Source: Pseudooctadecabacter jejudonensis (lineage in GTDB: Bacteria; Pseudomonadota; Alphaproteobacteria; Rhodobacterales; Rhodobacteraceae). From it: a stretch of 64,000 nt of DNA. Below the pieces are notes generated by a model. The model ran no database searches, was not told the DNA's origin, and saw only the letters and a program-made list of their open reading frames with translations. This document shows positions 1 to 64,000 of the stretch, piece by piece (within the stretch, counting starts at the first letter, position 1; each line of letters opens with the position of its first letter). The position numbers and the translations under genes were made by a program. The DNA lies in the NCBI RefSeq assembly GCF_900172275.1, contig NZ_FWFT01000002.1, positions 558,001-622,000 of the forward strand, in the 5' to 3' direction.

Positions 1-1216
1 CCTGCGCAACCGTTGGCGCCGCAAACAGCTGGGCGATGACCTGCGTGATGAGGTCTACCCCAAGAATATCCTGATGATCGGGCCCACCGGCGTCGGCAAA
101 ACCGAAATCTCCCGCCGCTTGGCAAAACTCGCCCGTGCGCCCTTCATCAAGGTTGAGGCGACGAAATTCACCGAGGTCGGCTACGTTGGCCGCGACGTGG
201 AACAGATCGTCCGTGATCTGGTCGAAGCCGCCATCGTAGAAACCCGTGATTACATGCGCGAGGACGTGAAACAAAAGGCCCATGAGGCCGCCGAGGAACG
301 TGTGATCACCGCCATTGCCGGCGACGACGCGCGGTCCGGCACCCGTGACATGTTCCGCAAAAAGCTCAAGACCGGTGAGTTGGACGATACGGTTATCGAA
401 CTTGAACTCACCGACACGTCGTCTCCTTTGGGCGGCATGGAAATCCCCGGTCAACCGCCCGGCATGGGGGGCATGGATCTGGGCGCGATGTTCGGCAAGG
501 CCTTTGGCGGACGCACGGTGCGCAAGAAGGTGACCGTCGCACAATCCTATGATCTGCTGATCGCGGATGAGGCGGACAAACTTCTGGACGACGAAACCGT
601 CACCAAGAAGGCGCTGGAGGCGGTTGAGCAGAACGGTATCGTCTTCCTGGATGAGATCGACAAAGTTTGTCGCAACGCCGACGCGCGTGGCGCGGATGTC
701 AGCCGCGAAGGTGTGCAACGCGATCTGCTGCCCCTGATCGAAGGCACCACCGTCAGCACCAAACACGGGTCCGTCAAAACCGACCATATCCTGTTCATCG
801 CATCAGGCGCATTCCACATCGCGAAACCGTCCGATCTTTTGCCCGAACTTCAGGGGCGTCTGCCGATCCGCGTCGAACTCCGCGCCCTGACGGAGGACGA
901 TTTTGTCCGCATCCTGACAGAGACCGACAACGCGCTGACACGTCAGTACACCGCCCTCATGGGCACCGAAGAGGTCACGGTGAATTTCACCGACGACGGC
1001 ATCGCCGCCCTCGCCCGCATCGCGGCTGAGGTGAACGAAAGCGTCGAAAATATCGGCGCGCGGCGTCTTTACACGGTGATGGAACGCGTGTTCGAAGACC
1101 TCAGCTTCACAGCACCTGACCGGTCCGGCGACACAATCGACGTGAACGCCGCCTTTGTCGAAGAACACCTGGGCGAACTTGCCCGTTCAACAGATATCAG
1201 CCGCTACGTGCTTTAG
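1..1216 (+). CDS. hslU: ATP-dependent protease ATPase subunit HslU (5' partial)
   Basis: AAA+ unfoldase of the HslUV (ClpYQ) cytoplasmic protease; it recognises and threads substrates into the HslV peptidase. The reading frame is already open at base 2, so the start lies outside the window. The Walker A motif GPTGVGKT falls about 27 codons in, against about residue 57 in E. coli HslU, so roughly 30 residues are missing. The pore-loop GYVG (about 179-190), the Walker B FLDEID (644-661) and the C-terminal RYVL tail, which docks into HslV in this family, are all present. The intermediate domain lies between Walker A and B and is rich in Gly and Met near 430-500. hslV would be expected just upstream. 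Confidence 0.97.
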
Positions 1217-1254
1217 GGCTTTCGCATATCCGCGAAGACGTCCAACAAGGACGG

Positions 1255-2484
1255 ATGAGCGATAGCGGTTATCTGACCTTCATCAAACAAAACGCGCCCT
1301 TCCTTGCGACGGGCGCGCTTTTGTCGTTCCTCAGCAGTTTTGGGCAAACCTTCTTCATCTCGATCTTCGGCGGAGAGATCAGACAAAGCTATGGCCTGAC
1401 CAACGGGGAATGGGGCGTGATCTATATGATCGGCACCGGCGCATCGGCCGCTGTGATGGTCTTTGCAGGCGGCCTTGCTGACAGGTTCCGTGTGCGGCAA
1501 CTGGGCATCACGGTCATCCTTCTTCTCGGCCTGTCGTGTGTGTTGTTGGCCCTCAACCCCATCGCAGCCCTGCTGCCGCTTGTCGTGTTTTGCCTGCGGT
1601 TTTTCGGCCAAGGTATGACAACGCATGTGGCCACTGTCGCCATGTCCCGCTGGTTTGTCGCCACGCGCGGGCGCGCCTTGGCGGTTGCGGCCATGGGATT
1701 CATGCTGGGTGAGGCGACGTTGCCTTTGTTCATGGTCTGGCTGAAATCCCTCATAGATTGGCATCTGATCTGGATCGGCTGTGCCGTGTTTTGCGCGGCC
1801 ATGGCACCCGTTCTGTTCTGGCTTTTGCGTCTTGAACGCACGCCCCAGTCGGTTGCGAATTCCCCGCAGGCCACTGGCCTGTTCGGCAAACACTGGACCC
1901 GTGCTGACGCCCTGCGCCATCCGCTGTTTTGGGCGATGGCCCCCGCTGTGATGTCCTTTTCCGGCTTTGGCACAGCATTCTGGTTTCACCAGGTCCATTT
2001 CGCTGAGATCAAAGGGTGGTCGCACCTGTCACTCGTTGCGGTGTTTCCCTTGGGCACGATCACCCTCTTCGCCTCTACCATCGGCTATGGCTGGTTGGTG
2101 GATCGCATCGGGGCCGTCCGCCTTTTGCCGTTGTATTTGATCCCATACATCGTGGCCTTCATCCTGCATTGGTACGCGCCCACATTAGGCTGGACGGCTT
2201 TGGCCGTGATCCTGATGGGGGCCGCGGGTGGCGGCCAGGCAACCTTGTTGAACGCTTGCTGGGCGGAGTTTTTCGGCACACAGCACTTGGGATCCATCAA
2301 AGCAGCCACGACCGCCCTCATGGTTCTTGGATCTGCCCTTGGGCCAGGGGTATCCGGTTGGTTGATAGATATCGGCGTCGGGTTTGAGGTTCAGATGCTG
2401 GGCTATGCCGCGACATTCGCCATCGCCGCTGCCCTGCTGATATACCCCGTCCGCCTTGCACGGGCGTCAGCGGCTGCGACGTAG
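1255..2484 (+). CDS. MFS transporter, substrate unknown
   Basis: A 409-residue inner-membrane protein with about twelve hydrophobic segments and the charged central loop (about residues 185-215) typical of the major facilitator superfamily. A loop after TM2 reads GGLADRFRVRQ, matching the MFS signature G-x3-D-R-x-G/R-R. The ATG at 1255 follows an AAGGA Shine-Dalgarno at about 1247. It starts 38 bases after hslU and could be cotranscribed with it. The 3' end overlaps the convergent Smr gene by 18 bases. Nothing in the sequence identifies the substrate; this is a family-level call only. Confidence 0.85.
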   Translation: MSDSGYLTFIKQNAPFLATGALLSFLSSFGQTFFISIFGGEIRQSYGLTNGEWGVIYMIGTGASAAVMVFAGGLADRFRVRQLGITVILLLGLSCVLLALNPIAALLPLVVFCLRFFGQGMTTHVATVAMSRWFVATRGRALAVAAMGFMLGEATLPLFMVWLKSLIDWHLIWIGCAVFCAAMAPVLFWLLRLERTPQSVANSPQATGLFGKHWTRADALRHPLFWAMAPAVMSFSGFGTAFWFHQVHFAEIKGWSHLSLVAVFPLGTITLFASTIGYGWLVDRIGAVRLLPLYLIPYIVAFILHWYAPTLGWTALAVILMGAAGGGQATLLNACWAEFFGTQHLGSIKAATTALMVLGSALGPGVSGWLIDIGVGFEVQMLGYAATFAIAAALLIYPVRLARASAAAT

Positions 2485-3054
2485 ATAAACATAATAGGCC
2501 CCGCCGCCCCCGTGGCGCACGTGCGCCTCACTCACCTGCAGGACCAAAGCAGACAATGGCGCCATCGCCAGCCATTGCGGCACCTGATGCCGTAAAACGC
2601 CGAACTTCGTGGGGATCGGCCCCCCATCATCGCGATGTTTACCCTTGCCCGTGATCACCAAAACCAGCCGATATCCCGCTTGCGCCGACCGCAGCACAAA
2701 CCCCGTCAACGCCGGATGCGCCTGCGCCAAGGTCATGCCATGCAAATCAATCCGCGCCTCTGGTTTCAGCTTGCCGCGTTTCAGCCGCCCATACGCTTTG
2801 TTGTCCATCTGAACCGGGGCGGACCGCATCTGCTGCGCCAATGACGGCATCAAATCATGGTCCGCTGAATGATCCACCGATTGTCCGACCTTGAACGCAG
2901 GCATCTTGCGGGGGGCGACAGGGGCCGAAACAGCTGGCGCTTTGGGTGCGGGGCGGACGACCTTTGCCTTGGGCTTGTCCAACGGGTCCGCCCTTTGGGC
3001 GACCATATCCCACAGGGCTTTTTCCTCCGCCGACAGATGGCGCGGCTTTCTCAT
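2467..3054 (-). CDS. Smr/MutS2-type domain protein
   Basis: A 195-residue cytoplasmic protein. The N-terminal half is charged and rich in Ala, Pro and Lys and looks disordered. The C-terminal half (about residues 95-190) is an Smr domain with the signature DLHG (103-106), the TGKG loop (about 135-138) and a Gly-rich HGGGGAYYV end. Smr domains are nucleic-acid nucleases or binders; stand-alone alphaproteobacterial members (DUF/Smr 'YdaL/SmrA-like') have no settled role. It is the last gene of a minus-strand run: its start overlaps the mltA stop by 4 bases, implying translational coupling. Confidence 0.85.
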   Translation of the reverse strand: MRKPRHLSAEEKALWDMVAQRADPLDKPKAKVVRPAPKAPAVSAPVAPRKMPAFKVGQSVDHSADHDLMPSLAQQMRSAPVQMDNKAYGRLKRGKLKPEARIDLHGMTLAQAHPALTGFVLRSAQAGYRLVLVITGKGKHRDDGGPIPTKFGVLRHQVPQWLAMAPLSALVLQVSEAHVRHGGGGAYYVYLRRSR

Positions 3055-4070
3055 TCGATGACATCCGGCAAAAGCGCGTAGGCTGCCTGCAACGGCATCA
3101 ACACCACCATGCGCCCACCGTCTTTGATCCGGCCAGCGTCACGCCCCGCGCGGTCGCCTGTCCCAAAGAAAATATCAGCCCGCTGCGATCCCTTGATCGC
3201 AGAACCGGTATCCTGCGCCACCATAAGGCGGTTCAACGGATCAGCGCCCTGCTTTTCGATCCAGACGGGCGCGCCCAAAGGCACATAAGCCGGATCAACC
3301 GCGACAGTGCGCATCGTTGTGACACTGCGGTTCATGGCACCAAGGGGCCCCTGATCTGCGGGGACTTCGTTCACTTCACGGAAGAACACAAAGCTTTCAT
3401 TCGCCCACAACAGCTTTCGCCCCTCTTCCCCGTTGGAGCGAACCCAATTTCGGATCACATCAGCGGACACTTGGTGCGGCTGGTAAATGCCACGATCGAC
3501 CAAGGCCAAGCCGACAGACGAATACTCCCGCCCGTTGGCCCCGCCATAACCCACGCGCAACCAACCGCCCGTGTCCAACCTGACGCGGCCCGATCCCTGC
3601 ACTTGCAGGAAAAACACATCCACCGGGTCGTCAATCCAGGCGATTTCCAGTCCTTGATTGGCATACGCGCCCGTTTCTTCGATCTCACGTCGGGAATACT
3701 GGCCCGGGTTTGAGGGCAGCCGATACAAGGGGTACTGATACGGGCCGCCACGGGTCAAAGACCCGCGCAGCTCCGGTTCAAAATATCCCGTAAACAAGGC
3801 GTCTTGCCCATCATCGATCAGAACCGGCGTAAAGAAACGTTCGAAGAATCCGCGCGCTTCCTGGCCCTGCCGCGCGACATCACACAGGCCCTTCCAATCC
3901 GCACTGCGCATATCGCCACAGGTGTTCAAAAACACCTCCAACGCCGCTTGATGATCGTCCTCGGCCCAACCGGCCAGATCGTCAAACTGCAAAAGCTGAT
4001 AGGTTGGTTGCGCCATTGCTGCCCCCGCCGACATCAGCGACAGCCCAAGGGCTGCCGCGCGCAGGATCAT
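3051..4070 (-). CDS. mltA: Membrane-bound lytic murein transglycosylase A
   Basis: A 339-residue exported enzyme that cleaves peptidoglycan glycan strands to 1,6-anhydromuramyl products. A Sec signal peptide covers the first 20-21 residues and ends AMA-Q; no lipobox Cys is visible, so unlike E. coli MltA it may not be lipidated. The MltA barrel domain contains the characteristic FTGYFEPELRGS stretch (about 90-102) and YPLYRLP. The C-terminal 3D domain, named for conserved aspartates, shows AQDTGSAIKG and RADIFFGTGDRAG (Asp near 287, 299 and 305). It overlaps the upstream Tim44-like gene and the downstream Smr gene by 4 bases each, so the three form one operon. Confidence 0.95.
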   Translation of the reverse strand: MILRAAALGLSLMSAGAAMAQPTYQLLQFDDLAGWAEDDHQAALEVFLNTCGDMRSADWKGLCDVARQGQEARGFFERFFTPVLIDDGQDALFTGYFEPELRGSLTRGGPYQYPLYRLPSNPGQYSRREIEETGAYANQGLEIAWIDDPVDVFFLQVQGSGRVRLDTGGWLRVGYGGANGREYSSVGLALVDRGIYQPHQVSADVIRNWVRSNGEEGRKLLWANESFVFFREVNEVPADQGPLGAMNRSVTTMRTVAVDPAYVPLGAPVWIEKQGADPLNRLMVAQDTGSAIKGSQRADIFFGTGDRAGRDAGRIKDGGRMVVLMPLQAAYALLPDVIE

Positions 4071-4726
4071 TCGCCCGTGGCGACGAGGAACCAGTTCGGA
4101 TCGCCCGTGCCCATCTTGCGGCCGAACGTCCAGACGTCGCGTTGTTTCTTCACATCTGTGGGCGATCCTTCGATCAGATCACCACCTTTGTCGTAAACGG
4201 CAGATGTGCTTTCACTCAGGAATTTGACCGACACTTCGGCCTCTTTCGTTGCTTCGTTATATTCCGCATCCACGAGGGACGTCTCAGAAATGCCAACGAA
4301 GGTAAAATCGACGCTGAGCCCGTTTTTCTCCCGCGCGTCTACGACACCGGCAAAGGCCTCATACACGTCGTCGGACAGAAACGGTTTGATATCCGCCAGA
4401 TCGCCATTTTCAAAGCCCGTCAAAATCATCTCATAGGCGCCACGCGACCCACGCAGAAATTCACGCACGTTGAACGACCGGTCATCCGCCTTCATCTTTG
4501 TCAGGGCGGCGGCGGCATCACTGCCTTCGTCCACATAATCTGTGATGTCGGGATCAGGCCCACCCTCGATCACGTCAAAATCCGGTTGGGCGCGACGTGA
4601 TGGCTCGGGCGCCTGCACGCGTGGCTTTTCGAACCCTTCACGGGTGCCCAGTACGCTGCGCAGACGAAGGATCAAAAAGATCGCAATACCGGCAAGCACC
4701 AAAAGCTGAAGGATAGGCGAATTCAT
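4067..4726 (-). CDS. Tim44/TimA-like inner-membrane protein
   Basis: A 219-residue protein with a single N-terminal transmembrane segment (LQLLVLAGIAIFLILRL, about residues 7-23), a short acidic and proline-rich linker, and a C-terminal Tim44-like domain (about 75-219; FNVREFLRGSRGAYEMI and the terminal WTFGRKMGTGDPNWFLVATGE). The family is related to mitochondrial Tim44, and alphaproteobacterial TimA homologues are inner-membrane proteins whose exact role is unresolved. It is the first gene of the Tim44-mltA-Smr operon and is divergent from fxsA. Whether it aids protein export, given secB nearby, is only inference. Confidence 0.88.
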   Translation of the reverse strand: MNSPILQLLVLAGIAIFLILRLRSVLGTREGFEKPRVQAPEPSRRAQPDFDVIEGGPDPDITDYVDEGSDAAAALTKMKADDRSFNVREFLRGSRGAYEMILTGFENGDLADIKPFLSDDVYEAFAGVVDAREKNGLSVDFTFVGISETSLVDAEYNEATKEAEVSVKFLSESTSAVYDKGGDLIEGSPTDVKKQRDVWTFGRKMGTGDPNWFLVATGE

Positions 4727-4835
4727 AAGCGTTTCTTTCCTATAAGTGGTAACAAGCTGTTTCGTTTCTTATGTAGGGTTCGGGCGGGTGCAAGTCCACC
4801 GCTGCCCCACGGATTCATAGCCAGGCGGAGGCCAC

Positions 4836-5324
4836 ATGTTACTCCTTTTGCTGTTTATCGGCATTCCCTTGTTGGAAATCACGCTGTTCATTCAGGTCGG
4901 CGGTGCCATCGGATTGGGCTGGACCCTTGCGATCGTGGTGCTGACGGCCTTTTTGGGCGCATGGATGGTGCGCAGTCAGGGCGCGCGGGCGATGTTGAAC
5001 CTGCGGTCCTCCTTTTCCAGCCTGCAAGACCCGACAGAGCCTTTGGCCCACGGGGCGATGATCCTGTTTTCGGGCGCGCTGTTGCTGACACCTGGGTTTT
5101 TCACCGATTTCGTCGGCTTTGCGCTGTTGGTGCCTGCCGTCAGATCAGCGGTCTATCGACACCTGCGATCCCGCGTGAACGTGCAAAGTTTCCAAATGGG
5201 CCCCGATATGCGCACCCAACACAGACCCACCGGCCCCCGCGACCGCGTCATCGACGGTGAGTTTGAGGAGGTGGATCCTAAAAATCCGCCCCAAAACGGC
5301 CCATCCGGCTGGACCAAACATTGA
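4836..5324 (+). CDS. fxsA: FxsA family membrane protein
   Basis: A 162-residue protein with hydrophobic segments at about residues 1-17, 22-42 and 70-100, and a polar C-terminal cytoplasmic tail. The opening LLFIGIPLLEITLFIQVG and the TPGFFTDFVGF motif (about 88-98) are diagnostic of FxsA/YtzA. E. coli FxsA suppresses phage T7 exclusion by the F plasmid when overproduced; the physiological role is unknown. The ATG at 4836 is preceded by GGCGGAGG with good spacing. The 109-base gap shared with the divergent Tim44-like gene holds an imperfect GC-rich stem-loop (4782-4807) without a T-run and no clear promoter. Confidence 0.9.
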   Translation: MLLLLLFIGIPLLEITLFIQVGGAIGLGWTLAIVVLTAFLGAWMVRSQGARAMLNLRSSFSSLQDPTEPLAHGAMILFSGALLLTPGFFTDFVGFALLVPAVRSAVYRHLRSRVNVQSFQMGPDMRTQHRPTGPRDRVIDGEFEEVDPKNPPQNGPSGWTKH

Positions 5325-5380
5325 GGCCCAGCGCCTGCCCTGATACACAAGCCCGAATTTATAGATATCCGGAGAGCCAC

Positions 5381-5899
5381 ATGGCCGAAGAGACAACACC
5401 CCCCGCAAACGGCGCAGCAGATGCCACCGCCACACCCCCCCAGATCAAACAGCGCATTCTGGCCCAGTTCGTCCGCGACCTGTCCTTTGAAAACGTCATG
5501 GCGCAAAAAGGCGTCGACGGTGAGGTAAAGCCTGAAATCAAGGTCGAAGTGAACCTTGATGCACGCAAACGCGGGGCGGACAACCAGTATGAAATCATAA
5601 CCAAACTCAAGGTGACATCCACCAACGCCGGGTCTGACAAGACCTTGTTCCTGCTTGAGTTGGAATATTCCGGTGTCTTCGAAATCCAAGGCGTGCCAGA
5701 ACAACAGCTGCACCCCTACCTGATGATCGAATGCCCGCGCATGACCTTCCCGTTCATCCGCCGCATCGTCAGTGATGTGACCCGCGACGGTGGCTTCCCG
5801 CCGCTGAACCTTGAACAGATTGATTTTGTCTCAATCTATCGTCAGCAGCTGGCCCTTCGTGCACAGCAGCAAGCAGCCGAGAAAAAGGCAGACGCCTAA
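5381..5899 (+). CDS. secB: Protein-export chaperone SecB
   Basis: Cytosolic tetrameric chaperone that keeps preproteins unfolded and hands them to SecA. The 172-residue protein begins [11 protein letters not shown], carries the SecB core ([50 protein letters not shown]) and ends in an Ala/Gln/Lys-rich tail, matching alphaproteobacterial SecB. I place the start at 5381 because GGAGAG sits 6 bases upstream; an in-frame extension to 5321 would add 20 unrelated residues. It overlaps the 3' end of convergent dnaQ by 4 bases. The partner secA is at 60.8 kb. Confidence 0.96.
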
Positions 5900-6627
5900 A
5901 TCTTGGACCAAAGGGCGTTTTCGCCCAGCTTTTCAATGAACGCGGCGTGGGCCTCTGCCTCCGCCGCGTTTATTTTTGACCCCAGCGGATTGGGCCGCGG
6001 CATGGGGCGCCATTCGGACCCGGCCGCTGTTGCCGTGCCGCCCGATGTTTGACCGGCCAGCGCAAAGTCAGGCTGCCGCCCACCGATCAATTCAAGATAG
6101 ACCTCGGCCAGAATTTCACTGTCCAGCAAAGCGCCGTGCAACGTCCGGTTTGAATTGTCGATCCCGAACCGGCGACACAGCGCATCCAGGGACGCGGGCG
6201 AGCCTGGAAATTTCTTGCGCGCAATGGCCAAAGTATCCAACGCCTGATCCATGGGCAGCAAGGCGCGGTTCAGCCAGCCCAGCTCGGCGTTCAGGAATTT
6301 CATATCGAACGCCGCATTGTGGATCACCAGTTTGGCATCCCCCACAAAGTCAACAAAAGCTTGGGCAATGTCGGCAAAGACGGGCTTGTCTTTTAACGTG
6401 ACCTCCCCCTTCTCGGCGGCGCGGGGTCCGGCCTCAAGGATGTCCGGGCCGATCCCGTGAATTTCAAACGCGCCAGCGGGCATGGACCGTTGCGGGTTGA
6501 TGTACTGATGATAGGTGCGGCCCGTGGGCATATGATTGTGCAGCTCAATCGCGCCGATCTCGACGATGCGGTCACCCTCGCCCGGTTCAAAGCCAGTCGT
6601 TTCGGTATCAAGAACGATCTCACGCAT
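5896..6627 (-). CDS. dnaQ: DNA polymerase III epsilon subunit (proofreading exonuclease)
   Basis: 3'-5' exonuclease of the replicative polymerase core. The 243-residue form starts [13 protein letters not shown] with the Exo I acids D7 and E9. Exo II lies in [12 protein letters not shown], and Exo III in [21 protein letters not shown] with the His and Asp metal ligands. The C-terminal tail is the alpha-subunit binding part in this family. The start at 6627 is chosen because family members begin MREIVLDTE; an upstream ATG at 6654 would add nine residues. The start overlaps the end of coaE by 8 bases, so dnaQ is the distal gene of a maf-aroE-coaE-dnaQ operon. Confidence 0.95.
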
Positions 6628-7213
6628 TGGATGCACCTGCTTTGATTTGCTCAAGAATATTTGCCACGGACTGACGGGCCGCGTCCAGCGTCAGCGTTTC
6701 AATCACCCAATCGGCGCGCTTGCGTTTTTCGGCATCGGGCATTTGGCGGGACAAGATCATATCAAAATCGGCCTCAGACATCTCACCCCGCGCAAGAACG
6801 CGGGCGCGTTGCACGTCAGCGGGCACAGTGACCACCACAACCCCGTCACACATCGCATCGGTTCCCGTTTCAAACAAAAGCGGGACATCCAGAAGCGCGA
6901 TAGGCGCCGTTGTGGCGTTAAGAAAGTCAGCCCGGTCTTGTGCCACCAAGGGGTGAACAACCTCCTGAATATGATCCAGAACAGCCGGATCCTCAGCAAT
7001 CAGATCGCGCAGCTTGGCACGGTCAACGTGGCTATCTGTGATAACCGAAGGATAAAGGCGCGCCACCTCTACCGCAGCAGCGCCACCTTTGGCGTAAAGG
7101 TTTCGAACGGTGGCATCCGCATCCCAAACCGGCACGCCTGCATCTGCAAACATCTGCGCCGTTGTCGATTTCCCCATCCCGATTGAGCCTGTCAGGCCCA
7201 GAACGTAGGTCAT
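6620..7213 (-). CDS. coaE: Dephospho-CoA kinase
   Basis: Last step of coenzyme A synthesis: ATP-dependent phosphorylation of the 3'-hydroxyl of dephospho-CoA. The 197-residue protein opens with the P-loop GSIGMGKS (residues 9-16) and has the [10 protein letters not shown] segment (about 32-41) and the VHPLV and [11 protein letters not shown] motifs of CoaE. Length matches the family (about 200). Its start overlaps aroE by 4 bases and its end overlaps dnaQ by 8, indicating tight coupling in a conserved alphaproteobacterial origin-proximal operon. Confidence 0.96.
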
Positions 7214-8043
7214 CCCAACACCGCTGCACGCGCGTCGACGTCAACCTCGGGGCGGGTTCCGAACCACCTTTCAAACCCGGGAACAGCTTGATGCAAAAGC
7301 ATGCCAAGCCCGTCCACGGTGACGCATCCTGCGGCCTCGGCCTCTTGTAGGAATCTGGTTTTCAATGGGGAATAAACCAAATCAGTGACAACCGTTCCCC
7401 GACGCAACCCATCCAGCGGCACCCGCAATTCGGGCTGTCCCGTCATCCCAAGGGAGGTGGTGTTGACCACCGTGGCGGAGTCCTCAAGAATATTTCCGGC
7501 CTGCACCCAATCCACCACCGTCACTTTGGTGCCGAAAGCAGATTGCAATGCCTCAGCTTTGGGACGCGTTCGGTTGCTGAGGAAAATTTCCTGCACGCCG
7601 ACATCGATCAAGGACGCGATCACAGCACGCGCCGCACCACCTGCACCAAGAACAGCTGCTGGCCCAATCGAAGGCGCCCACCCTGGCGCACCTTGTTTCA
7701 GGTTGGCGATAAACCCATAACCGTCCGTGTTGTCTGCATGAATTTTGCCATCCCGCCTGAAAATCAACGTATTGGCAGCGCCAATCAATGTAGCCCGATC
7801 TGTCGCCAAATCCGCAATCTGCAGCACATCCACCTTATGGGGCAACGTCACATTACATCCGACAAACCCCATCTTGGGCAGGGACCGAATGACGCTTTCC
7901 AAATCACCCTCAGCGACATGCATGGGGACGTAAAAGCCGGGCCGGTTGTAGGTTTTCAACCAATGTCGGAACAGGTGCGGAGATTTGGAATGTGCGATGG
8001 GGTTTCCAATCACACCTGCCAATGGAATTTTGTGTTCAGTCAT
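7210..8043 (-). CDS. aroE: Shikimate dehydrogenase (NADP+)
   Basis: Reduces 3-dehydroshikimate to shikimate in aromatic amino-acid synthesis. The 277-residue protein has the N-terminal substrate motif GVIGNPIAHSKSP, in which the two Ser residues bind shikimate, the catalytic Lys in NVTLPHK (about 67), NADNTDGYGF, and the Rossmann loop VLGAGGAARAV followed by SNRTRPKA, in which the Arg favours NADP. The 3' end has GLGMLLHQAVPGFERWFG, typical of AroE. It overlaps coaE and maf by 4 bases each. Confidence 0.96.
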   Translation of the reverse strand: MTEHKIPLAGVIGNPIAHSKSPHLFRHWLKTYNRPGFYVPMHVAEGDLESVIRSLPKMGFVGCNVTLPHKVDVLQIADLATDRATLIGAANTLIFRRDGKIHADNTDGYGFIANLKQGAPGWAPSIGPAAVLGAGGAARAVIASLIDVGVQEIFLSNRTRPKAEALQSAFGTKVTVVDWVQAGNILEDSATVVNTTSLGMTGQPELRVPLDGLRRGTVVTDLVYSPLKTRFLQEAEAAGCVTVDGLGMLLHQAVPGFERWFGTRPEVDVDARAAVLG

Positions 8044-8639
8044 GTCGGCAGCGTCCCGCGCAAAGTAAGGTAAGACAAAAGCTCCAACAACGGCAGCCCT
8101 TGGATGGTAAAGGTATCGCCCTGCACCATGCGAAACAACCGGATGCCTTCTTCTTCGATTTTATACCCACCCACGGACCAACGGATGCTGTCCCAGTTTC
8201 GTTCAACATAATCCTCAAGATAGGCGTCGGAGAAATCGCTCATGGTCAGACGGGCGACGCCCACATGACGCCAGACCGGTTTCATGTCTTCGTAAATCAC
8301 GGCCGCTGACAAAAGTTGATGCGTTTCACCCCGAAGCAAGCGCAACTGAGACATGGCATCTGCAACGTCTTCCGGTTTGGACAAAACCTGACCTTTGAAC
8401 GACAACACCTGATCACAGCCAAGCACCAAACCCCCGCCCCCTTTTTCCGCGACCTTGCGCGCCTTCATCTCGGCCAAGGTATCGGCAATATCACGCGGTG
8501 GGGCATCCTCTGCCTGAAGTGCATCTTTAACCGAATCTTCATCAATTCGGGGTGGAGTGATTCCAACGCGTACACCGGCAGATCTGAGAAGTCTGGCCCG
8601 GCTTTCTGACGCAGAGGCCAGAATAAGGTCAAAAGACAT
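8040..8639 (-). CDS. maf: Maf-family nucleotide pyrophosphatase
   Basis: A 199-residue Maf/YhdE/YceF-type protein. These hydrolyse non-canonical or modified nucleoside triphosphates; the exact nucleotide preference cannot be read from sequence. Visible family motifs are LILASASESRARLLRSAG at the N-terminus, the metal-binding E in ARKVAEKG, LGCDQVL, and the SVGGYKIEEEGIRLF segment. It is the first gene of the maf-aroE-coaE-dnaQ operon, transcribed away from the 0.5-kb origin-like gap, so its promoter should lie inside 8640-8800. Confidence 0.93.
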   Translation of the reverse strand: MSFDLILASASESRARLLRSAGVRVGITPPRIDEDSVKDALQAEDAPPRDIADTLAEMKARKVAEKGGGGLVLGCDQVLSFKGQVLSKPEDVADAMSQLRLLRGETHQLLSAAVIYEDMKPVWRHVGVARLTMSDFSDAYLEDYVERNWDSIRWSVGGYKIEEEGIRLFRMVQGDTFTIQGLPLLELLSYLTLRGTLPT

Positions 8640-8784
8640 GTGGATATCCTCGTGGGTTATCTGTTGGACATGTGATGGGATGGTTTGGGCGCAAAAACAA
8701 GAACCCTCCTCATCCTCGAATTCTATCCCGTCTGTCCCACACGCAGTCCCGTGTTATCCCCTTGGGACAAGGAAGAATCGGTGT

Positions 8785-8793
8785 TGTGGATAA
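8785..8793 (-). promoter_or_regulatory. DnaA box, perfect consensus
   Basis: TGTGGATAA on the plus strand is the complement of the strong DnaA-binding consensus TTATCCACA, with no mismatch. It is in the non-coding gap between maf and rho. Confidence 0.7.
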
Positions 8794-8913
8794 ATCTGGC
8801 GCGGACTCATAACATCCATCATTGCAATCTTCGTTTCATAGAAAAATGCGTGAATCTACAGTGAGAAACAGTGTTTCTTGAAGTGGGCGTATATAGTCTT
8901 TTGCGCAAATCAG

Positions 8914-8922
8914 CGTGGATAA
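8914..8922 (-). promoter_or_regulatory. DnaA box, one mismatch
   Basis: CGTGGATAA on plus reads TTATCCACG on minus, one base from the consensus and in the same orientation as the perfect box 129 bases upstream. Confidence 0.55.
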
Positions 8923-8949
8923 GTCTTTGGGTATCAGAGCTGTCCACAC

Positions 8950-8958
8950 TTATCCTCA
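8950..8958 (+). promoter_or_regulatory. DnaA box, one mismatch
   Basis: TTATCCTCA differs from TTATCCACA at one position and lies in inverted orientation to the box at 8914. A two-mismatch CTGTCCACA lies just before it at 8940-8948. Box plus neighbour sit directly next to the AT-rich 13-mers. Confidence 0.45.
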
Positions 8959-8977
8959 GCACAACAACATCATCTTC

Positions 8978-9003
8978 CTTTTTAAAGATTCTTTTTAAGA
9001 AGA
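8978..9003 (+). repeat. Two tandem AT-rich 13-mers (possible unwinding element)
   Basis: CTTTTTAAAGATT is followed directly by CTTTTTAAGAAGA; the first eight bases are identical and nine of thirteen match. A further AAAAATTG follows. Position and composition resemble the 13-mer duplex-unwinding repeats of other bacterial origins. Confidence 0.45.
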
Positions 9004-9143
9004 AGAAAAATTGAGGTCCGATCCAGCTGACCTCATGGAATTGACAGAGATGGTGGGACGTCCTAACAGTCTGTCATCCTTCGTCCGAAGGTGGTTTTCC
9101 AGAACTAAGAATGAAAAGGCTGCTTTCGTGGCCGGAGATGCTG

Positions 9144-10430
9144 ATGTCGACTGAGATGACGTCCAACGACCGTTTGAACCTTGCTGATCTAAAGGCACAA
9201 AGCCCGAAAGATCTGTTGTCTCTCGCTGAAGAGCTGGAGATTGAGAACGCGTCGACCATGCGCAAGGGCGACATGATGTTCGCCATTCTCAAAGAACGGG
9301 CAGAAGAAGACTGGGTTATTGGTGGTGACGGCGTTCTTGAAGTGTTGCAGGACGGCTTTGGCTTTTTGCGGTCCCCTGAGGCAAATTATCTGCCCGGTCC
9401 GGATGACATTTATGTTTCTCCTGAAATGATCCGTCTTCATGCGCTTCGGACAGGTGACACGGTTGAAGGTGTCATGAAGGAGCCGTCGGACACGGAACGG
9501 TATTTCGCGCTGACAACTGTTGAGAAAATCAACTTCGAAGACCCAGAAAAGGCGCGTCACAAAGTGGCGTTCGACAACCTGACGCCTCTGTATCCCGATG
9601 AGCGTCTGAAGATGGAAACGGACGACCCAACCACCAAGGACAGGTCAGCGCGGATTATTGATCTGGTTGCCCCGATCGGGAAAGGCCAGCGATCTTTGAT
9701 CGTGGCCCCGCCGAGGACTGGTAAAACGGTTCTCTTGCAGAACATCGCGCATTCAATCGCGGCAAATCACCCCGAGTGTTATCTGATCGTCTTGTTGATT
9801 GACGAACGCCCCGAAGAAGTCACGGACATGCAGCGATCTGTGAAGGGCGAAGTGGTGTCGTCCACGTTTGATGAGCCGCCGTCCCGTCACGTTGCCGTAT
9901 CTGATATGGTCATTGAAAAGGCCAAACGGCTGGTCGAACACAAACGTGACGTGGTGATCCTTTTGGATTCGATCACGCGTTTGGGCCGCGCATTCAACAC
10001 GACCGTTCCGTCGTCGGGTAAGGTGCTGACCGGTGGTGTGGACGCCAATGCCCTGCAACGTCCAAAACGGTTTTTTGGTGCAGCTCGGAATATTGAAGAA
10101 GGTGGATCCCTCACGATTATCGCAACAGCGTTGATTGATACGGGCAGCCGCATGGATGAGGTGATCTTTGAAGAGTTCAAAGGCACCGGTAACTCGGAAA
10201 TTGTTTTGGATCGCAAAGTGGCGGACAAACGCGTGTTCCCAGCGATGGATATCTTGAAATCCGGGACCCGCAAAGAAGACCTCTTGGTGGACAAGGTGGA
10301 TCTGCAGAAAACTTATGTCCTACGTCGTATTTTGAACCCAATGGGCACGACGGATGCAATCGAGTTCCTGATCTCAAAATTGAAACAAACGAAAACCAAT
10401 TCTGATTTCTTCGACTCGATGAACACGTAA
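9144..10430 (+). CDS. rho: Transcription termination factor Rho
   Basis: Hexameric RNA-dependent ATPase that terminates transcription. The 428-residue form starts [14 protein letters not shown] cold-shock-like RNA-binding fold spans about residues 40-120 ([18 protein letters not shown]). The ATPase core has Walker A APPRTGKT (about 188-195), Walker [11 protein letters not shown], the Q-loop segment [27 protein letters not shown] and the R-loop around [17 protein letters not shown]. The start at 9144 is preferred because GGAG lies 6 bases upstream; an in-frame ATG at 9111 would add 11 residues with no clear ribosome site. It is the first gene on the right side of the origin-like gap. Confidence 0.97.
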
Positions 10431-10460
10431 CTTATTGTTTAAATACAATGGGTTGATGGT

Positions 10461-11747
10461 ATGGATACTATTTTCGCTTTGGCGACGGCGACGGGAAAGG
10501 CGGGTGTTTCGGTCATCCGTGTTTCTGGTCCAGACGCACTGATGGTTGCGGCTAAAATGGGTGCGCATTTATCGGATCACGATCGCAAGTTAACGCGCTT
10601 GGTTGCGCAAGATGGTACCCTCATTGATGAAGCTTTTTCCTTAAGTTTCGCGCCGGGTCGGAGTTTTACCGGCGAACAAGTTGTTGAGTTTCAGACTCAT
10701 GGATCGCCAGCAATCGTGTCTGCGGTTTTGGGAGAACTTCAGGCGTACGGATTAAGGATGGCGGAGCCAGGGGAATTTACCCGCCGAGCGATGGAAAGTG
10801 GTACCCTTGACCTTGCCCAGGTTGAAGGCCTCGCAGATCTCATTGATGCCGAAACAGAAGGCCAGAGACGTCAGGCATTGAGGGTGTTTCAGGGTGATCT
10901 TGGGGGTCTGGTTGACGGTTGGCGAACCAAATTGATCCGCGCAGCGGCTTTGCTTGAGGCGACAATTGATTTTGTGGACGAGGACGTACCGGTCGACGTC
11001 TACCCAGAGGTCAGCCAGCTTTTGAACTCCGTCTTAGTGGAAATCCAAAAAGAAGCTGATGGTGTATCCATACGAGAGCGAATTCGCGATGGATTTGAAG
11101 TTGCGTTGGTGGGGCCACCAAATGCAGGGAAATCCACACTGCTGAACAAATTAGCGGGTCGTGATGCCGCTATGACGTCAGACATTGCAGGGACAACCCG
11201 TGATGTCATTGAGGTAAAATTGGACCTCAATGGGTTGCCGGTCACTATTCTGGATACAGCGGGCCTTCGCACTGGTGCAGATACTTTGGAAGAAATGGGG
11301 ATTGAACGCGGCCAAAAACGTGCTTCTCTGGCGGACATACGTGTCCATCTGTCCCCCAGTGGAGAGTTTGATGCAGTCCAACAGACTGAAGGCTTGGATC
11401 TTTTTGTCCAGTCAAAATCTGATCATGGGACTAAAGGTGGCGCCCTTTCTGTATCGTCGGTCACTGGTGAAGGGATAGATGAGCTTTTAGATAAGATCAT
11501 ATCCCACTTGGCTGGCCAGATGGCGCATGCGGGGGTAGCGACCCGTCAGAGGCATAAAGTGGCGCTTCAGGCGTCCCATGCAATGTTGCGTCGTACCGTT
11601 GCATCACTTGAGGATGATAACCTGCCTGTAGATTTGATTTCGGAGGATTTGCGTCAGGCCATTCGACGTCTTGATTCTTTGATTGGTCGCATTGATGTCG
11701 AGAATCTGTTAGACGAAATTTTCTCAAGTTTTTGCATCGGTAAATGA
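10461..11747 (+). CDS. mnmE: tRNA modification GTPase MnmE (TrmE)
   Basis: Partner of MnmG in making the 5-carboxymethylaminomethyl group on U34 of certain tRNAs. The 428-residue protein has the N-terminal formyl-THF-binding domain (1-120), a helical domain, and an inserted G domain: G1 GPPNAGKST (218-226), G2 IAGTTRD, G3 DTAG (265-268). It ends in the invariant FCIGK, where the Cys is catalytic. The usual G4 N-K-x-D reads SKSD (318-321) and the loop before it lacks normal hydrophobic pattern, so guanine recognition may be altered. Base composition is lower in GC than the flanking genes. It ends 3 bases before the mnmG reading frame. Confidence 0.95.
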   Translation: MDTIFALATATGKAGVSVIRVSGPDALMVAAKMGAHLSDHDRKLTRLVAQDGTLIDEAFSLSFAPGRSFTGEQVVEFQTHGSPAIVSAVLGELQAYGLRMAEPGEFTRRAMESGTLDLAQVEGLADLIDAETEGQRRQALRVFQGDLGGLVDGWRTKLIRAAALLEATIDFVDEDVPVDVYPEVSQLLNSVLVEIQKEADGVSIRERIRDGFEVALVGPPNAGKSTLLNKLAGRDAAMTSDIAGTTRDVIEVKLDLNGLPVTILDTAGLRTGADTLEEMGIERGQKRASLADIRVHLSPSGEFDAVQQTEGLDLFVQSKSDHGTKGGALSVSSVTGEGIDELLDKIISHLAGQMAHAGVATRQRHKVALQASHAMLRRTVASLEDDNLPVDLISEDLRQAIRRLDSLIGRIDVENLLDEIFSSFCIGK

Positions 11748-11750
11748 GGA

Positions 11751-13628
11751 TTGTTTCACGTGAAACATGAGATGGACGTTGTTGTTGTGGGTGGTGGGCA
11801 TGCAGGTTGCGAAGCAGCATGTGCTGCCGCGCGTATGGGGGCTACGGTTGCCTTAGTGACGCTAAAGAAAAACGATATCGGCGTTATGTCTTGCAACCCG
11901 GCAATCGGAGGGTTGGGAAAAGGACACCTCGTCCGCGAAATTGACGCGCTAGATGGTGTTATGGGTGTTGCGGCTGATCATGCCGGCATCCAATTTCGGT
12001 TACTCAACAGAAAGAAGGGCCCGGCGGTACAGGGACCTCGGACACAAGCCGATCGAAAATTGTACCGTAAGGCAATTCAAGACTTGGTTTGCTCTAACGA
12101 AAATCTAACAATTCTGGAAGGCGAAGTTGTCGACCTAATGATCGATAGAGGCGCCTGCAGAGGGGTTGTTTTGAAGGATGGATCGCAGATCAAAGCGTCT
12201 TCTGTGATCCTGACGTCAGGAACGTTTCTGCGGGGGGTCATTCACATCGGTGATAAGTCATCGCCTGGTGGTCGAATGGGCAATGATCCGTCGATTGCAT
12301 TGGCCCAGAGATTGGACAATTTGGATGTTCAATTGGGTCGGTTGAAAACAGGTACGCCGCCTCGTCTTGATGGCCGGACGATCAATTGGTCAATTTTGGC
12401 ATCGCAAGACGCGGACGACGATCCTGAGGTGTTTTCATTTTTGCACTCTGGCCCGATTGTGCGTCAAATCTCTTGCGGGATTACGCACACAAACCCGAAA
12501 ACTCACAGAATTATTGCCGAAAATTTGGAGAAGTCTGCCATGTATGGCGGTCATATCGATGGGGTCGGTCCAAGGTACTGTCCGTCAATCGAAGACAAGA
12601 TCGTCCGGTTTGGCGACAAAGACTCACATCAAGTCTTCCTGGAACCTGAGGGACTTGACGATCATACTGTTTATCCAAACGGGATATCGACGTCTTTGCC
12701 GATCGATGTTCAGCATGATTATGTTCACTCCATGGTTGGCTTGGAACACGCTAAAATCCTCCAGCCAGGTTATGCAATCGAATATGATTTTGTGGATCCT
12801 AGAAATCTAAGCATGTCCTTGGAGGTTAAAGCTTTGGCTGGGCTATATCTGGCGGGGCAGATCAACGGTACAACAGGATATGAAGAGGCTGCTGCCCAGG
12901 GCTTGGTTGCGGGTCTGAATGCAGCTGCTGCGTCTCAAGGAAAAGATCCGATCATTTTTGATCGTTCGACGTCCTACATCGGTGTGATGATTGATGATTT
13001 GACCGTCAGGGGTGTAACGGAGCCCTATCGGATGTTCACGTCGCGCGCAGAATTCCGACTTTCGCTGCGCGCAGATAATGCAGACCAAAGACTAACAGAG
13101 GCGGGTTGGCATTGGGGATGTGTGAGTGAAGATCGTTGGACGCTGTTTAAGCAGAAAGCTGACGCTTTGACGGCAGGTCGGTCATTGCTTATGTCGCATT
13201 CGGCATCATCTCGACAGTTGCATGAAATTGGGGTCAAGGTGGGTAAAGATGGTCCACAACGGACGCTCTATGATGCTCTTTCGATTGCTGGAACGACGAT
13301 CAGTCAACTTGCTGAACTAAATGATGAGGTAGGTCGCATCGAGTCGCCAATTGGCGTGCAACTCGAAAGGGACGCACTCTACGCAAATTACATCGCGCGG
13401 CAGGCAAATGATGTGGACGCCCTGAAAAAGGATGCTGAGAAGCAAATTCCGAGAGACTTTGACTACAACCGTATCACGGGTCTCTCCAATGAGCTTAAGT
13501 CAAAATTAACGGTGGCGAAACCTGACAATATCGCACAGGCCGGCCGAGTGGATGGCGTAACCCCTGCGGCCTTGATGCTTATTCTGGCTGATCTGCGTCG
13601 GGGCGCGACGCCCAAGAAAGCCTCGTGA
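11751..13628 (+). CDS. mnmG: tRNA uridine-5-carboxymethylaminomethyl modification enzyme MnmG (GidA)
   Basis: FAD-dependent enzyme that works with MnmE on wobble U34. The 625-residue protein has the dinucleotide-binding [33 protein letters not shown], the second FAD motif [13 protein letters not shown] and the [12 protein letters not shown] stretch of GidA. The start is uncertain. TTG at 11751 gives MFHVKH, the N-terminus usual in relatives where the first codon is ATG, but the GAGG at 11746-11749 is too close to it. GTG at 11760 has that GAGG 10 bases upstream and may be the real start. A perfect parS site covers these codons. Confidence 0.95.
11752..11767. promoter_or_regulatory. parS: parS centromere site 1
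   Basis: TGTTTCACGTGAAACA is a perfect 16-base palindromic ParB-binding site. It spans the possible start codons of mnmG and lies about 3.3 kb from parB. ParB bound here would nucleate partition complexes and may also affect mnmG expression. Confidence 0.92.
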
Positions 13629-14233
13629 TGTCAGCGCACAATTTGGATGTTTCACGTGAAACAAAAGAGAAGTTAGAAGAATACGTCCGACTGCTGGCCA
13701 AATGGAACAAGTCGATTAATCTAGTCGCCCCCGTTTCACTAAATGACGTATGGTCCCGTCATATTGAGGACAGCGCCCAAATCATGAGCTTCGCTGATTC
13801 AAATTGGGAGACCTGGATCGACATTGGAAGCGGAGGAGGTCTCCCTGGTCTGGTTATCGCGATTTTGGATGAGCAACATCGTCCAATTACGCTTGTCGAA
13901 AGTGATACCCGAAAATGTTCCTTTCTCCGAACAGTCAAGAGAGAGCTTAACCTGAACGTTGATGTTCAAAACCTCAGAATTGAACACTTTCGTGGCAGCG
14001 CGGCAGACATTTTGTCAGCACGCGCATTGGCCCCCCTAGATCAACTGCTTCAATTTGTGCCTCATCTGCTGAAGGCTGATGGAAAAGCGTTATTTTTAAA
14101 GGGAGAGACGCACCGCGATGAGATTGAGGTGGCCCAAGAAAATTGGCGCTTTGAACTTACAGTTCATCCAAGTAAGACTCATCCAGCAGCCGGAATTCTT
14201 GAAATTGCAGGATTGAAGCCCCGTGAATCTTAG
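13628..14233 (+). CDS. rsmG: 16S rRNA (guanine-527-N7) methyltransferase RsmG (GidB)
   Basis: Methylates G527 of 16S rRNA using SAM; loss gives low-level streptomycin resistance in other bacteria. The 201-residue protein has the SAM-binding region WIDIGSGGGLPGLVIAI (about 59-75), followed by LVESDTRKCSFLRTV and the SARALAPLDQLL motif. The ATG at 13628 overlaps the mnmG stop as TGATG; a GTG three bases earlier is possible. The parS site at 13648 encodes VSRET near the N-terminus, a tell-tale of parS in rsmG. It overlaps parA by 11 bases. Confidence 0.95.
   Translation: MSAHNLDVSRETKEKLEEYVRLLAKWNKSINLVAPVSLNDVWSRHIEDSAQIMSFADSNWETWIDIGSGGGLPGLVIAILDEQHRPITLVESDTRKCSFLRTVKRELNLNVDVQNLRIEHFRGSAADILSARALAPLDQLLQFVPHLLKADGKALFLKGETHRDEIEVAQENWRFELTVHPSKTHPAAGILEIAGLKPRES
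13648..13663. promoter_or_regulatory. parS: parS centromere site 2
   Basis: Second perfect copy of TGTTTCACGTGAAACA, wholly inside the 5' coding part of rsmG, 1.4 kb before parB. With site 1 it makes a pair spaced about 1.9 kb apart. Confidence 0.92.
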
Positions 14234-15038
14234 TCGTACGACCAACCCAAAAATCTATGCAATTGCGAACCAGAAAGGCGGCGTGGGAAAGACCACCACA
14301 ACCATTAATTTGGGGGCCGCTTTGGCAAAACAAGGCCAGCGTGTTCTCCTGATTGATCTCGATCCCCAAGGCAACGCGTCAACCGGCTTGGGCATAGATC
14401 CCAACGACCGTTCATTGACGACCTATGACCTCCTTTCAGGAGACGCCACGCCGAGTGAGATCGCACAAAAGACAACGATTGAAGGTTTGACAATCATTCC
14501 TGCGACAACCGACTTAAGCTCTGCTGACATGAACCTTATGGCGAATGAAAAACGAAGTTATATGCTGCATGACGCTATTCATCAGCCTGATATCGATCGC
14601 CTCGACCTCGACTATATCTTGATCGATTGCCCACCTTCCCTCAATATTTTGACGGTCAACGCGATGATTGCCGCAGATGCAGTCATTGTGCCGTTGCAAA
14701 GTGAGTTTTTTGCACTCGAAGGGTTGTCTCAGCTGATGCTCACCGTACGCGAGGTTCGCCAAACTGCGAATGCAAAATTACGGATCGAAGGCGTCGTTCT
14801 GACAATGTACGACAAGCGGAACAACCTGTCTCAGCAGGTTGAAGAGGACGCGCGCCAGAACCTTGGGGACATGGTGTTTCAAACCGTCATTCCAAGAAAC
14901 GTCAGGTTGAGCGAGGCTCCCTCTTTTGCATTATCCGCGATCGACTATGATCCGACATCCAAAGGGTCGCTCGCCTATGTCAGTCTCGCCAAAGAAATCA
15001 TGGAACGAACGCCCACTCAAAATCGGAGGTCAGGATGA
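14223..15038 (+). CDS. parA: Chromosome-partitioning ATPase ParA
   Basis: Deviant-Walker ATPase that binds the nucleoid and moves ParB-parS complexes at segregation. The 271-residue protein has the deviant Walker A KGGVGKTT (18-25), the DLDPQGNASTGLG motif, and the Walker B LIDCPPSLN. There is no N-terminal helix-turn-helix, as expected of chromosomal (type Ib-like) ParA rather than the longer plasmid form. It starts with GTG inside the last codons of rsmG and its TGA overlaps the parB ATG, so rsmG-parA-parB is translationally coupled. Confidence 0.95.
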   Translation: MNLSRTTNPKIYAIANQKGGVGKTTTTINLGAALAKQGQRVLLIDLDPQGNASTGLGIDPNDRSLTTYDLLSGDATPSEIAQKTTIEGLTIIPATTDLSSADMNLMANEKRSYMLHDAIHQPDIDRLDLDYILIDCPPSLNILTVNAMIAADAVIVPLQSEFFALEGLSQLMLTVREVRQTANAKLRIEGVVLTMYDKRNNLSQQVEEDARQNLGDMVFQTVIPRNVRLSEAPSFALSAIDYDPTSKGSLAYVSLAKEIMERTPTQNRRSG

Positions 15039-15925
15039 GCAGCTCTAAACGCAACAACCGCGGGTTGGGCCGCGGTCTCTCTGCCCTCATGTCAGACGTT
15101 GCACCGAACGATCCGGATCCATCATCCGCCCCAACGTCTGCAGAACGTTTTATTGCCATAGATCAGATCTACCCAAACCCTGATCAACCGCGCCGAACCT
15201 TTGATGATCAAGCAATGGAGGATCTAACCGCCTCGATCGCTGAAAAGGGCGTGATTCAACCGCTGATCGTCCGTCGCAAAGATGGCCCAAAGGGCGCATA
15301 TGAAATCGTCGCAGGCGAACGACGCTGGCGTGCATCGCAAAAGGCACAGCTCCACGAAGTCCCCGTCATCGTCAGAGAGTTCGACGATGTCGAAGTTCTC
15401 GAAGTCGCCATTATCGAGAACATCCAACGGTCAGATCTGAATGCCATCGATGAGGCTGCGGGGTATAAGCAGCTGATGGAAAAATTTGGTCGAACCCAGG
15501 AAGAAATGGGAAAGGCCCTTGGCAAAAGCCGAAGCCATATCGCAAACTCCGTCAGGCTCCTGACCTTGCCGGATTCAGTTCAAACCCTCTTGGCCGATGG
15601 TCGGTTATCCTCCGGGCATGCGCGGACGTTGGTGGGACACCCTGATGCAGACACTCTTGCGGCGGAAATCGTCAAAAAAGGCTTGTCGGTTCGGGATGCC
15701 GAAAAGCTCGCGAAGGCCGGAAAATCATCAAAGCAGAAAGCCAGCCAGCCCGCACCAAAGGCGAAAGATGCGGATACAGTTCAAGTCGAAAATGAACTTG
15801 CCGCACAGTTGGGCATGAAAGTCAGTGTCAATCACGCAGCGGGACGCGAAAATGGGCAACTGGTGCTTCATTACCGTGACTTGGAACAGCTTGATGATCT
15901 TCTGCGGCTCCTGTCTGGGGGCTAG
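15035..15925 (+). CDS. parB: Chromosome-partitioning CTP switch protein ParB
   Basis: Binds parS and, as a CTP-dependent clamp, spreads along DNA. The 296-residue protein has an N-terminal basic RGLGRGLSALM box for ParA stimulation, the ParB/Srx domain with QPRRTFDD and the CTP-pocket GERRWRA, and the IIENIQRSDLNAIDEA motif. A helix-turn-helix (MGKALGKSRSHIANSVRLL) recognises parS, and a C-terminal dimerisation segment ends the protein. The two parS sites are upstream in mnmG and rsmG. The end overlaps hemW by 4 bases in convergent arrangement. Confidence 0.96.
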   Translation: MSSSKRNNRGLGRGLSALMSDVAPNDPDPSSAPTSAERFIAIDQIYPNPDQPRRTFDDQAMEDLTASIAEKGVIQPLIVRRKDGPKGAYEIVAGERRWRASQKAQLHEVPVIVREFDDVEVLEVAIIENIQRSDLNAIDEAAGYKQLMEKFGRTQEEMGKALGKSRSHIANSVRLLTLPDSVQTLLADGRLSSGHARTLVGHPDADTLAAEIVKKGLSVRDAEKLAKAGKSSKQKASQPAPKAKDADTVQVENELAAQLGMKVSVNHAAGRENGQLVLHYRDLEQLDDLLRLLSGG

Positions 15926-17067
15926 CGCGCCAGAAGACGGTCCAGAATAGAATTAAGGACAGGGCGCCCCGCCGCTGAGACGCGAAGCGTTTCATTCTCC
16001 AGATGAATGAGGCCAAGATCATCTAAATATCTGATTTCATTCAATTTACTGTTGATCCAAGACGGCGGAAGCGTAATTCCATCAACCAGCCGCAAACCCA
16101 TCATCACCTGTTCTTCAAGACAATCTGTCGAAGTCAGTGGCGTGTTCTCGACATCTCCATGACCTTGCGTTTTCACACGTTCCAACCAAGCAGCCGGTGC
16201 TTTTGCACCCACTGTCGCAAAACGCGTTCCATCCAAAGTCAAACGCCCATGCGCCCCGGGTCCAATTCCGGCCCAGTCGCCTGACGACCAATAGATCAGG
16301 TTATGGCGGCTTTCTTGGCCAGATTTGGCATGGTTAGACACTTCATAGGCCGGCAAACCGGCCTCAGAACACAATGATTGGGTCACATCCCACATGTCCG
16401 CAGCCAAATCTTCATCCGGCAAACCGCGCAGGGTGCCGCGCTTAAACCGATCTCCGAACGCGGTCCCGTCTTCAATGGTCAACTGATACAAGGACAGATG
16501 ATCAGGATCGTACGACAGCGCTTGCCGCAACTCTGCGTCCCAGGCCTCAATGCTCTGATCCTGACGGGCATAGATCAGATCGAAACTCACCCGATCAAAG
16601 GTTGATCGCGCTACATCCACGGCACGCAAAGCGTCCTCAGCAGAATGCAATCGCCCGAGTTTCTTTAGATCAGGATCGTTCAACGCCTGAACACCGACAG
16701 AAACACGATTAACACCCGCTGCATGATATCCGGCAAACCGGTCTGCCTCGATGGACGTGGGGTTTGCCTCAAGCGTGACTTCAAGATCATTCGCCAAACG
16801 CCACCGCGCGCGAATCTTCTCCATGATCCGCTCTACCGTTGACACCGCCATAAGACTTGGCGTGCCGCCCCCAAAGAAAACCGAATTCAATAATCGGTCA
16901 TCCGTCAGCTCAGCGATGCGGTCCAACTCCGCCTCGAACGCTTCCGCCCAGACGTCATCATCGACAGACCCCACAACGTGGGAATTGAAATCGCAGTAGG
17001 GACATTTAGCCTGACAAAAGGGCCAATGAAGATAGATGCCAAAGCCTTCAGGCAAAACAACCCTCAA
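15922..17067 (-). CDS. hemW: HemW-type radical SAM heme chaperone (HemN-like)
   Basis: A 381-residue radical SAM protein of the HemN/HemW family. The [4Fe-4S] motif C-x3-C-x2-C is C18, C22, C25 (in FCQAKCPYCDF), followed by GGGTPSLM, the SAM-binding GG motif. It lacks the N-terminal extension and fourth Cys of true coproporphyrinogen dehydrogenase HemN, so the heme-chaperone assignment is preferred. The C-terminal HemN_C domain includes EEQVMMGLRLVDGI. It overlaps the rdgB stop by 20 bases at its start; that pairing with rdgB is common in Alphaproteobacteria. Confidence 0.92.
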   Translation of the reverse strand: MRVVLPEGFGIYLHWPFCQAKCPYCDFNSHVVGSVDDDVWAEAFEAELDRIAELTDDRLLNSVFFGGGTPSLMAVSTVERIMEKIRARWRLANDLEVTLEANPTSIEADRFAGYHAAGVNRVSVGVQALNDPDLKKLGRLHSAEDALRAVDVARSTFDRVSFDLIYARQDQSIEAWDAELRQALSYDPDHLSLYQLTIEDGTAFGDRFKRGTLRGLPDEDLAADMWDVTQSLCSEAGLPAYEVSNHAKSGQESRHNLIYWSSGDWAGIGPGAHGRLTLDGTRFATVGAKAPAAWLERVKTQGHGDVENTPLTSTDCLEEQVMMGLRLVDGITLPPSWINSKLNEIRYLDDLGLIHLENETLRVSAAGRPVLNSILDRLLAR

Positions 17068-17656
17068 TCAGCTTCTTGAACGCATCCGCCCGATGGCTGA
17101 TCTTGTTTTTCTCCCAACGGTCCATTTCCCCAAAGGTGACATCATAGCCGTCTGGTTGGAAAATCGGGTCATATCCGTGGCCTTGGTCGCCTCGCATGGG
17201 CCAAACCACTTGGCCGGGCATCACACCCTCGAACACCTCGTCATGCCCATCGGGCCAGGCCAAAACCAAACAACACCGAAATTGCGCGCCGCGGGGATAG
17301 GGCGCATCGACGGCCTCCAACTCGGACCACGTGCGCGTCATCGCCATATCGAAATCACGACCATCTGGCGTTTCCGCCCAATCCGCCGTGTAGACACCTG
17401 GCGCACCGCCCAAACCGTCCACGGTGATTCCGCTGTCATCTGACAACGCAGGAAGCCCCGTCGCCTTCACAGCAGCATGCGCCTTGATCCGTGCGTTTCC
17501 GGTAAACGTCGTTTCCGTTTCCTCTGGCTCAGGCAGGCCGTGATCTGCGTTCGAAGAGACCTTCACCCCGAAAGGAGACAGCAAATCCGCAATTTCCTCC
17601 AACTTGCCACGATTGTGCGTGGCAATCAGCAGATGATCCCCGTCAAACTTTCGCAT
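17048..17656 (-). CDS. rdgB: dITP/XTP pyrophosphatase RdgB (Ham1 family)
   Basis: House-cleaning enzyme that hydrolyses dITP, ITP and XTP to monophosphates. The 202-residue protein carries the nucleotide-binding ATHNRGKLEEI (about 11-21), the catalytic region LSDDSGITVDGLGGAPGVY, and the C-terminal GYDPIFQPDGYDVTFGEM and HRADAFKKL motifs. It starts one base overlapping the rph stop and runs into hemW, so rph-rdgB-hemW is one operon. Confidence 0.96.
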   Translation of the reverse strand: MRKFDGDHLLIATHNRGKLEEIADLLSPFGVKVSSNADHGLPEPEETETTFTGNARIKAHAAVKATGLPALSDDSGITVDGLGGAPGVYTADWAETPDGRDFDMAMTRTWSELEAVDAPYPRGAQFRCCLVLAWPDGHDEVFEGVMPGQVVWPMRGDQGHGYDPIFQPDGYDVTFGEMDRWEKNKISHRADAFKKLIEGCFA

Positions 17657-18363
17657 CAGGATACGGCCGCCAGCTGCGCGGCAGACAAGTCCGCGATGCC
17701 TTTGTCTGCCAAATCCATCATCGCATTCATCTGGTCGCGGGTGAACGTCGATCCCTCTGCCGACATCTGGATCTCAATCAACTTCGATCCTGTCATCACA
17801 AAATTGCCGTCAACACCCGCCTCTGAATCCTCCGGATAATCCAAATCCAAAACTGATTGGCCCGCATAGACACCACACGACACGGCGGCGACCGGATCCA
17901 CCAACGGGTCGCTGATCACATCGCCCGCTTTCATCAGCTTTTGCACAGCCAGCTTCAACGCAACCCAACCGCCGGTGATCGACGCGCACCGCGTGCCACC
18001 ATCGGCCTGGATCACATCGCAATCCACGACGATCTGGCGCTCGCCTAATGCCACACGGTCCACTCCGGCCCGCAAGGACCGCCCGATCAGGCGCTGAATT
18101 TCCTGCGTCCGCCCGCTTTGCCCGTTCTTGGCCTCCCGCCGCATCCGCGTGTTCGTCGCACGGGGCAACATGCCGTATTCCGCTGTCACCCACCCAAGGC
18201 CGGAATTCTTCAGAAACGGCGGCACCCGTTCATCAATCGTTGCTGTGCACAACACATGGGTGTCGCCACATTTGATCAGACATGATCCCTCCGCATGGCG
18301 GGTCACCCCGACTTCGATTGAAATTGGCCGCATTTCATCTATCTGACGTCCAGAGGGGCGCAT
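17656..18363 (-). CDS. rph: Ribonuclease PH
   Basis: Phosphorolytic 3'-5' exoribonuclease that trims tRNA precursors. The 235-residue form starts [17 protein letters not shown], the usual N-terminus, and has [41 protein letters not shown] and the C-terminal [17 protein letters not shown] active region. The start at 18363 is supported by AAAGGA upstream with normal spacing; an in-frame extension to 18417 is unlikely. It is divergent from hrcA. Confidence 0.96.
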
Positions 18364-18423
18364 GGTGTATCCTTTCATGGTTTCCCACCGGATACGCGCC
18401 CTGCCCTTCAATTCCAACCCCGA

Positions 18424-18451
18424 TTGACCTTTCGCATCGCTCGTTCATAAA
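18424..18451 (+). promoter_or_regulatory. Candidate sigma70-type promoter of hrcA
   Basis: TTGACC, 16 bases, then CATAAA, placed 26 bases before the hrcA ATG. The -35 is five of six; the -10 is four of six. The start site would fall near 18458. The overlap with the divergent rph leader is a reason for caution. Confidence 0.4.
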
Positions 18452-18476
18452 TGCCTTCGCCCAAGGGGACAGCGCC

Positions 18477-19538
18477 ATGACCGATCAAACGCCCAGCCTC
18501 GATGATATGAACGCCCGCTCGCGTGAGGTGTTTCGCCGTGTTGTCGAAGGCTACCTCGAAACCGGCGCGCCGGTGGGGTCGCGCACGCTGACGCGCACCT
18601 TGTCCGAACAGGTCAGTGCCGCCACCATCCGCAATGTGATGCAAGACCTCGAATTTCTCGGCCTGCTGGACAGTCCACACGTCAGCGCCGGTCGCATCCC
18701 CACACAACAAGGCCTGCGAATGTTCGTCGATGGTTTGCTTGAGGTTGGCGATCTTGACGGCTCGGACCGCGCCAAGATTGATCAAACCATGGGCGGCAAC
18801 AGCGATGATGTTGCAACACTGCTGGATCGTGTCGGCTCCGCCCTCTCCGGCGTCACCCAGGGCGCCAGCCTTGTCCTCGCGCCCAAGCACGAAGCCGAAA
18901 TAAAACACATCGAATTTGTCAGCCTGGCCGCCGACCGCGCGTTGGTTGTTCTGGTCTTCGCCGATGGTCATGTGGAAAACCGCGTCTTCACCCCACCCCC
19001 GGGGCAAACCCCGTCGTCCATGCGTGAGGCCGCGAATTTCATCAATGCCCTCGCTGCCGGTCGCACCCTGTCTGAATTGGGCAAGGCGATCGAACGGGAA
19101 ATGAAAACCCGACGGCAAGAGATTGATACGCTTGCCGCAGAACTCGTCTCCTCCGGTGCCGCAATCTGGGAAAACAAAGGCGAATCAACCGAACGGCTGA
19201 TCGTGCGGGGCCGCGGAAATCTGCTGACCGAGGATGATCAGGCAGACCTCGCCCGCATCCGCACGCTCTTCGATGATCTTGAACGCAAGCGTGACATCGC
19301 CGAATTTCTTGATCTGACAGAGGCCGGCGACGGCGTGCGCATTTTCATTGGCTCTGAAAACAAACTTTTCTCACTTTCGGGTTCCTCTTTGGTGGTTTCC
19401 CCATATATGAACGCTGATCGAAAGATTGTGGGCGCAGTCGGGGTCATCGGGCCCACGCGTCTGAACTACGGGCGCATCGTGCCCATCGTGGATTACACCG
19501 CGCAACTGGTCGGAAAACTAATCTCCGATCGCGGATAA
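18477..19538 (+). CDS. hrcA: Heat-inducible transcription repressor HrcA
   Basis: Represses groESL/dnaK-type genes by binding the CIRCE inverted repeat. The 353-residue protein has an N-terminal winged helix (SREVFRRVVEGYLETGAPVGSRTL; VSAATIRNVMQDLEFLGLL) and the HrcA ligand domain with VSPYMNADRKIVGAVGVIGPTRLNY at the C-terminus. I choose the ATG at 18477, preceded by AAGGGG; the frame stays open much further upstream but that part is not HrcA-like. grpE follows after 12 bases, the classical hrcA-grpE pair. I see no full CIRCE in this window, so targets lie elsewhere. Confidence 0.95.
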   Translation: MTDQTPSLDDMNARSREVFRRVVEGYLETGAPVGSRTLTRTLSEQVSAATIRNVMQDLEFLGLLDSPHVSAGRIPTQQGLRMFVDGLLEVGDLDGSDRAKIDQTMGGNSDDVATLLDRVGSALSGVTQGASLVLAPKHEAEIKHIEFVSLAADRALVVLVFADGHVENRVFTPPPGQTPSSMREAANFINALAAGRTLSELGKAIEREMKTRRQEIDTLAAELVSSGAAIWENKGESTERLIVRGRGNLLTEDDQADLARIRTLFDDLERKRDIAEFLDLTEAGDGVRIFIGSENKLFSLSGSSLVVSPYMNADRKIVGAVGVIGPTRLNYGRIVPIVDYTAQLVGKLISDRG

Positions 19539-19550
19539 GAAGGTTAGGTC

Positions 19551-20123
19551 ATGGCTGACAAAGACAACGAATTTCTGGACGACATCATGGCGGACGTGAA
19601 CAGCGGCCCCGAAGATGAAATGACACTCGACGACCTCGCCAACGAAGAGGTGAATGAGGACATCGTCGATCTGCAGGCCGAAATCGCTGAATTGAAAGAC
19701 GCTTACATGCGTGCCCTTGCGGATGCTGAAAACACCCGCAAACGCGCCGACCGTGACCGGCGTGAGGCTGAAAATTACGGCGGTTCCCGTCTCGCCCGTG
19801 ACTTGCTGCCTGTTTATGACAACCTCGAACGTGCGCTGTCCAACGCGAAGGAAGACGGCAAAGAAGGCGACAAGGCCTTGCTTGAAGGCGTCGAACTCAC
19901 CATGCGCGCCCTCGTCGAAGTTTTCAAAAAGCACGGTATCCAGCCTATTAAGCCTGAGGTTGGCGACGCCTTTGATCCTCAGCATCACGAAGCGATGTTT
20001 GAGGCCCCCGTGCCCGGCACCACCAAAGGTGACATTATTCAGGTTTCCGCAACCGGCTTCATGTTGCACGATCGTCTGTTGCGTCCCGCGCAGGTCGGCG
20101 TGTCCTCTACGCCGAAGTCTTGA
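19551..20123 (+). CDS. grpE: Nucleotide exchange factor GrpE
   Basis: Promotes ADP release from DnaK. The 190-residue protein has an acidic disordered N-terminus (1-40), a long coiled coil (about 42-90; LQAEIAELKDAYMRALADAENTRKR), and the beta-wing domain with DAFDPQHHEAMFEAP and GFMLHDRLLRPAQVGVS, all typical of GrpE. It follows hrcA closely. Its last 17 bases overlap the end of convergent mutS. Confidence 0.96.
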   Translation: MADKDNEFLDDIMADVNSGPEDEMTLDDLANEEVNEDIVDLQAEIAELKDAYMRALADAENTRKRADRDRREAENYGGSRLARDLLPVYDNLERALSNAKEDGKEGDKALLEGVELTMRALVEVFKKHGIQPIKPEVGDAFDPQHHEAMFEAPVPGTTKGDIIQVSATGFMLHDRLLRPAQVGVSSTPKS

Positions 20124-22731
20124 TCAGCCCGCGTAGCTCATAAATCAGATCCAACGCCTCTTTCGGCGACAGATCATCGGGCAAGACATCCTTCAACCGC
20201 GCCTCCACCTCGGACGGCGCGGTTTTTGCTGGGGCGGGCGCTGGTGTGGCACTAAACAACGGCAAATCATCGATAACGGCCTTTTGCTGCCCTTCCCGCT
20301 CGCCCTTCTCCAACGCTTCCAACACCACCTTCGCGCGGTCCACGACGGCGCTGGGCAATCCGGCCAACCGCGCCACCTGCACCCCGTAAGACCGATCCGC
20401 CGTGCCGCGTTTCACTTCATGCAGGAAAATCACATCGCCTTCCCATTCCTTCACGCTCACCGTCGCATTGGCCACCGCATCCAACTTGTCCGAAAGCTGC
20501 GTCATCTCATGGTAATGGGTCGCAAACAGCGCGCGGCACCGGTTTACATCGTGCAGATGTTCCAGCGTCGCCCAGGCAATCGACAACCCGTCATAGGTCG
20601 CCGTGCCCCGCCCGATTTCATCCAAGATCACCAAGGCCCGATCATCCGCTTGATTCAAAATCGCCGCTGTTTCGACCATTTCCACCATGAATGTGGATTG
20701 CCCCTTGCTCAGATCATCTGACGCGCCAACGCGACTGAAAATCTGGCTGACCACCCCGATTTCAGCCGCCGATGCAGGCACAAACGCCCCCATCTGCGCC
20801 AACACCGCGATCAGGGCGTTCTGCCGCAAATACGTCGACTTACCGGCCATGTTCGGCCCGGTCAGCAACCAGATGGATTCACCCGTCAGGTCACAATCAT
20901 TCGCTACAAACGGTGTGCCCGACGGTTTCAACGACGCCTCAACCACCGGATGCCGCCCGTCTGTGATCACAAACTCTCGCCCCGATGTCATCACTGGCCG
21001 AACCCAGCTTTCTTCCCGCGCCAAACGGGCCAAACCGGCGCTCAGATCAAATTCCGCCAACGCCCGCGCCAGCGTAAACAACTGTGGCGCTTGCGCCAAA
21101 ATCGCATCTCTCAGGCTGGAATAGAGACGTTTCTCAATCTCCAGACACTGCCCACCCGCATTCAAAATGCGCGTTTCCAGTTCGGACAGCTCAACGGTGG
21201 TGAACCGCACCTGATTGGCTGTTGTCTGACGGTGAATGAACGTTTCAGACAAGGGCGCGGCCAGCATTTTAGCCGAATGGGTCGCCGTCACCTCGATGAA
21301 ATAGCCCAGCACGTTGTTGTGCTTGATTTTCAACGCGGCAATTTCAGTGTCCTCAGAATACCGTTGCTGCATCTGCGCGATCACCGATCGGCCTTCATCG
21401 CGCAGCGACCGAAATTCATCCAACTCGGCGTCATACCCAGACGCCACAAACCCGCCATCTCGTGCCAGCAATGGCGGCTCGGCCACCAATGCCGCATCCA
21501 GCAGATCCAACACTTCGCCCTGCCCCACCAAATCGCGGGCCGACTGTGCCAGAACCTCTGGCATGTCGTCAGGCAAAGCATCGGCAATCGCCTCGGCCTG
21601 CGCAATCGCGCCTCGGATCGCCGCCATGTCGCGTGGCCCGCCCCGATCCAGAGACAGCCGCGACAACGCACGGTCCAGATCAGGCACCTCACGCAACCGA
21701 TCTTCCAATAACGCGGCCACATCGCCTCGATCCAGACACCAGGCCACCGCATCATGCCGCGCCCCGATCAGATCCAAATCCCGTGACGGTGACGCCAACC
21801 GCCGTTCCAACAAGCGCGCCCCACCAGACGTCAGCGTCTTGTCGATCACCGACAACAGCGATCCGGCGCGCCCACCTGCCATGCCATGTGTCAATTCCAA
21901 CGATTTCCGTGTCGCGGCATCAATCTGCATCGCCGCGTCGCGCGCTTCCCGAACCGGCGGACGCAGCAGGGGTAATTTGCCCTTTTGGGTAATGTCCAGA
22001 TATTCAACCACGGCAGACATCGCCGCAATCTCAGCCCGCGAAAACGCGCCAAATCCGTCGAGAGATTTGACAGAATAGACACTGTTCAGGCGTTTTTCGC
22101 CATTTGTGCTGTCAAATGCCGCGTTCCCCAATACCGTCAAAGCAGCGCCGCTGTCTTCGACAATCGTGCCAAAATCTGCCTCTACACTGTCGGCCAGCAA
22201 CACTTCTTTCGGGGACAGCCGGGCCAATTCGGGCCCCAATCCCGCTGCATCACACGCCAGAACTGAAAACGCCCCCGTCGAAATATCAACCCAGGCCAAC
22301 GCCCCGTCCCCGCGCACATCCGCAAAGGCCGCCAGAAAGTTGTGACGTCGCGCGTCCAGCAATGAATCCTCGGTCAACGTGCCCGGCGTCACCACCCGCG
22401 TGACGCCCCGTTTCACCACCGCCTTATATCCGCGCTTCTTCGCCTCAGCCGGTGTTTCCAACTGCTCACACACCGCCACGCGATGCCCTTTGCGGATCAA
22501 CGTCAGCAAATACCCTTCGGCGGCATGAAACGGCACGCCGCACATGGCAATATCTTCGCCCAGATGCTTCCCACGTTTCGTCAGCGCAATGTCCAAGGCC
22601 TCTGCCGCCTTGACCGCATCGTCGAAGAACAGCTCATAAAAATCGCCCATGCGATAGAACAGCAAGGCGTCCGCATGGTCGGCTTTGATCTCTAGGTATT
22701 GCGCCATCATTGGCGTCACGGTGCTGCTCAT
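20107..22731 (-). CDS. mutS: DNA mismatch repair ATPase MutS
   Basis: Recognises mispairs and small loops and starts repair with MutL. The 874-residue form has the N-terminal mismatch-binding FYE (F31, E33 in MGDFYELFF), connector, lever and clamp domains, then the ABC-type ATPase: Walker A GPNMAGKST (about 623-631), the STFMVEMVETA loop, Walker B VILDEIGRGTATYDG and ATHYHEM. A helix-turn-helix and tail end the protein (LSPKEALDLIYELRGLI). The start at 22731 follows a strong GGGGGGAC ribosome site; an ATG nine codons upstream is less likely. Length fits MutS1. Confidence 0.96.
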   Translation of the reverse strand: MSSTVTPMMAQYLEIKADHADALLFYRMGDFYELFFDDAVKAAEALDIALTKRGKHLGEDIAMCGVPFHAAEGYLLTLIRKGHRVAVCEQLETPAEAKKRGYKAVVKRGVTRVVTPGTLTEDSLLDARRHNFLAAFADVRGDGALAWVDISTGAFSVLACDAAGLGPELARLSPKEVLLADSVEADFGTIVEDSGAALTVLGNAAFDSTNGEKRLNSVYSVKSLDGFGAFSRAEIAAMSAVVEYLDITQKGKLPLLRPPVREARDAAMQIDAATRKSLELTHGMAGGRAGSLLSVIDKTLTSGGARLLERRLASPSRDLDLIGARHDAVAWCLDRGDVAALLEDRLREVPDLDRALSRLSLDRGGPRDMAAIRGAIAQAEAIADALPDDMPEVLAQSARDLVGQGEVLDLLDAALVAEPPLLARDGGFVASGYDAELDEFRSLRDEGRSVIAQMQQRYSEDTEIAALKIKHNNVLGYFIEVTATHSAKMLAAPLSETFIHRQTTANQVRFTTVELSELETRILNAGGQCLEIEKRLYSSLRDAILAQAPQLFTLARALAEFDLSAGLARLAREESWVRPVMTSGREFVITDGRHPVVEASLKPSGTPFVANDCDLTGESIWLLTGPNMAGKSTYLRQNALIAVLAQMGAFVPASAAEIGVVSQIFSRVGASDDLSKGQSTFMVEMVETAAILNQADDRALVILDEIGRGTATYDGLSIAWATLEHLHDVNRCRALFATHYHEMTQLSDKLDAVANATVSVKEWEGDVIFLHEVKRGTADRSYGVQVARLAGLPSAVVDRAKVVLEALEKGEREGQQKAVIDDLPLFSATPAPAPAKTAPSEVEARLKDVLPDDLSPKEALDLIYELRGLIKTSA

Positions 22732-22853
22732 CTGTCCCCCCGAACATTGCCTCGCCAACCTACCCAGCCAATGTTAGCGACGAAAGTGCTAAAACGGACG
22801 GTTGCCGCCCTGAAACCGGCCCCCTATCAATGCAAGACGCAAGGGAGGCGAAC

Positions 22854-25109
22854 ATGGCAAACAACAAGGTCACACGCGAGGACGCATTGGCGTTTCACCT
22901 GGAACCGACCCCCGGCAAATGGGAGATCAACGCAACCGTCCCAATGACCACCCAACGTGATTTGTCATTGGCCTATTCCCCCGGTGTCGCCGTGCCCTGC
23001 GAAGACATCGCAGCAAAGCCTGAACTGGCCTACGACTACACGAACAAGGGCAACCTCGTCGCGGTCATTTCCAACGGTACAGCCGTTCTGGGATTGGGCA
23101 ATTTGGGTGCATTAGGGTCGAAACCGGTGATGGAGGGGAAGGCCGTTTTGTTCAAACGGTTTGCTGATGTAAACTCCATCGACATCGAACTCGATACCGA
23201 GGACGTGGACGCCTTTTGCAATGCCGTCAAACTCATGGGTCCGACCTTTGGTGGCATCAACCTTGAGGACATCAAGGCGCCCGAGTGTTTCATGATCGAA
23301 CAGCGTCTCAAGGAAGAAATGGACATTCCGGTCTTTCATGATGACCAACACGGCACCGCCGTCATCTGCGCCGCTGGTTTGATCAATGCTCTGCACATTT
23401 CGGGCAAGAAAATCGAAGACGTCAAAATCGTTCTCAATGGCGCGGGCGCTGCGGGCATCGCCTGTATCGAACTTCTCAAGGCGATGGGCGCGCAGCACAA
23501 CAACTGCATCGTCTGCGACACCAAAGGCGTGATTTTCCAAGGCCGGACCGAGGGCATGAACCAGTGGAAATCGGCCCATGCCATCACCACGGACCTGCGC
23601 ACGCTTGAGGACGCGATGAAGGGTGCGGACGTGTTCCTTGGCGTTTCTGTCAAAGGCGCAGTGACACCTGAGATGGTGCAATCCATGGCCGACAACCCCG
23701 TCATTTTCGCGATGGCCAATCCAGATCCTGAGATCACCCCCGAAGAGGCGCATGAGGTGCGGGTGGACGCGATTGTCGCGACCGGTCGCAGCGACTACCC
23801 CAACCAGGTGAACAACGTCCTCGGGTTTCCCTATCTGTTCCGCGGCGCGCTCGATATCCATGCCCGCGCGATCAATGACGAGATGAAAATCGCCTGCGCC
23901 CACGCCCTTGCCCAGTTGGCGCGCGAGGATGTGCCTGATGAGGTCGCAATGGCCTACGGCAAGAAACTGACCTTCGGACGGGATTACATCATCCCCACGC
24001 CTTTTGATCCGCGACTGATCTATGTGGTGCCGCCGGCAGTCGCCCGCGCGGGCATGGACACTGGCGTCGCGCGTCGGCCGATTGTCGACATGGACAGTTA
24101 CGAACTTGGCCTGAAAACGCGGATGGACCCGACCGCATCTATCCTGCGCGGCATCAACGCCCGCGCCCGCGCCAACCAAAACACGGTGGTCTTTGCCGAA
24201 GGAGACGACACCCGCGTCCTGCGCGCCGCGGTTCAATACCAACGCTCCGGTTTTGGTCGTGCGTTGGTTGTTGGCCGCACCGATGACGTGAAGCAAAAGC
24301 TGGAGGCCGAGGGCCTGGGCGATGCAGTGCGCGAACTCCGCGTCGTCAACGCTGCCAACACGGACCATTTGGAAACTTACAAGGAATTTCTCTACAACCG
24401 CCTGCAACGCAAAGGCCATGATCGGCAGGATATCCACCGCATGGCGTCGCGTGATCGTCATGTTTTTGCATCCCTGATGTTGGCCCATGGTCACGCCGAC
24501 GGGATGGTGACCGGCGCCACCCGTAAATCTGCGCATGTGTTGGAACTGATCAATCACGTTTTCGACGCGGGCCCCCACGACGGTGCCGTAGGTGTCACCG
24601 CTGTCCTTCACAAAGGTCGCATCGTCCTCATCTCCGATACGCTTGTCCACGAATGGCCCGATGAAAACGATCTGGCTGACATCGCCGAACGCGGGGCCGA
24701 GGTTGCTCGCACCCTAGGGATGGAGCCCCGGGTTGCCTTTCTGTCCTTCTCAACCTTCGGCTATCCCGTCTCTGAACGGGCAGAGAAAATGCACATCGCG
24801 CCCAATGTCCTCGAAGCACGTGGCGTTGATTTCGAATTCGAAGGTGAGATGACAGTTGACGTTGCCCTCAACACCAAAGCGCAAGAGGCCTACCCGTTCC
24901 AACGTCTGACAGGTCCAGCCAACGTGCTGGTCGTGCCCGCGCGCCACTCTGCGTCGATCTCTGTGAAACTGATGCAGGAAATGGCGGGCGCGACGGTGAT
25001 CGGCCCTATTCTGGCAGGCATCGATAGGCCCATTCAGATCTGTTCAACCGTCAGCACGGTGAACGATATCCTCAACATGGCGGTCCTCGCCTCAAGCACG
25101 GCTAAGTAA
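22854..25109 (+). CDS. maeB: NADP-dependent malic enzyme with phosphotransacetylase-like domain
   Basis: Oxidative decarboxylation of malate to pyruvate giving NADPH. The 751-residue protein has the malic domain first (about 1-170; SLAYSPGVAVPC, VFHDDQHGTAV), then the NAD(P)-binding domain (about 170-430; VLNGAGAAGIACIELL, FAMANPDPEI), then a phosphate-acetyltransferase-like domain (about 440-751). The last is common in MaeB but not catalytic as Pta and serves regulation by acetyl-CoA. The ATG at 22854 has GGGAGG upstream. The stop is followed at once by the ribokinase ATG. Confidence 0.94.
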   Translation: MANNKVTREDALAFHLEPTPGKWEINATVPMTTQRDLSLAYSPGVAVPCEDIAAKPELAYDYTNKGNLVAVISNGTAVLGLGNLGALGSKPVMEGKAVLFKRFADVNSIDIELDTEDVDAFCNAVKLMGPTFGGINLEDIKAPECFMIEQRLKEEMDIPVFHDDQHGTAVICAAGLINALHISGKKIEDVKIVLNGAGAAGIACIELLKAMGAQHNNCIVCDTKGVIFQGRTEGMNQWKSAHAITTDLRTLEDAMKGADVFLGVSVKGAVTPEMVQSMADNPVIFAMANPDPEITPEEAHEVRVDAIVATGRSDYPNQVNNVLGFPYLFRGALDIHARAINDEMKIACAHALAQLAREDVPDEVAMAYGKKLTFGRDYIIPTPFDPRLIYVVPPAVARAGMDTGVARRPIVDMDSYELGLKTRMDPTASILRGINARARANQNTVVFAEGDDTRVLRAAVQYQRSGFGRALVVGRTDDVKQKLEAEGLGDAVRELRVVNAANTDHLETYKEFLYNRLQRKGHDRQDIHRMASRDRHVFASLMLAHGHADGMVTGATRKSAHVLELINHVFDAGPHDGAVGVTAVLHKGRIVLISDTLVHEWPDENDLADIAERGAEVARTLGMEPRVAFLSFSTFGYPVSERAEKMHIAPNVLEARGVDFEFEGEMTVDVALNTKAQEAYPFQRLTGPANVLVVPARHSASISVKLMQEMAGATVIGPILAGIDRPIQICSTVSTVNDILNMAVLASSTAK

Positions 25110-25976
25110 ATGGCACTCTGGAACCTTGGCGGCATCAACGCCGATCACGTCTACGGCGTCCCGCATATTCCCGCCCCGGGGGAGACGTTGGATGGACAGT
25201 CCCACAGTCTCTATCTCGGCGGAAAAGGGGCCAATATGTCCGTTGCCGCCGCCCGCGCGGGCACCCACGTCCGCCACATTGGGGCCGTCGGCGAAGACGG
25301 CGCATGGGCGCGGGACCGGCTGATGGAATACGGCGTCGATACACGCGCGATCACAACCGTCGAGGCTGACACCGCTCATGCGATCATCTTCGTTGCTGAG
25401 GATGGTGAAAATGCGATCATGGTCTATCCCGGCGCCAACCGTGCCATCCCCGAAGACCACCTAAAACAGTCACTAACACAGGCCGAAACCGGTGATTGGT
25501 TCGTTTGTCAGAATGAGGTGAACCTCCAAGACGAAGCGGTAAAGCTCGCCGCTGACATGGGTCTGAACGTCGCCTATGCGGCCGCCCCTTTTGATGCAGA
25601 TGTCACAAAACGTCTTTTGCCGTACCTCGATTTTCTGATCTTGAACGAGGTTGAGGCAGACCAGCTGAAACAGGCCACAGGCCAAGGCCCCGCTGATCTG
25701 CCCGTGCGCGACGTGGTTGTCACCTTGGGCGCAAAGGGCGCGCAATGGTTCGGGGAAAACGGTGTCGTCGATGTGGCACCCCACGTCGTGACCGCAGTGG
25801 ATACAACTGGCGCGGGCGACACCTTCACGGGCTACGTCTTGGCGGGCCTCGATCGGGGGCAACCGATGGAACAGGCGCTAAAAACGGCGGCTAAGGCCTC
25901 CGCCCTTATGGTCACACGTCACGGCACCGCCGACGTCATCCCCGATCTGGCCGAGGTTCAGGCGTTCAGTGGGTGA
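25110..25976 (+). CDS. rbsK: PfkB-family sugar kinase, ribokinase-like
   Basis: A 288-residue kinase of the PfkB/ribokinase family. The N-terminal sugar-binding GGKGANMSVAAARAG (about 31-45), and the C-terminal signature DTTGAGDTFTGYV with catalytic Asp near 237 and the anion hole GAGD, are intact. Ribose is the likeliest substrate but other pentoses or hexoses are possible. There is no ribose ABC system or regulator nearby. The gene starts directly after the maeB stop (TAA-ATG), suggesting translational coupling with malic enzyme. It overlaps convergent msrA by 11 bases. Confidence 0.85.
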   Translation: MALWNLGGINADHVYGVPHIPAPGETLDGQSHSLYLGGKGANMSVAAARAGTHVRHIGAVGEDGAWARDRLMEYGVDTRAITTVEADTAHAIIFVAEDGENAIMVYPGANRAIPEDHLKQSLTQAETGDWFVCQNEVNLQDEAVKLAADMGLNVAYAAAPFDADVTKRLLPYLDFLILNEVEADQLKQATGQGPADLPVRDVVVTLGAKGAQWFGENGVVDVAPHVVTAVDTTGAGDTFTGYVLAGLDRGQPMEQALKTAAKASALMVTRHGTADVIPDLAEVQAFSG

Positions 25977-26625
25977 TGAACGGCGCGTTTGAACCCCAGA
26001 TCGCCTCAACCCGTGCATCACGTCCACAGGCTTCGCGGTAGAACGCGTAAGCCTCATCTTGCCGCTTGGGGCCAGCCCGCGTCAGCAGCAACCGGCTGCC
26101 TTTGTAATAATCCTGATGGTAAGCTTCAGCTTCGTAAAACGGGGCCGCCTGCATGATCGGGGTCACGACGGTTTGTCCCAATTCGGCCTCCGCCGATGCC
26201 TTGGCGGCCCGCGCTGCGTCAAGTTGCGCTTGCGTCGAAACAAAAATCGCCGTGCGGTAGCTGTCACCGCGATCACAAAATTGCCCGCCTGCATCCAGCG
26301 GATCAATCGACCGGAAAAACAAATCATAGATCTGCCGTTCGCTGATCTGGCCGCGGTCAAATCGGATCTCAACCGCCTCATAATGGCCGCTGCCCGACAT
26401 GGTGGCATAGGTCGGGTTCTCGGTCGTCCCGCCGGTATAGCCTGAAACAACCTCCGCGACGCCGCGCACCTTCTCAAAATCACTTTCGACGCACCAGAAA
26501 CAGCCACCGGCCACGGTGATCGTTTGCATGTCGCGCGCGTCGGCTTTGCTTGCGTTCAGAAGGGTGGCAATTCCAATGCTCACCGCCAGGGCAAAGGTTT
26601 TCAAATTTGTCGTCAGATGTGTCAT
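25966..26625 (-). CDS. msrA: Peptide methionine (S)-S-oxide reductase MsrA, exported
   Basis: Repairs the S-diastereomer of methionine sulfoxide. The 219-residue form starts MTHLTTNLKTFALAV, with GAGG upstream, and its hydrophobic N-terminus ending near SKADA looks like a Sec signal, so it is probably periplasmic. The active site GCFWCVE has the catalytic Cys at about 42; GSGHYEAVEIRFD, the YHQDYY segment and a C-terminal Cys are typical. A longer start at 26688 is less likely because it would bury the signal peptide. It is divergent from nothing and convergent with the ribokinase. Confidence 0.9.
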   Translation of the reverse strand: MTHLTTNLKTFALAVSIGIATLLNASKADARDMQTITVAGGCFWCVESDFEKVRGVAEVVSGYTGGTTENPTYATMSGSGHYEAVEIRFDRGQISERQIYDLFFRSIDPLDAGGQFCDRGDSYRTAIFVSTQAQLDAARAAKASAEAELGQTVVTPIMQAAPFYEAEAYHQDYYKGSRLLLTRAGPKRQDEAYAFYREACGRDARVEAIWGSNAPFITH

Positions 26626-26743
26626 CGCAAACCTCAGGGTGTTGCACATAGCATCGCGCCAGACCTTGCCCGAAACAACCAGGCGCAACGCAATGTCACG
26701 CCCAGTTTACCGATTGCGATTAACCTTTGGTGCCAGCCTGGCT

Positions 26744-26787
26744 GCCATACGCAAGCCATACGCCTGCCATACGCGAGCCATACCAGC
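26744..26787. repeat. Four tandem 11-base repeats
   Basis: GCCATACGCAA, GCCATACGCCT, GCCATACGCGA and GCCATACCAGC lie end to end in the gap between msrA and argG. The first nine bases are identical in the first three copies. It is non-coding as far as I can see. It could be a simple slippage repeat or an array of protein sites. Confidence 0.8.
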
Positions 26788-26830
26788 ATTTACTGGGTTT
26801 TTCGCAAATGGTTAACGGCGCTGGGCGGCG

Positions 26831-28054
26831 TTATTTGACCCGACGATTCCGCGCCGCCAGCAATTTCAAACGCAGTGCATTCAGCTGAATAAAGCCCGCT
26901 GCATCCTTCTGGTCGTATGCGCCCGCGTCTTCTTCAAACGTCACATGCGCCTCGGAATAAAGGCTGTGATCAGACCATCGGCCCACGCAATTTACCGAAC
27001 CTTTATAAAGCTTTAGCGCGACAGTCCCGCTGACGTGCTCTTGGCTTTTATCAATCGCCGCCTGCAGCATTTCGCGTTCGGGGGAGAACCAGAAGCCGTT
27101 GTAAATCAGCTCTGCGTAACGGGGCATTAAGCTGTCTTTAAGGTGGCCTGCGCCACTATCCAGCGTGATCTGTTCAATCCCGCGATGGGCCTCAAGCAAC
27201 ACTGTGCCACCCGGCGTTTCATAGATCCCGCGCGACTTCATCCCAACGAACCGGTTTTCCACGAAATCCAACCGGCCAATCCCGTGCTTTCCGCCCAGTT
27301 CATTCAACTTGGCCAGGATCGTTGCGGGCGACATCGCCTCACCATTGATGGCAGTGGCATCGCCCTTTTCGAACGTGATTTCAATCACTTCCGGCGTATC
27401 GGGTGCATCCTCAGGCGCGACGGTCCGCTGATAAACATAGTCAGGGGCAGCAACAGCGGGGTCTTCCAAAACCTTGCCCTCAGATGAGGTGTGCAGCAGG
27501 TTCGCATCTACAGAAAACGGCGCTTCGCCGCGTTTGTCCTTGGCAATCGGAATCTGATTTTTCTCAGCAAAATCAAGGAGTTTTGTCCGGCTGGACAGAT
27601 CCCACTCCCGCCACGGTGCGATCACCTTGATGTCGGGGTTCAGCGCATAGGCACTCAGCTCAAACCGCACCTGATCGTTGCCCTTGCCCGTCGCCCCATG
27701 GGACACAGCATCCGCGCCCGTCTCAGCCGCAATCTCAACCAACCGCTTCGAAATCAAGGGCCGCGCGATGGAGGTGCCCAGCAAGTACAAACCCTCATAC
27801 AGCGCATTGGCACGGAACATCGGAAAAACAAAGTCGCGCACGAATTCTTCGCGCACATCTTCGATAAAGATGTTCTCTTCCTTGATGCCCAGCGTCACAG
27901 CCTTCTCACGTGCAGGCTCCAACTCCTCCCCCTGGCCCAGATCGGCGGTAAAGGTCACAACCTCACACCCATATTCTGTTTGCAGCCATTTCAGAATGAT
28001 CGACGTGTCCAGACCACCGGAATAGGCAAGGACGACTTTCTTCGGGGCGGACAT
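26831..28054 (-). CDS. argG: Argininosuccinate synthase
   Basis: Joins citrulline and aspartate using ATP in arginine synthesis. The 407-residue protein has the N-type ATP pyrophosphatase loop AYSGGLDTS (about 10-18), [30 protein letters not shown] for citrulline binding, and APWREWDL. Length matches the family. It is preceded by AGGAG. It stands alone, with a gap of 205 bases behind it; the pathway partner argJ is at 58.6 kb. Confidence 0.97.
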
Positions 28055-28102
28055 GGGCGACTCCTAGATAATTGTTTGGCGCGGATTACGCCGATTTTGA
28101 TG

Positions 28103-28537
28103 TCAGAGCAAGCTGGCCACAAAGGCTGCATCGCCTTCGTTCGTCAGCAGGGCAGGGGCCTCAACCATGGGAACCCAAATCGCGTGGTGTCCCTCTTCGG
28201 TGGGGGGGCCCATACGAAGGGTCGGTTGTGACCAATAAACCGTGCAAATCTTTTCGGCCCAAAGATCGTATTCAGGCATGAAAACAAAGCGTTTGAAAAC
28301 GCCAAGGCGGCGGGGTTTGTCCATACGCCAGCCGGTTTCCTCCATCACCTCACGGTGCAGCGCGGGCAAGGTGTGTTCGCCTGCATCGATCCCACCGCCC
28401 GGCAGTTGCAATTCAGGCGCGTCGCCGTCCTGCACGGTCAGCAACACATCCGCCCCGCGTTGCAGTATCACATAGGCCCCTGGACGCGGCGTGTAGCGCA
28501 TAGCAGGGTCAACGCGTTCGCCGTATCGTCTGATCAT
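28103..28537 (-). CDS. Nudix hydrolase
   Basis: A 144-residue protein with an intact Nudix box: GGGIDAGEHTLPALHREV followed by MEETGW fits G-x5-E-x7-R-E-U-x-E-E-x-G-U. It is preceded by YVILQRG and LLTVQDGDAPELQLPGG. Substrate cannot be told; 8-oxo-dGTP, sugar nucleotides or ADP-ribose are all possible. It is upstream of argG by 48 bases on the same strand and may be cotranscribed with it, and divergent from hslO. Confidence 0.88.
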   Translation of the reverse strand: MIRRYGERVDPAMRYTPRPGAYVILQRGADVLLTVQDGDAPELQLPGGGIDAGEHTLPALHREVMEETGWRMDKPRRLGVFKRFVFMPEYDLWAEKICTVYWSQPTLRMGPPTEEGHHAIWVPMVEAPALLTNEGDAAFVASLL

Positions 28538-28608
28538 GGTCTTTTACCCTGCCTTGTGACACCTATATGGACGCGGTATGCCAATCCCTGACCTGTTAGG
28601 AAAGCCAA

Positions 28609-29607
28609 ATGACCACTGCATCAACTATTGCGTGGGACGACACTGTTCTGCCATTTCAACTGGACGCATCGGACATCCGCGGGCGCGTGGCCCGTCTGGA
28701 CGGGGTGTTGGATCAGGTTCTGTCACAGCATGATTACCCCCCCGCGGTTGAGGCTTTGGTGGCGGAAATGGCGCTGCTGACGGCCTTGATCGGTCAGACG
28801 ATAAAATTGCGTTGGAAGCTGTCGTTGCAGGTGCGCGGCGATGGTCCTGCACGTCTGATTGCCACGGATTACTATGGCCCGACTGAGGACGGACAACCTG
28901 GCCGCATTCGGGCCTACGCCAGCTATGACAAGGATAAGATTGACCCGACAGGGCATCCGTTCAGCCAGATCGGCAAAGGCTACTTTGCGATCCTCATCGA
29001 CCAAGGCGAAGGCACCACCCCCTATCAGGGTATCACGCCGATCGCGGGTGGCAGCCTGTCTGCCTGTGCTGAGGCGTACTTTGCCCAGTCTGAACAGCTG
29101 CCCACATCGTTCAAACTGACGTTTGGCAAATCCTCTGTTCCAGGCGGCACGGAAAGCTGGCGGGCGGGTGGCATTATGCTGCAAGCGATGCCCAAGGCGT
29201 CCCCCTCGGCCAACCCCGATGGTGTATCCGACGACGGGCTGACGGCCGCCGCTGATCTGATGGATGACGAAGAGGGTGAGGACTGGAACCGCGCCAACCA
29301 TCTTTTGCAAACCGCAGAAGAGATGGAGATGATAGGCCCCTCCGTTCAACCGACAGAACTGTTGGTCCGTTTGTTCCACGAAGAACAACCGCGCGTGTTT
29401 GATCCGCAGCCGGTGCAATTCGGGTGTTCGTGCTCTGACGACAAAGTGCGTCAGTCCCTGTCGATCTACTCGGCAAAGGACATCGCCACAATGACAACGG
29501 ACGAAGGCATTGTGACGGCCGATTGTCAGTTCTGCGGGGCGCACTACGAATTTGACCCCGCAACCTTGGGGTTTGAGGCCACGGAAGGCCCAGATGCAAA
29601 ATCCTAA
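28609..29607 (+). CDS. hslO: Redox-regulated chaperone Hsp33
   Basis: Holdase activated by oxidative unfolding. The 332-residue protein has the N-terminal HSP33 core (LVAEMALLTALIGQTIKLRWKL; ARLIATDYYG; GYFAILIDQGEG) and the C-terminal zinc/redox switch C-x-C (FGCSCS, about 288-290) and C-x2-C (ADCQFCGAHYEF, about 317-320). It is slightly longer than E. coli HslO (292) because of an acidic insert near 205-240. The Nudix gene that follows starts in its stop codon (TAATG). Confidence 0.95.
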   Translation: MTTASTIAWDDTVLPFQLDASDIRGRVARLDGVLDQVLSQHDYPPAVEALVAEMALLTALIGQTIKLRWKLSLQVRGDGPARLIATDYYGPTEDGQPGRIRAYASYDKDKIDPTGHPFSQIGKGYFAILIDQGEGTTPYQGITPIAGGSLSACAEAYFAQSEQLPTSFKLTFGKSSVPGGTESWRAGGIMLQAMPKASPSANPDGVSDDGLTAAADLMDDEEGEDWNRANHLLQTAEEMEMIGPSVQPTELLVRLFHEEQPRVFDPQPVQFGCSCSDDKVRQSLSIYSAKDIATMTTDEGIVTADCQFCGAHYEFDPATLGFEATEGPDAKS

Positions 29608-30203
29608 TGCAAAGCCCTGAGGATCTCAAAAATGCCCTGCTCCGCGCGGTGGACCGCGTGGGGCAGGGCACGTCTGATTTCGATCTGAACCCCGAAGTGG
29701 TTTTGCCCAAGGGCCGTGTTTTGAAACAAGCGGGCGTCTTGATGGCCGTGACACATGACGCGCAGGTGATCCTGACCAAACGATCCGCTCATCTGAAAAA
29801 CCACCCCGGACAGATCGCTTTTCCAGGTGGTCGGATGGACGACACCGATACCGATCTGGTGCAGACTGCCCTGCGTGAGGCGCAGGAGGAAATCGGCCTT
29901 GATCCGACATGCGTCGATGTTCTTGGCCCGCTGCCCAGTCATGAAACTGTCACCAGTTATACCGCCACCCCGATCGTCGCGCTGATCCCGTCCGGGCTGA
30001 CCTTTACCCCTGAACCTGGCGAAGTGGCTGAGGTGTTCACCGTCCCCTTGTCTCACGTCACCACGATTGCGAATTTTGCTGTGCAGGGCCGCCGTTGGCG
30101 CGGGCAAAGACGCCAGTATTACACGGTGCCGTATGGACCTCATTACATCTGGGGGGCCACCGCCCGAATGTTGCGCAGCTTGGCAGAGGTGTGGGATGAC
30201 TGA
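29607..30203 (+). CDS. CoA pyrophosphatase-type Nudix hydrolase
   Basis: A 198-residue protein with the UPF0035-type motif KRSAHLKNHPGQIAFPGG, which marks CoA pyrophosphatases (NUDT7/YeaB group), then a Nudix box ending in ALREAQEEIGLD. Later SHETVTSYTATPIVALI fits this group. The likely reaction is CoA to 3',5'-ADP plus 4'-phosphopantetheine. It sits between hslO (1-base overlap) and the CCA-adding enzyme (8-base overlap), an arrangement seen in Rhodobacterales. Confidence 0.9.
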   Translation: MQSPEDLKNALLRAVDRVGQGTSDFDLNPEVVLPKGRVLKQAGVLMAVTHDAQVILTKRSAHLKNHPGQIAFPGGRMDDTDTDLVQTALREAQEEIGLDPTCVDVLGPLPSHETVTSYTATPIVALIPSGLTFTPEPGEVAEVFTVPLSHVTTIANFAVQGRRWRGQRRQYYTVPYGPHYIWGATARMLRSLAEVWDD

Positions 30204-31473
30204 GGCGTCTCGCATCCTTTGGGGGCAAGACGGCACCTTGCGTTCCATCGGTCAGCCCGCTTGGTTGACGGACCCAGACCTTGCCCAACTGATGCAAGGG
30301 TTCGAAGACGCAGGCCAACAGATCTATGCCGTGGGTGGGTGTGTCCGCGATACCGTGATCGAGGCGGAACAGAACGTCCCGCCCAACGAACCGCGCGTGC
30401 GGGTGAACGATGTTGATCTGGCAACAGATGCTGTTCCCTCCCGCACTGTCGAAATCATCGAACGTCTTTCCGACATTCATGGCAAGCCGTGGAAAGCGGT
30501 CCCCACGGGAATTGACCATGGCACAATCAGCGCCATCGGCCCTCGGTCAGGGCAGGCGTTTGAGATCACGACGTTCCGCCGCGACGTCGACACGGACGGT
30601 CGCCATGCCACTGTCGCGTTTTCGGACACTGTCGCCGAAGACGCCCAGCGCCGTGATTTTACGATGAATGCCTTTTATGCGGACCGTCAGGGGAATGTCA
30701 TTGATCCCGTGGGCGGCTCTGCTGACCTGAAGGCGCGGCATGTCCGATTTATCGGCGATCCCATGCAGCGCATTGAAGAGGATTACCTTCGGATCCTTCG
30801 GTTCTTTCGGTTTACAGGGTCGCACGGGCGGTCCGAAGATGGGATTGACGCCGATGGCCTTGCCGCCTGCGCGATGGGGGCAGATGGGCTGGATGGCGTA
30901 TCGCGTGAACGCATCGGGGCTGAGGTCGTGCGCATCATGGGCCACCCCGATCCAGCGCCCACCATTGGGTCTATGGAAATGTCAGGTGTCTTGGCCCGGA
31001 TTTTGCCGGGTGCAGGGTGTGCCTCGCTTGCCCGTCTTGTGGACCTCGAAGGAGCCTATCCGGCCGAGGACCCCATGTTGTCCCCCGCTGACGTTCCCAC
31101 ACGGTTGGCGTCTTTGGGGTGCGACGACATTGTGGACCGGTTGCGTTTGTCGAAAGACCAAGCCCGCAAAATTGCACTCGTCCGCCAAGAAGCAGGCGCG
31201 GCGACGCCACCGCACGAATTGTCATACCGCCACGGTTTTTGGCCGGCTGTGCAGTGCCTGTTGTTGCGCTGGGCGTCGTTGCTCAGCCCGTTTGATGCCA
31301 CCGCAATCGCGGATTTGGAATTGGGGGCGCAAGCAACCTTTCCCATCACCGCCCGCGATCTGATGCCGGAGTATTCCGGCAAAGCATTAGGGGATCGGCT
31401 GGCAAAGCTTGAGGCCGCCTGGATTGCGTCAAAGTTCACCAAAACAAAAACAGATCTGATGAAGATGCCATGA
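30196..31473 (+). CDS. CCA tRNA nucleotidyltransferase
   Basis: Adds or repairs the tRNA 3'-CCA end, or poly(A) in related members. The 425-residue protein has the class II motif GGCVRD (about 47-52) and DVDLATDA for the two catalytic carboxylates, RRDFTMNAFYAD, and the LRILRFFRF segment of the neck. Between GGCVRD and DVDLATD there is an insertion of about 14 residues, EAEQNVPPNEPRVRV, longer than usual. The ATG at 30196 is inside the end of the Nudix gene. Confidence 0.93.
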   Translation: MTEASRILWGQDGTLRSIGQPAWLTDPDLAQLMQGFEDAGQQIYAVGGCVRDTVIEAEQNVPPNEPRVRVNDVDLATDAVPSRTVEIIERLSDIHGKPWKAVPTGIDHGTISAIGPRSGQAFEITTFRRDVDTDGRHATVAFSDTVAEDAQRRDFTMNAFYADRQGNVIDPVGGSADLKARHVRFIGDPMQRIEEDYLRILRFFRFTGSHGRSEDGIDADGLAACAMGADGLDGVSRERIGAEVVRIMGHPDPAPTIGSMEMSGVLARILPGAGCASLARLVDLEGAYPAEDPMLSPADVPTRLASLGCDDIVDRLRLSKDQARKIALVRQEAGAATPPHELSYRHGFWPAVQCLLLRWASLLSPFDATAIADLELGAQATFPITARDLMPEYSGKALGDRLAKLEAAWIASKFTKTKTDLMKMP

Positions 31474-32042
31474 CGGCGCTGATTGGGTTTGTCTTCTTTG
31501 GCTTGTTCTCACCGGGGCCGAACGTCATTCTTCTGACAGCGTCTGGCGCACGGTTCGGGTTTCAGCGGACGTTGCCCCATTTGCTGGGTGTGGCGCTGGG
31601 CGTTGGTGTGATTGCGTTCGTCACGGGGCTGGGCCTTGGCACCTTGATCACCGCCTATCCGGCTTTGCGCATCGGTTTGATGATCATCGCCTCGCTGTGG
31701 ATCTTATGGATGGCGTGGAAGTTGTGGCACGCCAAACCCGCCGCGGCAGAAGACAACGACCGGCCGTTTACCTTTGTGCAGGCGATTTTGTTCCAATGGA
31801 TCAATCCTAAGATCTGGGCGGTCGCGACCTCGGCCTCTGCGCTGGTGTCTGGCCTTGCGCCGTTGGACCAAGGGTTGACCTTGGGCGTGACGTTTTCGCT
31901 GACGAACCTTGGTGTGTGCCTGTTCTGGACCTGCGCCGGCAGCCTTTTGAAAACCTTGTTGTCTGATCCGGCGAAGTGGCGCATTTTTATGCGGTGCATG
32001 GCCATAGCACTGGCCGTCTTTTCCGGTTTGGTTTTCCTTTAA
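31470..32042 (+). CDS. LysE-family exporter
   Basis: A 190-residue membrane protein with about six hydrophobic segments. The opening TALIGFVFFGLFSPGPNVILL and SGARFGFQRTLPHLLGVALG is the LysE/RhtB signature (the PGPN motif). Family members export amino acids or homoserine lactones; substrate cannot be assigned. The ATG overlaps the CCA gene stop by 4 bases. Confidence 0.88.
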   Translation: MTALIGFVFFGLFSPGPNVILLTASGARFGFQRTLPHLLGVALGVGVIAFVTGLGLGTLITAYPALRIGLMIIASLWILWMAWKLWHAKPAAAEDNDRPFTFVQAILFQWINPKIWAVATSASALVSGLAPLDQGLTLGVTFSLTNLGVCLFWTCAGSLLKTLLSDPAKWRIFMRCMAIALAVFSGLVFL

Positions 32043-32083
32043 TCCGTTTCGGGTTAAGTCAGGGACGGAAAGGTACTGTTCCT

Positions 32084-33931
32084 GTGTTCCGTTTCTTTGA
32101 AAACCTTGTTGATCCGTATGAGCCCTACGCGCAGGTGGACGCCCCGCCCACGCGCCTTTGGCCGTTTCTGAAGACCTATGCGCGCCCGTTCAAACGGGTC
32201 TTCTGGGCGGCTGGTATCATGTCCGTCGTCGTCGCTGTCATTGAGATTTGGTTGATCGCCTACATGGGTCGATTGGTGGATCTGATCGCGCCCGGATCCG
32301 AGGGTACGGTGTGGTCCGACTACGGATGGGAATTCTTCGCTGTTGGTCTTTTTTTGCTGACCCTGCGTCCGCTTTTGCAGGTCATTGATGTCGCACTCCT
32401 CAACCAATCCATTGTGCCGAATTTCGGCACCATCGTGCGGTGGCGGGCGCATCGTCATGTCTTGCGTCAATCGGTTGGCTGGTTCGAAAACGACTTCGCC
32501 GGACGCATCGCCAACCGTATTATGCAAACCCCACCCGCTGCGGGGGAGGTTGCGTTTCAAGTCTTCGACGCCGTGACCTTTGCCCTGGCCTATATCGTGG
32601 GCGCTGCGGTTTTGCTGATGGGGGCGGACCCTCGATTGCTGATTCCCCTGCTGGTTTGGTTTGTTCTTTATGCAGCCTTGGTGCGCTGGACTGTGAAACG
32701 TGTGGGCCCCGCTGCGCAGGCGTCCTCTGATGCGCGGTCTGAGGTGACGGGCCGCGTCGTTGACAGCTACACCAACATTCATTCCGTCAAGATGTTCGCG
32801 CACCACGACCGAGAAATCGACTACGCCCGCGACGCCATCGAAAAGACCCGCACTGCGCTGCAACGCGAAATGCGGCTGTACACGATTATGGATGTGTCGC
32901 TGGTGGTGTTGAACGGCTTCCTCATCGTCTCTGTCGTTGGTTGGGCGCTGTGGCTGTGGTCCGGCGGGCTGGCTTCTGCGGGGATCGTTGCGGCCGCTGC
33001 GGCGCTGACATTGCGGCTCAATGCGATGACGGGCTGGATTATGTGGGCCGTGACAAATCTGTTCCAAAACCTTGGCGTTATCGCCGAAGGGATGGAAACC
33101 ATCGCCCAGCCGATCACATTGGTCGATGACGAAACGGCGAAGCCCTTGGCCATCGAAGGAGGGGCGATTCGTATCGAGAGTCTGACCCATCACTACGGTC
33201 GCGATGCGGGTGGCATTGATGCATTGTCCCTTTCGATTGCGGCTGGGGAAAAGGTCGGGCTTGTTGGGCGCTCAGGGGCGGGTAAATCCACTTTGGTGAA
33301 ACTGCTGTTGCGGTTCTATGACGCCGAAGGCGGCCGAATTTTGGTGGATGGGCAGGACATTCGCACCGCAACACAAGACAGTGTGCGGCACGCCATCGGG
33401 ATGGTGCAGCAGGACAGCTCCCTCCTGCATCGGTCGGTGCGCGACAACATCCTTTATGGGGATCCCTCCGCGTCTGAAGAACAGATGATTGAGGCGGCCA
33501 AACGCGCCGAAGCCCATGACTTCATCCTCGATCTTGAGGATGGCGAGGGCCGGACAGGATACGATGCCCAAGTCGGCGAACGCGGCGTAAAGCTGTCGGG
33601 CGGCCAGCGGCAGCGCATATCGCTTGCACGGGTGATCCTAAAGGACGCCCCTATCTTGCTGCTGGATGAGGCGACATCAGCCCTCGATTCTGAGGTTGAG
33701 GCGACGATCCAATCGACCCTCACCAAATTGATGGACGGCAAAACCGTCATTGCCATCGCACACCGTTTGTCGACGATTTCGCAAATGGACCGGATTATCG
33801 TGATGGATGCGGGCCGCATTGTCGAAGATGGGACGCATGATGAACTCTTGGCGCAAGACGGGCAGTATGCCGGTTTCTGGCGTCGGCAGTCTGGCGGGTT
33901 CATCGGCACTGATCTGGACGCGGCCGAATGA
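32084..33931 (+). CDS. ABC exporter, half-transporter A
   Basis: A 615-residue fusion of a six-helix ABC transmembrane domain (about 35-330) and an ATPase. It has Walker A GRSGAGKST (about 395-403), the LSGGQRQRISLARV signature, Walker B ILLLDEATSALD and the H-loop AIAHRLSTI, all intact. It starts with GTG at 32084, preceded by GGAAAGG. The ATG of the next half-transporter overlaps by 4 bases, so the two are probably a heterodimer. Substrate is unknown; lipid, peptide or drug export would fit the fold (MsbA-like). Confidence 0.88.
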   Translation: MFRFFENLVDPYEPYAQVDAPPTRLWPFLKTYARPFKRVFWAAGIMSVVVAVIEIWLIAYMGRLVDLIAPGSEGTVWSDYGWEFFAVGLFLLTLRPLLQVIDVALLNQSIVPNFGTIVRWRAHRHVLRQSVGWFENDFAGRIANRIMQTPPAAGEVAFQVFDAVTFALAYIVGAAVLLMGADPRLLIPLLVWFVLYAALVRWTVKRVGPAAQASSDARSEVTGRVVDSYTNIHSVKMFAHHDREIDYARDAIEKTRTALQREMRLYTIMDVSLVVLNGFLIVSVVGWALWLWSGGLASAGIVAAAAALTLRLNAMTGWIMWAVTNLFQNLGVIAEGMETIAQPITLVDDETAKPLAIEGGAIRIESLTHHYGRDAGGIDALSLSIAAGEKVGLVGRSGAGKSTLVKLLLRFYDAEGGRILVDGQDIRTATQDSVRHAIGMVQQDSSLLHRSVRDNILYGDPSASEEQMIEAAKRAEAHDFILDLEDGEGRTGYDAQVGERGVKLSGGQRQRISLARVILKDAPILLLDEATSALDSEVEATIQSTLTKLMDGKTVIAIAHRLSTISQMDRIIVMDAGRIVEDGTHDELLAQDGQYAGFWRRQSGGFIGTDLDAAE

Positions 33932-35769
33932 TCCTACAAACATGGCGGCGCATGGTGATTTGGGGCGTGCGCGCGTTGCGCAGCGAGGATCGCGCCGTGA
34001 CACCCCCACCGCAAACACTGCTGAACTTTATACGCTGGTCGATTCGTGGTGCCGGCTGGGCCATTGCGCTGACCATCGGGTTATCCCTCGCCCATGGCGC
34101 GACAGAGGTTGCGACAGCATGGGCGCTAGGCCGCATTGTTGATGCTGTGGCCGATGGCGCGTTGTCCAGTGCGGGTTGGGTATTGGCGCTGGCGCTGTTC
34201 TTGTTGCTGATCGCGCGGCCCATTTTGTTCAGCGCGGGGGCATTTGTGCAGTCCATCGTTTTGGGGCCGGGTATTTTCACCCAAACACTGCAACGTCTTT
34301 ACCGGCACAGTGTTGGCCAGGCGGTCAGCTTTTTCGATAATGACTTTGCGGGTCGTCTGGCACAAAAACAGATGCAAACAGCGGGTGCGATGGCGCAGGC
34401 CATCACCGAAAGCAGCGGGCCCATTTTGTTCGGATTGGCCAGCGTGCTGGGCGCGGTTGTCTTGGTCGCGACCATCGCGCCGGTTCTGGTTCTTGTCATG
34501 CTGGTCTGGTTTCTTGGGTATCTGGCATTTCTGCGCTTCACGATCCCGAAAGTCCGCTCTCGTGCAGGTGCGCGGGCTGAGGCGCGCAGCCAGGTGACTG
34601 GGCATGTTGTCGATACGGTCACGAACATCAAAACGGTCAAACTGTTCGCACGGGCGGATCACGAAGACGAACAAGCCATCCGCGCCATGCGGGTTCTGCA
34701 CGAACGACAGGGCGATTTCGGCGAAATCTCCGTTCTGTTTCGGCTGGGGCTGACGTTTATTGCGGGGCTTTTGCCGATTGCACTTGTTGGGGTCGGGCTG
34801 ATGCAGCCGGATGCCTCTGCCGGTGATATTGCGGCGATGGGTGCCGTGGCCATCCGCCTTAGCCAGATGACTGGGTTCATCAGTTTCACCCTTATGTCGA
34901 TCTATGCCGATCTGGGTGAGATTGAGGATGGCATGAAGACATTGGCGGGTCGGCACACGCTGACGGACGCCAAGGGCGCTGGCGTTTTGTCTGTTGAGGG
35001 CGGCCAGATCGAATTTAAAAATGTCACCTTTGATTATGACGGCACGGGTGGTGGGATTCGCGACATCAACCTAACCGTCAAACCGGGGGAAAAACTGGGC
35101 ATTGTCGGGGGATCAGGTGCGGGGAAATCGACCCTCGTGAACCTGCTGCTCCGGCTTTATGACGCCAAGGAAGGGCGTATCGAAATTGATGGCCAGAACA
35201 TCGCAACGGTGACGCAAGACAGCCTGCGGCAAACCATTGGCGTGGTCACGCAGGAAACGGCGATGTTCAACCGATCTGTCCGCGCCAACGTGCTTTATGG
35301 TCGCCCAGATGCGACGGACGACGAGATGATGGATGCTATCAATCGTGCTGAGGCCCGCCAGTTCATCGAAGACCTGAAGGACACCAAGGGCCGCACGGCG
35401 TTTCAGGCCCATTTGGGTGAACGGGGGGTCAAACTGTCTGGCGGTCAGCGCCAACGCATCGCCCTTGCCCGCGCCATGTTGAAAGACGCTCCGATCTTGG
35501 TTCTGGATGAGGCGACAAGTGCCCTCGATAGTGAGGTTGAGGCCGCGATTCAAATCGCCCTGGATCGTGCGATGGAGGGGAAAACCGTCGTGGCCATCGC
35601 GCATCGTCTGTCTACAATTGCCCACATGGACCGCATTATTGTGCTTGAACAGGGTCGCATTGTGGAAGAAGGCAGCCACCAAGACCTGTTGGCGCAGGGT
35701 GGAACCTATGCGCGGTACTGGACACGACAGTCCGGCGGGTTTGATGTGGAAAACGCCGAGGCTTCGTAA
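33928..35769 (+). CDS. ABC exporter, half-transporter B
   Basis: A 613-residue partner with the same organisation: six transmembrane helices (about 45-310) and an ATPase with Walker A GGSGAGKST (about 393-401), LSGGQRQRIALARA, Walker B ILVLDEATSALD and AIAHRLSTI. Both halves look catalytically complete, unlike many heterodimers with one degenerate site. The RNA methylase gene begins directly after its TAA. The protein may start later than the first ATG, as the first 30 residues are not typical. Confidence 0.88.
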   Translation: MILQTWRRMVIWGVRALRSEDRAVTPPPQTLLNFIRWSIRGAGWAIALTIGLSLAHGATEVATAWALGRIVDAVADGALSSAGWVLALALFLLLIARPILFSAGAFVQSIVLGPGIFTQTLQRLYRHSVGQAVSFFDNDFAGRLAQKQMQTAGAMAQAITESSGPILFGLASVLGAVVLVATIAPVLVLVMLVWFLGYLAFLRFTIPKVRSRAGARAEARSQVTGHVVDTVTNIKTVKLFARADHEDEQAIRAMRVLHERQGDFGEISVLFRLGLTFIAGLLPIALVGVGLMQPDASAGDIAAMGAVAIRLSQMTGFISFTLMSIYADLGEIEDGMKTLAGRHTLTDAKGAGVLSVEGGQIEFKNVTFDYDGTGGGIRDINLTVKPGEKLGIVGGSGAGKSTLVNLLLRLYDAKEGRIEIDGQNIATVTQDSLRQTIGVVTQETAMFNRSVRANVLYGRPDATDDEMMDAINRAEARQFIEDLKDTKGRTAFQAHLGERGVKLSGGQRQRIALARAMLKDAPILVLDEATSALDSEVEAAIQIALDRAMEGKTVVAIAHRLSTIAHMDRIIVLEQGRIVEEGSHQDLLAQGGTYARYWTRQSGGFDVENAEAS

Positions 35770-36972
35770 ATGACCCAGACTGTTGAAAAGATGACCCAAG
35801 CAGGCCTTGGCCAGTTGGCGGATGGGACGTTGCTGGATCGCGTTTTGCCAGGCGAAGAGGTTGACGTTCAGCCAGACGGATCCGCGCGGATCGTCACCCC
35901 CGTCGCTGATCGCGTCAAACCCCCTTGCCGTCATTTCAAAAGCTGTGGCGGCTGTGCGGTCCAGCACGCCTCAGACGGGTTTGTGGCAGATTGGAAAACC
36001 CAGATCGTTGCGCGGGCCCTGTCCGCACGTGATCTGGCATTCCCATTTCGTGCCTTGCATACCTCTCCCTCTCAAAGTCGGCGCCGCGCGCGGTTTTCAG
36101 GGCGGCGCACCAAAAAAGGCGCAATGGTCGGGTTTCATGCGAAGGCCTCTGACGCGCTGATTGATGTGCCTGATTGCCAGCTTTTGCTGCCGACTTTGCG
36201 GGCTGGCTTTCCCGCGTATGAAGCGTTGACGGTGATCGCCGCGTCCCGCAAATCTGAAATTAACCTGACCGTCACCGATACGTTGGGGGGGTTGGATGTG
36301 ATGGTGACGACGGAAAAGCCCCTTGATGGGCCGCTGCGGATTGAATTGGCGGCATTGGCGGATGCGCATGATCTGGCCCGTTTGGCGTGGAATGACGACG
36401 TGGTCGTGACCCGTAAGTCCCCCGATCAGCAATTTGGCCCGGCCCGCGTTGGCCCGCCCGCCGGTTCGTTTTTGCAAGCGACCCGTGAAGGGGAGGCCGC
36501 CTTGGTCGATGCAGTGATGGGCACAGTGGGGGACGCCAAACGTATCGTTGATCTGTTTTCGGGGGCGGGCACGTTTAGTCTGCCTCTCGCCACACAGGCG
36601 GAAGTTCACGCCATTGAGGGAGAGGCTGAGATGCTTGATGCCCTTGATCGGGGCTGGCGCACCGCTGTGGGGTTGAAACGGGTGACGACCGAGGCCCGCG
36701 ATCTTTTTCGCAGACCGTTGGAGCCGGACGAATTGGATCGCTTTGATCTGGCCGTTCTTGACCCGCCGCGGGCGGGGGCGGAGGCACAGATCAGAACCTT
36801 GGCGGCGTCCAAGTTGGCGGCAGTGACAATGGTGTCGTGCAATCCCATCACCTTCGCCCGCGACGCGGCCCACCTGACATCGGCAGGTTTTGTGATGGAT
36901 TGGATCGACGTTGTCGACCAATTCCGGTGGTCCCCGCATGTCGAACTTGTGGCGGGTTTCACACGTTCGTGA
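35770..36972 (+). CDS. 23S rRNA (uracil-C5)-type methyltransferase, TrmA/RlmD family
   Basis: Transfers a methyl group from SAM to C5 of a uracil in RNA. The 400-residue protein has the N-terminal iron-sulphur motif C-x5-C-x2-C (in CRHFKSCGGCAVQH, about 55-63) with a later Cys in VPDCQLL, and a Rossmann SAM domain with VDLFSGAGTFSLPLA. The LDPPRAGAEAQ loop and catalytic VSCNPITFARD are present. The nearest named relatives are RlmD/RlmC/TrmA; which uracil is methylated cannot be read. It lies directly behind the ABC pair (TAA-ATG). Confidence 0.92.
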   Translation: MTQTVEKMTQAGLGQLADGTLLDRVLPGEEVDVQPDGSARIVTPVADRVKPPCRHFKSCGGCAVQHASDGFVADWKTQIVARALSARDLAFPFRALHTSPSQSRRRARFSGRRTKKGAMVGFHAKASDALIDVPDCQLLLPTLRAGFPAYEALTVIAASRKSEINLTVTDTLGGLDVMVTTEKPLDGPLRIELAALADAHDLARLAWNDDVVVTRKSPDQQFGPARVGPPAGSFLQATREGEAALVDAVMGTVGDAKRIVDLFSGAGTFSLPLATQAEVHAIEGEAEMLDALDRGWRTAVGLKRVTTEARDLFRRPLEPDELDRFDLAVLDPPRAGAEAQIRTLAASKLAAVTMVSCNPITFARDAAHLTSAGFVMDWIDVVDQFRWSPHVELVAGFTRS

Positions 36973-37051
36973 GCGACGATTCGCCTGTGCTGCTAGGCAG
37001 ATTGCGGCAAATGTCGTAAGACGATGAAAAACCTCTGTGGGCAGTACCGCA

Positions 37052-37543
37052 ATGATGAATCGACGCACATTTACAAGTGCCGCAGCGCTGTTCGCGCTGA
37101 CGGCATGTTCGAACAAATTTCGTGTTTATGCTGGCCCGCCGGTCACCAGCATCGTTGTGCAAAAAGAACGTCGGAAGATGTTCCTTTTGAATGAACAGGA
37201 CGTCTTGAAAACCTACGACTTTGAACTGGGTTTTGCGCCCACAGGTCATAAGCAGGTTGAAGGCGACGGTCGGACGCCCGAGGGCGCCTACTACATCGAT
37301 CGAAAAAACCCGAACAGTCGTTTCTATCTTTCGATTGGAATTTCATATCCAAACAACCGCGACCGCGCACGGGCAGCGGCCATGGGACAATCACCCGGGG
37401 GTGATATCTTCATTCACGGCACGCCAAAGCGGTTCCGGCGTGAGCCTGATTGGACATGGGGGTGTTTGGCTGTCAAAGACCGTGAGATGGAAGACATCTA
37501 TGCCATGGTAAATATTGGCACGCCCATCTTCCTGTATCCTTAA
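37052..37543 (+). CDS. L,D-transpeptidase family lipoprotein
   Basis: A 163-residue exported protein. The N-terminus has two Arg followed by a hydrophobic stretch and lipobox LTAC-S, so it is likely a lipoprotein. The YkuD-type catalytic region has the family His in IHGTP and the active Cys in TWGCLAV (about residues 141-144). Such enzymes make 3-3 cross-links in peptidoglycan or anchor proteins to it. The start at 37052 follows directly on GTG-frame; ATG at 37055 is also possible. It converges with the CAP lipoprotein, stops 1 base apart. Confidence 0.87.
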   Translation: MMNRRTFTSAAALFALTACSNKFRVYAGPPVTSIVVQKERRKMFLLNEQDVLKTYDFELGFAPTGHKQVEGDGRTPEGAYYIDRKNPNSRFYLSIGISYPNNRDRARAAAMGQSPGGDIFIHGTPKRFRREPDWTWGCLAVKDREMEDIYAMVNIGTPIFLYP

Positions 37544-37544
37544 A

Positions 37545-38099
37545 TTACTGAATGGCCAGCGGATTGGCTTCTGCGACAGCGCCCGCGCGTGTGCGGTCTG
37601 CCAGAACAAGGGTCCACCAGATTTTGCCGTTCGCTTCCTGAAACCATGAAAAACCCATGTCGTTTGCAGCCGGATCAAGCAAAACAGCGCGCGTATTCGG
37701 GCGCTGCATCCATGCTGCCAGCGTTTCAAGCTCTGTCTCATAAGTCTCAGAGATCGTTTCACCGGTCAGTTGGCCTGCATAGCCAACACGGCGCAGACGG
37801 TCGATTGGGGACGACCCATCAGATCCGAAGTGCCATGGCCGATTCTGAACCGACATATCCCGCGAATGAGTCGCGGCGGCAGCATTCAGCTGCGCGTTCA
37901 GTTGGACAGGGCCAGCGCCTGCTGCTTGTCGCAGCGCATTTAGTCCGTCCACCATTCTGAACTGAATATCCGGTCCATCCTGTGCGGAAATCCGATAAAT
38001 CTGCTGCGCAGGAAGGCCATCCGGGCCCACAGGTGCGGATGTGCTACAGGCGCTGAGCCCAAGACCGGCGATTCCCAAAAGAAATGAACGACGACGCAT
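37545..38099 (-). CDS. CAP-domain (SCP/PR-1-like) lipoprotein
   Basis: A 184-residue protein starting MRRRSFLLGIAGLGLSAC-S, a lipoprotein signal with a Tat-like triple Arg. The mature part is a CAP domain (NALRQAAGAGPVQLNAQLNAAAATHSRDM; HFGSDGSSPIDRLRRVGYAG; GETISETYET; NDMGFSWFQ). CAP proteins lack a common activity; bacterial members occur in cell envelopes. The start at 38099 has AAGGGA upstream with spacing of 6-9. It may have a role in the envelope with the neighbouring L,D-transpeptidase. Confidence 0.85.
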   Translation of the reverse strand: MRRRSFLLGIAGLGLSACSTSAPVGPDGLPAQQIYRISAQDGPDIQFRMVDGLNALRQAAGAGPVQLNAQLNAAAATHSRDMSVQNRPWHFGSDGSSPIDRLRRVGYAGQLTGETISETYETELETLAAWMQRPNTRAVLLDPAANDMGFSWFQEANGKIWWTLVLADRTRAGAVAEANPLAIQ

Positions 38100-38372
38100 T
38101 GATGATCCCTTATCGGTTTTGTCCGCAATATCGCCTAAAACCGAGCTATTCAAACCTTCAGATGTGCAAAATGGTTCCCGCTGCATTCACATTCGTTTGT
38201 GAAACATGATGTACCAATCACACGTACAAATCGTTGAATTTGTTTAAGTTATTGAAATAAATATATGAATTTTGCGCCCTATGCTACGATGTGGCGACAA
38301 TGTGACGGCGAAGTGTTGCTGATATGACGACAGGTGCGTCGGAATACTGCTACGATTGGCAATGTCTTTGCA
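38100..38372. other. Non-coding AT-rich gap
   Basis: The 273 bases between the CAP lipoprotein and the promoter of the 63-aa gene have no supportable ORF. They hold an AT-rich part (about 38216-38275) and presumably the CAP gene promoter near 38150. I see no tRNA or clear repeat. Confidence 0.6.
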
Positions 38373-38401
38373 TTCTGATTGCATCCATGATTTGGGATAA
38401 T
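38373..38401 (+). promoter_or_regulatory. Candidate promoter of the 63-aa gene
   Basis: TTCTGA, 17 bases, then GATAAT (five of six in the -10). Transcription would begin near 38408, leaving a leader of about 66 bases that starts with the stem-loop at 38419. Confidence 0.45.
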
Positions 38402-38418
38402 CCGAGGAAAGTCTTGGG

Positions 38419-38455
38419 TGCCCATGGCGCAACCTCAATAAATTTGCCGTGGGCA
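38419..38455 (+). other. 5' leader stem-loop of the 63-aa gene
   Basis: TGCCCATGGC and GCCGTGGGCA can pair over ten positions with one G-U wobble around a 17-base loop. The hairpin ends just before the A-run and the ribosome site GGAG at 38462. It could stabilise the message or control translation. Confidence 0.55.
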
Positions 38456-38473
38456 AAAAACTGGAGAACGAAA

Positions 38474-38665
38474 ATGAAAAAATTTGCACTTGCTGCTGCA
38501 TTCGCTGGCGCTGCTTCCACTGCTTTCGCAGGTAACGTTGCTGCCCCGATCATCGAAATGGAACCTGTTGTAGTGATCGAAGAAACCGCTGGTTCTTCCT
38601 CCTCCGCAGGCCTGATCATTCCACTGATCCTGGTTGCTCTCATTGCTGCTGCAATGAACGACTAA
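38474..38665 (+). CDS. Small secreted or membrane protein, 63 residues
   Basis: Starts MKKFALAAAFAGAASTAFA-G, a clear Sec signal peptide. The mature part has an acidic stretch with conserved-looking EMEPVVVIEE, a Ser-rich spacer GSSSSAG and a C-terminal hydrophobic segment LIIPLILVALIAAAM. The result is a small membrane-anchored or assembled peptide with both ends hydrophobic. I recognise similar small proteins in Rhodobacterales but know no function. It is flanked by its own promoter, a leader hairpin and a strong terminator, as for a highly expressed monocistronic unit. Confidence 0.82.
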   Translation: MKKFALAAAFAGAASTAFAGNVAAPIIEMEPVVVIEETAGSSSSAGLIIPLILVALIAAAMND

Positions 38666-38686
38666 TCAATTCGACTGATTTAGAAG

Positions 38687-38717
38687 AAAGGCTGCCCGTT
38701 TGGGCAGCCTTTTTTTG
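38687..38717 (+). terminator. Intrinsic terminator after the 63-aa gene
   Basis: GGCTGCCC (38690-38697), loop GTTT, GGGCAGCC (38702-38709), then a run of seven T. The AAG-rich left flank may let it act for hemH from the other side too. Confidence 0.9.
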
Positions 38718-38744
38718 TGAGTGGCGATGTCGGAACGGGCTGTT

Positions 38745-39857
38745 TCAGTCCAGCCAACCTTTGAGATTTCTTTGAACAATACCAGTCAAAGCGTCCATAT
38801 GGGCGGCATCGTCGTTCAGGCAGGGGATGTACATGAACTCCTCGCCGCCGGCTTCTTCAAAGCTCTCTTTGATTTCTTCGTTGATCTCTTCCAACGTTTC
38901 GATGCAATCGGCTGAAAATGCAGGGGCACAGACTGCGATGTTCTTTTTGCCGTCTTCCTCAGCCAGACGGGCCACTTCCTCAACCGTGTAAGGTTTTAGC
39001 CATTCTTCGGGGCCAAAACGGCTTTGGAAGGTGGTGACGATTTGGGTGTCGTCCCAACCCAGTCTCTCTTTCAACAGGCGTGTCGTTTTCTGGCACTGAC
39101 AATGATAGGGATCGCCTTCCATCAGGTAGCGCTGCGGCACCCCGTGGTAGGAACACACCAAAATCTCCGGCTTGGTTTCGGCGGCGGCATAGGCGCGTTC
39201 GATAGATTGGGCCAGTGCTTCGATGTAGGCAGTGTCTTCGAAATAAGGCTCAACCACACGTGCGATGGGCTGCCATTTTTCTTCCATCAGAGCGCGAAAG
39301 AACTGGTCGTTTGCCGTTGCCGATGTGGCGCCTGCGTAGTGTGGATACAGCGGGAAAAACAAGATCTTCTGGCACCCGGCTTCAATCATCTCCTGCACTT
39401 TGGACTTTGTGGATGGATTGCCGTAACGCATGCAAAAATCAACGACGACATCATCGCCATAGACCGCATGAAGACGTTCCTTCATCGCGGCGGTCTGTGC
39501 TTTGGTGATGGTCAACAGCGGGCTTTCATCCGCCTCTTCGTTCCAGATGCTTTTATAGGCGGCACCACTGGAAAACGGTCGTTTTGTCAGGATGATCAGC
39601 TGCAACAAGGGCTGCCAGACCCAAGCGGAATAATCGACAACACGTTTGTCGCTGAGAAATTCATTAAGGTACCTGCGCATAGACCAGTAGTCGGTCGCGT
39701 CAGGCGTGCCGAGGTTGGCCAACAAAATACCAACCTTTCCGGGCTTAACTTTGGGGTGATCCGCGGGGGCGTGCACCGGGCAGACAGCGACGTCGTGCAT
39801 TGCGTCTTTTGATTTGGCGTCAAACATAGGGGCCTCGCGTGGATCAGCTGGGGTCAT
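38745..39857 (-). CDS. hemH: Ferrochelatase
   Basis: Inserts ferrous iron into protoporphyrin IX, the last step of heme synthesis. The 370-residue protein has LLANLGTPDATDYWSMRRYLNEFLSD at the N-terminus, MRYGNPS, ILFFPLYPHYAGATSAT, the active-site SYHGVPQRY and TFQSRFGPEEWLKPY, and FSADCIETLEEI. Candidate starts are ATG at 39857, 39827 and 39800; the first 30 residues are not conserved, so the true start could be later. It is probably monocistronic. Confidence 0.95.
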   Translation of the reverse strand: MTPADPREAPMFDAKSKDAMHDVAVCPVHAPADHPKVKPGKVGILLANLGTPDATDYWSMRRYLNEFLSDKRVVDYSAWVWQPLLQLIILTKRPFSSGAAYKSIWNEEADESPLLTITKAQTAAMKERLHAVYGDDVVVDFCMRYGNPSTKSKVQEMIEAGCQKILFFPLYPHYAGATSATANDQFFRALMEEKWQPIARVVEPYFEDTAYIEALAQSIERAYAAAETKPEILVCSYHGVPQRYLMEGDPYHCQCQKTTRLLKERLGWDDTQIVTTFQSRFGPEEWLKPYTVEEVARLAEEDGKKNIAVCAPAFSADCIETLEEINEEIKESFEEAGGEEFMYIPCLNDDAAHMDALTGIVQRNLKGWLD

Positions 39858-39887
39858 CGGGGTCAGATAACTGTATTACGGGCGTCG

Positions 39888-40709
39888 TCAATCTTTGGAC
39901 CGTATTAAAGGCGTCTCGGTTGTGTTTAGCACATCGGCCAGACGATGGGTCGCAGACCCAGGCCGCAGGGGTTTGGGCTGGCTGTCTGCGGGGGCCCATC
40001 CGGTCAGGGTGACAATCTCGAACGTCGCGGGGATGCGGCCGTCTTCTGTTGCAAATGCGGCCTGATAGGTGGCCGCCGCCTGACCAATGACCTGTCGGGG
40101 CGTGAACGTCTTTCGCCGCGCGTCCATCGCATTCGCTTCGCCCATGGCGCGCAGATCACGCATCAGGTGCAACGCGGTTTCATAGCTTGCGGTCAGTGGC
40201 ATCATATCAGCCACGGGAAGGGCAAAGCCCGCACGTTGGAGCAAGCCGCCCAGATCCCGGACCTCACCCATTGGCAAAATGCGGGGGGATAATCCGCCAG
40301 TCACCGCCGCCTCGGCCTCAGCCAATGCGGCGCGCAGTTCATGCAAAGTTTGGCCCGCGAATGTTGTGGCTATCAATAAACCATCCGGTTTGAGGGCGCG
40401 GCGACACTGCACCAGTTGTCCGATCGGGTCATCGGCCCAATGAAGCGAGAGCGCGTGGATAACCAAATCATGGGCGGCTTCGTCCAGTGATAAGACGTCC
40501 TCATCGGATACAATCTTGGCCTCTGGTATGCGGGCCCGCCAAAATTCTGGAAAACCCGTCACCACTGCGGGGGATGTAAAGGTTCTGTTAACCTCGATCA
40601 GTCTTTCTTGGACATCATCAGCCGCAGCCTCTTGCACGAACATTTCCGACGCGCGGGTTCTGTTGCGCATCAGGGCGGGGCGGTCGGTTAGGCGGGGTGG
40701 TGTCTCCAT
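39888..40709 (-). CDS. SAM-dependent methyltransferase, NDUFAF5/BioC-like
   Basis: A 273-residue methyltransferase-like protein that starts METPPRLTDRPALMRNR. It has HALSLHWADDPIGQL and ATTFAGQTLHELRAAL, features shared by BioC and by mitochondrial NDUFAF5, which hydroxylates an Arg of complex I. The alphaproteobacterial origin of mitochondria makes the latter attractive, but no biotin or nuo gene is near and the SAM motif I is not glycine-rich. The start at 40709 is chosen on the family pattern; ATG at 40736 would add nine residues and share its bases with the comF ATG. Confidence 0.75.
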   Translation of the reverse strand: METPPRLTDRPALMRNRTRASEMFVQEAAADDVQERLIEVNRTFTSPAVVTGFPEFWRARIPEAKIVSDEDVLSLDEAAHDLVIHALSLHWADDPIGQLVQCRRALKPDGLLIATTFAGQTLHELRAALAEAEAAVTGGLSPRILPMGEVRDLGGLLQRAGFALPVADMMPLTASYETALHLMRDLRAMGEANAMDARRKTFTPRQVIGQAAATYQAAFATEDGRIPATFEIVTLTGWAPADSQPKPLRPGSATHRLADVLNTTETPLIRSKD

Positions 40710-40734
40710 GCCCGTCAGATAGGGGGTTTGGTCC

Positions 40735-41457
40735 ATGTTGCAAAGTCTGATCCAGACGATCTATCCGCCTCAGTGCGTCATGTGTGATGCGCGGACGGAC
40801 GGAAACTTTGCCCTTTGCGGTGAATGCTGGCCCCTGACGCCGTTTATCGACGGTATGTGTTGTGACGCCTGTGGTCAGCCTTTGCCGGGTGCGGGCGCCC
40901 CTGATCCGACAATTTTATGTGATGATTGCATGACGATCGCGCGTCCATGGTCCAAGGGCCGCGCGGCGATGGTGTATAAGGATAAGGCACGCAGGCTGGT
41001 GCTGTCTTTGAAACACGGGGATCGGACGGATCTTGTGCGGGCGGCTGGGCCATGGCTTGCGCGGGGGGGGCGGGATGTTTTGATCGATGGTAGCCTTATC
41101 GTCCCTGTCCCTTTGCACAGATTTCGGCTGTTGAAGCGCAAATATAACCAAGCTGCATTGCTTGCAGGCCAATTGGGGCTTGTCACAGGGCTTGACGTTT
41201 TGCACGATGGCCTGCAGCGCCGCAAACATACCGCCCCACTTGAAGGCCATTCAAAAGATCAACGGTTTGCCGCCTTGACGGATGCGATAACACCCAACCC
41301 AAAACATGCGGATCAGATTAAGGGGCGTAAGGTCGTGATTGTTGATGACGTCATGACGTCGGGTGCGACTTTCGCCGCCGCGACGCAGGCCTGTTTTGCA
41401 GCAGGCGCGGATGACGTTTCCGTGCTTGCCCTAGCCCGCGTCGTCAAGGATGCGTAG
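40735..41457 (+). CDS. ComF-family phosphoribosyltransferase-like protein
   Basis: A 240-residue protein with an N-terminal zinc-ribbon part (CVMCDAR, CGECW, CDACGQPLPG, CDDCM) and a C-terminal phosphoribosyltransferase domain with the PRPP loop VVIVDDVMTSGAT (about 199-211). ComF proteins aid DNA uptake in naturally competent species; in others the role is unclear. A ribosome site AGGGGG is 10 bases upstream. The ATG lies at or next to the start of the divergent methyltransferase. Confidence 0.9.
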   Translation: MLQSLIQTIYPPQCVMCDARTDGNFALCGECWPLTPFIDGMCCDACGQPLPGAGAPDPTILCDDCMTIARPWSKGRAAMVYKDKARRLVLSLKHGDRTDLVRAAGPWLARGGRDVLIDGSLIVPVPLHRFRLLKRKYNQAALLAGQLGLVTGLDVLHDGLQRRKHTAPLEGHSKDQRFAALTDAITPNPKHADQIKGRKVVIVDDVMTSGATFAAATQACFAAGADDVSVLALARVVKDA

Positions 41458-41485
41458 ATAGGGGCAAACCTTGAAAGGAATGCCA

Positions 41486-41743
41486 ATGGCCACCGTTGAA
41501 CTTTATACCACTCCGATTTGTGGTTTTTGCCACGCAGCGAAACGACTGCTAACGTCCAAGGGCGTCAGCTTTAGCGAGGTTGACGTGATGGCGGACCCGT
41601 CCCGTCGCGCTGAGATGACACAGCGTGCCAATGGGGGTCGCACCGTTCCGCAAATCTTCATCAACGGTCAACATATTGGTGGCAGTGACGATCTGCACGC
41701 ATTGGATCGCGCCGGCAAACTGGACGCGCTTTTGTCCGCGTGA
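41486..41743 (+). CDS. grxC: Glutaredoxin (GrxC-type)
   Basis: An 85-residue thiol-disulfide oxidoreductase that uses glutathione. The active site is CGFC (about 11-14) rather than the usual CPYC, followed by HAAKRLL; TVPQIFINGQHIGGSDDL gives the cis-Pro and the GSH-binding GG. The start at 41486 has AAAGGA 6 bases upstream; in-frame ATG at 41480 and TTG at 41471 are possible. The stop overlaps the next GTG start. Confidence 0.93.
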   Translation: MATVELYTTPICGFCHAAKRLLTSKGVSFSEVDVMADPSRRAEMTQRANGGRTVPQIFINGQHIGGSDDLHALDRAGKLDALLSA

Positions 41744-42591
41744 AGATTGCGCTTCTCCAGCTGACGTCCTCCGATCATCCACAAGAGAACTGCGCCGTCA
41801 CATGCGATTTAATCGCACGGGCGGCCAAGGAGGGGGCCGCGTTTATCTGCACGCCCGAAGTCACGAATTGCGTCAGCATGGATCGCGCACATCAGGCGGA
41901 GGTTTTGCGACATCAAGATGATGACGCGACCTTGGCGGCATTTCGTGCTGCTGCGGCCAGCAACGATGTCTGGCTGTCTGTCGGGTCTTTGGCCCTAAAG
42001 GGTGGGGCTGATGGTCGGTTTGTGAACCGGTCATTTCTGATCGCGCCAAACGGCGACATTGCCGCTTGGTATGACAAAATCCATATGTTCGACGTCCGGG
42101 TGAGCGATACGGAAACCTATGCCGAATCCTCTGGCTATGCGCCCGGTGATCGCGCTGTGGTGTGCGACGCAGGCTTTGCCAAGATCGGGCTGACGGTGTG
42201 CTATGATCTGCGGTTCCCGCATTTGCATCGCGCGCTGGCGAAAGCGGGCGCAGATATTTTGCTGCTGCCGTCTGCCTTTTCACCTGTCACAGGCGCGGCA
42301 CATTGGGAAACCTTGCTGCGGGCCCGTGCGATTGAAACGGGGTGCTATGTCATCGCCGCCGCACAAACGGGCACCCATGCCGCGCAAACAGGCAGGGACC
42401 GCCAGACGTACGGGCACTCTGTCGTGATCGCCCCATGGGGAGAGGTTTTGGCAGACGCTGGAACAGATCCCTGCATCCTTCACGTTGAAATTGATCTCTC
42501 AGAGGTGTCTAAAGCACGTAGGCGTATTCCTGCGCTGACCCATGACAGAGATTTCAGCGGCCCAGAAGTGTATGAGTTCCCAAACAGATAG
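41740..42591 (+). CDS. Carbon-nitrogen hydrolase (nitrilase superfamily, Nit1/2-like)
   Basis: A 283-residue amidase-fold protein. The catalytic triad is visible: Glu in CTPEVTN (about 44), Lys in WYDKIHMFDV (about 111) and Cys in LTVCYDLRFP (about 152). Order and spacing fit Nit-type omega-amidases such as deaminated-glutathione amidase, which would suit a place right behind a glutaredoxin. It starts with GTG overlapping the grxC stop (GTGA) and overlaps MarR by 20 bases. Confidence 0.9.
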   Translation: MKIALLQLTSSDHPQENCAVTCDLIARAAKEGAAFICTPEVTNCVSMDRAHQAEVLRHQDDDATLAAFRAAAASNDVWLSVGSLALKGGADGRFVNRSFLIAPNGDIAAWYDKIHMFDVRVSDTETYAESSGYAPGDRAVVCDAGFAKIGLTVCYDLRFPHLHRALAKAGADILLLPSAFSPVTGAAHWETLLRARAIETGCYVIAAAQTGTHAAQTGRDRQTYGHSVVIAPWGEVLADAGTDPCILHVEIDLSEVSKARRRIPALTHDRDFSGPEVYEFPNR

Positions 42592-43015
42592 CCTTGCCGT
42601 CGCGCTGTTCAGCGAGATTTTAACCGTTGATCAGTTGGCCCGTAACAACGTGGCCAAGGCGTTGCCGCGTGGCATGGTGCTGTCGCATTTTTCTGTGCTG
42701 AACCATCTGGCGCGGACGCAGTCCGAACGGTCTCCTGCACAACTGGCGCGGACGTTTCATCTGACCCGCGGTGCGATGACGAACACGCTGCGCAAGCTCG
42801 AAACCTCGGGGTATATTCATATCCGCCCCGATTGGGACGATGCCCGCCGAAAGATGGTGACGATCAGCCCAGCGGGCCGCAGCGCGCGTGATGCAGCATT
42901 GGCCGCCATTGCCCCCATCATCGCCGATGCAGTGGATCAGATCGGCGTCGATAAGGTGCGGGCTATCTTGCCGGTATTACGCGATTTACGCATTCAGCTG
43001 AGCGAAAGTGAGTGA
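42572..43015 (+). CDS. MarR-family transcriptional regulator
   Basis: A 147-residue winged-helix protein: SPAQLARTFHLTRGAMTNTLRKLETSGYIHIRPDWDDARRKMVTISPAGR is the recognition helix and wing. Such regulators usually sense phenolic or oxidative ligands. The start at 42572 has AGAAG nearby; an ATG at 42542 would add ten residues. No operator is evident. It is cotranscribed with the nitrilase and the GNAT gene (GTGA overlap). Confidence 0.87.
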   Translation: MSSQTDSLAVALFSEILTVDQLARNNVAKALPRGMVLSHFSVLNHLARTQSERSPAQLARTFHLTRGAMTNTLRKLETSGYIHIRPDWDDARRKMVTISPAGRSARDAALAAIAPIIADAVDQIGVDKVRAILPVLRDLRIQLSESE

Positions 43016-43797
43016 CCCTTAAGTCGCTTGAGATGCGAAGTGAGCTTTTGACCCTCACGGATATCTCCCATCTGACGTGGCACGACGGCTATGCCGTCCA
43101 ACGCACTCCGAGTGAGCCGAATTTCTGGCATGGCAACCAAATCATCCTGCAGCATAACAAGTTTACCGCAGATGAAGCTTTCGCGATGTTCGAACGCGCC
43201 TTTCCGGATGCGTCTCATCGGTCTGTGGTTTGGGATATGCCCGAACTTGCCCGCGCCGACCTGCCCGATTTCACCCACCTTGGCGGCGTCGTGGACAGCA
43301 CAGATGCCTTAACGCTGCAAAGCCAGATTGCCCCGGCGGATATTCCGGACGGAATTGATATTCGACCGATCGAAGGGGACGCCGATTGGGCGCAGGTGCT
43401 GGACCTGATGGATGAGGTCGGCATCGAGGAAGGATATCCCGCCGATACCCATCGGCCATTCCTTGAGAAACGAAACATCAACCGCCGTGCGTTGATCGCC
43501 AAAGACATGGGACAGTGGTTCGGCGCATTTGAGAGCGGCATGCTGGTGGGACACATGGGCCTGTTCCATGACGCGTCGGTGGCCCGTTATCAATGTGTTG
43601 AAACGAAGATGACCCACCGCAGGCGTGGCATTTGCGCCGTGCTCTTGCGGGTGTCGGCCCTATGGGCGCTGGGCCGTGCGCCCGATGCGACAGTCACAAT
43701 TGTCGCCGAGACTGACAGCGATGCAGGCCGGTTGTACCGCCGTATGGGGTTTGCCTGGGCGGAAACGATCCATTGTGCCGTGAAGGCGGGCTATTGA
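43012..43797 (+). CDS. GNAT-family N-acetyltransferase
   Basis: A 261-residue protein. The C-terminal half (about 120-261) has the acetyl-CoA fold, with [18 protein letters not shown] as the R/Q-x-x-G-x-G/A pyrophosphate loop (RRGICA) and [14 protein letters not shown] as the last strand. The N-terminal half (1-115) is not recognised and may be a second, degenerate GNAT domain. Substrate unknown. It starts with GTG overlapping the MarR stop; ATG at 43033 is an alternative. Its end overlaps convergent ubiG by 7 bases. Confidence 0.82.
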
Positions 43798-44543
43798 CCC
43801 TCGGGCTTCAACGCTGCCGTGACATAGTTCACGGAAAGATCACGATCTGAGATTGACCAGCTCCACCCTAGAAAATCAAATTTGAACCCTTTGCGATCCA
43901 CAGGGTTCAGCCCCGCCTGTTCCATCAGATCGAACAGCTCATCGGGGGTGATAAATTTGTTCCATTCGTGGGTGCCCTTGGGCAGCCACCGCATCACGTA
44001 TTCCGCGCCGACAATAGCCATGGCGAAACTTTTGGGATTGCGATTGATGGTGGAGCAGATGTGCAAGCCACCCGGTTTCAAAAGCTGCTGACAGGCTGTC
44101 AGGTAGGACAGGGGGTCCGCCACGTGTTCGACGACCTCCATGTTCAAAACGATATCGAATTGTTCACCTGCCGCTGCCATGTCCTCTGCCGTTGTGTGCC
44201 GATAATCGATGGTCAGGCCGGATTGTTCGGCGTGAACCATGGCGACCGGAATATTGCGTTCCGCCGCATCGGCGCCGACCACATCGGCCCCCAAACGCGC
44301 CATGGGTTCGCACAGCAGGCCACCGCCACACCCGATATCCAGAATCCGTAGACCAGCAAACGGGGCATCCGTTGTCAGATCTCGATCAAACTCTGCCGCG
44401 ATCTGACTGGTGATGTAATCCAGCCGCGTCGGGTTGAGCATGTGGAGGGGTTTGAATTTACCTTCGAGATCCCACCACTCGGCCGCCATGGCCTCAAACT
44501 TGGCGATCTCGCCAGGGTCGACTGTTGTTTGTGCGTTTTGCAT
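43791..44543 (-). CDS. ubiG: 3-demethylubiquinol/2-polyprenyl-6-hydroxyphenol O-methyltransferase UbiG
   Basis: Does both O-methylations of ubiquinone synthesis. The 250-residue form starts [34 protein letters not shown], the typical UbiG N-terminus, and has the SAM motif [26 protein letters not shown] and the [10 protein letters not shown] segment. The start at 44543 follows GGAGAG; the frame can be extended by 13 residues to 44582. It is divergent from pip. Confidence 0.95.
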
Positions 44544-44618
44544 GGGTCTCTCCGAAAGTTTGGCCGAGGGGCGCGGCTTCATCTGGGCAATGTTTATACC
44601 GCGCTATATAGGTCGGCT

Positions 44619-45605
44619 ATGGATAAGGTCTCAGGACAAAACCGCCCAGGCGTGCATCTTTTTCCACCTATCGATCCCTTTGATCAGCAAATGCTGGACG
44701 TGGGCGATGGGCACCGCGTCTATGTCGAACAATGCGGCAACCCACAAGGGCGGCCTGTCGTCGTGTTCCATGGCGGACCGGGGGGCGGATGCAGCCCCAT
44801 GATGCGGCGGTATTTCGACCCTGCGATTTATCGGGTCATTCTGTTTGATCAACGCGGGTGCGGTCGGTCGCGGCCTCATGCCAGCGTAGAAAACAACACG
44901 ACATGGCACTTAGTGGCAGACATCGAATTGATCCGCCGGACCCTCGATATTGAGAAGTGGATCGTCTTTGGGGGAAGCTGGGGCGCAACGCTCGCTTTGA
45001 TTTATGCGCAGGCCCATCCAACGGCCGTCACCCATCTGATTTTGCGCGGAGTGTTCCTTGCCACACAGCGAGAGTTGGACTGGTTTTATGGTGGCGGTGC
45101 AGGGCAATTCTGGCCGGAGCTTTGGGCCCAATTCGAAGGGCTGATCCCACCTGACGAACGCGACGATATGATCGCAGCCTATTACCGGCGCTTGTTTTCT
45201 GGCGATACGATGATCGAAACCCGCTACGCCCGCGCATGGGCCGCGTGGGAAAACGCGCTTGCGTCCATCGACAGTGAGGGCGCTGGCGGGTCTGGTCCGG
45301 CTGAATATGCACGCGCCTTTGCCCGTCTTGAAAACCACTATTTTGCAAACAGTTGCTTTCTGGATGAAAGCACACAGATCCTGAACAACATGCGCAAGAT
45401 CGACCATATTCCCGGGGTGATCGTGCAGGGCCGTTTTGACATGATCTGTCCGCCCGCGTCTGCCTATGCCTTGTCGCGCCTTTGGCCTGCCAGCCGTCTG
45501 AAGATGGTCGCAAAAGCAGGGCATGCGCTGTCAGAGCGCGGCATATCGGAGGAGCTGATCAGGACAATGAACACCATCGGAGTCTCAAAAATCGCGAAAA
45601 TATAG
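44619..45605 (+). CDS. pip: Prolyl aminopeptidase (proline iminopeptidase)
   Basis: Releases N-terminal proline from peptides. The 328-residue alpha/beta hydrolase has the oxyanion HGGPGGG (about 50-56), the nucleophile in GGSWGATLALIYA, IVQGRFDMICPP for the Asp and AGHALSE for the His. Pip-specific PHASVENNTTWHLVADIE is present. The start ATG at 44619 is 76 bases from the ubiG start in divergent direction. Confidence 0.93.
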   Translation: MDKVSGQNRPGVHLFPPIDPFDQQMLDVGDGHRVYVEQCGNPQGRPVVVFHGGPGGGCSPMMRRYFDPAIYRVILFDQRGCGRSRPHASVENNTTWHLVADIELIRRTLDIEKWIVFGGSWGATLALIYAQAHPTAVTHLILRGVFLATQRELDWFYGGGAGQFWPELWAQFEGLIPPDERDDMIAAYYRRLFSGDTMIETRYARAWAAWENALASIDSEGAGGSGPAEYARAFARLENHYFANSCFLDESTQILNNMRKIDHIPGVIVQGRFDMICPPASAYALSRLWPASRLKMVAKAGHALSERGISEELIRTMNTIGVSKIAKI

Positions 45606-45640
45606 GGGGTTGAAAGCTAAGTCCCAGCCGTTACGCTGAA

Positions 45641-45658
45641 CCCCAAGGAAACTTGGGG
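45641..45658 (+). promoter_or_regulatory. GNRA-capped hairpin over the ribosome site of the importer operon
   Basis: CCCCAAG, tetraloop GAAA, CTTGGGG: a perfect 7-base-pair stem. Its right arm supplies the GGGGA ribosome site for the TTG start at 45667, so folding would hide it. It could be a translational control element or a chance hairpin. Confidence 0.55.
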
Positions 45659-45666
45659 ACAAACGC

Positions 45667-46653
45667 TTGTCATCTCTTATACGGATTATTCTCCAACGTC
45701 TTGCTTTAGGCCTTTTGACGTTGTTCGTGGTCTCAATCGTCATCTTTGTTGCAGTGAACCTTTTGCCTGGTGACTTTGCCGAGGCGATTTTGGGGCAGGG
45801 TGCGACACCGGAATCGGTGGCGAAGATCCGGCAGGACCTTGGCCTCGATCAGCCGATGGTTGTCCGGTATTTCGACTGGCTGGTCGGCATGTTGACGTTT
45901 GATCTGGGCACCAGTTTCGCACAGCTGAACTTTGCGAATTTTGGTGGGGCAGGGTCCGTCACAGTGGCCGAACAGATTGCCCCGCGTTTGTCGAACACGA
46001 TGTTCTTGGCGACCGTAACCGCCTGTATCGCGGTTCCTTTGGCAGTGACTTTGGGCATCCTTGCGGCGCTGTATCGCAATACGGCCTTCGACAAAGCGGC
46101 CAACATGTTCACGCTTAGCTCGATCTCCAGCCCTGAGTTCTTCATGGCCTACATCCTGATCCTGTTTTTGGCGGTGCTGAACCCGATCTTCCCAAGCCTG
46201 TCCAACATCTTTGAGGGCATGCCGTTTTCCGAACGGTTGGAAAAATCCATGTTGCCTGCGTTGACGCTGACCCTGGTTGTCACAGCGCACATGATGCGGA
46301 TGACACGGGCGGCGATCATCAACCTGTTGGCCTCCCCCTATATTGAAATGGCGCGCCTGAAGGGCCTGAGCCCCATGCGGGTGATCGTCAAACACGCGCT
46401 GCCCAATGCGCTGGCGCCGATTATCAACGTGATTGCACTGAACCTTGCTTACCTCATCACCGGTGTGGTCGTGGTCGAGGTTGTGTTTGTTTATCCTGGC
46501 ATTGGTCAGCTGTTCGTCGACAGCGTGAAAATTCGCGATATCCCTGTGGTGCAAGCCTGCTGCCTGATCTTTGCCGCCGCATACATCCTTTTGAACCTGA
46601 CCGCTGACATCTTGTCGATTGTGTCCAACCCACGTCTGAGGCACCCGAAATGA
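45667..46653 (+). CDS. Peptide/oligopeptide ABC importer permease 1 (DppB/OppB-like)
   Basis: A 328-residue inner-membrane protein with six segments and the Opp-type N-terminus (LLTLFVVSIVIFVAVNLLPGD). The EAA loop reads EMARLKGLSPMRVIVKHALPNALAPII (about 238-264). It starts with TTG at 45667, GGGGA lying 8 bases upstream in a hairpin. It is the first gene of permease-permease-ATPase-binding protein. Substrate is probably peptide or a related solute; not shown by sequence. Confidence 0.9.
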   Translation: MSSLIRIILQRLALGLLTLFVVSIVIFVAVNLLPGDFAEAILGQGATPESVAKIRQDLGLDQPMVVRYFDWLVGMLTFDLGTSFAQLNFANFGGAGSVTVAEQIAPRLSNTMFLATVTACIAVPLAVTLGILAALYRNTAFDKAANMFTLSSISSPEFFMAYILILFLAVLNPIFPSLSNIFEGMPFSERLEKSMLPALTLTLVVTAHMMRMTRAAIINLLASPYIEMARLKGLSPMRVIVKHALPNALAPIINVIALNLAYLITGVVVVEVVFVYPGIGQLFVDSVKIRDIPVVQACCLIFAAAYILLNLTADILSIVSNPRLRHPK

Positions 46654-47852
46654 GCGGTCTGATGTTCTTCGCTATCGTCTTAATTGGTCTGTTGATCGGG
46701 GCCTACGTCTTCCGGTTGGGCGGGCAAGCTGTCACAGGCAACGCGCCCAAGTTCCGCGATATGAGTTTTGGGGAGGCGTTCGGCTTCGTCTTTGGCGCGG
46801 CCCTTTTGGTTTGGGCGCTTTACTACTATTTCCAGCCCAAGGTTCTGGACACCGGTGTTCCAAATGCGGGCGTGGTCTTCTTCCGTTGGGCGGTGCAAGG
46901 CTTTATCATCGCGGCCATCGCTGCGTTTGTGTTCCGCTTTTTGGGGCGAATGGTTGGCACCGAAGGCACCAAAAAGCTGTTTCGGTCCATGCCGCTGACT
47001 GCTGCTTTCGGGATCCTCGTGATTATAATCTATGCTGTCGTCGCCGTTTTTGCCGGTGTGATTGCGCCTTATGGTCAGGCTGAAATCCTGGGTGCGGCCA
47101 ACGTTATGGCCGGTGGTGACCCGGCGCTGGGCGGCAACCCTGATTATCCGCTGGGCACGGATCAGATCGGCCGCGACATCCTCAGCCGTCTGATTTTTGG
47201 CGCGCAGAATACGGTGGGCATCGCGTTCATCACCACCTGTCTGGCGTTCTTCATTGGCGGGTCGCTCGGTTTTCTTGCGGCGACGTTACAGGGATGGCTG
47301 GATCAACTGCTGTCGCGTGGCGTCGATGTGCTGATGGCCATTCCATCGCTGATCTTCGCCCTGCTGTTGATGACGATTGCCAGCGTTTGGGCCAATGAAT
47401 TGGGCATCCCGCTGACGATCTTCATGGTGCTGATCATCGCCGTGATCGACAGCACGCGCGTCTACCGTCTGGCCCGCGCCGTGGGCCTGAACATCGTCGT
47501 CATGGATTATATCGAGGCCGCCAAGCTGCGCGGTGAGGGGCTTGGTTATCTGGTGTTCAAGGAAATCCTACCAAACGCCATGGCGCCGCTGCTGGCAGAA
47601 TTTGGCCTGCGCTTTTGCTTTGTGTTCCTTACGATTGCGGCCTTGTCGTTTCTGGGTGTGGGTATTCAGCCGCCTTTGGCCGACTGGGGCACCATGGTCC
47701 GTGACCTTGCCCCGTTCATCAACTTTGCGGCGTTCGCGCCGACCGCAGCTGTCACGCCGCTTTTGGCAGCGGGTGCCATCGCGTTGCTGACCGTGGCTGT
47801 GAACTTCGTGGTCGACTGGATGTTGCACAAATCATCGGGGCTAAAAGAATGA
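46650..47852 (+). CDS. Peptide/oligopeptide ABC importer permease 2 (DppC/OppC-like)
   Basis: A 400-residue permease, longer than the usual 300, because of about 115 extra N-terminal residues with three hydrophobic segments. The common part follows: PLGTDQIGRDILSRLIFGAQNT, LMAIPSLIFALLLM, EAAKLRGEGLGYLVFKEILPNAMAPLLAEF (the EAA loop) and FLGVGIQPPLADWGTMV. The ATG overlaps the first permease stop by 4 bases, and the ATPase start overlaps its own end by 4. Confidence 0.9.
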   Translation: MSGLMFFAIVLIGLLIGAYVFRLGGQAVTGNAPKFRDMSFGEAFGFVFGAALLVWALYYYFQPKVLDTGVPNAGVVFFRWAVQGFIIAAIAAFVFRFLGRMVGTEGTKKLFRSMPLTAAFGILVIIIYAVVAVFAGVIAPYGQAEILGAANVMAGGDPALGGNPDYPLGTDQIGRDILSRLIFGAQNTVGIAFITTCLAFFIGGSLGFLAATLQGWLDQLLSRGVDVLMAIPSLIFALLLMTIASVWANELGIPLTIFMVLIIAVIDSTRVYRLARAVGLNIVVMDYIEAAKLRGEGLGYLVFKEILPNAMAPLLAEFGLRFCFVFLTIAALSFLGVGIQPPLADWGTMVRDLAPFINFAAFAPTAAVTPLLAAGAIALLTVAVNFVVDWMLHKSSGLKE

Positions 47853-49492
47853 GCCGTTTGCTAACCATCAAGGGCCTCAAGATTGAAGGGCGGTCAGATG
47901 AGACGTGGAACCCGATCATCAATGGCGTCGATCTTGAACTGAACAAGGGTGAGGTATTGGGCCTCATTGGGGAATCCGGTGCGGGCAAATCAACCATTGG
48001 TCTGGCATCGATGGGCTACACCCGCGACGGGGTCCGCATTTCAGACGGCACTGTGGAGTTTGATGGGATTGATCTTGTCAAAGCCTCCGCTGCGACAAAA
48101 CGCAGTTTGTTGGGCAAACGGATCGCTTACGTGGCGCAGTCTGCTGCGGCGTCCTTCAACCCCGCGCATAAGTTGATTGATCAGCACACGGAGGGGCCCA
48201 CACAACATAACGTCGCGGGTCGGTCTGAAAGCGTGCAGGACGGGATTGAGCTTTACCGTAAATTGCGTCTGCCAAACCCCGACGAAATCGGGTTTCGCTA
48301 CCCGCATCAGGTCTCCGGTGGCCAGCTGCAGCGCGCAATGACGGCAATGGCCATGTCGTGCCGCCCGGATCTGATCATCTTTGATGAGCCGACAACAGCG
48401 CTCGATGTGACCACGCAGATCGAAGTCCTCGCCGCGATCCGTGAGATTGTTGAGGAGTTTGACACCGCCGCGATCTATATCACCCATGACCTTGCCGTGG
48501 TGGCGCAGATGGCCGACAAGATCAAAGTGCTGCTGCGCGGCGATGAGGTCGAAGAGGCCGACACGCGGACCATGTTGTCCGCGCCGAAAGAGGATTACAC
48601 CAAATCGCTTTGGGCGGTCCGTGAATTTCAGCGCCCCCAGCAACCCTCGCCCCCTGCGGATGCGACGCCGGTGGTGTCCGTGCGCAACATCACCGCCGCC
48701 TATGGCACGACAGACGTTTTGCATGATGTCAGTTTTGACATCCACGCAGGTCGTACAGTGGCCGTGGTGGGTGAATCTGGGTCCGGCAAATCCACGACGG
48801 CACGTTGCATCACGGGTCTTTTGCCACCGCGAATGGGTGAAATTGCATTCGATGGCAAAGTTCTGCCCGCCGATTACCGCAAGCGCACCAAGGATCAGTT
48901 GCGTCAGGCGCAGATGATTTACCAAATGGCCGACACTGCGCTGAACCCGCGCAAAACGATTGGTGAGATTATCGGTCGCCCTGTGCAGTTCTACGGTGGC
49001 CTCACTGGGGCGAAGCGACGCGAACGCGTCAATGAGCTCCTCGATCAGATCGAGTTGGAGCCGTCACAATATTATAATCGCCTCCCCTCTGAGCTGTCGG
49101 GCGGTCAGAAACAACGTGTCGGGATCGCGCGGGCTTTGGCGGCCGATCCCAAGTTTATCATTTGCGATGAGGTCACATCGGCCCTCGATCAGTTGGTCGC
49201 CGAAGGCATCCTGCGGCTATTGGCCGATCTTCAGGACAATTTGGGCCTCTCGTATATGTTTATCACCCACGATCTGGCGACGGTAAAATCCATCGCAGAT
49301 GAGGTCGTGGTGATGAAGGATGGCAAAGTGGTGGAGCAAGGTCCAAAGACCGAGATGTTTACGCCACCACATCATGCCTACACAGATTTGCTTCTCAGTT
49401 CGGTTCCAGAAATGGACCCGGATTGGCTGTCAGATCTGTTGAAAGAACGGGGCGTGGACAACATCGGTGATGCCGCTGTTGATAAAATGTGA
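47849..49492 (+). CDS. ABC importer ATPase with two fused nucleotide-binding domains (DppDF-like)
   Basis: A 547-residue fusion of the usual D and F subunits. Domain 1 has Walker A GESGAGKST (about 41-49), VSGGQLQRAM and Walker B LIIFDEPTTALD; domain 2 has GESGSGKST (about 307-315), LSGGQKQRVGIARALAA and FIICDEVTSALD. Both look active. The C-terminal peptide-transporter tail (HHAYTDLLLSSVPEMD) is typical. It would energise the two permeases. Confidence 0.92.
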   Translation: MSRLLTIKGLKIEGRSDETWNPIINGVDLELNKGEVLGLIGESGAGKSTIGLASMGYTRDGVRISDGTVEFDGIDLVKASAATKRSLLGKRIAYVAQSAAASFNPAHKLIDQHTEGPTQHNVAGRSESVQDGIELYRKLRLPNPDEIGFRYPHQVSGGQLQRAMTAMAMSCRPDLIIFDEPTTALDVTTQIEVLAAIREIVEEFDTAAIYITHDLAVVAQMADKIKVLLRGDEVEEADTRTMLSAPKEDYTKSLWAVREFQRPQQPSPPADATPVVSVRNITAAYGTTDVLHDVSFDIHAGRTVAVVGESGSGKSTTARCITGLLPPRMGEIAFDGKVLPADYRKRTKDQLRQAQMIYQMADTALNPRKTIGEIIGRPVQFYGGLTGAKRRERVNELLDQIELEPSQYYNRLPSELSGGQKQRVGIARALAADPKFIICDEVTSALDQLVAEGILRLLADLQDNLGLSYMFITHDLATVKSIADEVVVMKDGKVVEQGPKTEMFTPPHHAYTDLLLSSVPEMDPDWLSDLLKERGVDNIGDAAVDKM

Positions 49493-49549
49493 CCGAATCA
49501 GCGTAGAGTAAGCGTCATACAAAGAAGAAAACTTCAGGGAGACTAACAC

Positions 49550-51100
49550 ATGTATGGAATTAGCAGACGTGGATTGCTTCAGACCGGTGCAGCCGCCGGT
49601 GTTCTGGCAGCAACCGGAATGCCCCTTCGCGCCCAAACGCGCGGCGGTAAACTGACGGCGGGTCTGGGTGGTGCAAACACATCCGACAGCTGGGATGCGC
49701 GGACACACTCCGACATTTTCATGATCGCGGCATGCCACGGCACCGTGTTCGATTGCTTGACAGAAGTGGCGGCCGACGGGTCCTTGCAGGGCGAATTGGC
49801 CGAAAGCTGGGAGGCTTCTGCAGACGCCAAAACCTGGACGTTCACTTTGCGCTCTGGCGTTACGTTCCACAACGGCAAGCCATTTGGCGCGGACGACGTA
49901 ATTGAATCGCTGCAGATGCATGTGGGCGAAGATTCCAAGTCCGCCGCGAAGCCAATCGTCGAAGCCATCTCCGAGATGAACAAGCTGTCTGACACTCAAG
50001 TGGAATTCGTTCTTGCCTCCGGCAACGCTGACTTCCCCTATCTGATGTCCGACTATCACATCGTCATGTATCCAGCTGGTCAGATCGAAGAGGCCATCGC
50101 ACAGGGTATCGGTACGGGTCTGTATCAGGTTCAGTCCTTCGATCCCGGTGTGCGCATGACGGCGACACGCTATGCTGACCACTACAAAGGTGACAGCGCT
50201 GGCTTCTTTGATGAGATCGAATACATCGCCATCAACGACAACACCGCCCGTATGAACGCGCTGATGACCGGTCAGGTGGACACGATCAACCGGATCGACT
50301 TCAAAACCGAAAGCCTGCTGCGCGCTAACCCTGCGCTGCGCATTCAGGAAGTGACCGGTAACCAGCATTACTCCATGCCGATGCTGACTGACGTGTCGCC
50401 TTACGACAACGTCAATGTCCGTAAGGCGCTGAAGTACGGCATCGACCGTCAGGAACTGGTCGACAAGATCCTGCTGGGTCACGGTGCGATCGGCAACGAT
50501 ACACCAATCGGGCCTGCAAACCAGTACTACCACGCTGAGATGGAACAGTTGGAATACGATCCCGATCAGGCGAAATTCTACCTGCAGCAGGCCGGCATGG
50601 ACAGCCTCGACATCGAATTCTCCGCATCCAATGCGGCGTTCGAAGGTGCGGTTGATGCGGGTCAGTTGTTCCAGGCCTCCGCTGCGGCGGCGGGCATCAA
50701 CATCAACGTGGTGCAGGAACCAGCTGATGGTTACTGGTCCAACGTTTGGCTGAACAAGCCGTTCTGCGCCTGCTACTGGTCTGGCCGTGCGACAGAAGAC
50801 TGGATGTTCTCCACCGCCTATGAGGCCGGTGTGCCTTGGAACGACAGCCAGTGGGACAGCGATGACAGCGCCCGTTTCCAGGAATTGCTGTTGGCCGCAC
50901 GTGCAGAACTCGACACGGACGTACGCCAGAGCCAGTACTTCGAAATGCAGCAAATCCTGCGCGACGAAGGCGGCGTGCTGATCCCAATGTTCGCCAACTA
51001 CGTTCAGGCTGTGAACAACCGGATCTACAGCCCTGACACTGTTGGTAACCTCTGGCAGATGGACAACGCCCGCATGGCGGAGCGTTGGTCCGTGGCGTAA
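49550..51100 (+). CDS. Periplasmic substrate-binding protein of the ABC importer
   Basis: A 516-residue family 5 (peptide, nickel, opine) solute-binding protein. The N-terminus ISRRGLLQTGAAAGVLAATG is a twin-arginine (Tat) signal with cleavage probably near LRA-QT. The mature part has LAESWEASADAKTWTFTLRSGVTFHNGKPFGADDV, LTDVSPYDNVNVRKALKYGIDRQELVDKILLGHG and YDPDQAKFYLQQAG. Ribosome site AGGGAG. It is the last gene of the operon and is followed by a terminator. Placing the binding protein last is unusual for Opp/Dpp. Confidence 0.92.
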   Translation: MYGISRRGLLQTGAAAGVLAATGMPLRAQTRGGKLTAGLGGANTSDSWDARTHSDIFMIAACHGTVFDCLTEVAADGSLQGELAESWEASADAKTWTFTLRSGVTFHNGKPFGADDVIESLQMHVGEDSKSAAKPIVEAISEMNKLSDTQVEFVLASGNADFPYLMSDYHIVMYPAGQIEEAIAQGIGTGLYQVQSFDPGVRMTATRYADHYKGDSAGFFDEIEYIAINDNTARMNALMTGQVDTINRIDFKTESLLRANPALRIQEVTGNQHYSMPMLTDVSPYDNVNVRKALKYGIDRQELVDKILLGHGAIGNDTPIGPANQYYHAEMEQLEYDPDQAKFYLQQAGMDSLDIEFSASNAAFEGAVDAGQLFQASAAAAGININVVQEPADGYWSNVWLNKPFCACYWSGRATEDWMFSTAYEAGVPWNDSQWDSDDSARFQELLLAARAELDTDVRQSQYFEMQQILRDEGGVLIPMFANYVQAVNNRIYSPDTVGNLWQMDNARMAERWSVA

Positions 51101-51123
51101 GCCAGAGCGACACCAGACAAACG

Positions 51124-51153
51124 AAAGCCCCGCCCGTTTGGCGGGGCTTTTTT
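51124..51153. terminator. Bidirectional intrinsic terminator
   Basis: AAAGCCCCGCC, loop CGTTT, GGCGGGGCTTT with T-run on the plus strand and A-run on the left. It ends the importer operon on plus and AI-2E gene on minus. Confidence 0.9.
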
Positions 51154-51156
51154 ACG

Positions 51157-52227
51157 TCAGGCCTTTTGTTCGGAATCGTCCGATAGAAAAACGGCTACTT
51201 TGTTCAAGCTTGGCACATTATCTGCCACAGCCTTGATGATGACCAAGAACGGCACGGCGATGATGATGCCCGGCACGCCCCAAAGCCAGCCCCAGACGAA
51301 GACTGTCAAAATCACCGAAACAGCGTTGATCTTCATGCGGCGCCCAACCAGCGAAGGCGTCACAAACTGTCCCTCAATGCTGCTGAGGGTCATGTAAATC
51401 ACGGGCGCCAAGGCCGCATGGGCAAGCGTATCAAACTGGATGATTGCAATCGCAAACACGGCAATTGATCCAAGCACCGCCCCCAAAAAGGGGATGAAGT
51501 TCAACAAAAACGCGATGATGCCCCAGATCCATGCGTTGTTTAGGCCCAAGGCCCACAGGCTAAGCCCGACGCAAAGACCAAGGCCTGCGTTGATGGCCGT
51601 GATGGCAAGCAGGTATCGGGATATCCCTTTTTCCACATCATGGATCGCGCCAATCGCGGCGTGTCGCTGTTCTGCCGTATCTGCCATCCGTGACAGCTTG
51701 CGCACGATCAGATCGTTTGAGGCAAGGAAGAACAGGGCCAGGACCAGAGAGATCGCCATCGTCGTGGCCACCGTCGCAACACCAGATGCCGCAGACGTAA
51801 GAAACTGGGGTTGATCCACAGCCACCCGCTGAACGGGCTGATCGCCCTCGGTGGCTTCTTCAGCGATATCCTCGACTTGTTCGGCGACGTCGCGAACGGC
51901 CTCTACACTCGATGACAGTCCGGATATCTTGGCGCGGATTTCGGCCTCCAGCTGTGGTAGATCCGTCAACCAATTCGACACCGGCGCCGCAACAAGCACA
52001 ACGACCAGCGACAGGGCCGTGCCAAGGCTTATGACAATCGCAAAGGCAGACACTGCCTGAGGGATTCTGTTTCGGGTCAAAAGCCGCACCAATGGGCTGA
52101 AGGTCAGCGCAATAATGATCCCAATCATGATCGGCAAAACCAGTTCTCGGGTGAAGTAAACGGCGGCAAAGATATGAAGCAACAACAGGCAGATCAGAAC
52201 GCTTTTGATGGTTCTCAAGTTGTGCAC
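51157..52227 (-). CDS. AI-2E family transporter
   Basis: A 356-residue membrane protein with about seven to eight hydrophobic segments, an early LVLPIMIGIIIALTFSPLVRLL, a periplasmic loop near 95-150 and the later GIIAFLLNFIPFLGAVLG and PSLVGRRMKINAVSVI motifs of the family (PF01594). Members include TqsA-like and sodium/proton antiporter-like proteins; the substrate is unknown. It starts with GTG; AAAGGA is 8 bases upstream. Confidence 0.9.
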   Translation of the reverse strand: MHNLRTIKSVLICLLLLHIFAAVYFTRELVLPIMIGIIIALTFSPLVRLLTRNRIPQAVSAFAIVISLGTALSLVVVLVAAPVSNWLTDLPQLEAEIRAKISGLSSSVEAVRDVAEQVEDIAEEATEGDQPVQRVAVDQPQFLTSAASGVATVATTMAISLVLALFFLASNDLIVRKLSRMADTAEQRHAAIGAIHDVEKGISRYLLAITAINAGLGLCVGLSLWALGLNNAWIWGIIAFLLNFIPFLGAVLGSIAVFAIAIIQFDTLAHAALAPVIYMTLSSIEGQFVTPSLVGRRMKINAVSVILTVFVWGWLWGVPGIIIAVPFLVIIKAVADNVPSLNKVAVFLSDDSEQKA

Positions 52228-52374
52228 GGTTCATCCTTTCCTGATCTGGCGTAAACACGCGATAGGGTCGTTTGGTTCCGATCAGCGGGCCGCATCGACT
52301 GTCTCAGAGAGGCGTGTATTTCGCCCCCCCTTGCGTCTTGGCCCACGGTTGCGTATACGATGCCCAACAGCGGC

Positions 52375-52397
52375 GCTTCGGCCTCCACCCCCGAAGC
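52375..52397 (+). other. Stem-loop before the rimP leader terminator
   Basis: GCTTCGG (52375-52381) and CCGAAGC (52391-52397) pair around a 9-base loop, 16 bases before the terminator stem. Two adjacent hairpins of this kind are found in attenuators. Confidence 0.45.
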
Positions 52398-52412
52398 CCA
52401 CCGGATACGATA

Positions 52413-52435
52413 ACGGGCCGCGGGCCCGTTTTTTT
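52413..52435 (+). terminator. Intrinsic terminator in the leader of rimP
   Basis: ACGGGCC (52413-52419), three-base loop GCG, GGCCCGT (52423-52429) and a run of seven T, 32 bases before the rimP ATG. No plus-strand gene lies upstream for it to end, so it may control rimP-nusA-ylxR-infB. Confidence 0.8.
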
Positions 52436-52467
52436 GTGCCCGCCGCCCAGACCAGACAGAGGACAGC

Positions 52468-53061
52468 ATGTCAGACCTGATCGCCCGCGCGGCCATGGAT
52501 CGCCGCATCACTGAAATCATCACCCCCGTCATCGAAGACATGGGGTATGAGGTCGTGCGCGTGCGTCTGATGACGGGCAAGGAATCGATCTTGCAGATCA
52601 TGGCCCAGAAACCTGATGGCACGATTGAGGTCGACGATTGCGCGCAGATCAGCACGGCGGTGTCTGCGGTTTTGGATGTGGAAGACCCGATCTTGGACGC
52701 CTACACGCTTGAGGTCAGCAGCCCCGGTATCGATCGGCCCCTGACGCGGCTGAAGGATTTTGACCAATGGGACGGGTTTGAGGCCAAGATCGAAACCGAA
52801 CAGCTGATCGATGGCCGCCGTCGGTTCAAAGGCACATTGCAAGGCACCGAAGGGTCCGAAGTTCTGATCGAGATCGAAGAGAACGGTGAACCGATTACCA
52901 TCGGTTTGCAGTTTGACTGGTTGACCGATGCGAAACTTGTTCTGACGGATGAGTTGATCCGCGATGTTTTGCGCGGCCGTAAGGACGCAGGCCAGATCGA
53001 CGAGACACAATTTGACGAAGTTGAGACCGTGTTGGACGGCTCGGAAGAGGAGAAAGACTGA
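52468..53061 (+). CDS. rimP: Ribosome maturation factor RimP
   Basis: Needed for 30S subunit maturation. The 197-residue protein has [12 protein letters not shown], the [15 protein letters not shown] segment and the conserved [20 protein letters not shown] (about 74-93), then an SH3-like C-terminal domain. An extra 40-residue acidic tail ends EEEKD. It begins the classic rimP-nusA-ylxR-infB operon, the stop overlapping the nusA ATG by one base. Confidence 0.96.
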
Positions 53062-54728
53062 TGGCGATTACATCTGCCAACCAGCTTGAACTGCTGCAAA
53101 CCGCTGAGGCCGTGGCCCGCGAGAAGATGATCGACCCAGGTTTGGTTGTCGAAGCTATGGAAGAAAGCCTCGCCCGGGCGGCAAAGTCCCGCTACGGCGC
53201 TGAGATGGATATCCGTGTCCACATTGACCGTAAAACCGGTCGTGCCACGTTTACCCGCGTGCGGTCTGTCGTCGACCCCGAAGAGTTGGAAAACTATCAG
53301 GCGGAGTTCACGCCTGAGCAGGCGAAGCCCTATTTCGAACCCACGAAGGCCGGATCCCAATGGATGCGCGAAGACACCGAAATCATGGATTTCGCTGGTG
53401 GCCCGCAGATTGGTGATCGATTTGAAGAGGTCGTACCGCCTGTCGAAATGGGTCGGATTGCCGCGCAATCGGCCAAGCAAGTGATCTTGCAAAAGGTCCG
53501 CGAGGCCGAGCGTGACAAGCAGTACGAAGATTTCAAAGACCGCGCCGGCACTATCATCAACGCGCAGGTCAAACGCGAGGAATATGGCAACGTCATCGTT
53601 GACGTAGGCACGGGTGAGGCCATCCTGCGTCGCAACGAAAAGATCGGCCGCGAAAGCTATCGCCCGAACGATCGGATCCGGTGTTTCATCAAGGACGTGC
53701 GCCGCGAACAGCGCGGCCCTCAGATTTTCTTGAGCCGGACCGCACCTGAATTCATGGCAGAGCTGTTCAAGATGGAAGTGCCAGAGATTTACGAAGGCAT
53801 CATTGAGATCAAATCCGTAGCACGTGATCCCGGTTCGCGCGCGAAGATTGCCGTGATTTCCTATGACAATTCCATCGACCCCGTGGGTGCCTGCGTTGGT
53901 ATGCGCGGCAGCCGTGTGCAGGCCGTCGTGAATGAATTGCAGGGCGAAAAGATCGACATCATCCCATGGAACGAAGATATGCCGACGTTCCTTGTGAACG
54001 CGCTGCAGCCCGCCGAGGTCTCCAAGGTTGTTTTCGACGAAGACGCTGAGCGGATCGAAGTTGTCGTGCCCGAAGAGCAGCTGAGCCTCGCCATCGGTCG
54101 TCGTGGTCAAAACGTGCGTTTGGCGTCTCAGCTGACCGGCCTCGATATCGATATCCTCACCGAAGAGGAAGAATCGAAGCGCCGTCAGGCCGAATTTGAG
54201 GTGCGCACCAAGCTGTTTATGGAAACGCTCGATCTGGATGAATTCTTCGCCCAGTTGCTGGTGTCGGAAGGGTTCACCAACCTTGAAGAAGTCGCCTACG
54301 TCGAGGTGGACGAGCTGTTGGTCATCGATGGTGTCGACGAAGACACCGCCGCCGAATTGCAGGCCCGTGCCCGTGACGTGATCGAAGCCCAGAACGCCAA
54401 GGCGCTTGAGAACGCCCGTGCCTTGGGTGTCGAAGACAGCCTGGTTGCATTTGAGGGGCTGACACCCCAAATGATTGAAGCACTGGCCAACGATGGTGTT
54501 ATGACCCTCGAAGATTTCGCGACCTGCGCGGATTGGGAACTGGCCGGTGGATGGACCGTTGTTGATGGTGAACGCACCAAAGACGATGGATCGTTGGAAC
54601 CGTTTGATATCAGCCTTGAGGAAGCACAGGACATGATTATGACCGCGCGTGTGATGCTGGGTTGGGTCGACCCCGATGATCTGGTGTCCGACGACGCGCC
54701 CGCCGACGAAGAGGAGCAGGAGGCCTGA
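53061..54728 (+). CDS. nusA: Transcription elongation/termination factor NusA
   Basis: Binds RNA polymerase and RNA. The 555-residue protein has the N-terminal domain (1-125), S1 domain (about 135-200; GNVIVDVGTGEAILRR), two KH domains with GMRGSRVQAVVNEL and GRRGQNVRLASQL, and acidic C-terminal repeats (about 365-500). The final tail (VMLGWVDPDDL) is typical of Alphaproteobacteria. It is followed by a perfect hairpin over its stop codon. Confidence 0.96.
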   Translation: MAITSANQLELLQTAEAVAREKMIDPGLVVEAMEESLARAAKSRYGAEMDIRVHIDRKTGRATFTRVRSVVDPEELENYQAEFTPEQAKPYFEPTKAGSQWMREDTEIMDFAGGPQIGDRFEEVVPPVEMGRIAAQSAKQVILQKVREAERDKQYEDFKDRAGTIINAQVKREEYGNVIVDVGTGEAILRRNEKIGRESYRPNDRIRCFIKDVRREQRGPQIFLSRTAPEFMAELFKMEVPEIYEGIIEIKSVARDPGSRAKIAVISYDNSIDPVGACVGMRGSRVQAVVNELQGEKIDIIPWNEDMPTFLVNALQPAEVSKVVFDEDAERIEVVVPEEQLSLAIGRRGQNVRLASQLTGLDIDILTEEEESKRRQAEFEVRTKLFMETLDLDEFFAQLLVSEGFTNLEEVAYVEVDELLVIDGVDEDTAAELQARARDVIEAQNAKALENARALGVEDSLVAFEGLTPQMIEALANDGVMTLEDFATCADWELAGGWTVVDGERTKDDGSLEPFDISLEEAQDMIMTARVMLGWVDPDDLVSDDAPADEEEQEA

Positions 54729-54740
54729 TCTCAGGCCTCC
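54719..54740. repeat. Perfect 10-base inverted repeat over the nusA stop codon
   Basis: GGAGGCCTGA, TC, TCAGGCCTCC. The TGA of nusA is in the left arm. There is no T-run, so it is not an intrinsic terminator. RNA folding here could affect stability or coupling of the next gene. Confidence 0.8.
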
Positions 54741-54750
54741 GGGTAACCTG

Positions 54751-55383
54751 ATGGGTCGCGGCGGGCGAACCAAGGACCGTGATGTCCCCGAACGCCGGTG
54801 CATTGTCACCGGTGAGGTCAGCCCCAAGGCGGGGCTGATCCGCTTTGTGGTCGGGCCGGATGGCACAGTGGTGCCAGACGTTTTGGAAAAACTACCCGGA
54901 CGCGGTATGTGGGTCACAGCGACACGTGACGCGTTGGCCAAAGCCGGTAAGGGACAGTTTTCACGGTCCGCCAAGGCGGCAGTGACGGTGCCGGATGGTT
55001 TGGCCGACGAGGTTGAACGGCAGTTGGCGCGCCGTGTCGTGGACTTGATCGCGTTGGCCCGCAAAGCCGGGTTGGCGGTCTGCGGGTTTGAAAAGGTCAA
55101 AGGCTGGCTGGCAGGGGGCGCGCGTGTGCGGGCCCTGATGCAGGCCTCTGACGGGTCGGAACGCGGAAAGACGAAGCTGTGGACGCCTGAGGGCGCACGT
55201 TATTTTGGATGCCTGACTGCACAAGAGTTGGGTTTGGCATTCGGGCGGGAGACTGTGATACATGGGGCGCTTGCCTCTGGTGGACTCAGCGACCGTGTTG
55301 TAAAGGAAGCCTCAAAGCTGAGAAGCATGCGAGAGATAATCGACGGTGAGGGCACCGTCGGGAAGGATAGTAAAGCTACATGA
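54751..55383 (+). CDS. ylxR: YlxR-domain RNA-binding protein with L7Ae-like domain (DUF448)
   Basis: A 210-residue fusion. The N-terminal YlxR domain (about 15-80) has the signature [13 protein letters not shown] and [13 protein letters not shown]. The C-terminal part (about 100-175) has the L7Ae/YlxQ-like [16 protein letters not shown]. coli lacks it, but Alphaproteobacteria carry it between nusA and infB. The start ATG at 54751 has only a weak GGGTAA before it. It overlaps infB by 4 bases. Confidence 0.92.
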
Positions 55384-57863
55384 GCGATTCAGACGGCAAA
55401 AAACCACTTGGAATTGCACGGCCCGGACAGGTGAAGCAAAGCTTCAGCCACGGACGGACCAAAAGCGTTGTCGTAGAGACAAAGCGCAAGCGCGTTGTCG
55501 TGCCCAAGCCAGGTGCGGCCAAGCCCGCAGCAGGCGGGTCTGGCAGGGCGACCCCTTTGGGGGGCGATCCATCCAAGCGTCCCGCTGGTATTTCTGAGGC
55601 TGAACTTGAACGTCGCATGAAGGCGCTTCAGGCAGCTAAGGCCCGCGAGGCCGAAGATGCCGCCAAACGTGAGGCTGAGGAAAAGGCCCGCGCTGAGGAG
55701 CGTGCGAAACGTCGTGCCGAACAGGAAGCCAAAGAGCGGGCCGAGAAGGAACGCGAAGAGGCAGTGAAGGCCAAGCAAGAAGAGGAAGAGCGCAAGAAGC
55801 GTGAGGCCGAAGCTGCCGCGCAAGCCGCCGCTGCCCCTGCTGCTGTGGATCCGGCTGTGGCGCCGGCCCAACGTCGCACACCCGGCGGTGCGGCCCCCGC
55901 TGCGGCGCCTCGCAAGAAAGAGAACGACCGTGAACAGCGTGGCAAGGGCAAGGGTGATGATGGTCGCCGGTCCGGCAAACTGACGCTGAGCCAGGCAACC
56001 TCTGGCCGCGATGGTGGACGTCAGCTGTCCATGGCGCAGATGAAACGCAAACAGGAACGCGCACGCCAAAAGGCGATGGGCCAGAATGTTGAGCGTGAAA
56101 AGGTCATCCGCGACGTTCAGCTGCCAGAGGCCATTGTGGTATCCGAGCTTGCAAACCGGATGTCCGAAAAGGTCTCTGACGTTGTGAAGGCACTGATGAC
56201 CAACGGCATCATGGCGACGCAAACGCAGACCATTGATGCGGATACGGCCGAACTGATCATCGACGAATTTGGCCACAACGTGGTGCGCGTTTCTGATGCG
56301 GACGTCGAAGACGTGATCAAAACGGACGACGATAAACCTGAAGATCTGAAAGGCCGTCCGCCGGTCATCACGATCATGGGTCACGTTGACCATGGTAAAA
56401 CATCCTTGCTGGATGCCATCCGCAACGCGCGCGTTGTGGCCGGTGAGGCAGGCGGGATCACGCAGCACATCGGCGCCTATCAGGTGACAACCGAAGGCGG
56501 CGCGGTGCTGACGTTCCTTGATACCCCTGGTCACGCGGCGTTTACGTCCATGCGGGCCCGTGGTGCGCAGGTCACGGATATCGTGGTCTTGGTGGTCGCG
56601 GCGGACGACGCTGTGATGCCGCAAACGATTGAGGCGATCAACCACGCCAAGGCGGCCAACGTGCCGATGATTGTGGCGATCAACAAGTGCGACAAGCCTG
56701 CCGCCAACCCCGACAAGGTGCGGACGGATCTCTTGCAGCACGAAGTCATCGTAGAGAAAATGTCGGGTGAGGTTCAGGACGTCGAAGTCTCCGCAACAAC
56801 CGGTCAGGGGCTCGATGATCTTCTTGAGGCGATTGCGCTGCAGTCCGAAATTCTTGAACTGAAAGCCAATCCTGAGAAAGCCGCACAAGGTGCGGTGATT
56901 GAGGCTCAGCTGGATGTGGGCCGCGGCCCTGTCGCGACTGTGCTGGTGGAAACCGGCACGCTCAAGCAGGGTGATATCTTCGTCGTGGGTGAGCAGTGGG
57001 GTAAAGTCCGCGCGCTGATCGACGACAAAGGCGACCGTGTTAAGGAAGCGGGGCCGTCTGTTCCGGTTGAGGTGTTGGGCCTGAACGGCACACCTGAGGC
57101 GGGTGACGTGCTGAACGTGACCTCTACCGAAGCTCAAGCTCGTGAGATTGCCGACTACCGTGCGCAAGCCGCCAAAGACAAACGTGCCGCTGCCGGTGCT
57201 GCTGTGACGCTGGACCAGATGATGGCCAACGCCAAGGCGGACGAAAACGTCAGCGAACTGCCCATTCTGGTCAAAGCTGACGTGCAGGGTTCTGCCGAAG
57301 CGATTGTTCAGGCGATGGAAAAGATCGGCAACGACGAAGTGCGCGTTCGCGTTCTGCATTCCGGTGTTGGTGCGATTACCGAATCCGACGTTGGTTTGGC
57401 CGAAGCATCGAACGCGCCTGTGATGGGTTTCAACGTGCGCGCCAATGCGTCTGCCCGGAACACGGCAAACCAGAAGGGCGTGGAGATCCGGTATTATTCG
57501 GTGATCTATGACCTCGTGGATGATGTAAAAGCAGCAGCCTCCGGTCTGTTGTCTGCCGAAGTCCGCGAAAAGTTCATCGGTTACGCGTCGATCAAAGAGG
57601 TCTTCAAGGTCACAGGCGTCGGCAAGGTTGCCGGTTGTCTTGTCACCGAAGGCGTTGCTCGCCGGTCGGCTGGTGTGCGTTTGTTGCGTGACGATGTGGT
57701 GATCCACGAAGGCACGTTGAAGACGCTCAAACGCTTCAAGGATGAAGTGGCCGAGGTTCAGTCAGGTCAGGAATGCGGTATGGCGTTCGAGAATTATGAC
57801 GATATCCGCCCGGATGACGTGATCGAAATCTTCGAACGCGAAGAGGTTGAGCGGTCCTTGTAA
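55380..57863 (+). CDS. infB: Translation initiation factor IF-2
   Basis: GTPase that brings fMet-tRNA to the 30S subunit. The 827-residue protein has a long K/E/A-rich helical N-terminus (about 80-150), the IF2-N region (about 245-300), the G domain with GHVDHGKTS (about 333-341), DTPGHAAF and NKCD (about 433-436), and the IF2 C domains ending [15 protein letters not shown]. Ends with a strong terminator. All hallmarks intact. Confidence 0.97.
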
Positions 57864-57883
57864 GGACTACCACCACCCCAAAC

Positions 57884-57916
57884 AAAAAAAGGGACGCCAG
57901 TTTGGCGTCCCTTTTT
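57884..57916. terminator. Bidirectional intrinsic terminator after infB
   Basis: Seven A, GGGACGCC, loop AGTTT, GGCGTCCC, then T5. It ends infB on plus and the 45-aa ORF on minus. Confidence 0.93.
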
Positions 57917-57932
57917 GCTTTATCAAATCGAT

Positions 57933-58070
57933 TTAATTGGTCCGGCGCTGAACCGGTTGGCCTTCGTATTTACGATCACCGACCGAAATAACAAGACGAC
58001 CGTTTGCAAGTGTCTTAACCAATAGACCCTGAATTTGAATGTGGTTTCCCACAGTGATTGTACGCAGCAT
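57933..58070 (-). CDS. Small protein of 45 residues, function unknown
   Basis: MLRTITVGNHIQIQGLLVK opens a beta-rich 45-residue peptide ending YEGQPVQRRTN. It is preceded by the near-ideal ribosome site GGAGG with 5-base spacing, has its own terminator on the minus strand, and stands alone. It has no signal peptide or transmembrane segment. I do not recognise a family with certainty; it looks like a small beta-barrel (e.g. SH3- or OB-like) fragment. An extension to 58130 has no good ribosome site. Confidence 0.72.
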   Translation of the reverse strand: MLRTITVGNHIQIQGLLVKTLANGRLVISVGDRKYEGQPVQRRTN

Positions 58071-58184
58071 AACATCCTCCCCAGGTGATGCGTGAACAGG
58101 ATCTGAAACGCGATCCGAACTGGATAACAATGAAACAAAATTAGCAGTGATTGGGTATTAGGCAAGAAATAATAAACAATCTGT

Positions 58185-58583
58185 TTACAGCCAATCCCTC
58201 AAGATCGGGATAAGCGGCACATCTGCGGCTGGCATCGGGTAATCGCGCAGGTCTTTGGCGTGGGCCCATGCCAGCGTTTGGCCCTCACGTGGTTGCGGTG
58301 TGCCGTCCCACTTGCGGCAGGCGAACAATGGCATCAACAGGTGGAAATCATCGTAGCTGTGGCTGGCGAAGGTCAGCGGCGCAAGGCAGGAATTCCATGT
58401 CTGTATGCCCAGTTCTTCGTCAAGCTCACGGATCAGAGCGGCCTCAGGCGTCTCGCCCTGTTCAACCTTGCCACCTGGAAATTCCCAAAGGCCAGCCATG
58501 GATTTTCCTTCGGGACGTTGGGCCAAAAGAATACGCCCGTCGATGTCGATCAGCGCGACGGCGGAGACGAGAATTGTTTTCAC
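58185..58583 (-). CDS. mutT: 8-oxo-dGTP diphosphatase MutT-like Nudix
   Basis: Hydrolyses 8-oxo-dGTP to prevent mutations. The 132-residue form starts with GTG at 58583 (MKTILVSAVALIDIDGRILLAQRPEGKS) and has the Nudix box GGKVEQGETPEAALIRELDEELGI; the ends fit MutT length (129). The start overlaps the argJ stop as GTGA. MutT in an argJ operon is common in Rhodobacterales. Confidence 0.92.
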   Translation of the reverse strand: MKTILVSAVALIDIDGRILLAQRPEGKSMAGLWEFPGGKVEQGETPEAALIRELDEELGIQTWNSCLAPLTFASHSYDDFHLLMPLFACRKWDGTPQPREGQTLAWAHAKDLRDYPMPAADVPLIPILRDWL

Positions 58584-59794
58584 GATCGGTAGTCCGCGTT
58601 GATGGTGATGTAATCGTGGGTCAAATCGCAGGTCCAAACGGTGCCAAGACCACCGGCAATCCCAAGATCCACACTGATGACGATGGTTTCGTTTTTCATA
58701 TATGCGGCCCCAGCCTCTTCGGTATAGCTGTCGGCAACCCAACCGTTTTCGGCAACCAGCACATCCCCAAAGTGGATCGTCAGCCTGTCCCGATCGGCCT
58801 GTGCTCCAGACTTGCCGATGGCCATGACGATACGCCCCCAATTCGGATCCTCCCCCGCAACCGCCGTCTTCACAAGGGGTGAATTGGCGATGGACAGGCC
58901 AACCTGACGGGCCTCTGCGTCGGAGGCGGCACCGGTCACACGGACCTCAACGAACTTCGTCGCCCCTTCGCCATCGCGCACAACCTGATGCGCAAGATCA
59001 AGCATCACACCGTGAAGGGCCTGCGTGAAGCCCGCGCTTTCGGATACATCAACGCCAGAGGCACCGGTGGCTGCCAACATCAATGTGTCAGAGGTCGACG
59101 TGTCGCCATCTACCGTAATACAATTGAATGTCGCTTCCGTCAGCGCACCCAGCAAAACCTGAAGTGGGAAATGTTCGATTTTGGCGTCGGTAAAGATGTA
59201 GACCAGCATCGTCGCCATATCCGGCGCGATCATGCCGGAGCCTTTGGCGATCCCCGCGATGGTGACCAAAGTGCCGTCAATATCAACAGTTGCGCTTGCA
59301 CCTTTAGCGTAGGTGTCCGTGGTCATGATCGCTTGGGCGGCGCTTTCGATACCGGTTTCTGACAGATTATCCACCAGCCCACCCATGACAGCGGTGATTT
59401 TGTCATGGGGCAGACGTTCCCCAATCACACCGGTCGAGGCGGTGAAGACACGGTTGCTGTCAACCCCGGTCAAGGACGCGACAGCATTGCAGATCGCCTC
59501 AACCGACTTTTCGCCGGCTGATCCTGTGAACGCGTTGGAATTGCCCGAGTTTACAACAATGGCCGCAGGTCCAGCCGCATCGCCCCCGATCTTGGCCTGA
59601 CAATCCAGCACATTGGCCGACCGAGTGGACGAGCGCGTGAACACCCCCGCCACGGATGTGCCTGCAACCAGTTCGGCCAACATCACATCCGGGCGGTCTT
59701 GGTATTTTACCCCCGCTGCGGCGGATGCGAACCTGACGCCCTTGATGACAGGCAGATCAGGAAAGGACGCAGGCGCAAGGGGGGAGGTCTTCAT
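58580..59794 (-). CDS. argJ: Glutamate N-acetyltransferase/amino-acid acetyltransferase ArgJ
   Basis: Recycles the acetyl group between N-acetylornithine and glutamate. The 404-residue proenzyme self-cleaves before Thr195 in PDMATML. VNSGNSNAFTG and the SSTRSA region are present. It lies between mutT (4-base overlap) and the parvulin gene (1-base gap). With argG at 26.8 kb it belongs to arginine synthesis. Confidence 0.96.
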   Translation of the reverse strand: MKTSPLAPASFPDLPVIKGVRFASAAAGVKYQDRPDVMLAELVAGTSVAGVFTRSSTRSANVLDCQAKIGGDAAGPAAIVVNSGNSNAFTGSAGEKSVEAICNAVASLTGVDSNRVFTASTGVIGERLPHDKITAVMGGLVDNLSETGIESAAQAIMTTDTYAKGASATVDIDGTLVTIAGIAKGSGMIAPDMATMLVYIFTDAKIEHFPLQVLLGALTEATFNCITVDGDTSTSDTLMLAATGASGVDVSESAGFTQALHGVMLDLAHQVVRDGEGATKFVEVRVTGAASDAEARQVGLSIANSPLVKTAVAGEDPNWGRIVMAIGKSGAQADRDRLTIHFGDVLVAENGWVADSYTEEAGAAYMKNETIVISVDLGIAGGLGTVWTCDLTHDYITINADYRS

Positions 59795-59795
59795 G

Positions 59796-60650
59796 TTACT
59801 GATCCAGCAGGTCGAGGTTCTGGATCAACGCCGGATCAAACGCACCGTCTTCGGGCAGGGTGATTTCGGCCGCATCTGTCAGAGACGTGATAAGATCGTT
59901 TAGCTTTGCCTGCTGAATCTCAGACGTCAGTTCCGCGCGCATCTCATCCAATGTGGGCAATGCCGTCTCACGTGTGTCGTTTAGTTTCACGACATGCCAG
60001 CCGAACTGCGTTTGCACGGGCGCGGACACTTCCTCAACCTCCAGTGTCGCGACGGCCTCTTCAAAGGGGGCGACCATCATGCCGGGGCCAAACCAGCCCA
60101 GATTGCCACCATTGGGGCCCGAGGGACCGGTGGATTTTTCTTGCGCTGTGGTCGCAAAATCCGCGCCGTCCTCGATCATTGCGATGACTTCAAGGGCTTC
60201 TTCCTCTGTCTCTACCAGAATGTGAGAGGCGTTGTATTCCGTACCGGGTTCTTGATCGGCAAACCGCGCATCATAGGCCGCCTGCAAATCGGCCTCGCTT
60301 ATCTCTTCTTCCGTCAGCGCATTTACGACCTCACCGGCCAACAAGGACCGGCGTTCGTTTTCCAGCGTCATTTCCACGCGGGCGGGCACATCCTCAAGGG
60401 AGTTCGCCAAAAGCTGCTGATTGATGAGCTGTTCGACAAGGCCGTTGAACACAACATCATCGGGCAGTTGTTGATACTGCGCGGGCAGTTGTGACCGCAG
60501 CATGATCAATTGACCTAGTGTTATGTTGGCGCCGTCGACAGAGGCCACGACAGTGTCGGCCTTTGGCCCTTCGTGGCCATCTGCATGGGCCAGACCCGCC
60601 GAAAGTACAACGGCAGCCGCAGCGGCCAGATATTTGGTGCGATTAAGCAT
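59796..60650 (-). CDS. Parvulin-type peptidyl-prolyl isomerase, exported
   Basis: A 284-residue protein with a Sec signal (MLNRTKYLAAAAAVVLSAGLAHA), an N-terminal SurA-like helical chaperone part (about 25-138) and a PpiC/parvulin domain (about 140-235; ASHILVETEEEA, GPNGGNLGWFGPGMM, PVQTQFGWHVVKL). It probably helps outer-membrane protein folding. The start at 60650 follows AAGGGA. It is divergent from secA. Confidence 0.93.
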   Translation of the reverse strand: MLNRTKYLAAAAAVVLSAGLAHADGHEGPKADTVVASVDGANITLGQLIMLRSQLPAQYQQLPDDVVFNGLVEQLINQQLLANSLEDVPARVEMTLENERRSLLAGEVVNALTEEEISEADLQAAYDARFADQEPGTEYNASHILVETEEEALEVIAMIEDGADFATTAQEKSTGPSGPNGGNLGWFGPGMMVAPFEEAVATLEVEEVSAPVQTQFGWHVVKLNDTRETALPTLDEMRAELTSEIQQAKLNDLITSLTDAAEITLPEDGAFDPALIQNLDLLDQ

Positions 60651-60688
60651 GTTAACAGTCCCTTGATGAGCCGCGACAGGCCGCAGCG

Positions 60689-60717
60689 TTGACACCTATG
60701 TAGCGGCCCCTTACATC
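60689..60717 (+). promoter_or_regulatory. Candidate sigma70-type promoter of secA
   Basis: TTGACA, 17 bases, TACATC. The -35 is perfect; the -10 is three of six. Start site near 60724, 113 bases before the ATG. The minus-strand promoter for the parvulin must overlap it. Confidence 0.5.
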
Positions 60718-60836
60718 GCATAAAGGTCCCGAGGGGGCCGGTCTTGGCCACATATCTATGGGGCGCGCCGGACAGGCACAACCAACCTCCTCACACTTTG
60801 ATGTCAGAGACGCGGGTTGCCGCGCTTGGAGAGAAT

Positions 60837-63542
60837 ATGCTCGGTCTTGGAACACTTACGAAAAAGGTCTTTGGATCGCCGAATGACCGTAAGGTAAAAG
60901 CGACACGCCCGATCGTGGACAAGATCAACGCGCTTGAGCCTGAGTTCGAGAAGCTGACTGACGAAGGCATCAAACAAAAGACCGAAGAATTGGCCCAACG
61001 TGCCATGGGCGGCGAAAGTCTGGATGCGATCCTGCCCGAGGCCTTCGCCAACTGCCGTGAGGCCGCCAAACGTAGTCTTGGCCTGCGCGCCTTTGATACA
61101 CAGCTGATGGGCGGGATTTTCCTGCATCAGGGCAATATCTCCGAGATGAAAACCGGTGAGGGTAAAACCCTTGTCGCAACATTTCCCGCCTATCTGAATG
61201 CGCTGACCGGCAAGGGCGTGCATGTGGTCACGGTGAACGACTATTTGGCGAAACGTGACGCCGAATGGATGAGTCAGGTATACGGTGCGCTGGGTTTGAC
61301 GACGGGCGTGATCTATCCCCAACAGCCCGAAGACGAAAAACACGCCGCCTACCGGTGCGACGTCACTTACGCCACCAACAATGAGTTGGGTTTTGATTAT
61401 CTGCGCGACAATATGAAGGCAGAGCTGAGCCAGATGGCCCAGCGGGACCACAACTATGCCATTGTGGATGAGGTCGATTCCATTCTGGTCGACGAGGCAC
61501 GAACGCCGCTGATTATTTCCGGCCCCGCGCAGGACCGGACGGACCTGTATCTGGCCATTGATAAGTTGATCCCTGAAATTCAGGATGACCATTTCACGTT
61601 GGACGAAAAGACCCGCAGCGTGAACTACACCGATGAGGGCAACGATTTTCTTGAGGAGCGTCTGGGCGCCGCGGGCCTGATCCCCGAAGGCCAAACGCTC
61701 TATGATCCTGAAAGCACGACCTTGGTGCACCACGTCAATCAAGGCCTGCGTGCACATAAGCTGTTTACAAAGGACAAGGATTACATCGTCCGCGACGGCG
61801 AGGTTGTTCTGATCGACGAATTCACCGGCCGTATGATGGCAGGTCGCCGTCTGTCCGAAGGCCTGCATCAGGCGATCGAGGCCAAGGAGGGCTGCAAAAT
61901 TCAGCCTGAAAACGTGACCTTGGCGTCTGTGACATTCCAGAACTACTTCCGTCTGTATAACAAACTGGGTGGCATGACTGGCACCGCCCTGACAGAGGCC
62001 GAGGAGTTTCAAGAGATTTACGGTCTCGGCGTCGTTGAGGTTCCGACAAACCGGCCGGTCGCCCGTGTCGATGACAACGATCAGGTCTACCGCACCGCGA
62101 AAGAAAAATTCGATGGCGTGGTTGAGGCGATCAAGAAGGCCCATGAAAAGGGCCAACCAACCTTGGTGGGCACCACGTCCATCGAAAAGTCTGAATTTCT
62201 CAGCCAGCTTCTGACGGCGCAAAACGTGCCTCATAACGTGCTGAACGCGCGCCAGCATGAACAGGAGGCGCAGATCGTCGCCGATGCCGGTAAGCTGGGC
62301 GCTGTGACGATTGCCACCAACATGGCAGGACGCGGCACGGACATTAAACTCGGTGGAAACGTCGAATTCAAAATTATGGAAGCCATCAGCGCCGACCCAG
62401 AGGCTGACCCCGATGAGATCCGTGCGCGGATCGAAGAGGCGCACAAGGCAGATGAACAAGCGGTCAAGGATGCGGGCGGTTTGTTCGTGCTGGCCACAGA
62501 ACGCCATGAAAGCCGCCGGATTGATAATCAGCTGCGCGGGCGGTCTGGCCGTCAGGGTGACCCTGGGCGGTCCTCCTTCTTCTTGTCACTCGAAGACGAC
62601 CTGATGCGCATTTTTGGATCCGAACGTCTGGATAAGGTGCTGTCGTCTCTCGGCATGAAAGAAGGCGAGGCCATCGTGCACCCTTGGGTGAACAAATCGC
62701 TCGAACGTGCGCAAGCAAAGGTCGAAGGCCGCAACTTTGACATCCGTAAGCAGTTGTTGAAATTCGACGACGTGATGAACGACCAACGAAAGGTCATCTT
62801 CGGTCAACGGCGCGAAATTATGGAAGCCGAGGACCTGTCAGAGATCACGGCAGATATGCGTTCTCAGGTGATTGACGATCTGGTTGATCAGTATATCCCC
62901 GCAAAATCCTATGCGGATCAGTGGGACACCGAAGGGCTTTACGCGCAAGTGATTGCGCAGCTTGGCATTGATGTGCCCGTCATTGAATGGGCCAATGAAG
63001 AAGGCGTTGACGACGAAGACCTGCGGGAACGTCTGGAAGAGGCCGCCGACAAACACATGGCCGCTAAAGAAGAGGCCTTCGGCGTTGAGGTCATGCGCAA
63101 CATTGAAAAGCAGATCATCCTTCAGACCATTGATGCGAAATGGCGTGAACATCTGCTGACATTGGAACACTTGCGATCAGTCGTTGGTTTCCGTGGATAT
63201 GCGCAACGTGATCCGCTGAATGAATACAAAACAGAATCCTTCCAGTTGTTCGAAAGCCTACTTGACGGGCTTCGGTCTGATGTCACCCAAAAGCTGGCCC
63301 AAATCCGCCCGATGACGCAAGAAGAACAGCAGGCGATGATTGCACAGGCGCAAGAACAACAACGTCAGGCCATGGCTGCGGCAGCTTCTGCCGGTGCTGC
63401 AACGGCTGCGGCAACATCGGCGGACGCAAAACCTGGCTTTGTTGAGGATGACCCTTCGACATGGGGCAACCCTGGCCGAAATGATCAGTGCCCATGTGGA
63501 TCTGGCAAAAAATTCAAACACTGCCACGGCCAATTGTCCTAA
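60837..63542 (+). CDS. secA: Protein translocase ATPase SecA
   Basis: Drives preproteins through SecYEG. The 901-residue form starts [18 protein letters not shown] with GGAGAG upstream. Walker [14 protein letters not shown] (about 103-115), Walker [18 protein letters not shown] (about 207-223), [16 protein letters not shown], and the SecB/lipid-binding zinc tail [14 protein letters not shown] (about 885-898) are all present. The Ala/Gln-rich linker before the tail is normal. The frame can be extended to 60744, but the family start is at 60837. Confidence 0.97.
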
Positions 63543-63684
63543 TCGTCTCAAGATTAAGTCAAACCCTCACCAAACGCCGTTTTTCCGCCCCATTGCGGTC
63601 GGAAAGACTCCGCATCAGCGCCCTTCTATCGTCACGGGTGTAGGGCATTACCGACTCTGACCCTTGCGGGAAGGAGTGAAGGAA

Positions 63685-64000
63685 ATGGCCCAACTCAAGA
63701 AAATCGGCATGGCCGCCGGGACGTTCAGCGTCGCGCTGGGCATCGGGTTTGTTATGCAAAACGGTGACGCCTTAGCGAGTCGGTTTGGAACCGGTGAAAC
63801 GGCTGACGTCCGTCCGTTTACGGTCGAGGACGAAACACCGGTTCAGGTGGTTCAAGCCAGCCTGACCTCTGATGTTGATCTCACCTCAGACGCCCCAACA
63901 AACGCGGAGATCGTTGCCGTGGCCTCAACCAATCCAATGGAAGAGGCTGCCATAGCAGATGTAGCGGAAACGGATATTGCCGATGAAGCCCCCGCATTGA
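63685..64000 (+). CDS. Small membrane protein of unknown function, 3' partial
   Basis: ATG at 63685 follows GAAGGA; the frame stays open to the window end (105 codons). The N-terminus AQLKKIGMAAGTFSVALGIGF is one hydrophobic signal anchor, followed by an acidic, Thr/Ala/Val-rich linker. Rhodobacterales have such a gene behind secA, sometimes named 'translocase', with no proven role. The 142-base gap after secA has a weak stem TTTCCG/CGGAAA but no clear terminator. Confidence 0.7.
   Translation, partial: MAQLKKIGMAAGTFSVALGIGFVMQNGDALASRFGTGETADVRPFTVEDETPVQVVQASLTSDVDLTSDAPTNAEIVAVASTNPMEEAAIADVAETDIADEAPAL

Follow-up and report, generated by a model that had tools for sequence, protein, structure and literature searches.

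The Caulobacter origin (Cori) was the sole experimentally identified alphaproteobacterial origin at the time of the study that described its boundary genes, hemE and COG1806 (PMC1914354). DnaA boxes and CtrA sites number five each in Cori, alongside a single IHF site (PMC1914354). In the Rhodobacteraceae, Kopejtka et al. (2019) pinpointed oriC in 101 of 109 strains with Ori-Finder, using the GC disparity minimum, a local GC minimum, DnaA boxes, and the proximity of parAB (PMC6699656; for Ori-Finder 2022, see PMC10225481). The origins of Rhodobacter sphaeroides were placed by skew and checked with OriFinder (PMC6315104), and oriC of Phaeobacter is mentioned without description in the text covered (PMC12363192). 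We found no account of the anatomy of a roseobacter maf-rho origin in the literature searched, with supplements and most subscription papers outside its coverage. For the opening of origins, a basal unwinding system has been defined in which a DnaA box is followed, after no more than 16 bp of spacer, by three or more 3'-NAN-5' trios, of which the most frequent is 3'-GAT-5'; its authors also suspected deviant trios, with an example that lacks the middle adenine (PMC8287927).

The DNA analyzed here, a stretch of 64,000 nt called the window, is 558001–622000 of contig C6 in the draft genome of Pseudooctadecabacter jejudonensis (G000; 3.41 Mb, 15 contigs). Its Maf protein has its closest named relatives in Octadecabacter, and the chromosome is Octadecabacter-like, within the Roseobacteraceae. 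Since nearness to parAB has served as an oriC criterion (PMC6699656), an origin was to be expected in this neighborhood. A first-pass annotation had proposed one between maf and rho, citing DnaA boxes at 8785, 8914, and 8950, an AT-rich tract, GANTC sites at 8775, 8852, and 8987, a switch of gene direction, and parA, parB, and two parS sites nearby. We recovered all of these elements at those places: the box at 8785 is exact, the tract is 76% AT, maf (−) and rho (+) diverge from the gap, and a GANTC site at 8804 had been overlooked. The features are as follows, in window coordinates.

8040–8639, minus strand: maf, left flank (Pfam PF02545, E 9.6e-42)
8639–8647, minus strand: DnaA-box-like ATATCCACA, overlapping the maf start; GTGGATA invariant in 16/16 genus gaps
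8640–9110, no strand: maf-rho intergenic gap, proposed oriC from box cluster, conservation, and slot homology
8754–8762, plus strand: box B, TTATCCCCT in the window, two mismatches
8775–8779, no strand: GANTC (GAATC), CcrM-type site, in 16/16 aligned genus gaps
8785–8793, minus strand: box C, TTATCCACA, exact
8804–8808, no strand: GANTC (GACTC), in 14/16 aligned genus gaps
8853–8866, plus strand: place of the IHF-like site in the genus; window copy with three mismatches
8914–8922, minus strand: box D, TTATCCACG
8940–8948, plus strand: box E1, CTGTCCACA, two mismatches, one base ahead of box E2
8950–8958, plus strand: box E2, TTATCCTCA
8966–9015, no strand: AT-rich, easily melted tract, presumed unwinding element, 76% AT
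8969–8983, plus strand: DnaA-trio-like array ATC ATC TTC CTT TTT, 10 nt after box E2
9041–9046, plus strand: TTGACA, −35-like element facing rho, in 16/16 genus gaps
9111–10430, plus strand: rho, right flank; first codon uncertain, perhaps 9156
11752–11767, no strand: parS 1, within mnmG
13648–13663, no strand: parS 2, within rsmG
14223–15038, plus strand: parA (Pfam PF13614, E 2.1e-60)
15035–15925, plus strand: parB (Pfam PF02195, E 1.1e-35)

We conclude from these sequence comparisons that the maf-rho gap is very probably the chromosomal replication origin. The earlier interpretation as oriC is supported by the clustering of boxes, conservation in genus and family, the parS and parAB neighborhood, and the slot that the gap occupies in outgroups.

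The start of rho, which sets the right border, is known approximately: most relatives align only from residue 5–20, and rho of locus L063 begins at the homologue of residue 16. The draft genome has two parS sites, each less than 5 kb from the gap, and no further site with up to one mismatch was found in it. Both lie inside coding sequence, one at the start of mnmG and one at that of rsmG; two RNA-modification genes thus carry the centromere within them. Scans of the window with Rfam (gathering scores) and for tRNAs gave no match.

The gap contains three boxes with at most one mismatch, against 0.07 expected from dinucleotide shuffles. We scanned 737 kb for boxes (400 kb contiguous of contig C6 and 337 kb from other stretches), and the densest 471-bp cluster was the gap together with the maf-start box, with four boxes; the other 337 kb had a maximum of two per 471 bp. 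The runner-up in the 400 kb, three boxes at 631 kb of C6, was rejected as an origin because it sits in a coding ORF. Exact boxes numbered 17 in the whole genome, one of them in the gap, versus 23 for a reversed control pattern. An intergenic box cluster above chance, as sought in a DnaA-type oriC, is thus present. The conservation of the box-like sequence at the maf start may instead serve maf translation.

The dnaA gene (C6, 426 kb) is 140 kb to the left of the gap. In G022 this distance is 217 kb, and in G002 it is about 90 kb if the contig is circular. Around dnaA, the strand-biased octamers are mostly on the minus strand and the GC skew goes from plus to about zero to minus, the reverse of an origin; the 2.5 kb examined there contain one single-mismatch box. 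Distance and the lack of an origin-type switch speak against an origin at dnaA, and we rejected it on these grounds together with the single box.

DnaA also acts as a transcription factor. The gap could accordingly serve maf and rho as a divergent promoter under DnaA control and nothing more, with the origin at dnaA or elsewhere, and the TTGACA element and a hairpin that both face rho would suit such a role. We regard it as extremely improbable, given the box count and reversed skew at dnaA, a dnaA distance that varies among genomes while the maf-rho slot is constant, and the retention of the module where an extra gene parts it from rho (UPF0093 in the example typed). TTGAC occurs in 39 of the 40 gaps of up to 600 bp, a count made without a shuffle control, and a promoter scan found no promoter at the TTGACA element.

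The hairpin, at 9078–9091, has a GTCC loop and is followed by a T-rich stretch; it lies ahead of rho, about 37 nt past the start of TTGACA. Its stems vary among genera with compensating changes (CCTTC/GAAGG, CCTTTC/GAAAGG, GAACCC/GGGTTT, TGCCC/GGGCA, and CATACC/GGTGTG). The GTCC loop was seen in 13 of the 40 short gaps, and 11 of the 40 had no hairpin by the rule applied. It has no Rfam match and is a candidate 5' leader element of the rho mRNA.

The genus set comprised 16 Octadecabacter-type gaps including that of the window; MAGs and one Pseudooctadecabacter are among them, species may repeat, and loci L054 and L055 were left out as exact repeats of L025 and L026. These gaps measure 471–512 bp (16 genomes, to the rho start of the window). 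Boxes recur about 114, 145, 274, and 310 nt away from maf; each of these places has one in the majority of species, though not in every one. At the place of box B, 9 of 15 genus relatives have TTATCCAC, and an inverted GGATAAG follows in 13 of 15. The gap aligns in islands, which are, from maf to rho, the maf-start box, TTATCCAC, the inverted GGATAAG, an invariant GAATC, TGTGGATAA, GACTC, the IHF-like core, GTGGATAA, a plus-strand box, the period-3 element, the T-rich tract, and TTGACA facing rho. Between islands the commonest base accounts for only 0.4–0.6 of each column. This pattern looks like selection on spaced binding sites rather than on coding sequence. Most relatives have better matches for box E2, the trio element, and the IHF-like site than the window does.

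Across the family, 28 of the 30 loci extracted (window included) have rho no more than 1.5 kb from maf, and it was found in 13 of 13 named loci. The family count used 87 of 92 gaps, the window's own among them; L049, L050, and L226 were dropped because no rho was found, and L149 and L166 because rho was beyond 1.1 kb. Six of the 87 (L061–L066), two of them Pelagimonas, come from another collection and may repeat genera. A Maf match was present in 79 new family genomes, of which we took 60, and 14 outgroup gaps were counted separately. At least one box was present in 82 of 87 family gaps and at least two in 65 of 87 (shuffles, 0.10 and 0.00, respectively). Many family gaps are about 450 bp longer, and in many genera an extra ORF precedes rho. 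The one example typed is UPF0093 (E 3.8e-58), which we take to be hemJ.

In four of four outgroup alphaproteobacteria, COG1806 (PF03618) and hemE adjoin maf and point away from a gap. In the two outgroups whose coordinates were compared (G044 and G046), the longest G-free tract, next to DnaA-box-like sequence, is within the hemE-COG1806 gap. COG1806 was not found in the four Roseobacteraceae tested, and in all four hemE is far off or on another contig (C7 in G000). Because the outgroup slot beside maf has COG1806 and hemE, the Roseobacteraceae gap would be the same origin with its neighbors removed; most simply, it is a Cori-type slot minus those genes.

GANTC sites were not clearly enriched in the gap (four, versus 2.8 in shuffles). 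An IHF-like site with up to one mismatch was found at the aligned place in 11 of 16 genus gaps; across whole gaps such sites barely exceed shuffles (12 of 15 vs. 59% in the genus, 46 of 87 vs. 36% in the family). CtrA sites were searched in the TTAA-N7-TTAA form only. None was found in the window gap or in the 15 other genus gaps, and 6 of 87 family gaps had one (7%, vs. 1% of shuffles). CtrA control through this form of site in the gap was rejected, since there is no such site. Loss of ctrA is harmless to growth and viability in the Rhodobacterales studied, some of which do show an effect of ctrA on replication (PMC8116508).

Strand composition, which the first-pass annotation had proposed as a check on the origin, gave a divided answer. 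The cumulative GC skew minimum of the 400 kb is at 586,678 (window 28.7 kb), 20 kb from the gap. The change point of the octamer GGGNAGGG is at 579.5–586.2 kb (interval 578.3–587.7), and the fourfold-site split, in a model that allows for gene strand, is at 585.4–587.1 kb (interval 583.5–592.8). The three measures therefore switch on the par side of the gap, 12–20 kb from it, and its position of 566.9 kb falls outside the model intervals. The octamer change point of G002 lies 14 kb away from the gap on the same side. The opposite octamer switch in G002, at 1.30–1.44 Mb, faces the gap (3.14 Mb) from roughly the other side of the 3.23 Mb contig; the fourfold-skew split of this genome ran to the end of the stretch and was uninformative.

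These measures could mean that the working origin of the genus is about 20 kb to the right, near the divergent gap at argG (28.05–28.61 kb), and that the maf-rho gap is a relic. In G000 all three switch at or near that place, genes of both strands between hemN and argG have negative fourfold skew, and an origin at 28.6 kb fits the skew apart from rho-mnmG. That segment is still positive (+0.22), so the switch in G000 is not simple. Moreover, no box with up to one mismatch occurs between 18.97 and 35.7 kb, and only two with two mismatches in 27.5–30.5 kb. The six species with shifted mutS skew hold three to four boxes each in the maf-rho gap, at shared places, and in G022, whose gene order is the same although it belongs to a different genus, the switch is at the gap (octamer interval 1167.9–1184.1 kb, which contains it). 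A relic gap is thus very improbable. Since the place of the skew minimum has no boxes, we rejected an origin there and kept the maf-rho gap.

Local skew minima were taken in eight genomes, over 60–100 kb around the gap in each. Relative to maf they lie at +20.0 (G000), +20.1 (G002), −17.9 (G022), −21.2 (G083), −31.5 (G135), +25.6 (G120), −0.1 (G101), and +1.9 kb (G013). Local skew is a blunt tool, as this scatter across genera shows, and its minimum can lie 20 kb away from an origin. Seven of the eight genomes have the same order of genes between hslU and a point past argG; the exception is G120. A de novo search for strand-biased octamers in C6 pinpointed no place: the best splits scatter, mostly about 510–660 kb. 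GGGNAGGG is one-stranded at all C5 places listed, over the first 381 kb of that contig; so strong a strand bias makes it helpful for orienting and ordering the contigs of drafts.

The plus-strand fourfold skew in G000 is +0.22 from rho to mnmG, −0.19 from rsmG to parB, −0.29 from hemN to argG for plus and minus genes alike, and +0.06 beyond argG. There is thus a skew island at window 13.6–28.3 kb, with −0.19 to −0.29 on both gene strands and gene order as in other genera, and the three switch measures track this island. Its left edge is near the second parS, and no DnaA-box cluster was found at its far end. Of 11 genus members, 6 have a mutS skew of −0.29 to −0.44, and the other five range from −0.16 to +0.09. 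Among ten other family genomes it is equally negative in one (G018), where mutS is about 190 kb from maf. An old inversion that was later reversed would fit as the cause of the island.

To the right of box E2 is the easily melted AT-rich element expected beside the boxes of a DnaA-type oriC. The 50-bp windows from 8961–8966 have 76% AT and are the second locus of the window in this respect. The second least stable 60-bp stretch starts at 8951, tied to rounding with 58123 (computed with stacking values). The least stable is 38212–38271, between divergent ORFs (37545–38186, minus; 38324–38665, plus), and no DnaA box with up to one mismatch was found within 1 kb of it.

On the box strand past the last plus box, the longest G-free tract of the 87 family gaps has a median of 44 nt and lies at about 332 nt from maf; the controls were 21 nt in shuffles and 22 nt for C-free tracts. 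Tracts of at least 36 nt were found in 73 of 87 versus 3 of 87. The family tract often opens with a period-3 stretch such as CCTACAAAATCATCATC, followed by TTTTCTTT. Together, the boxes, the period-3 tract, and the G-free tract make up a conserved module that presumably serves strand opening. The window has CAACAACATCATC, and the strand opposite its five-triplet array reads 3'-TAG TAG AAG GAA AAA-5'. We applied the basal unwinding definition with a DnaA box of up to two mismatches, a spacer of 0–16, and at least three trios; the window conforms to it, with five trios that start after a spacer of 10 behind box E2. At least five trios after a box, the level of the window, was reached by 1.25% of 400 shuffles.

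The period-3 tract might nevertheless not be read by DnaA, the gap being an origin whose opening element is an ordinary AT-rich region; we lean away from this alternative while taking it as a real possibility. Just 15 of the 87 family gaps have five trios or more on the box strand (the other strand reaches this in 2 of 87, shuffles in 2.1%), the median under the published rule is 3 (shuffle mean 1.2), the other strand of the window also has a run of four trios after box C, and the repeat unit varies between lineages. Against it, ATCATC is strand-specific, has period 3, and keeps a nearly fixed place (the box strand has it in 54 of 87 gaps, the opposite strand in 2 of 87, and shuffles in 4.6%). 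With a median of just three trios and five in 15 of 87, the trio reading of the array is plausible, not proven, and a reading of ATC arrays by DnaA is our inference.

On the box strand, CTA corresponds to the canonical 3'-GAT-5' and ATC to 3'-TAG-5'. The ATC form keeps the middle A and so differs from the suspected deviant example; an assignment of the ATC repeat as lacking the middle A was dropped, because another frame fits the 3'-NAN-5' rule. Of the 15 other Octadecabacter gaps, 12 carry CTACTA and 5 carry ATCATC. We tentatively suggest, as a possibility rather than a probability, that Roseobacteraceae origins open through a divergent trio array with the unit 3'-TAG-5', that the genus switched to 3'-GAT-5' at the homologous place, and that the window species retains the family form.

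DnaA has many genus-specific residues, among which are those at 216, 219, and 224. We claim no covariation of DnaA with the repeat type, because G000 shares these three residues while carrying the ATC form. The alignment of 31 reading frames kept L235, L237, and L238, which lack the P-loop pattern and are probably not DnaA. Besides dnaA, genomes G004, G008, and G022 each have 8–15 short-protein matches to the DnaA ATPase domain model; these are presumably IstB-type transposon helper ATPases.

If the gap is the origin, DnaA would bind boxes B and C on the left and D and E on the right, sites that are themselves observed. In the genus, an IHF-type bend between the two groups could bring them together, at a site that is degenerate in the window species. 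DnaA-ATP would then extend from plus-strand boxes E1 and E2 onto the trio-like period-3 element, opposite 3'-NAN-5', the adjacent T-rich tract would open, and the helicase would be loaded there. Forks would depart both ways, and parS, 3–5 kb to the right, would let ParB and ParA segregate the fresh origins. The GANTC sites could provide CcrM timing.

The origin of a large marine bacterial family would thus be fixed to one definable gap, although in the genomes tested one boundary gene was not found and the other has moved. With the origin fixed in this way, draft genomes can be oriented and growth can be read from coverage. Two things are new here, the skew island and the change of repeat type within the presumed opening element. 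The ATC/CTA exchange poses a testable question, how much trio sequence DnaA needs; if the trio reading is true, it is a natural swap experiment on the reading of single-stranded DNA by DnaA.

Compared with Cori of Caulobacter crescentus, the gap occupies the same chromosomal slot by outgroup comparison, and it shares DnaA boxes, an AT-rich tract, and, in the genus, a candidate IHF-like site (PMC1914354). It differs in its borders, since the four Roseobacteraceae tested have hemE elsewhere and gave no COG1806, and in TTAA-N7-TTAA sites, five in Cori and none in the window gap (PMC1914354). The predictions of Kopejtka et al. (2019) name neither maf nor rho nor the anatomy of the gap in the text covered (PMC6699656). 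With the basal unwinding system of Bacillus subtilis and others, the gap shares tandem plus-strand boxes, a 10-nt spacer, and a T in the middle of each triplet on the box strand (PMC8287927). The units of the window and of 54 of the 87 family gaps begin 3'-TAG-5', unlike the most frequent 3'-GAT-5', whereas the CTACTA of 12 of the 15 Octadecabacter relatives gives this canonical trio (PMC8287927).
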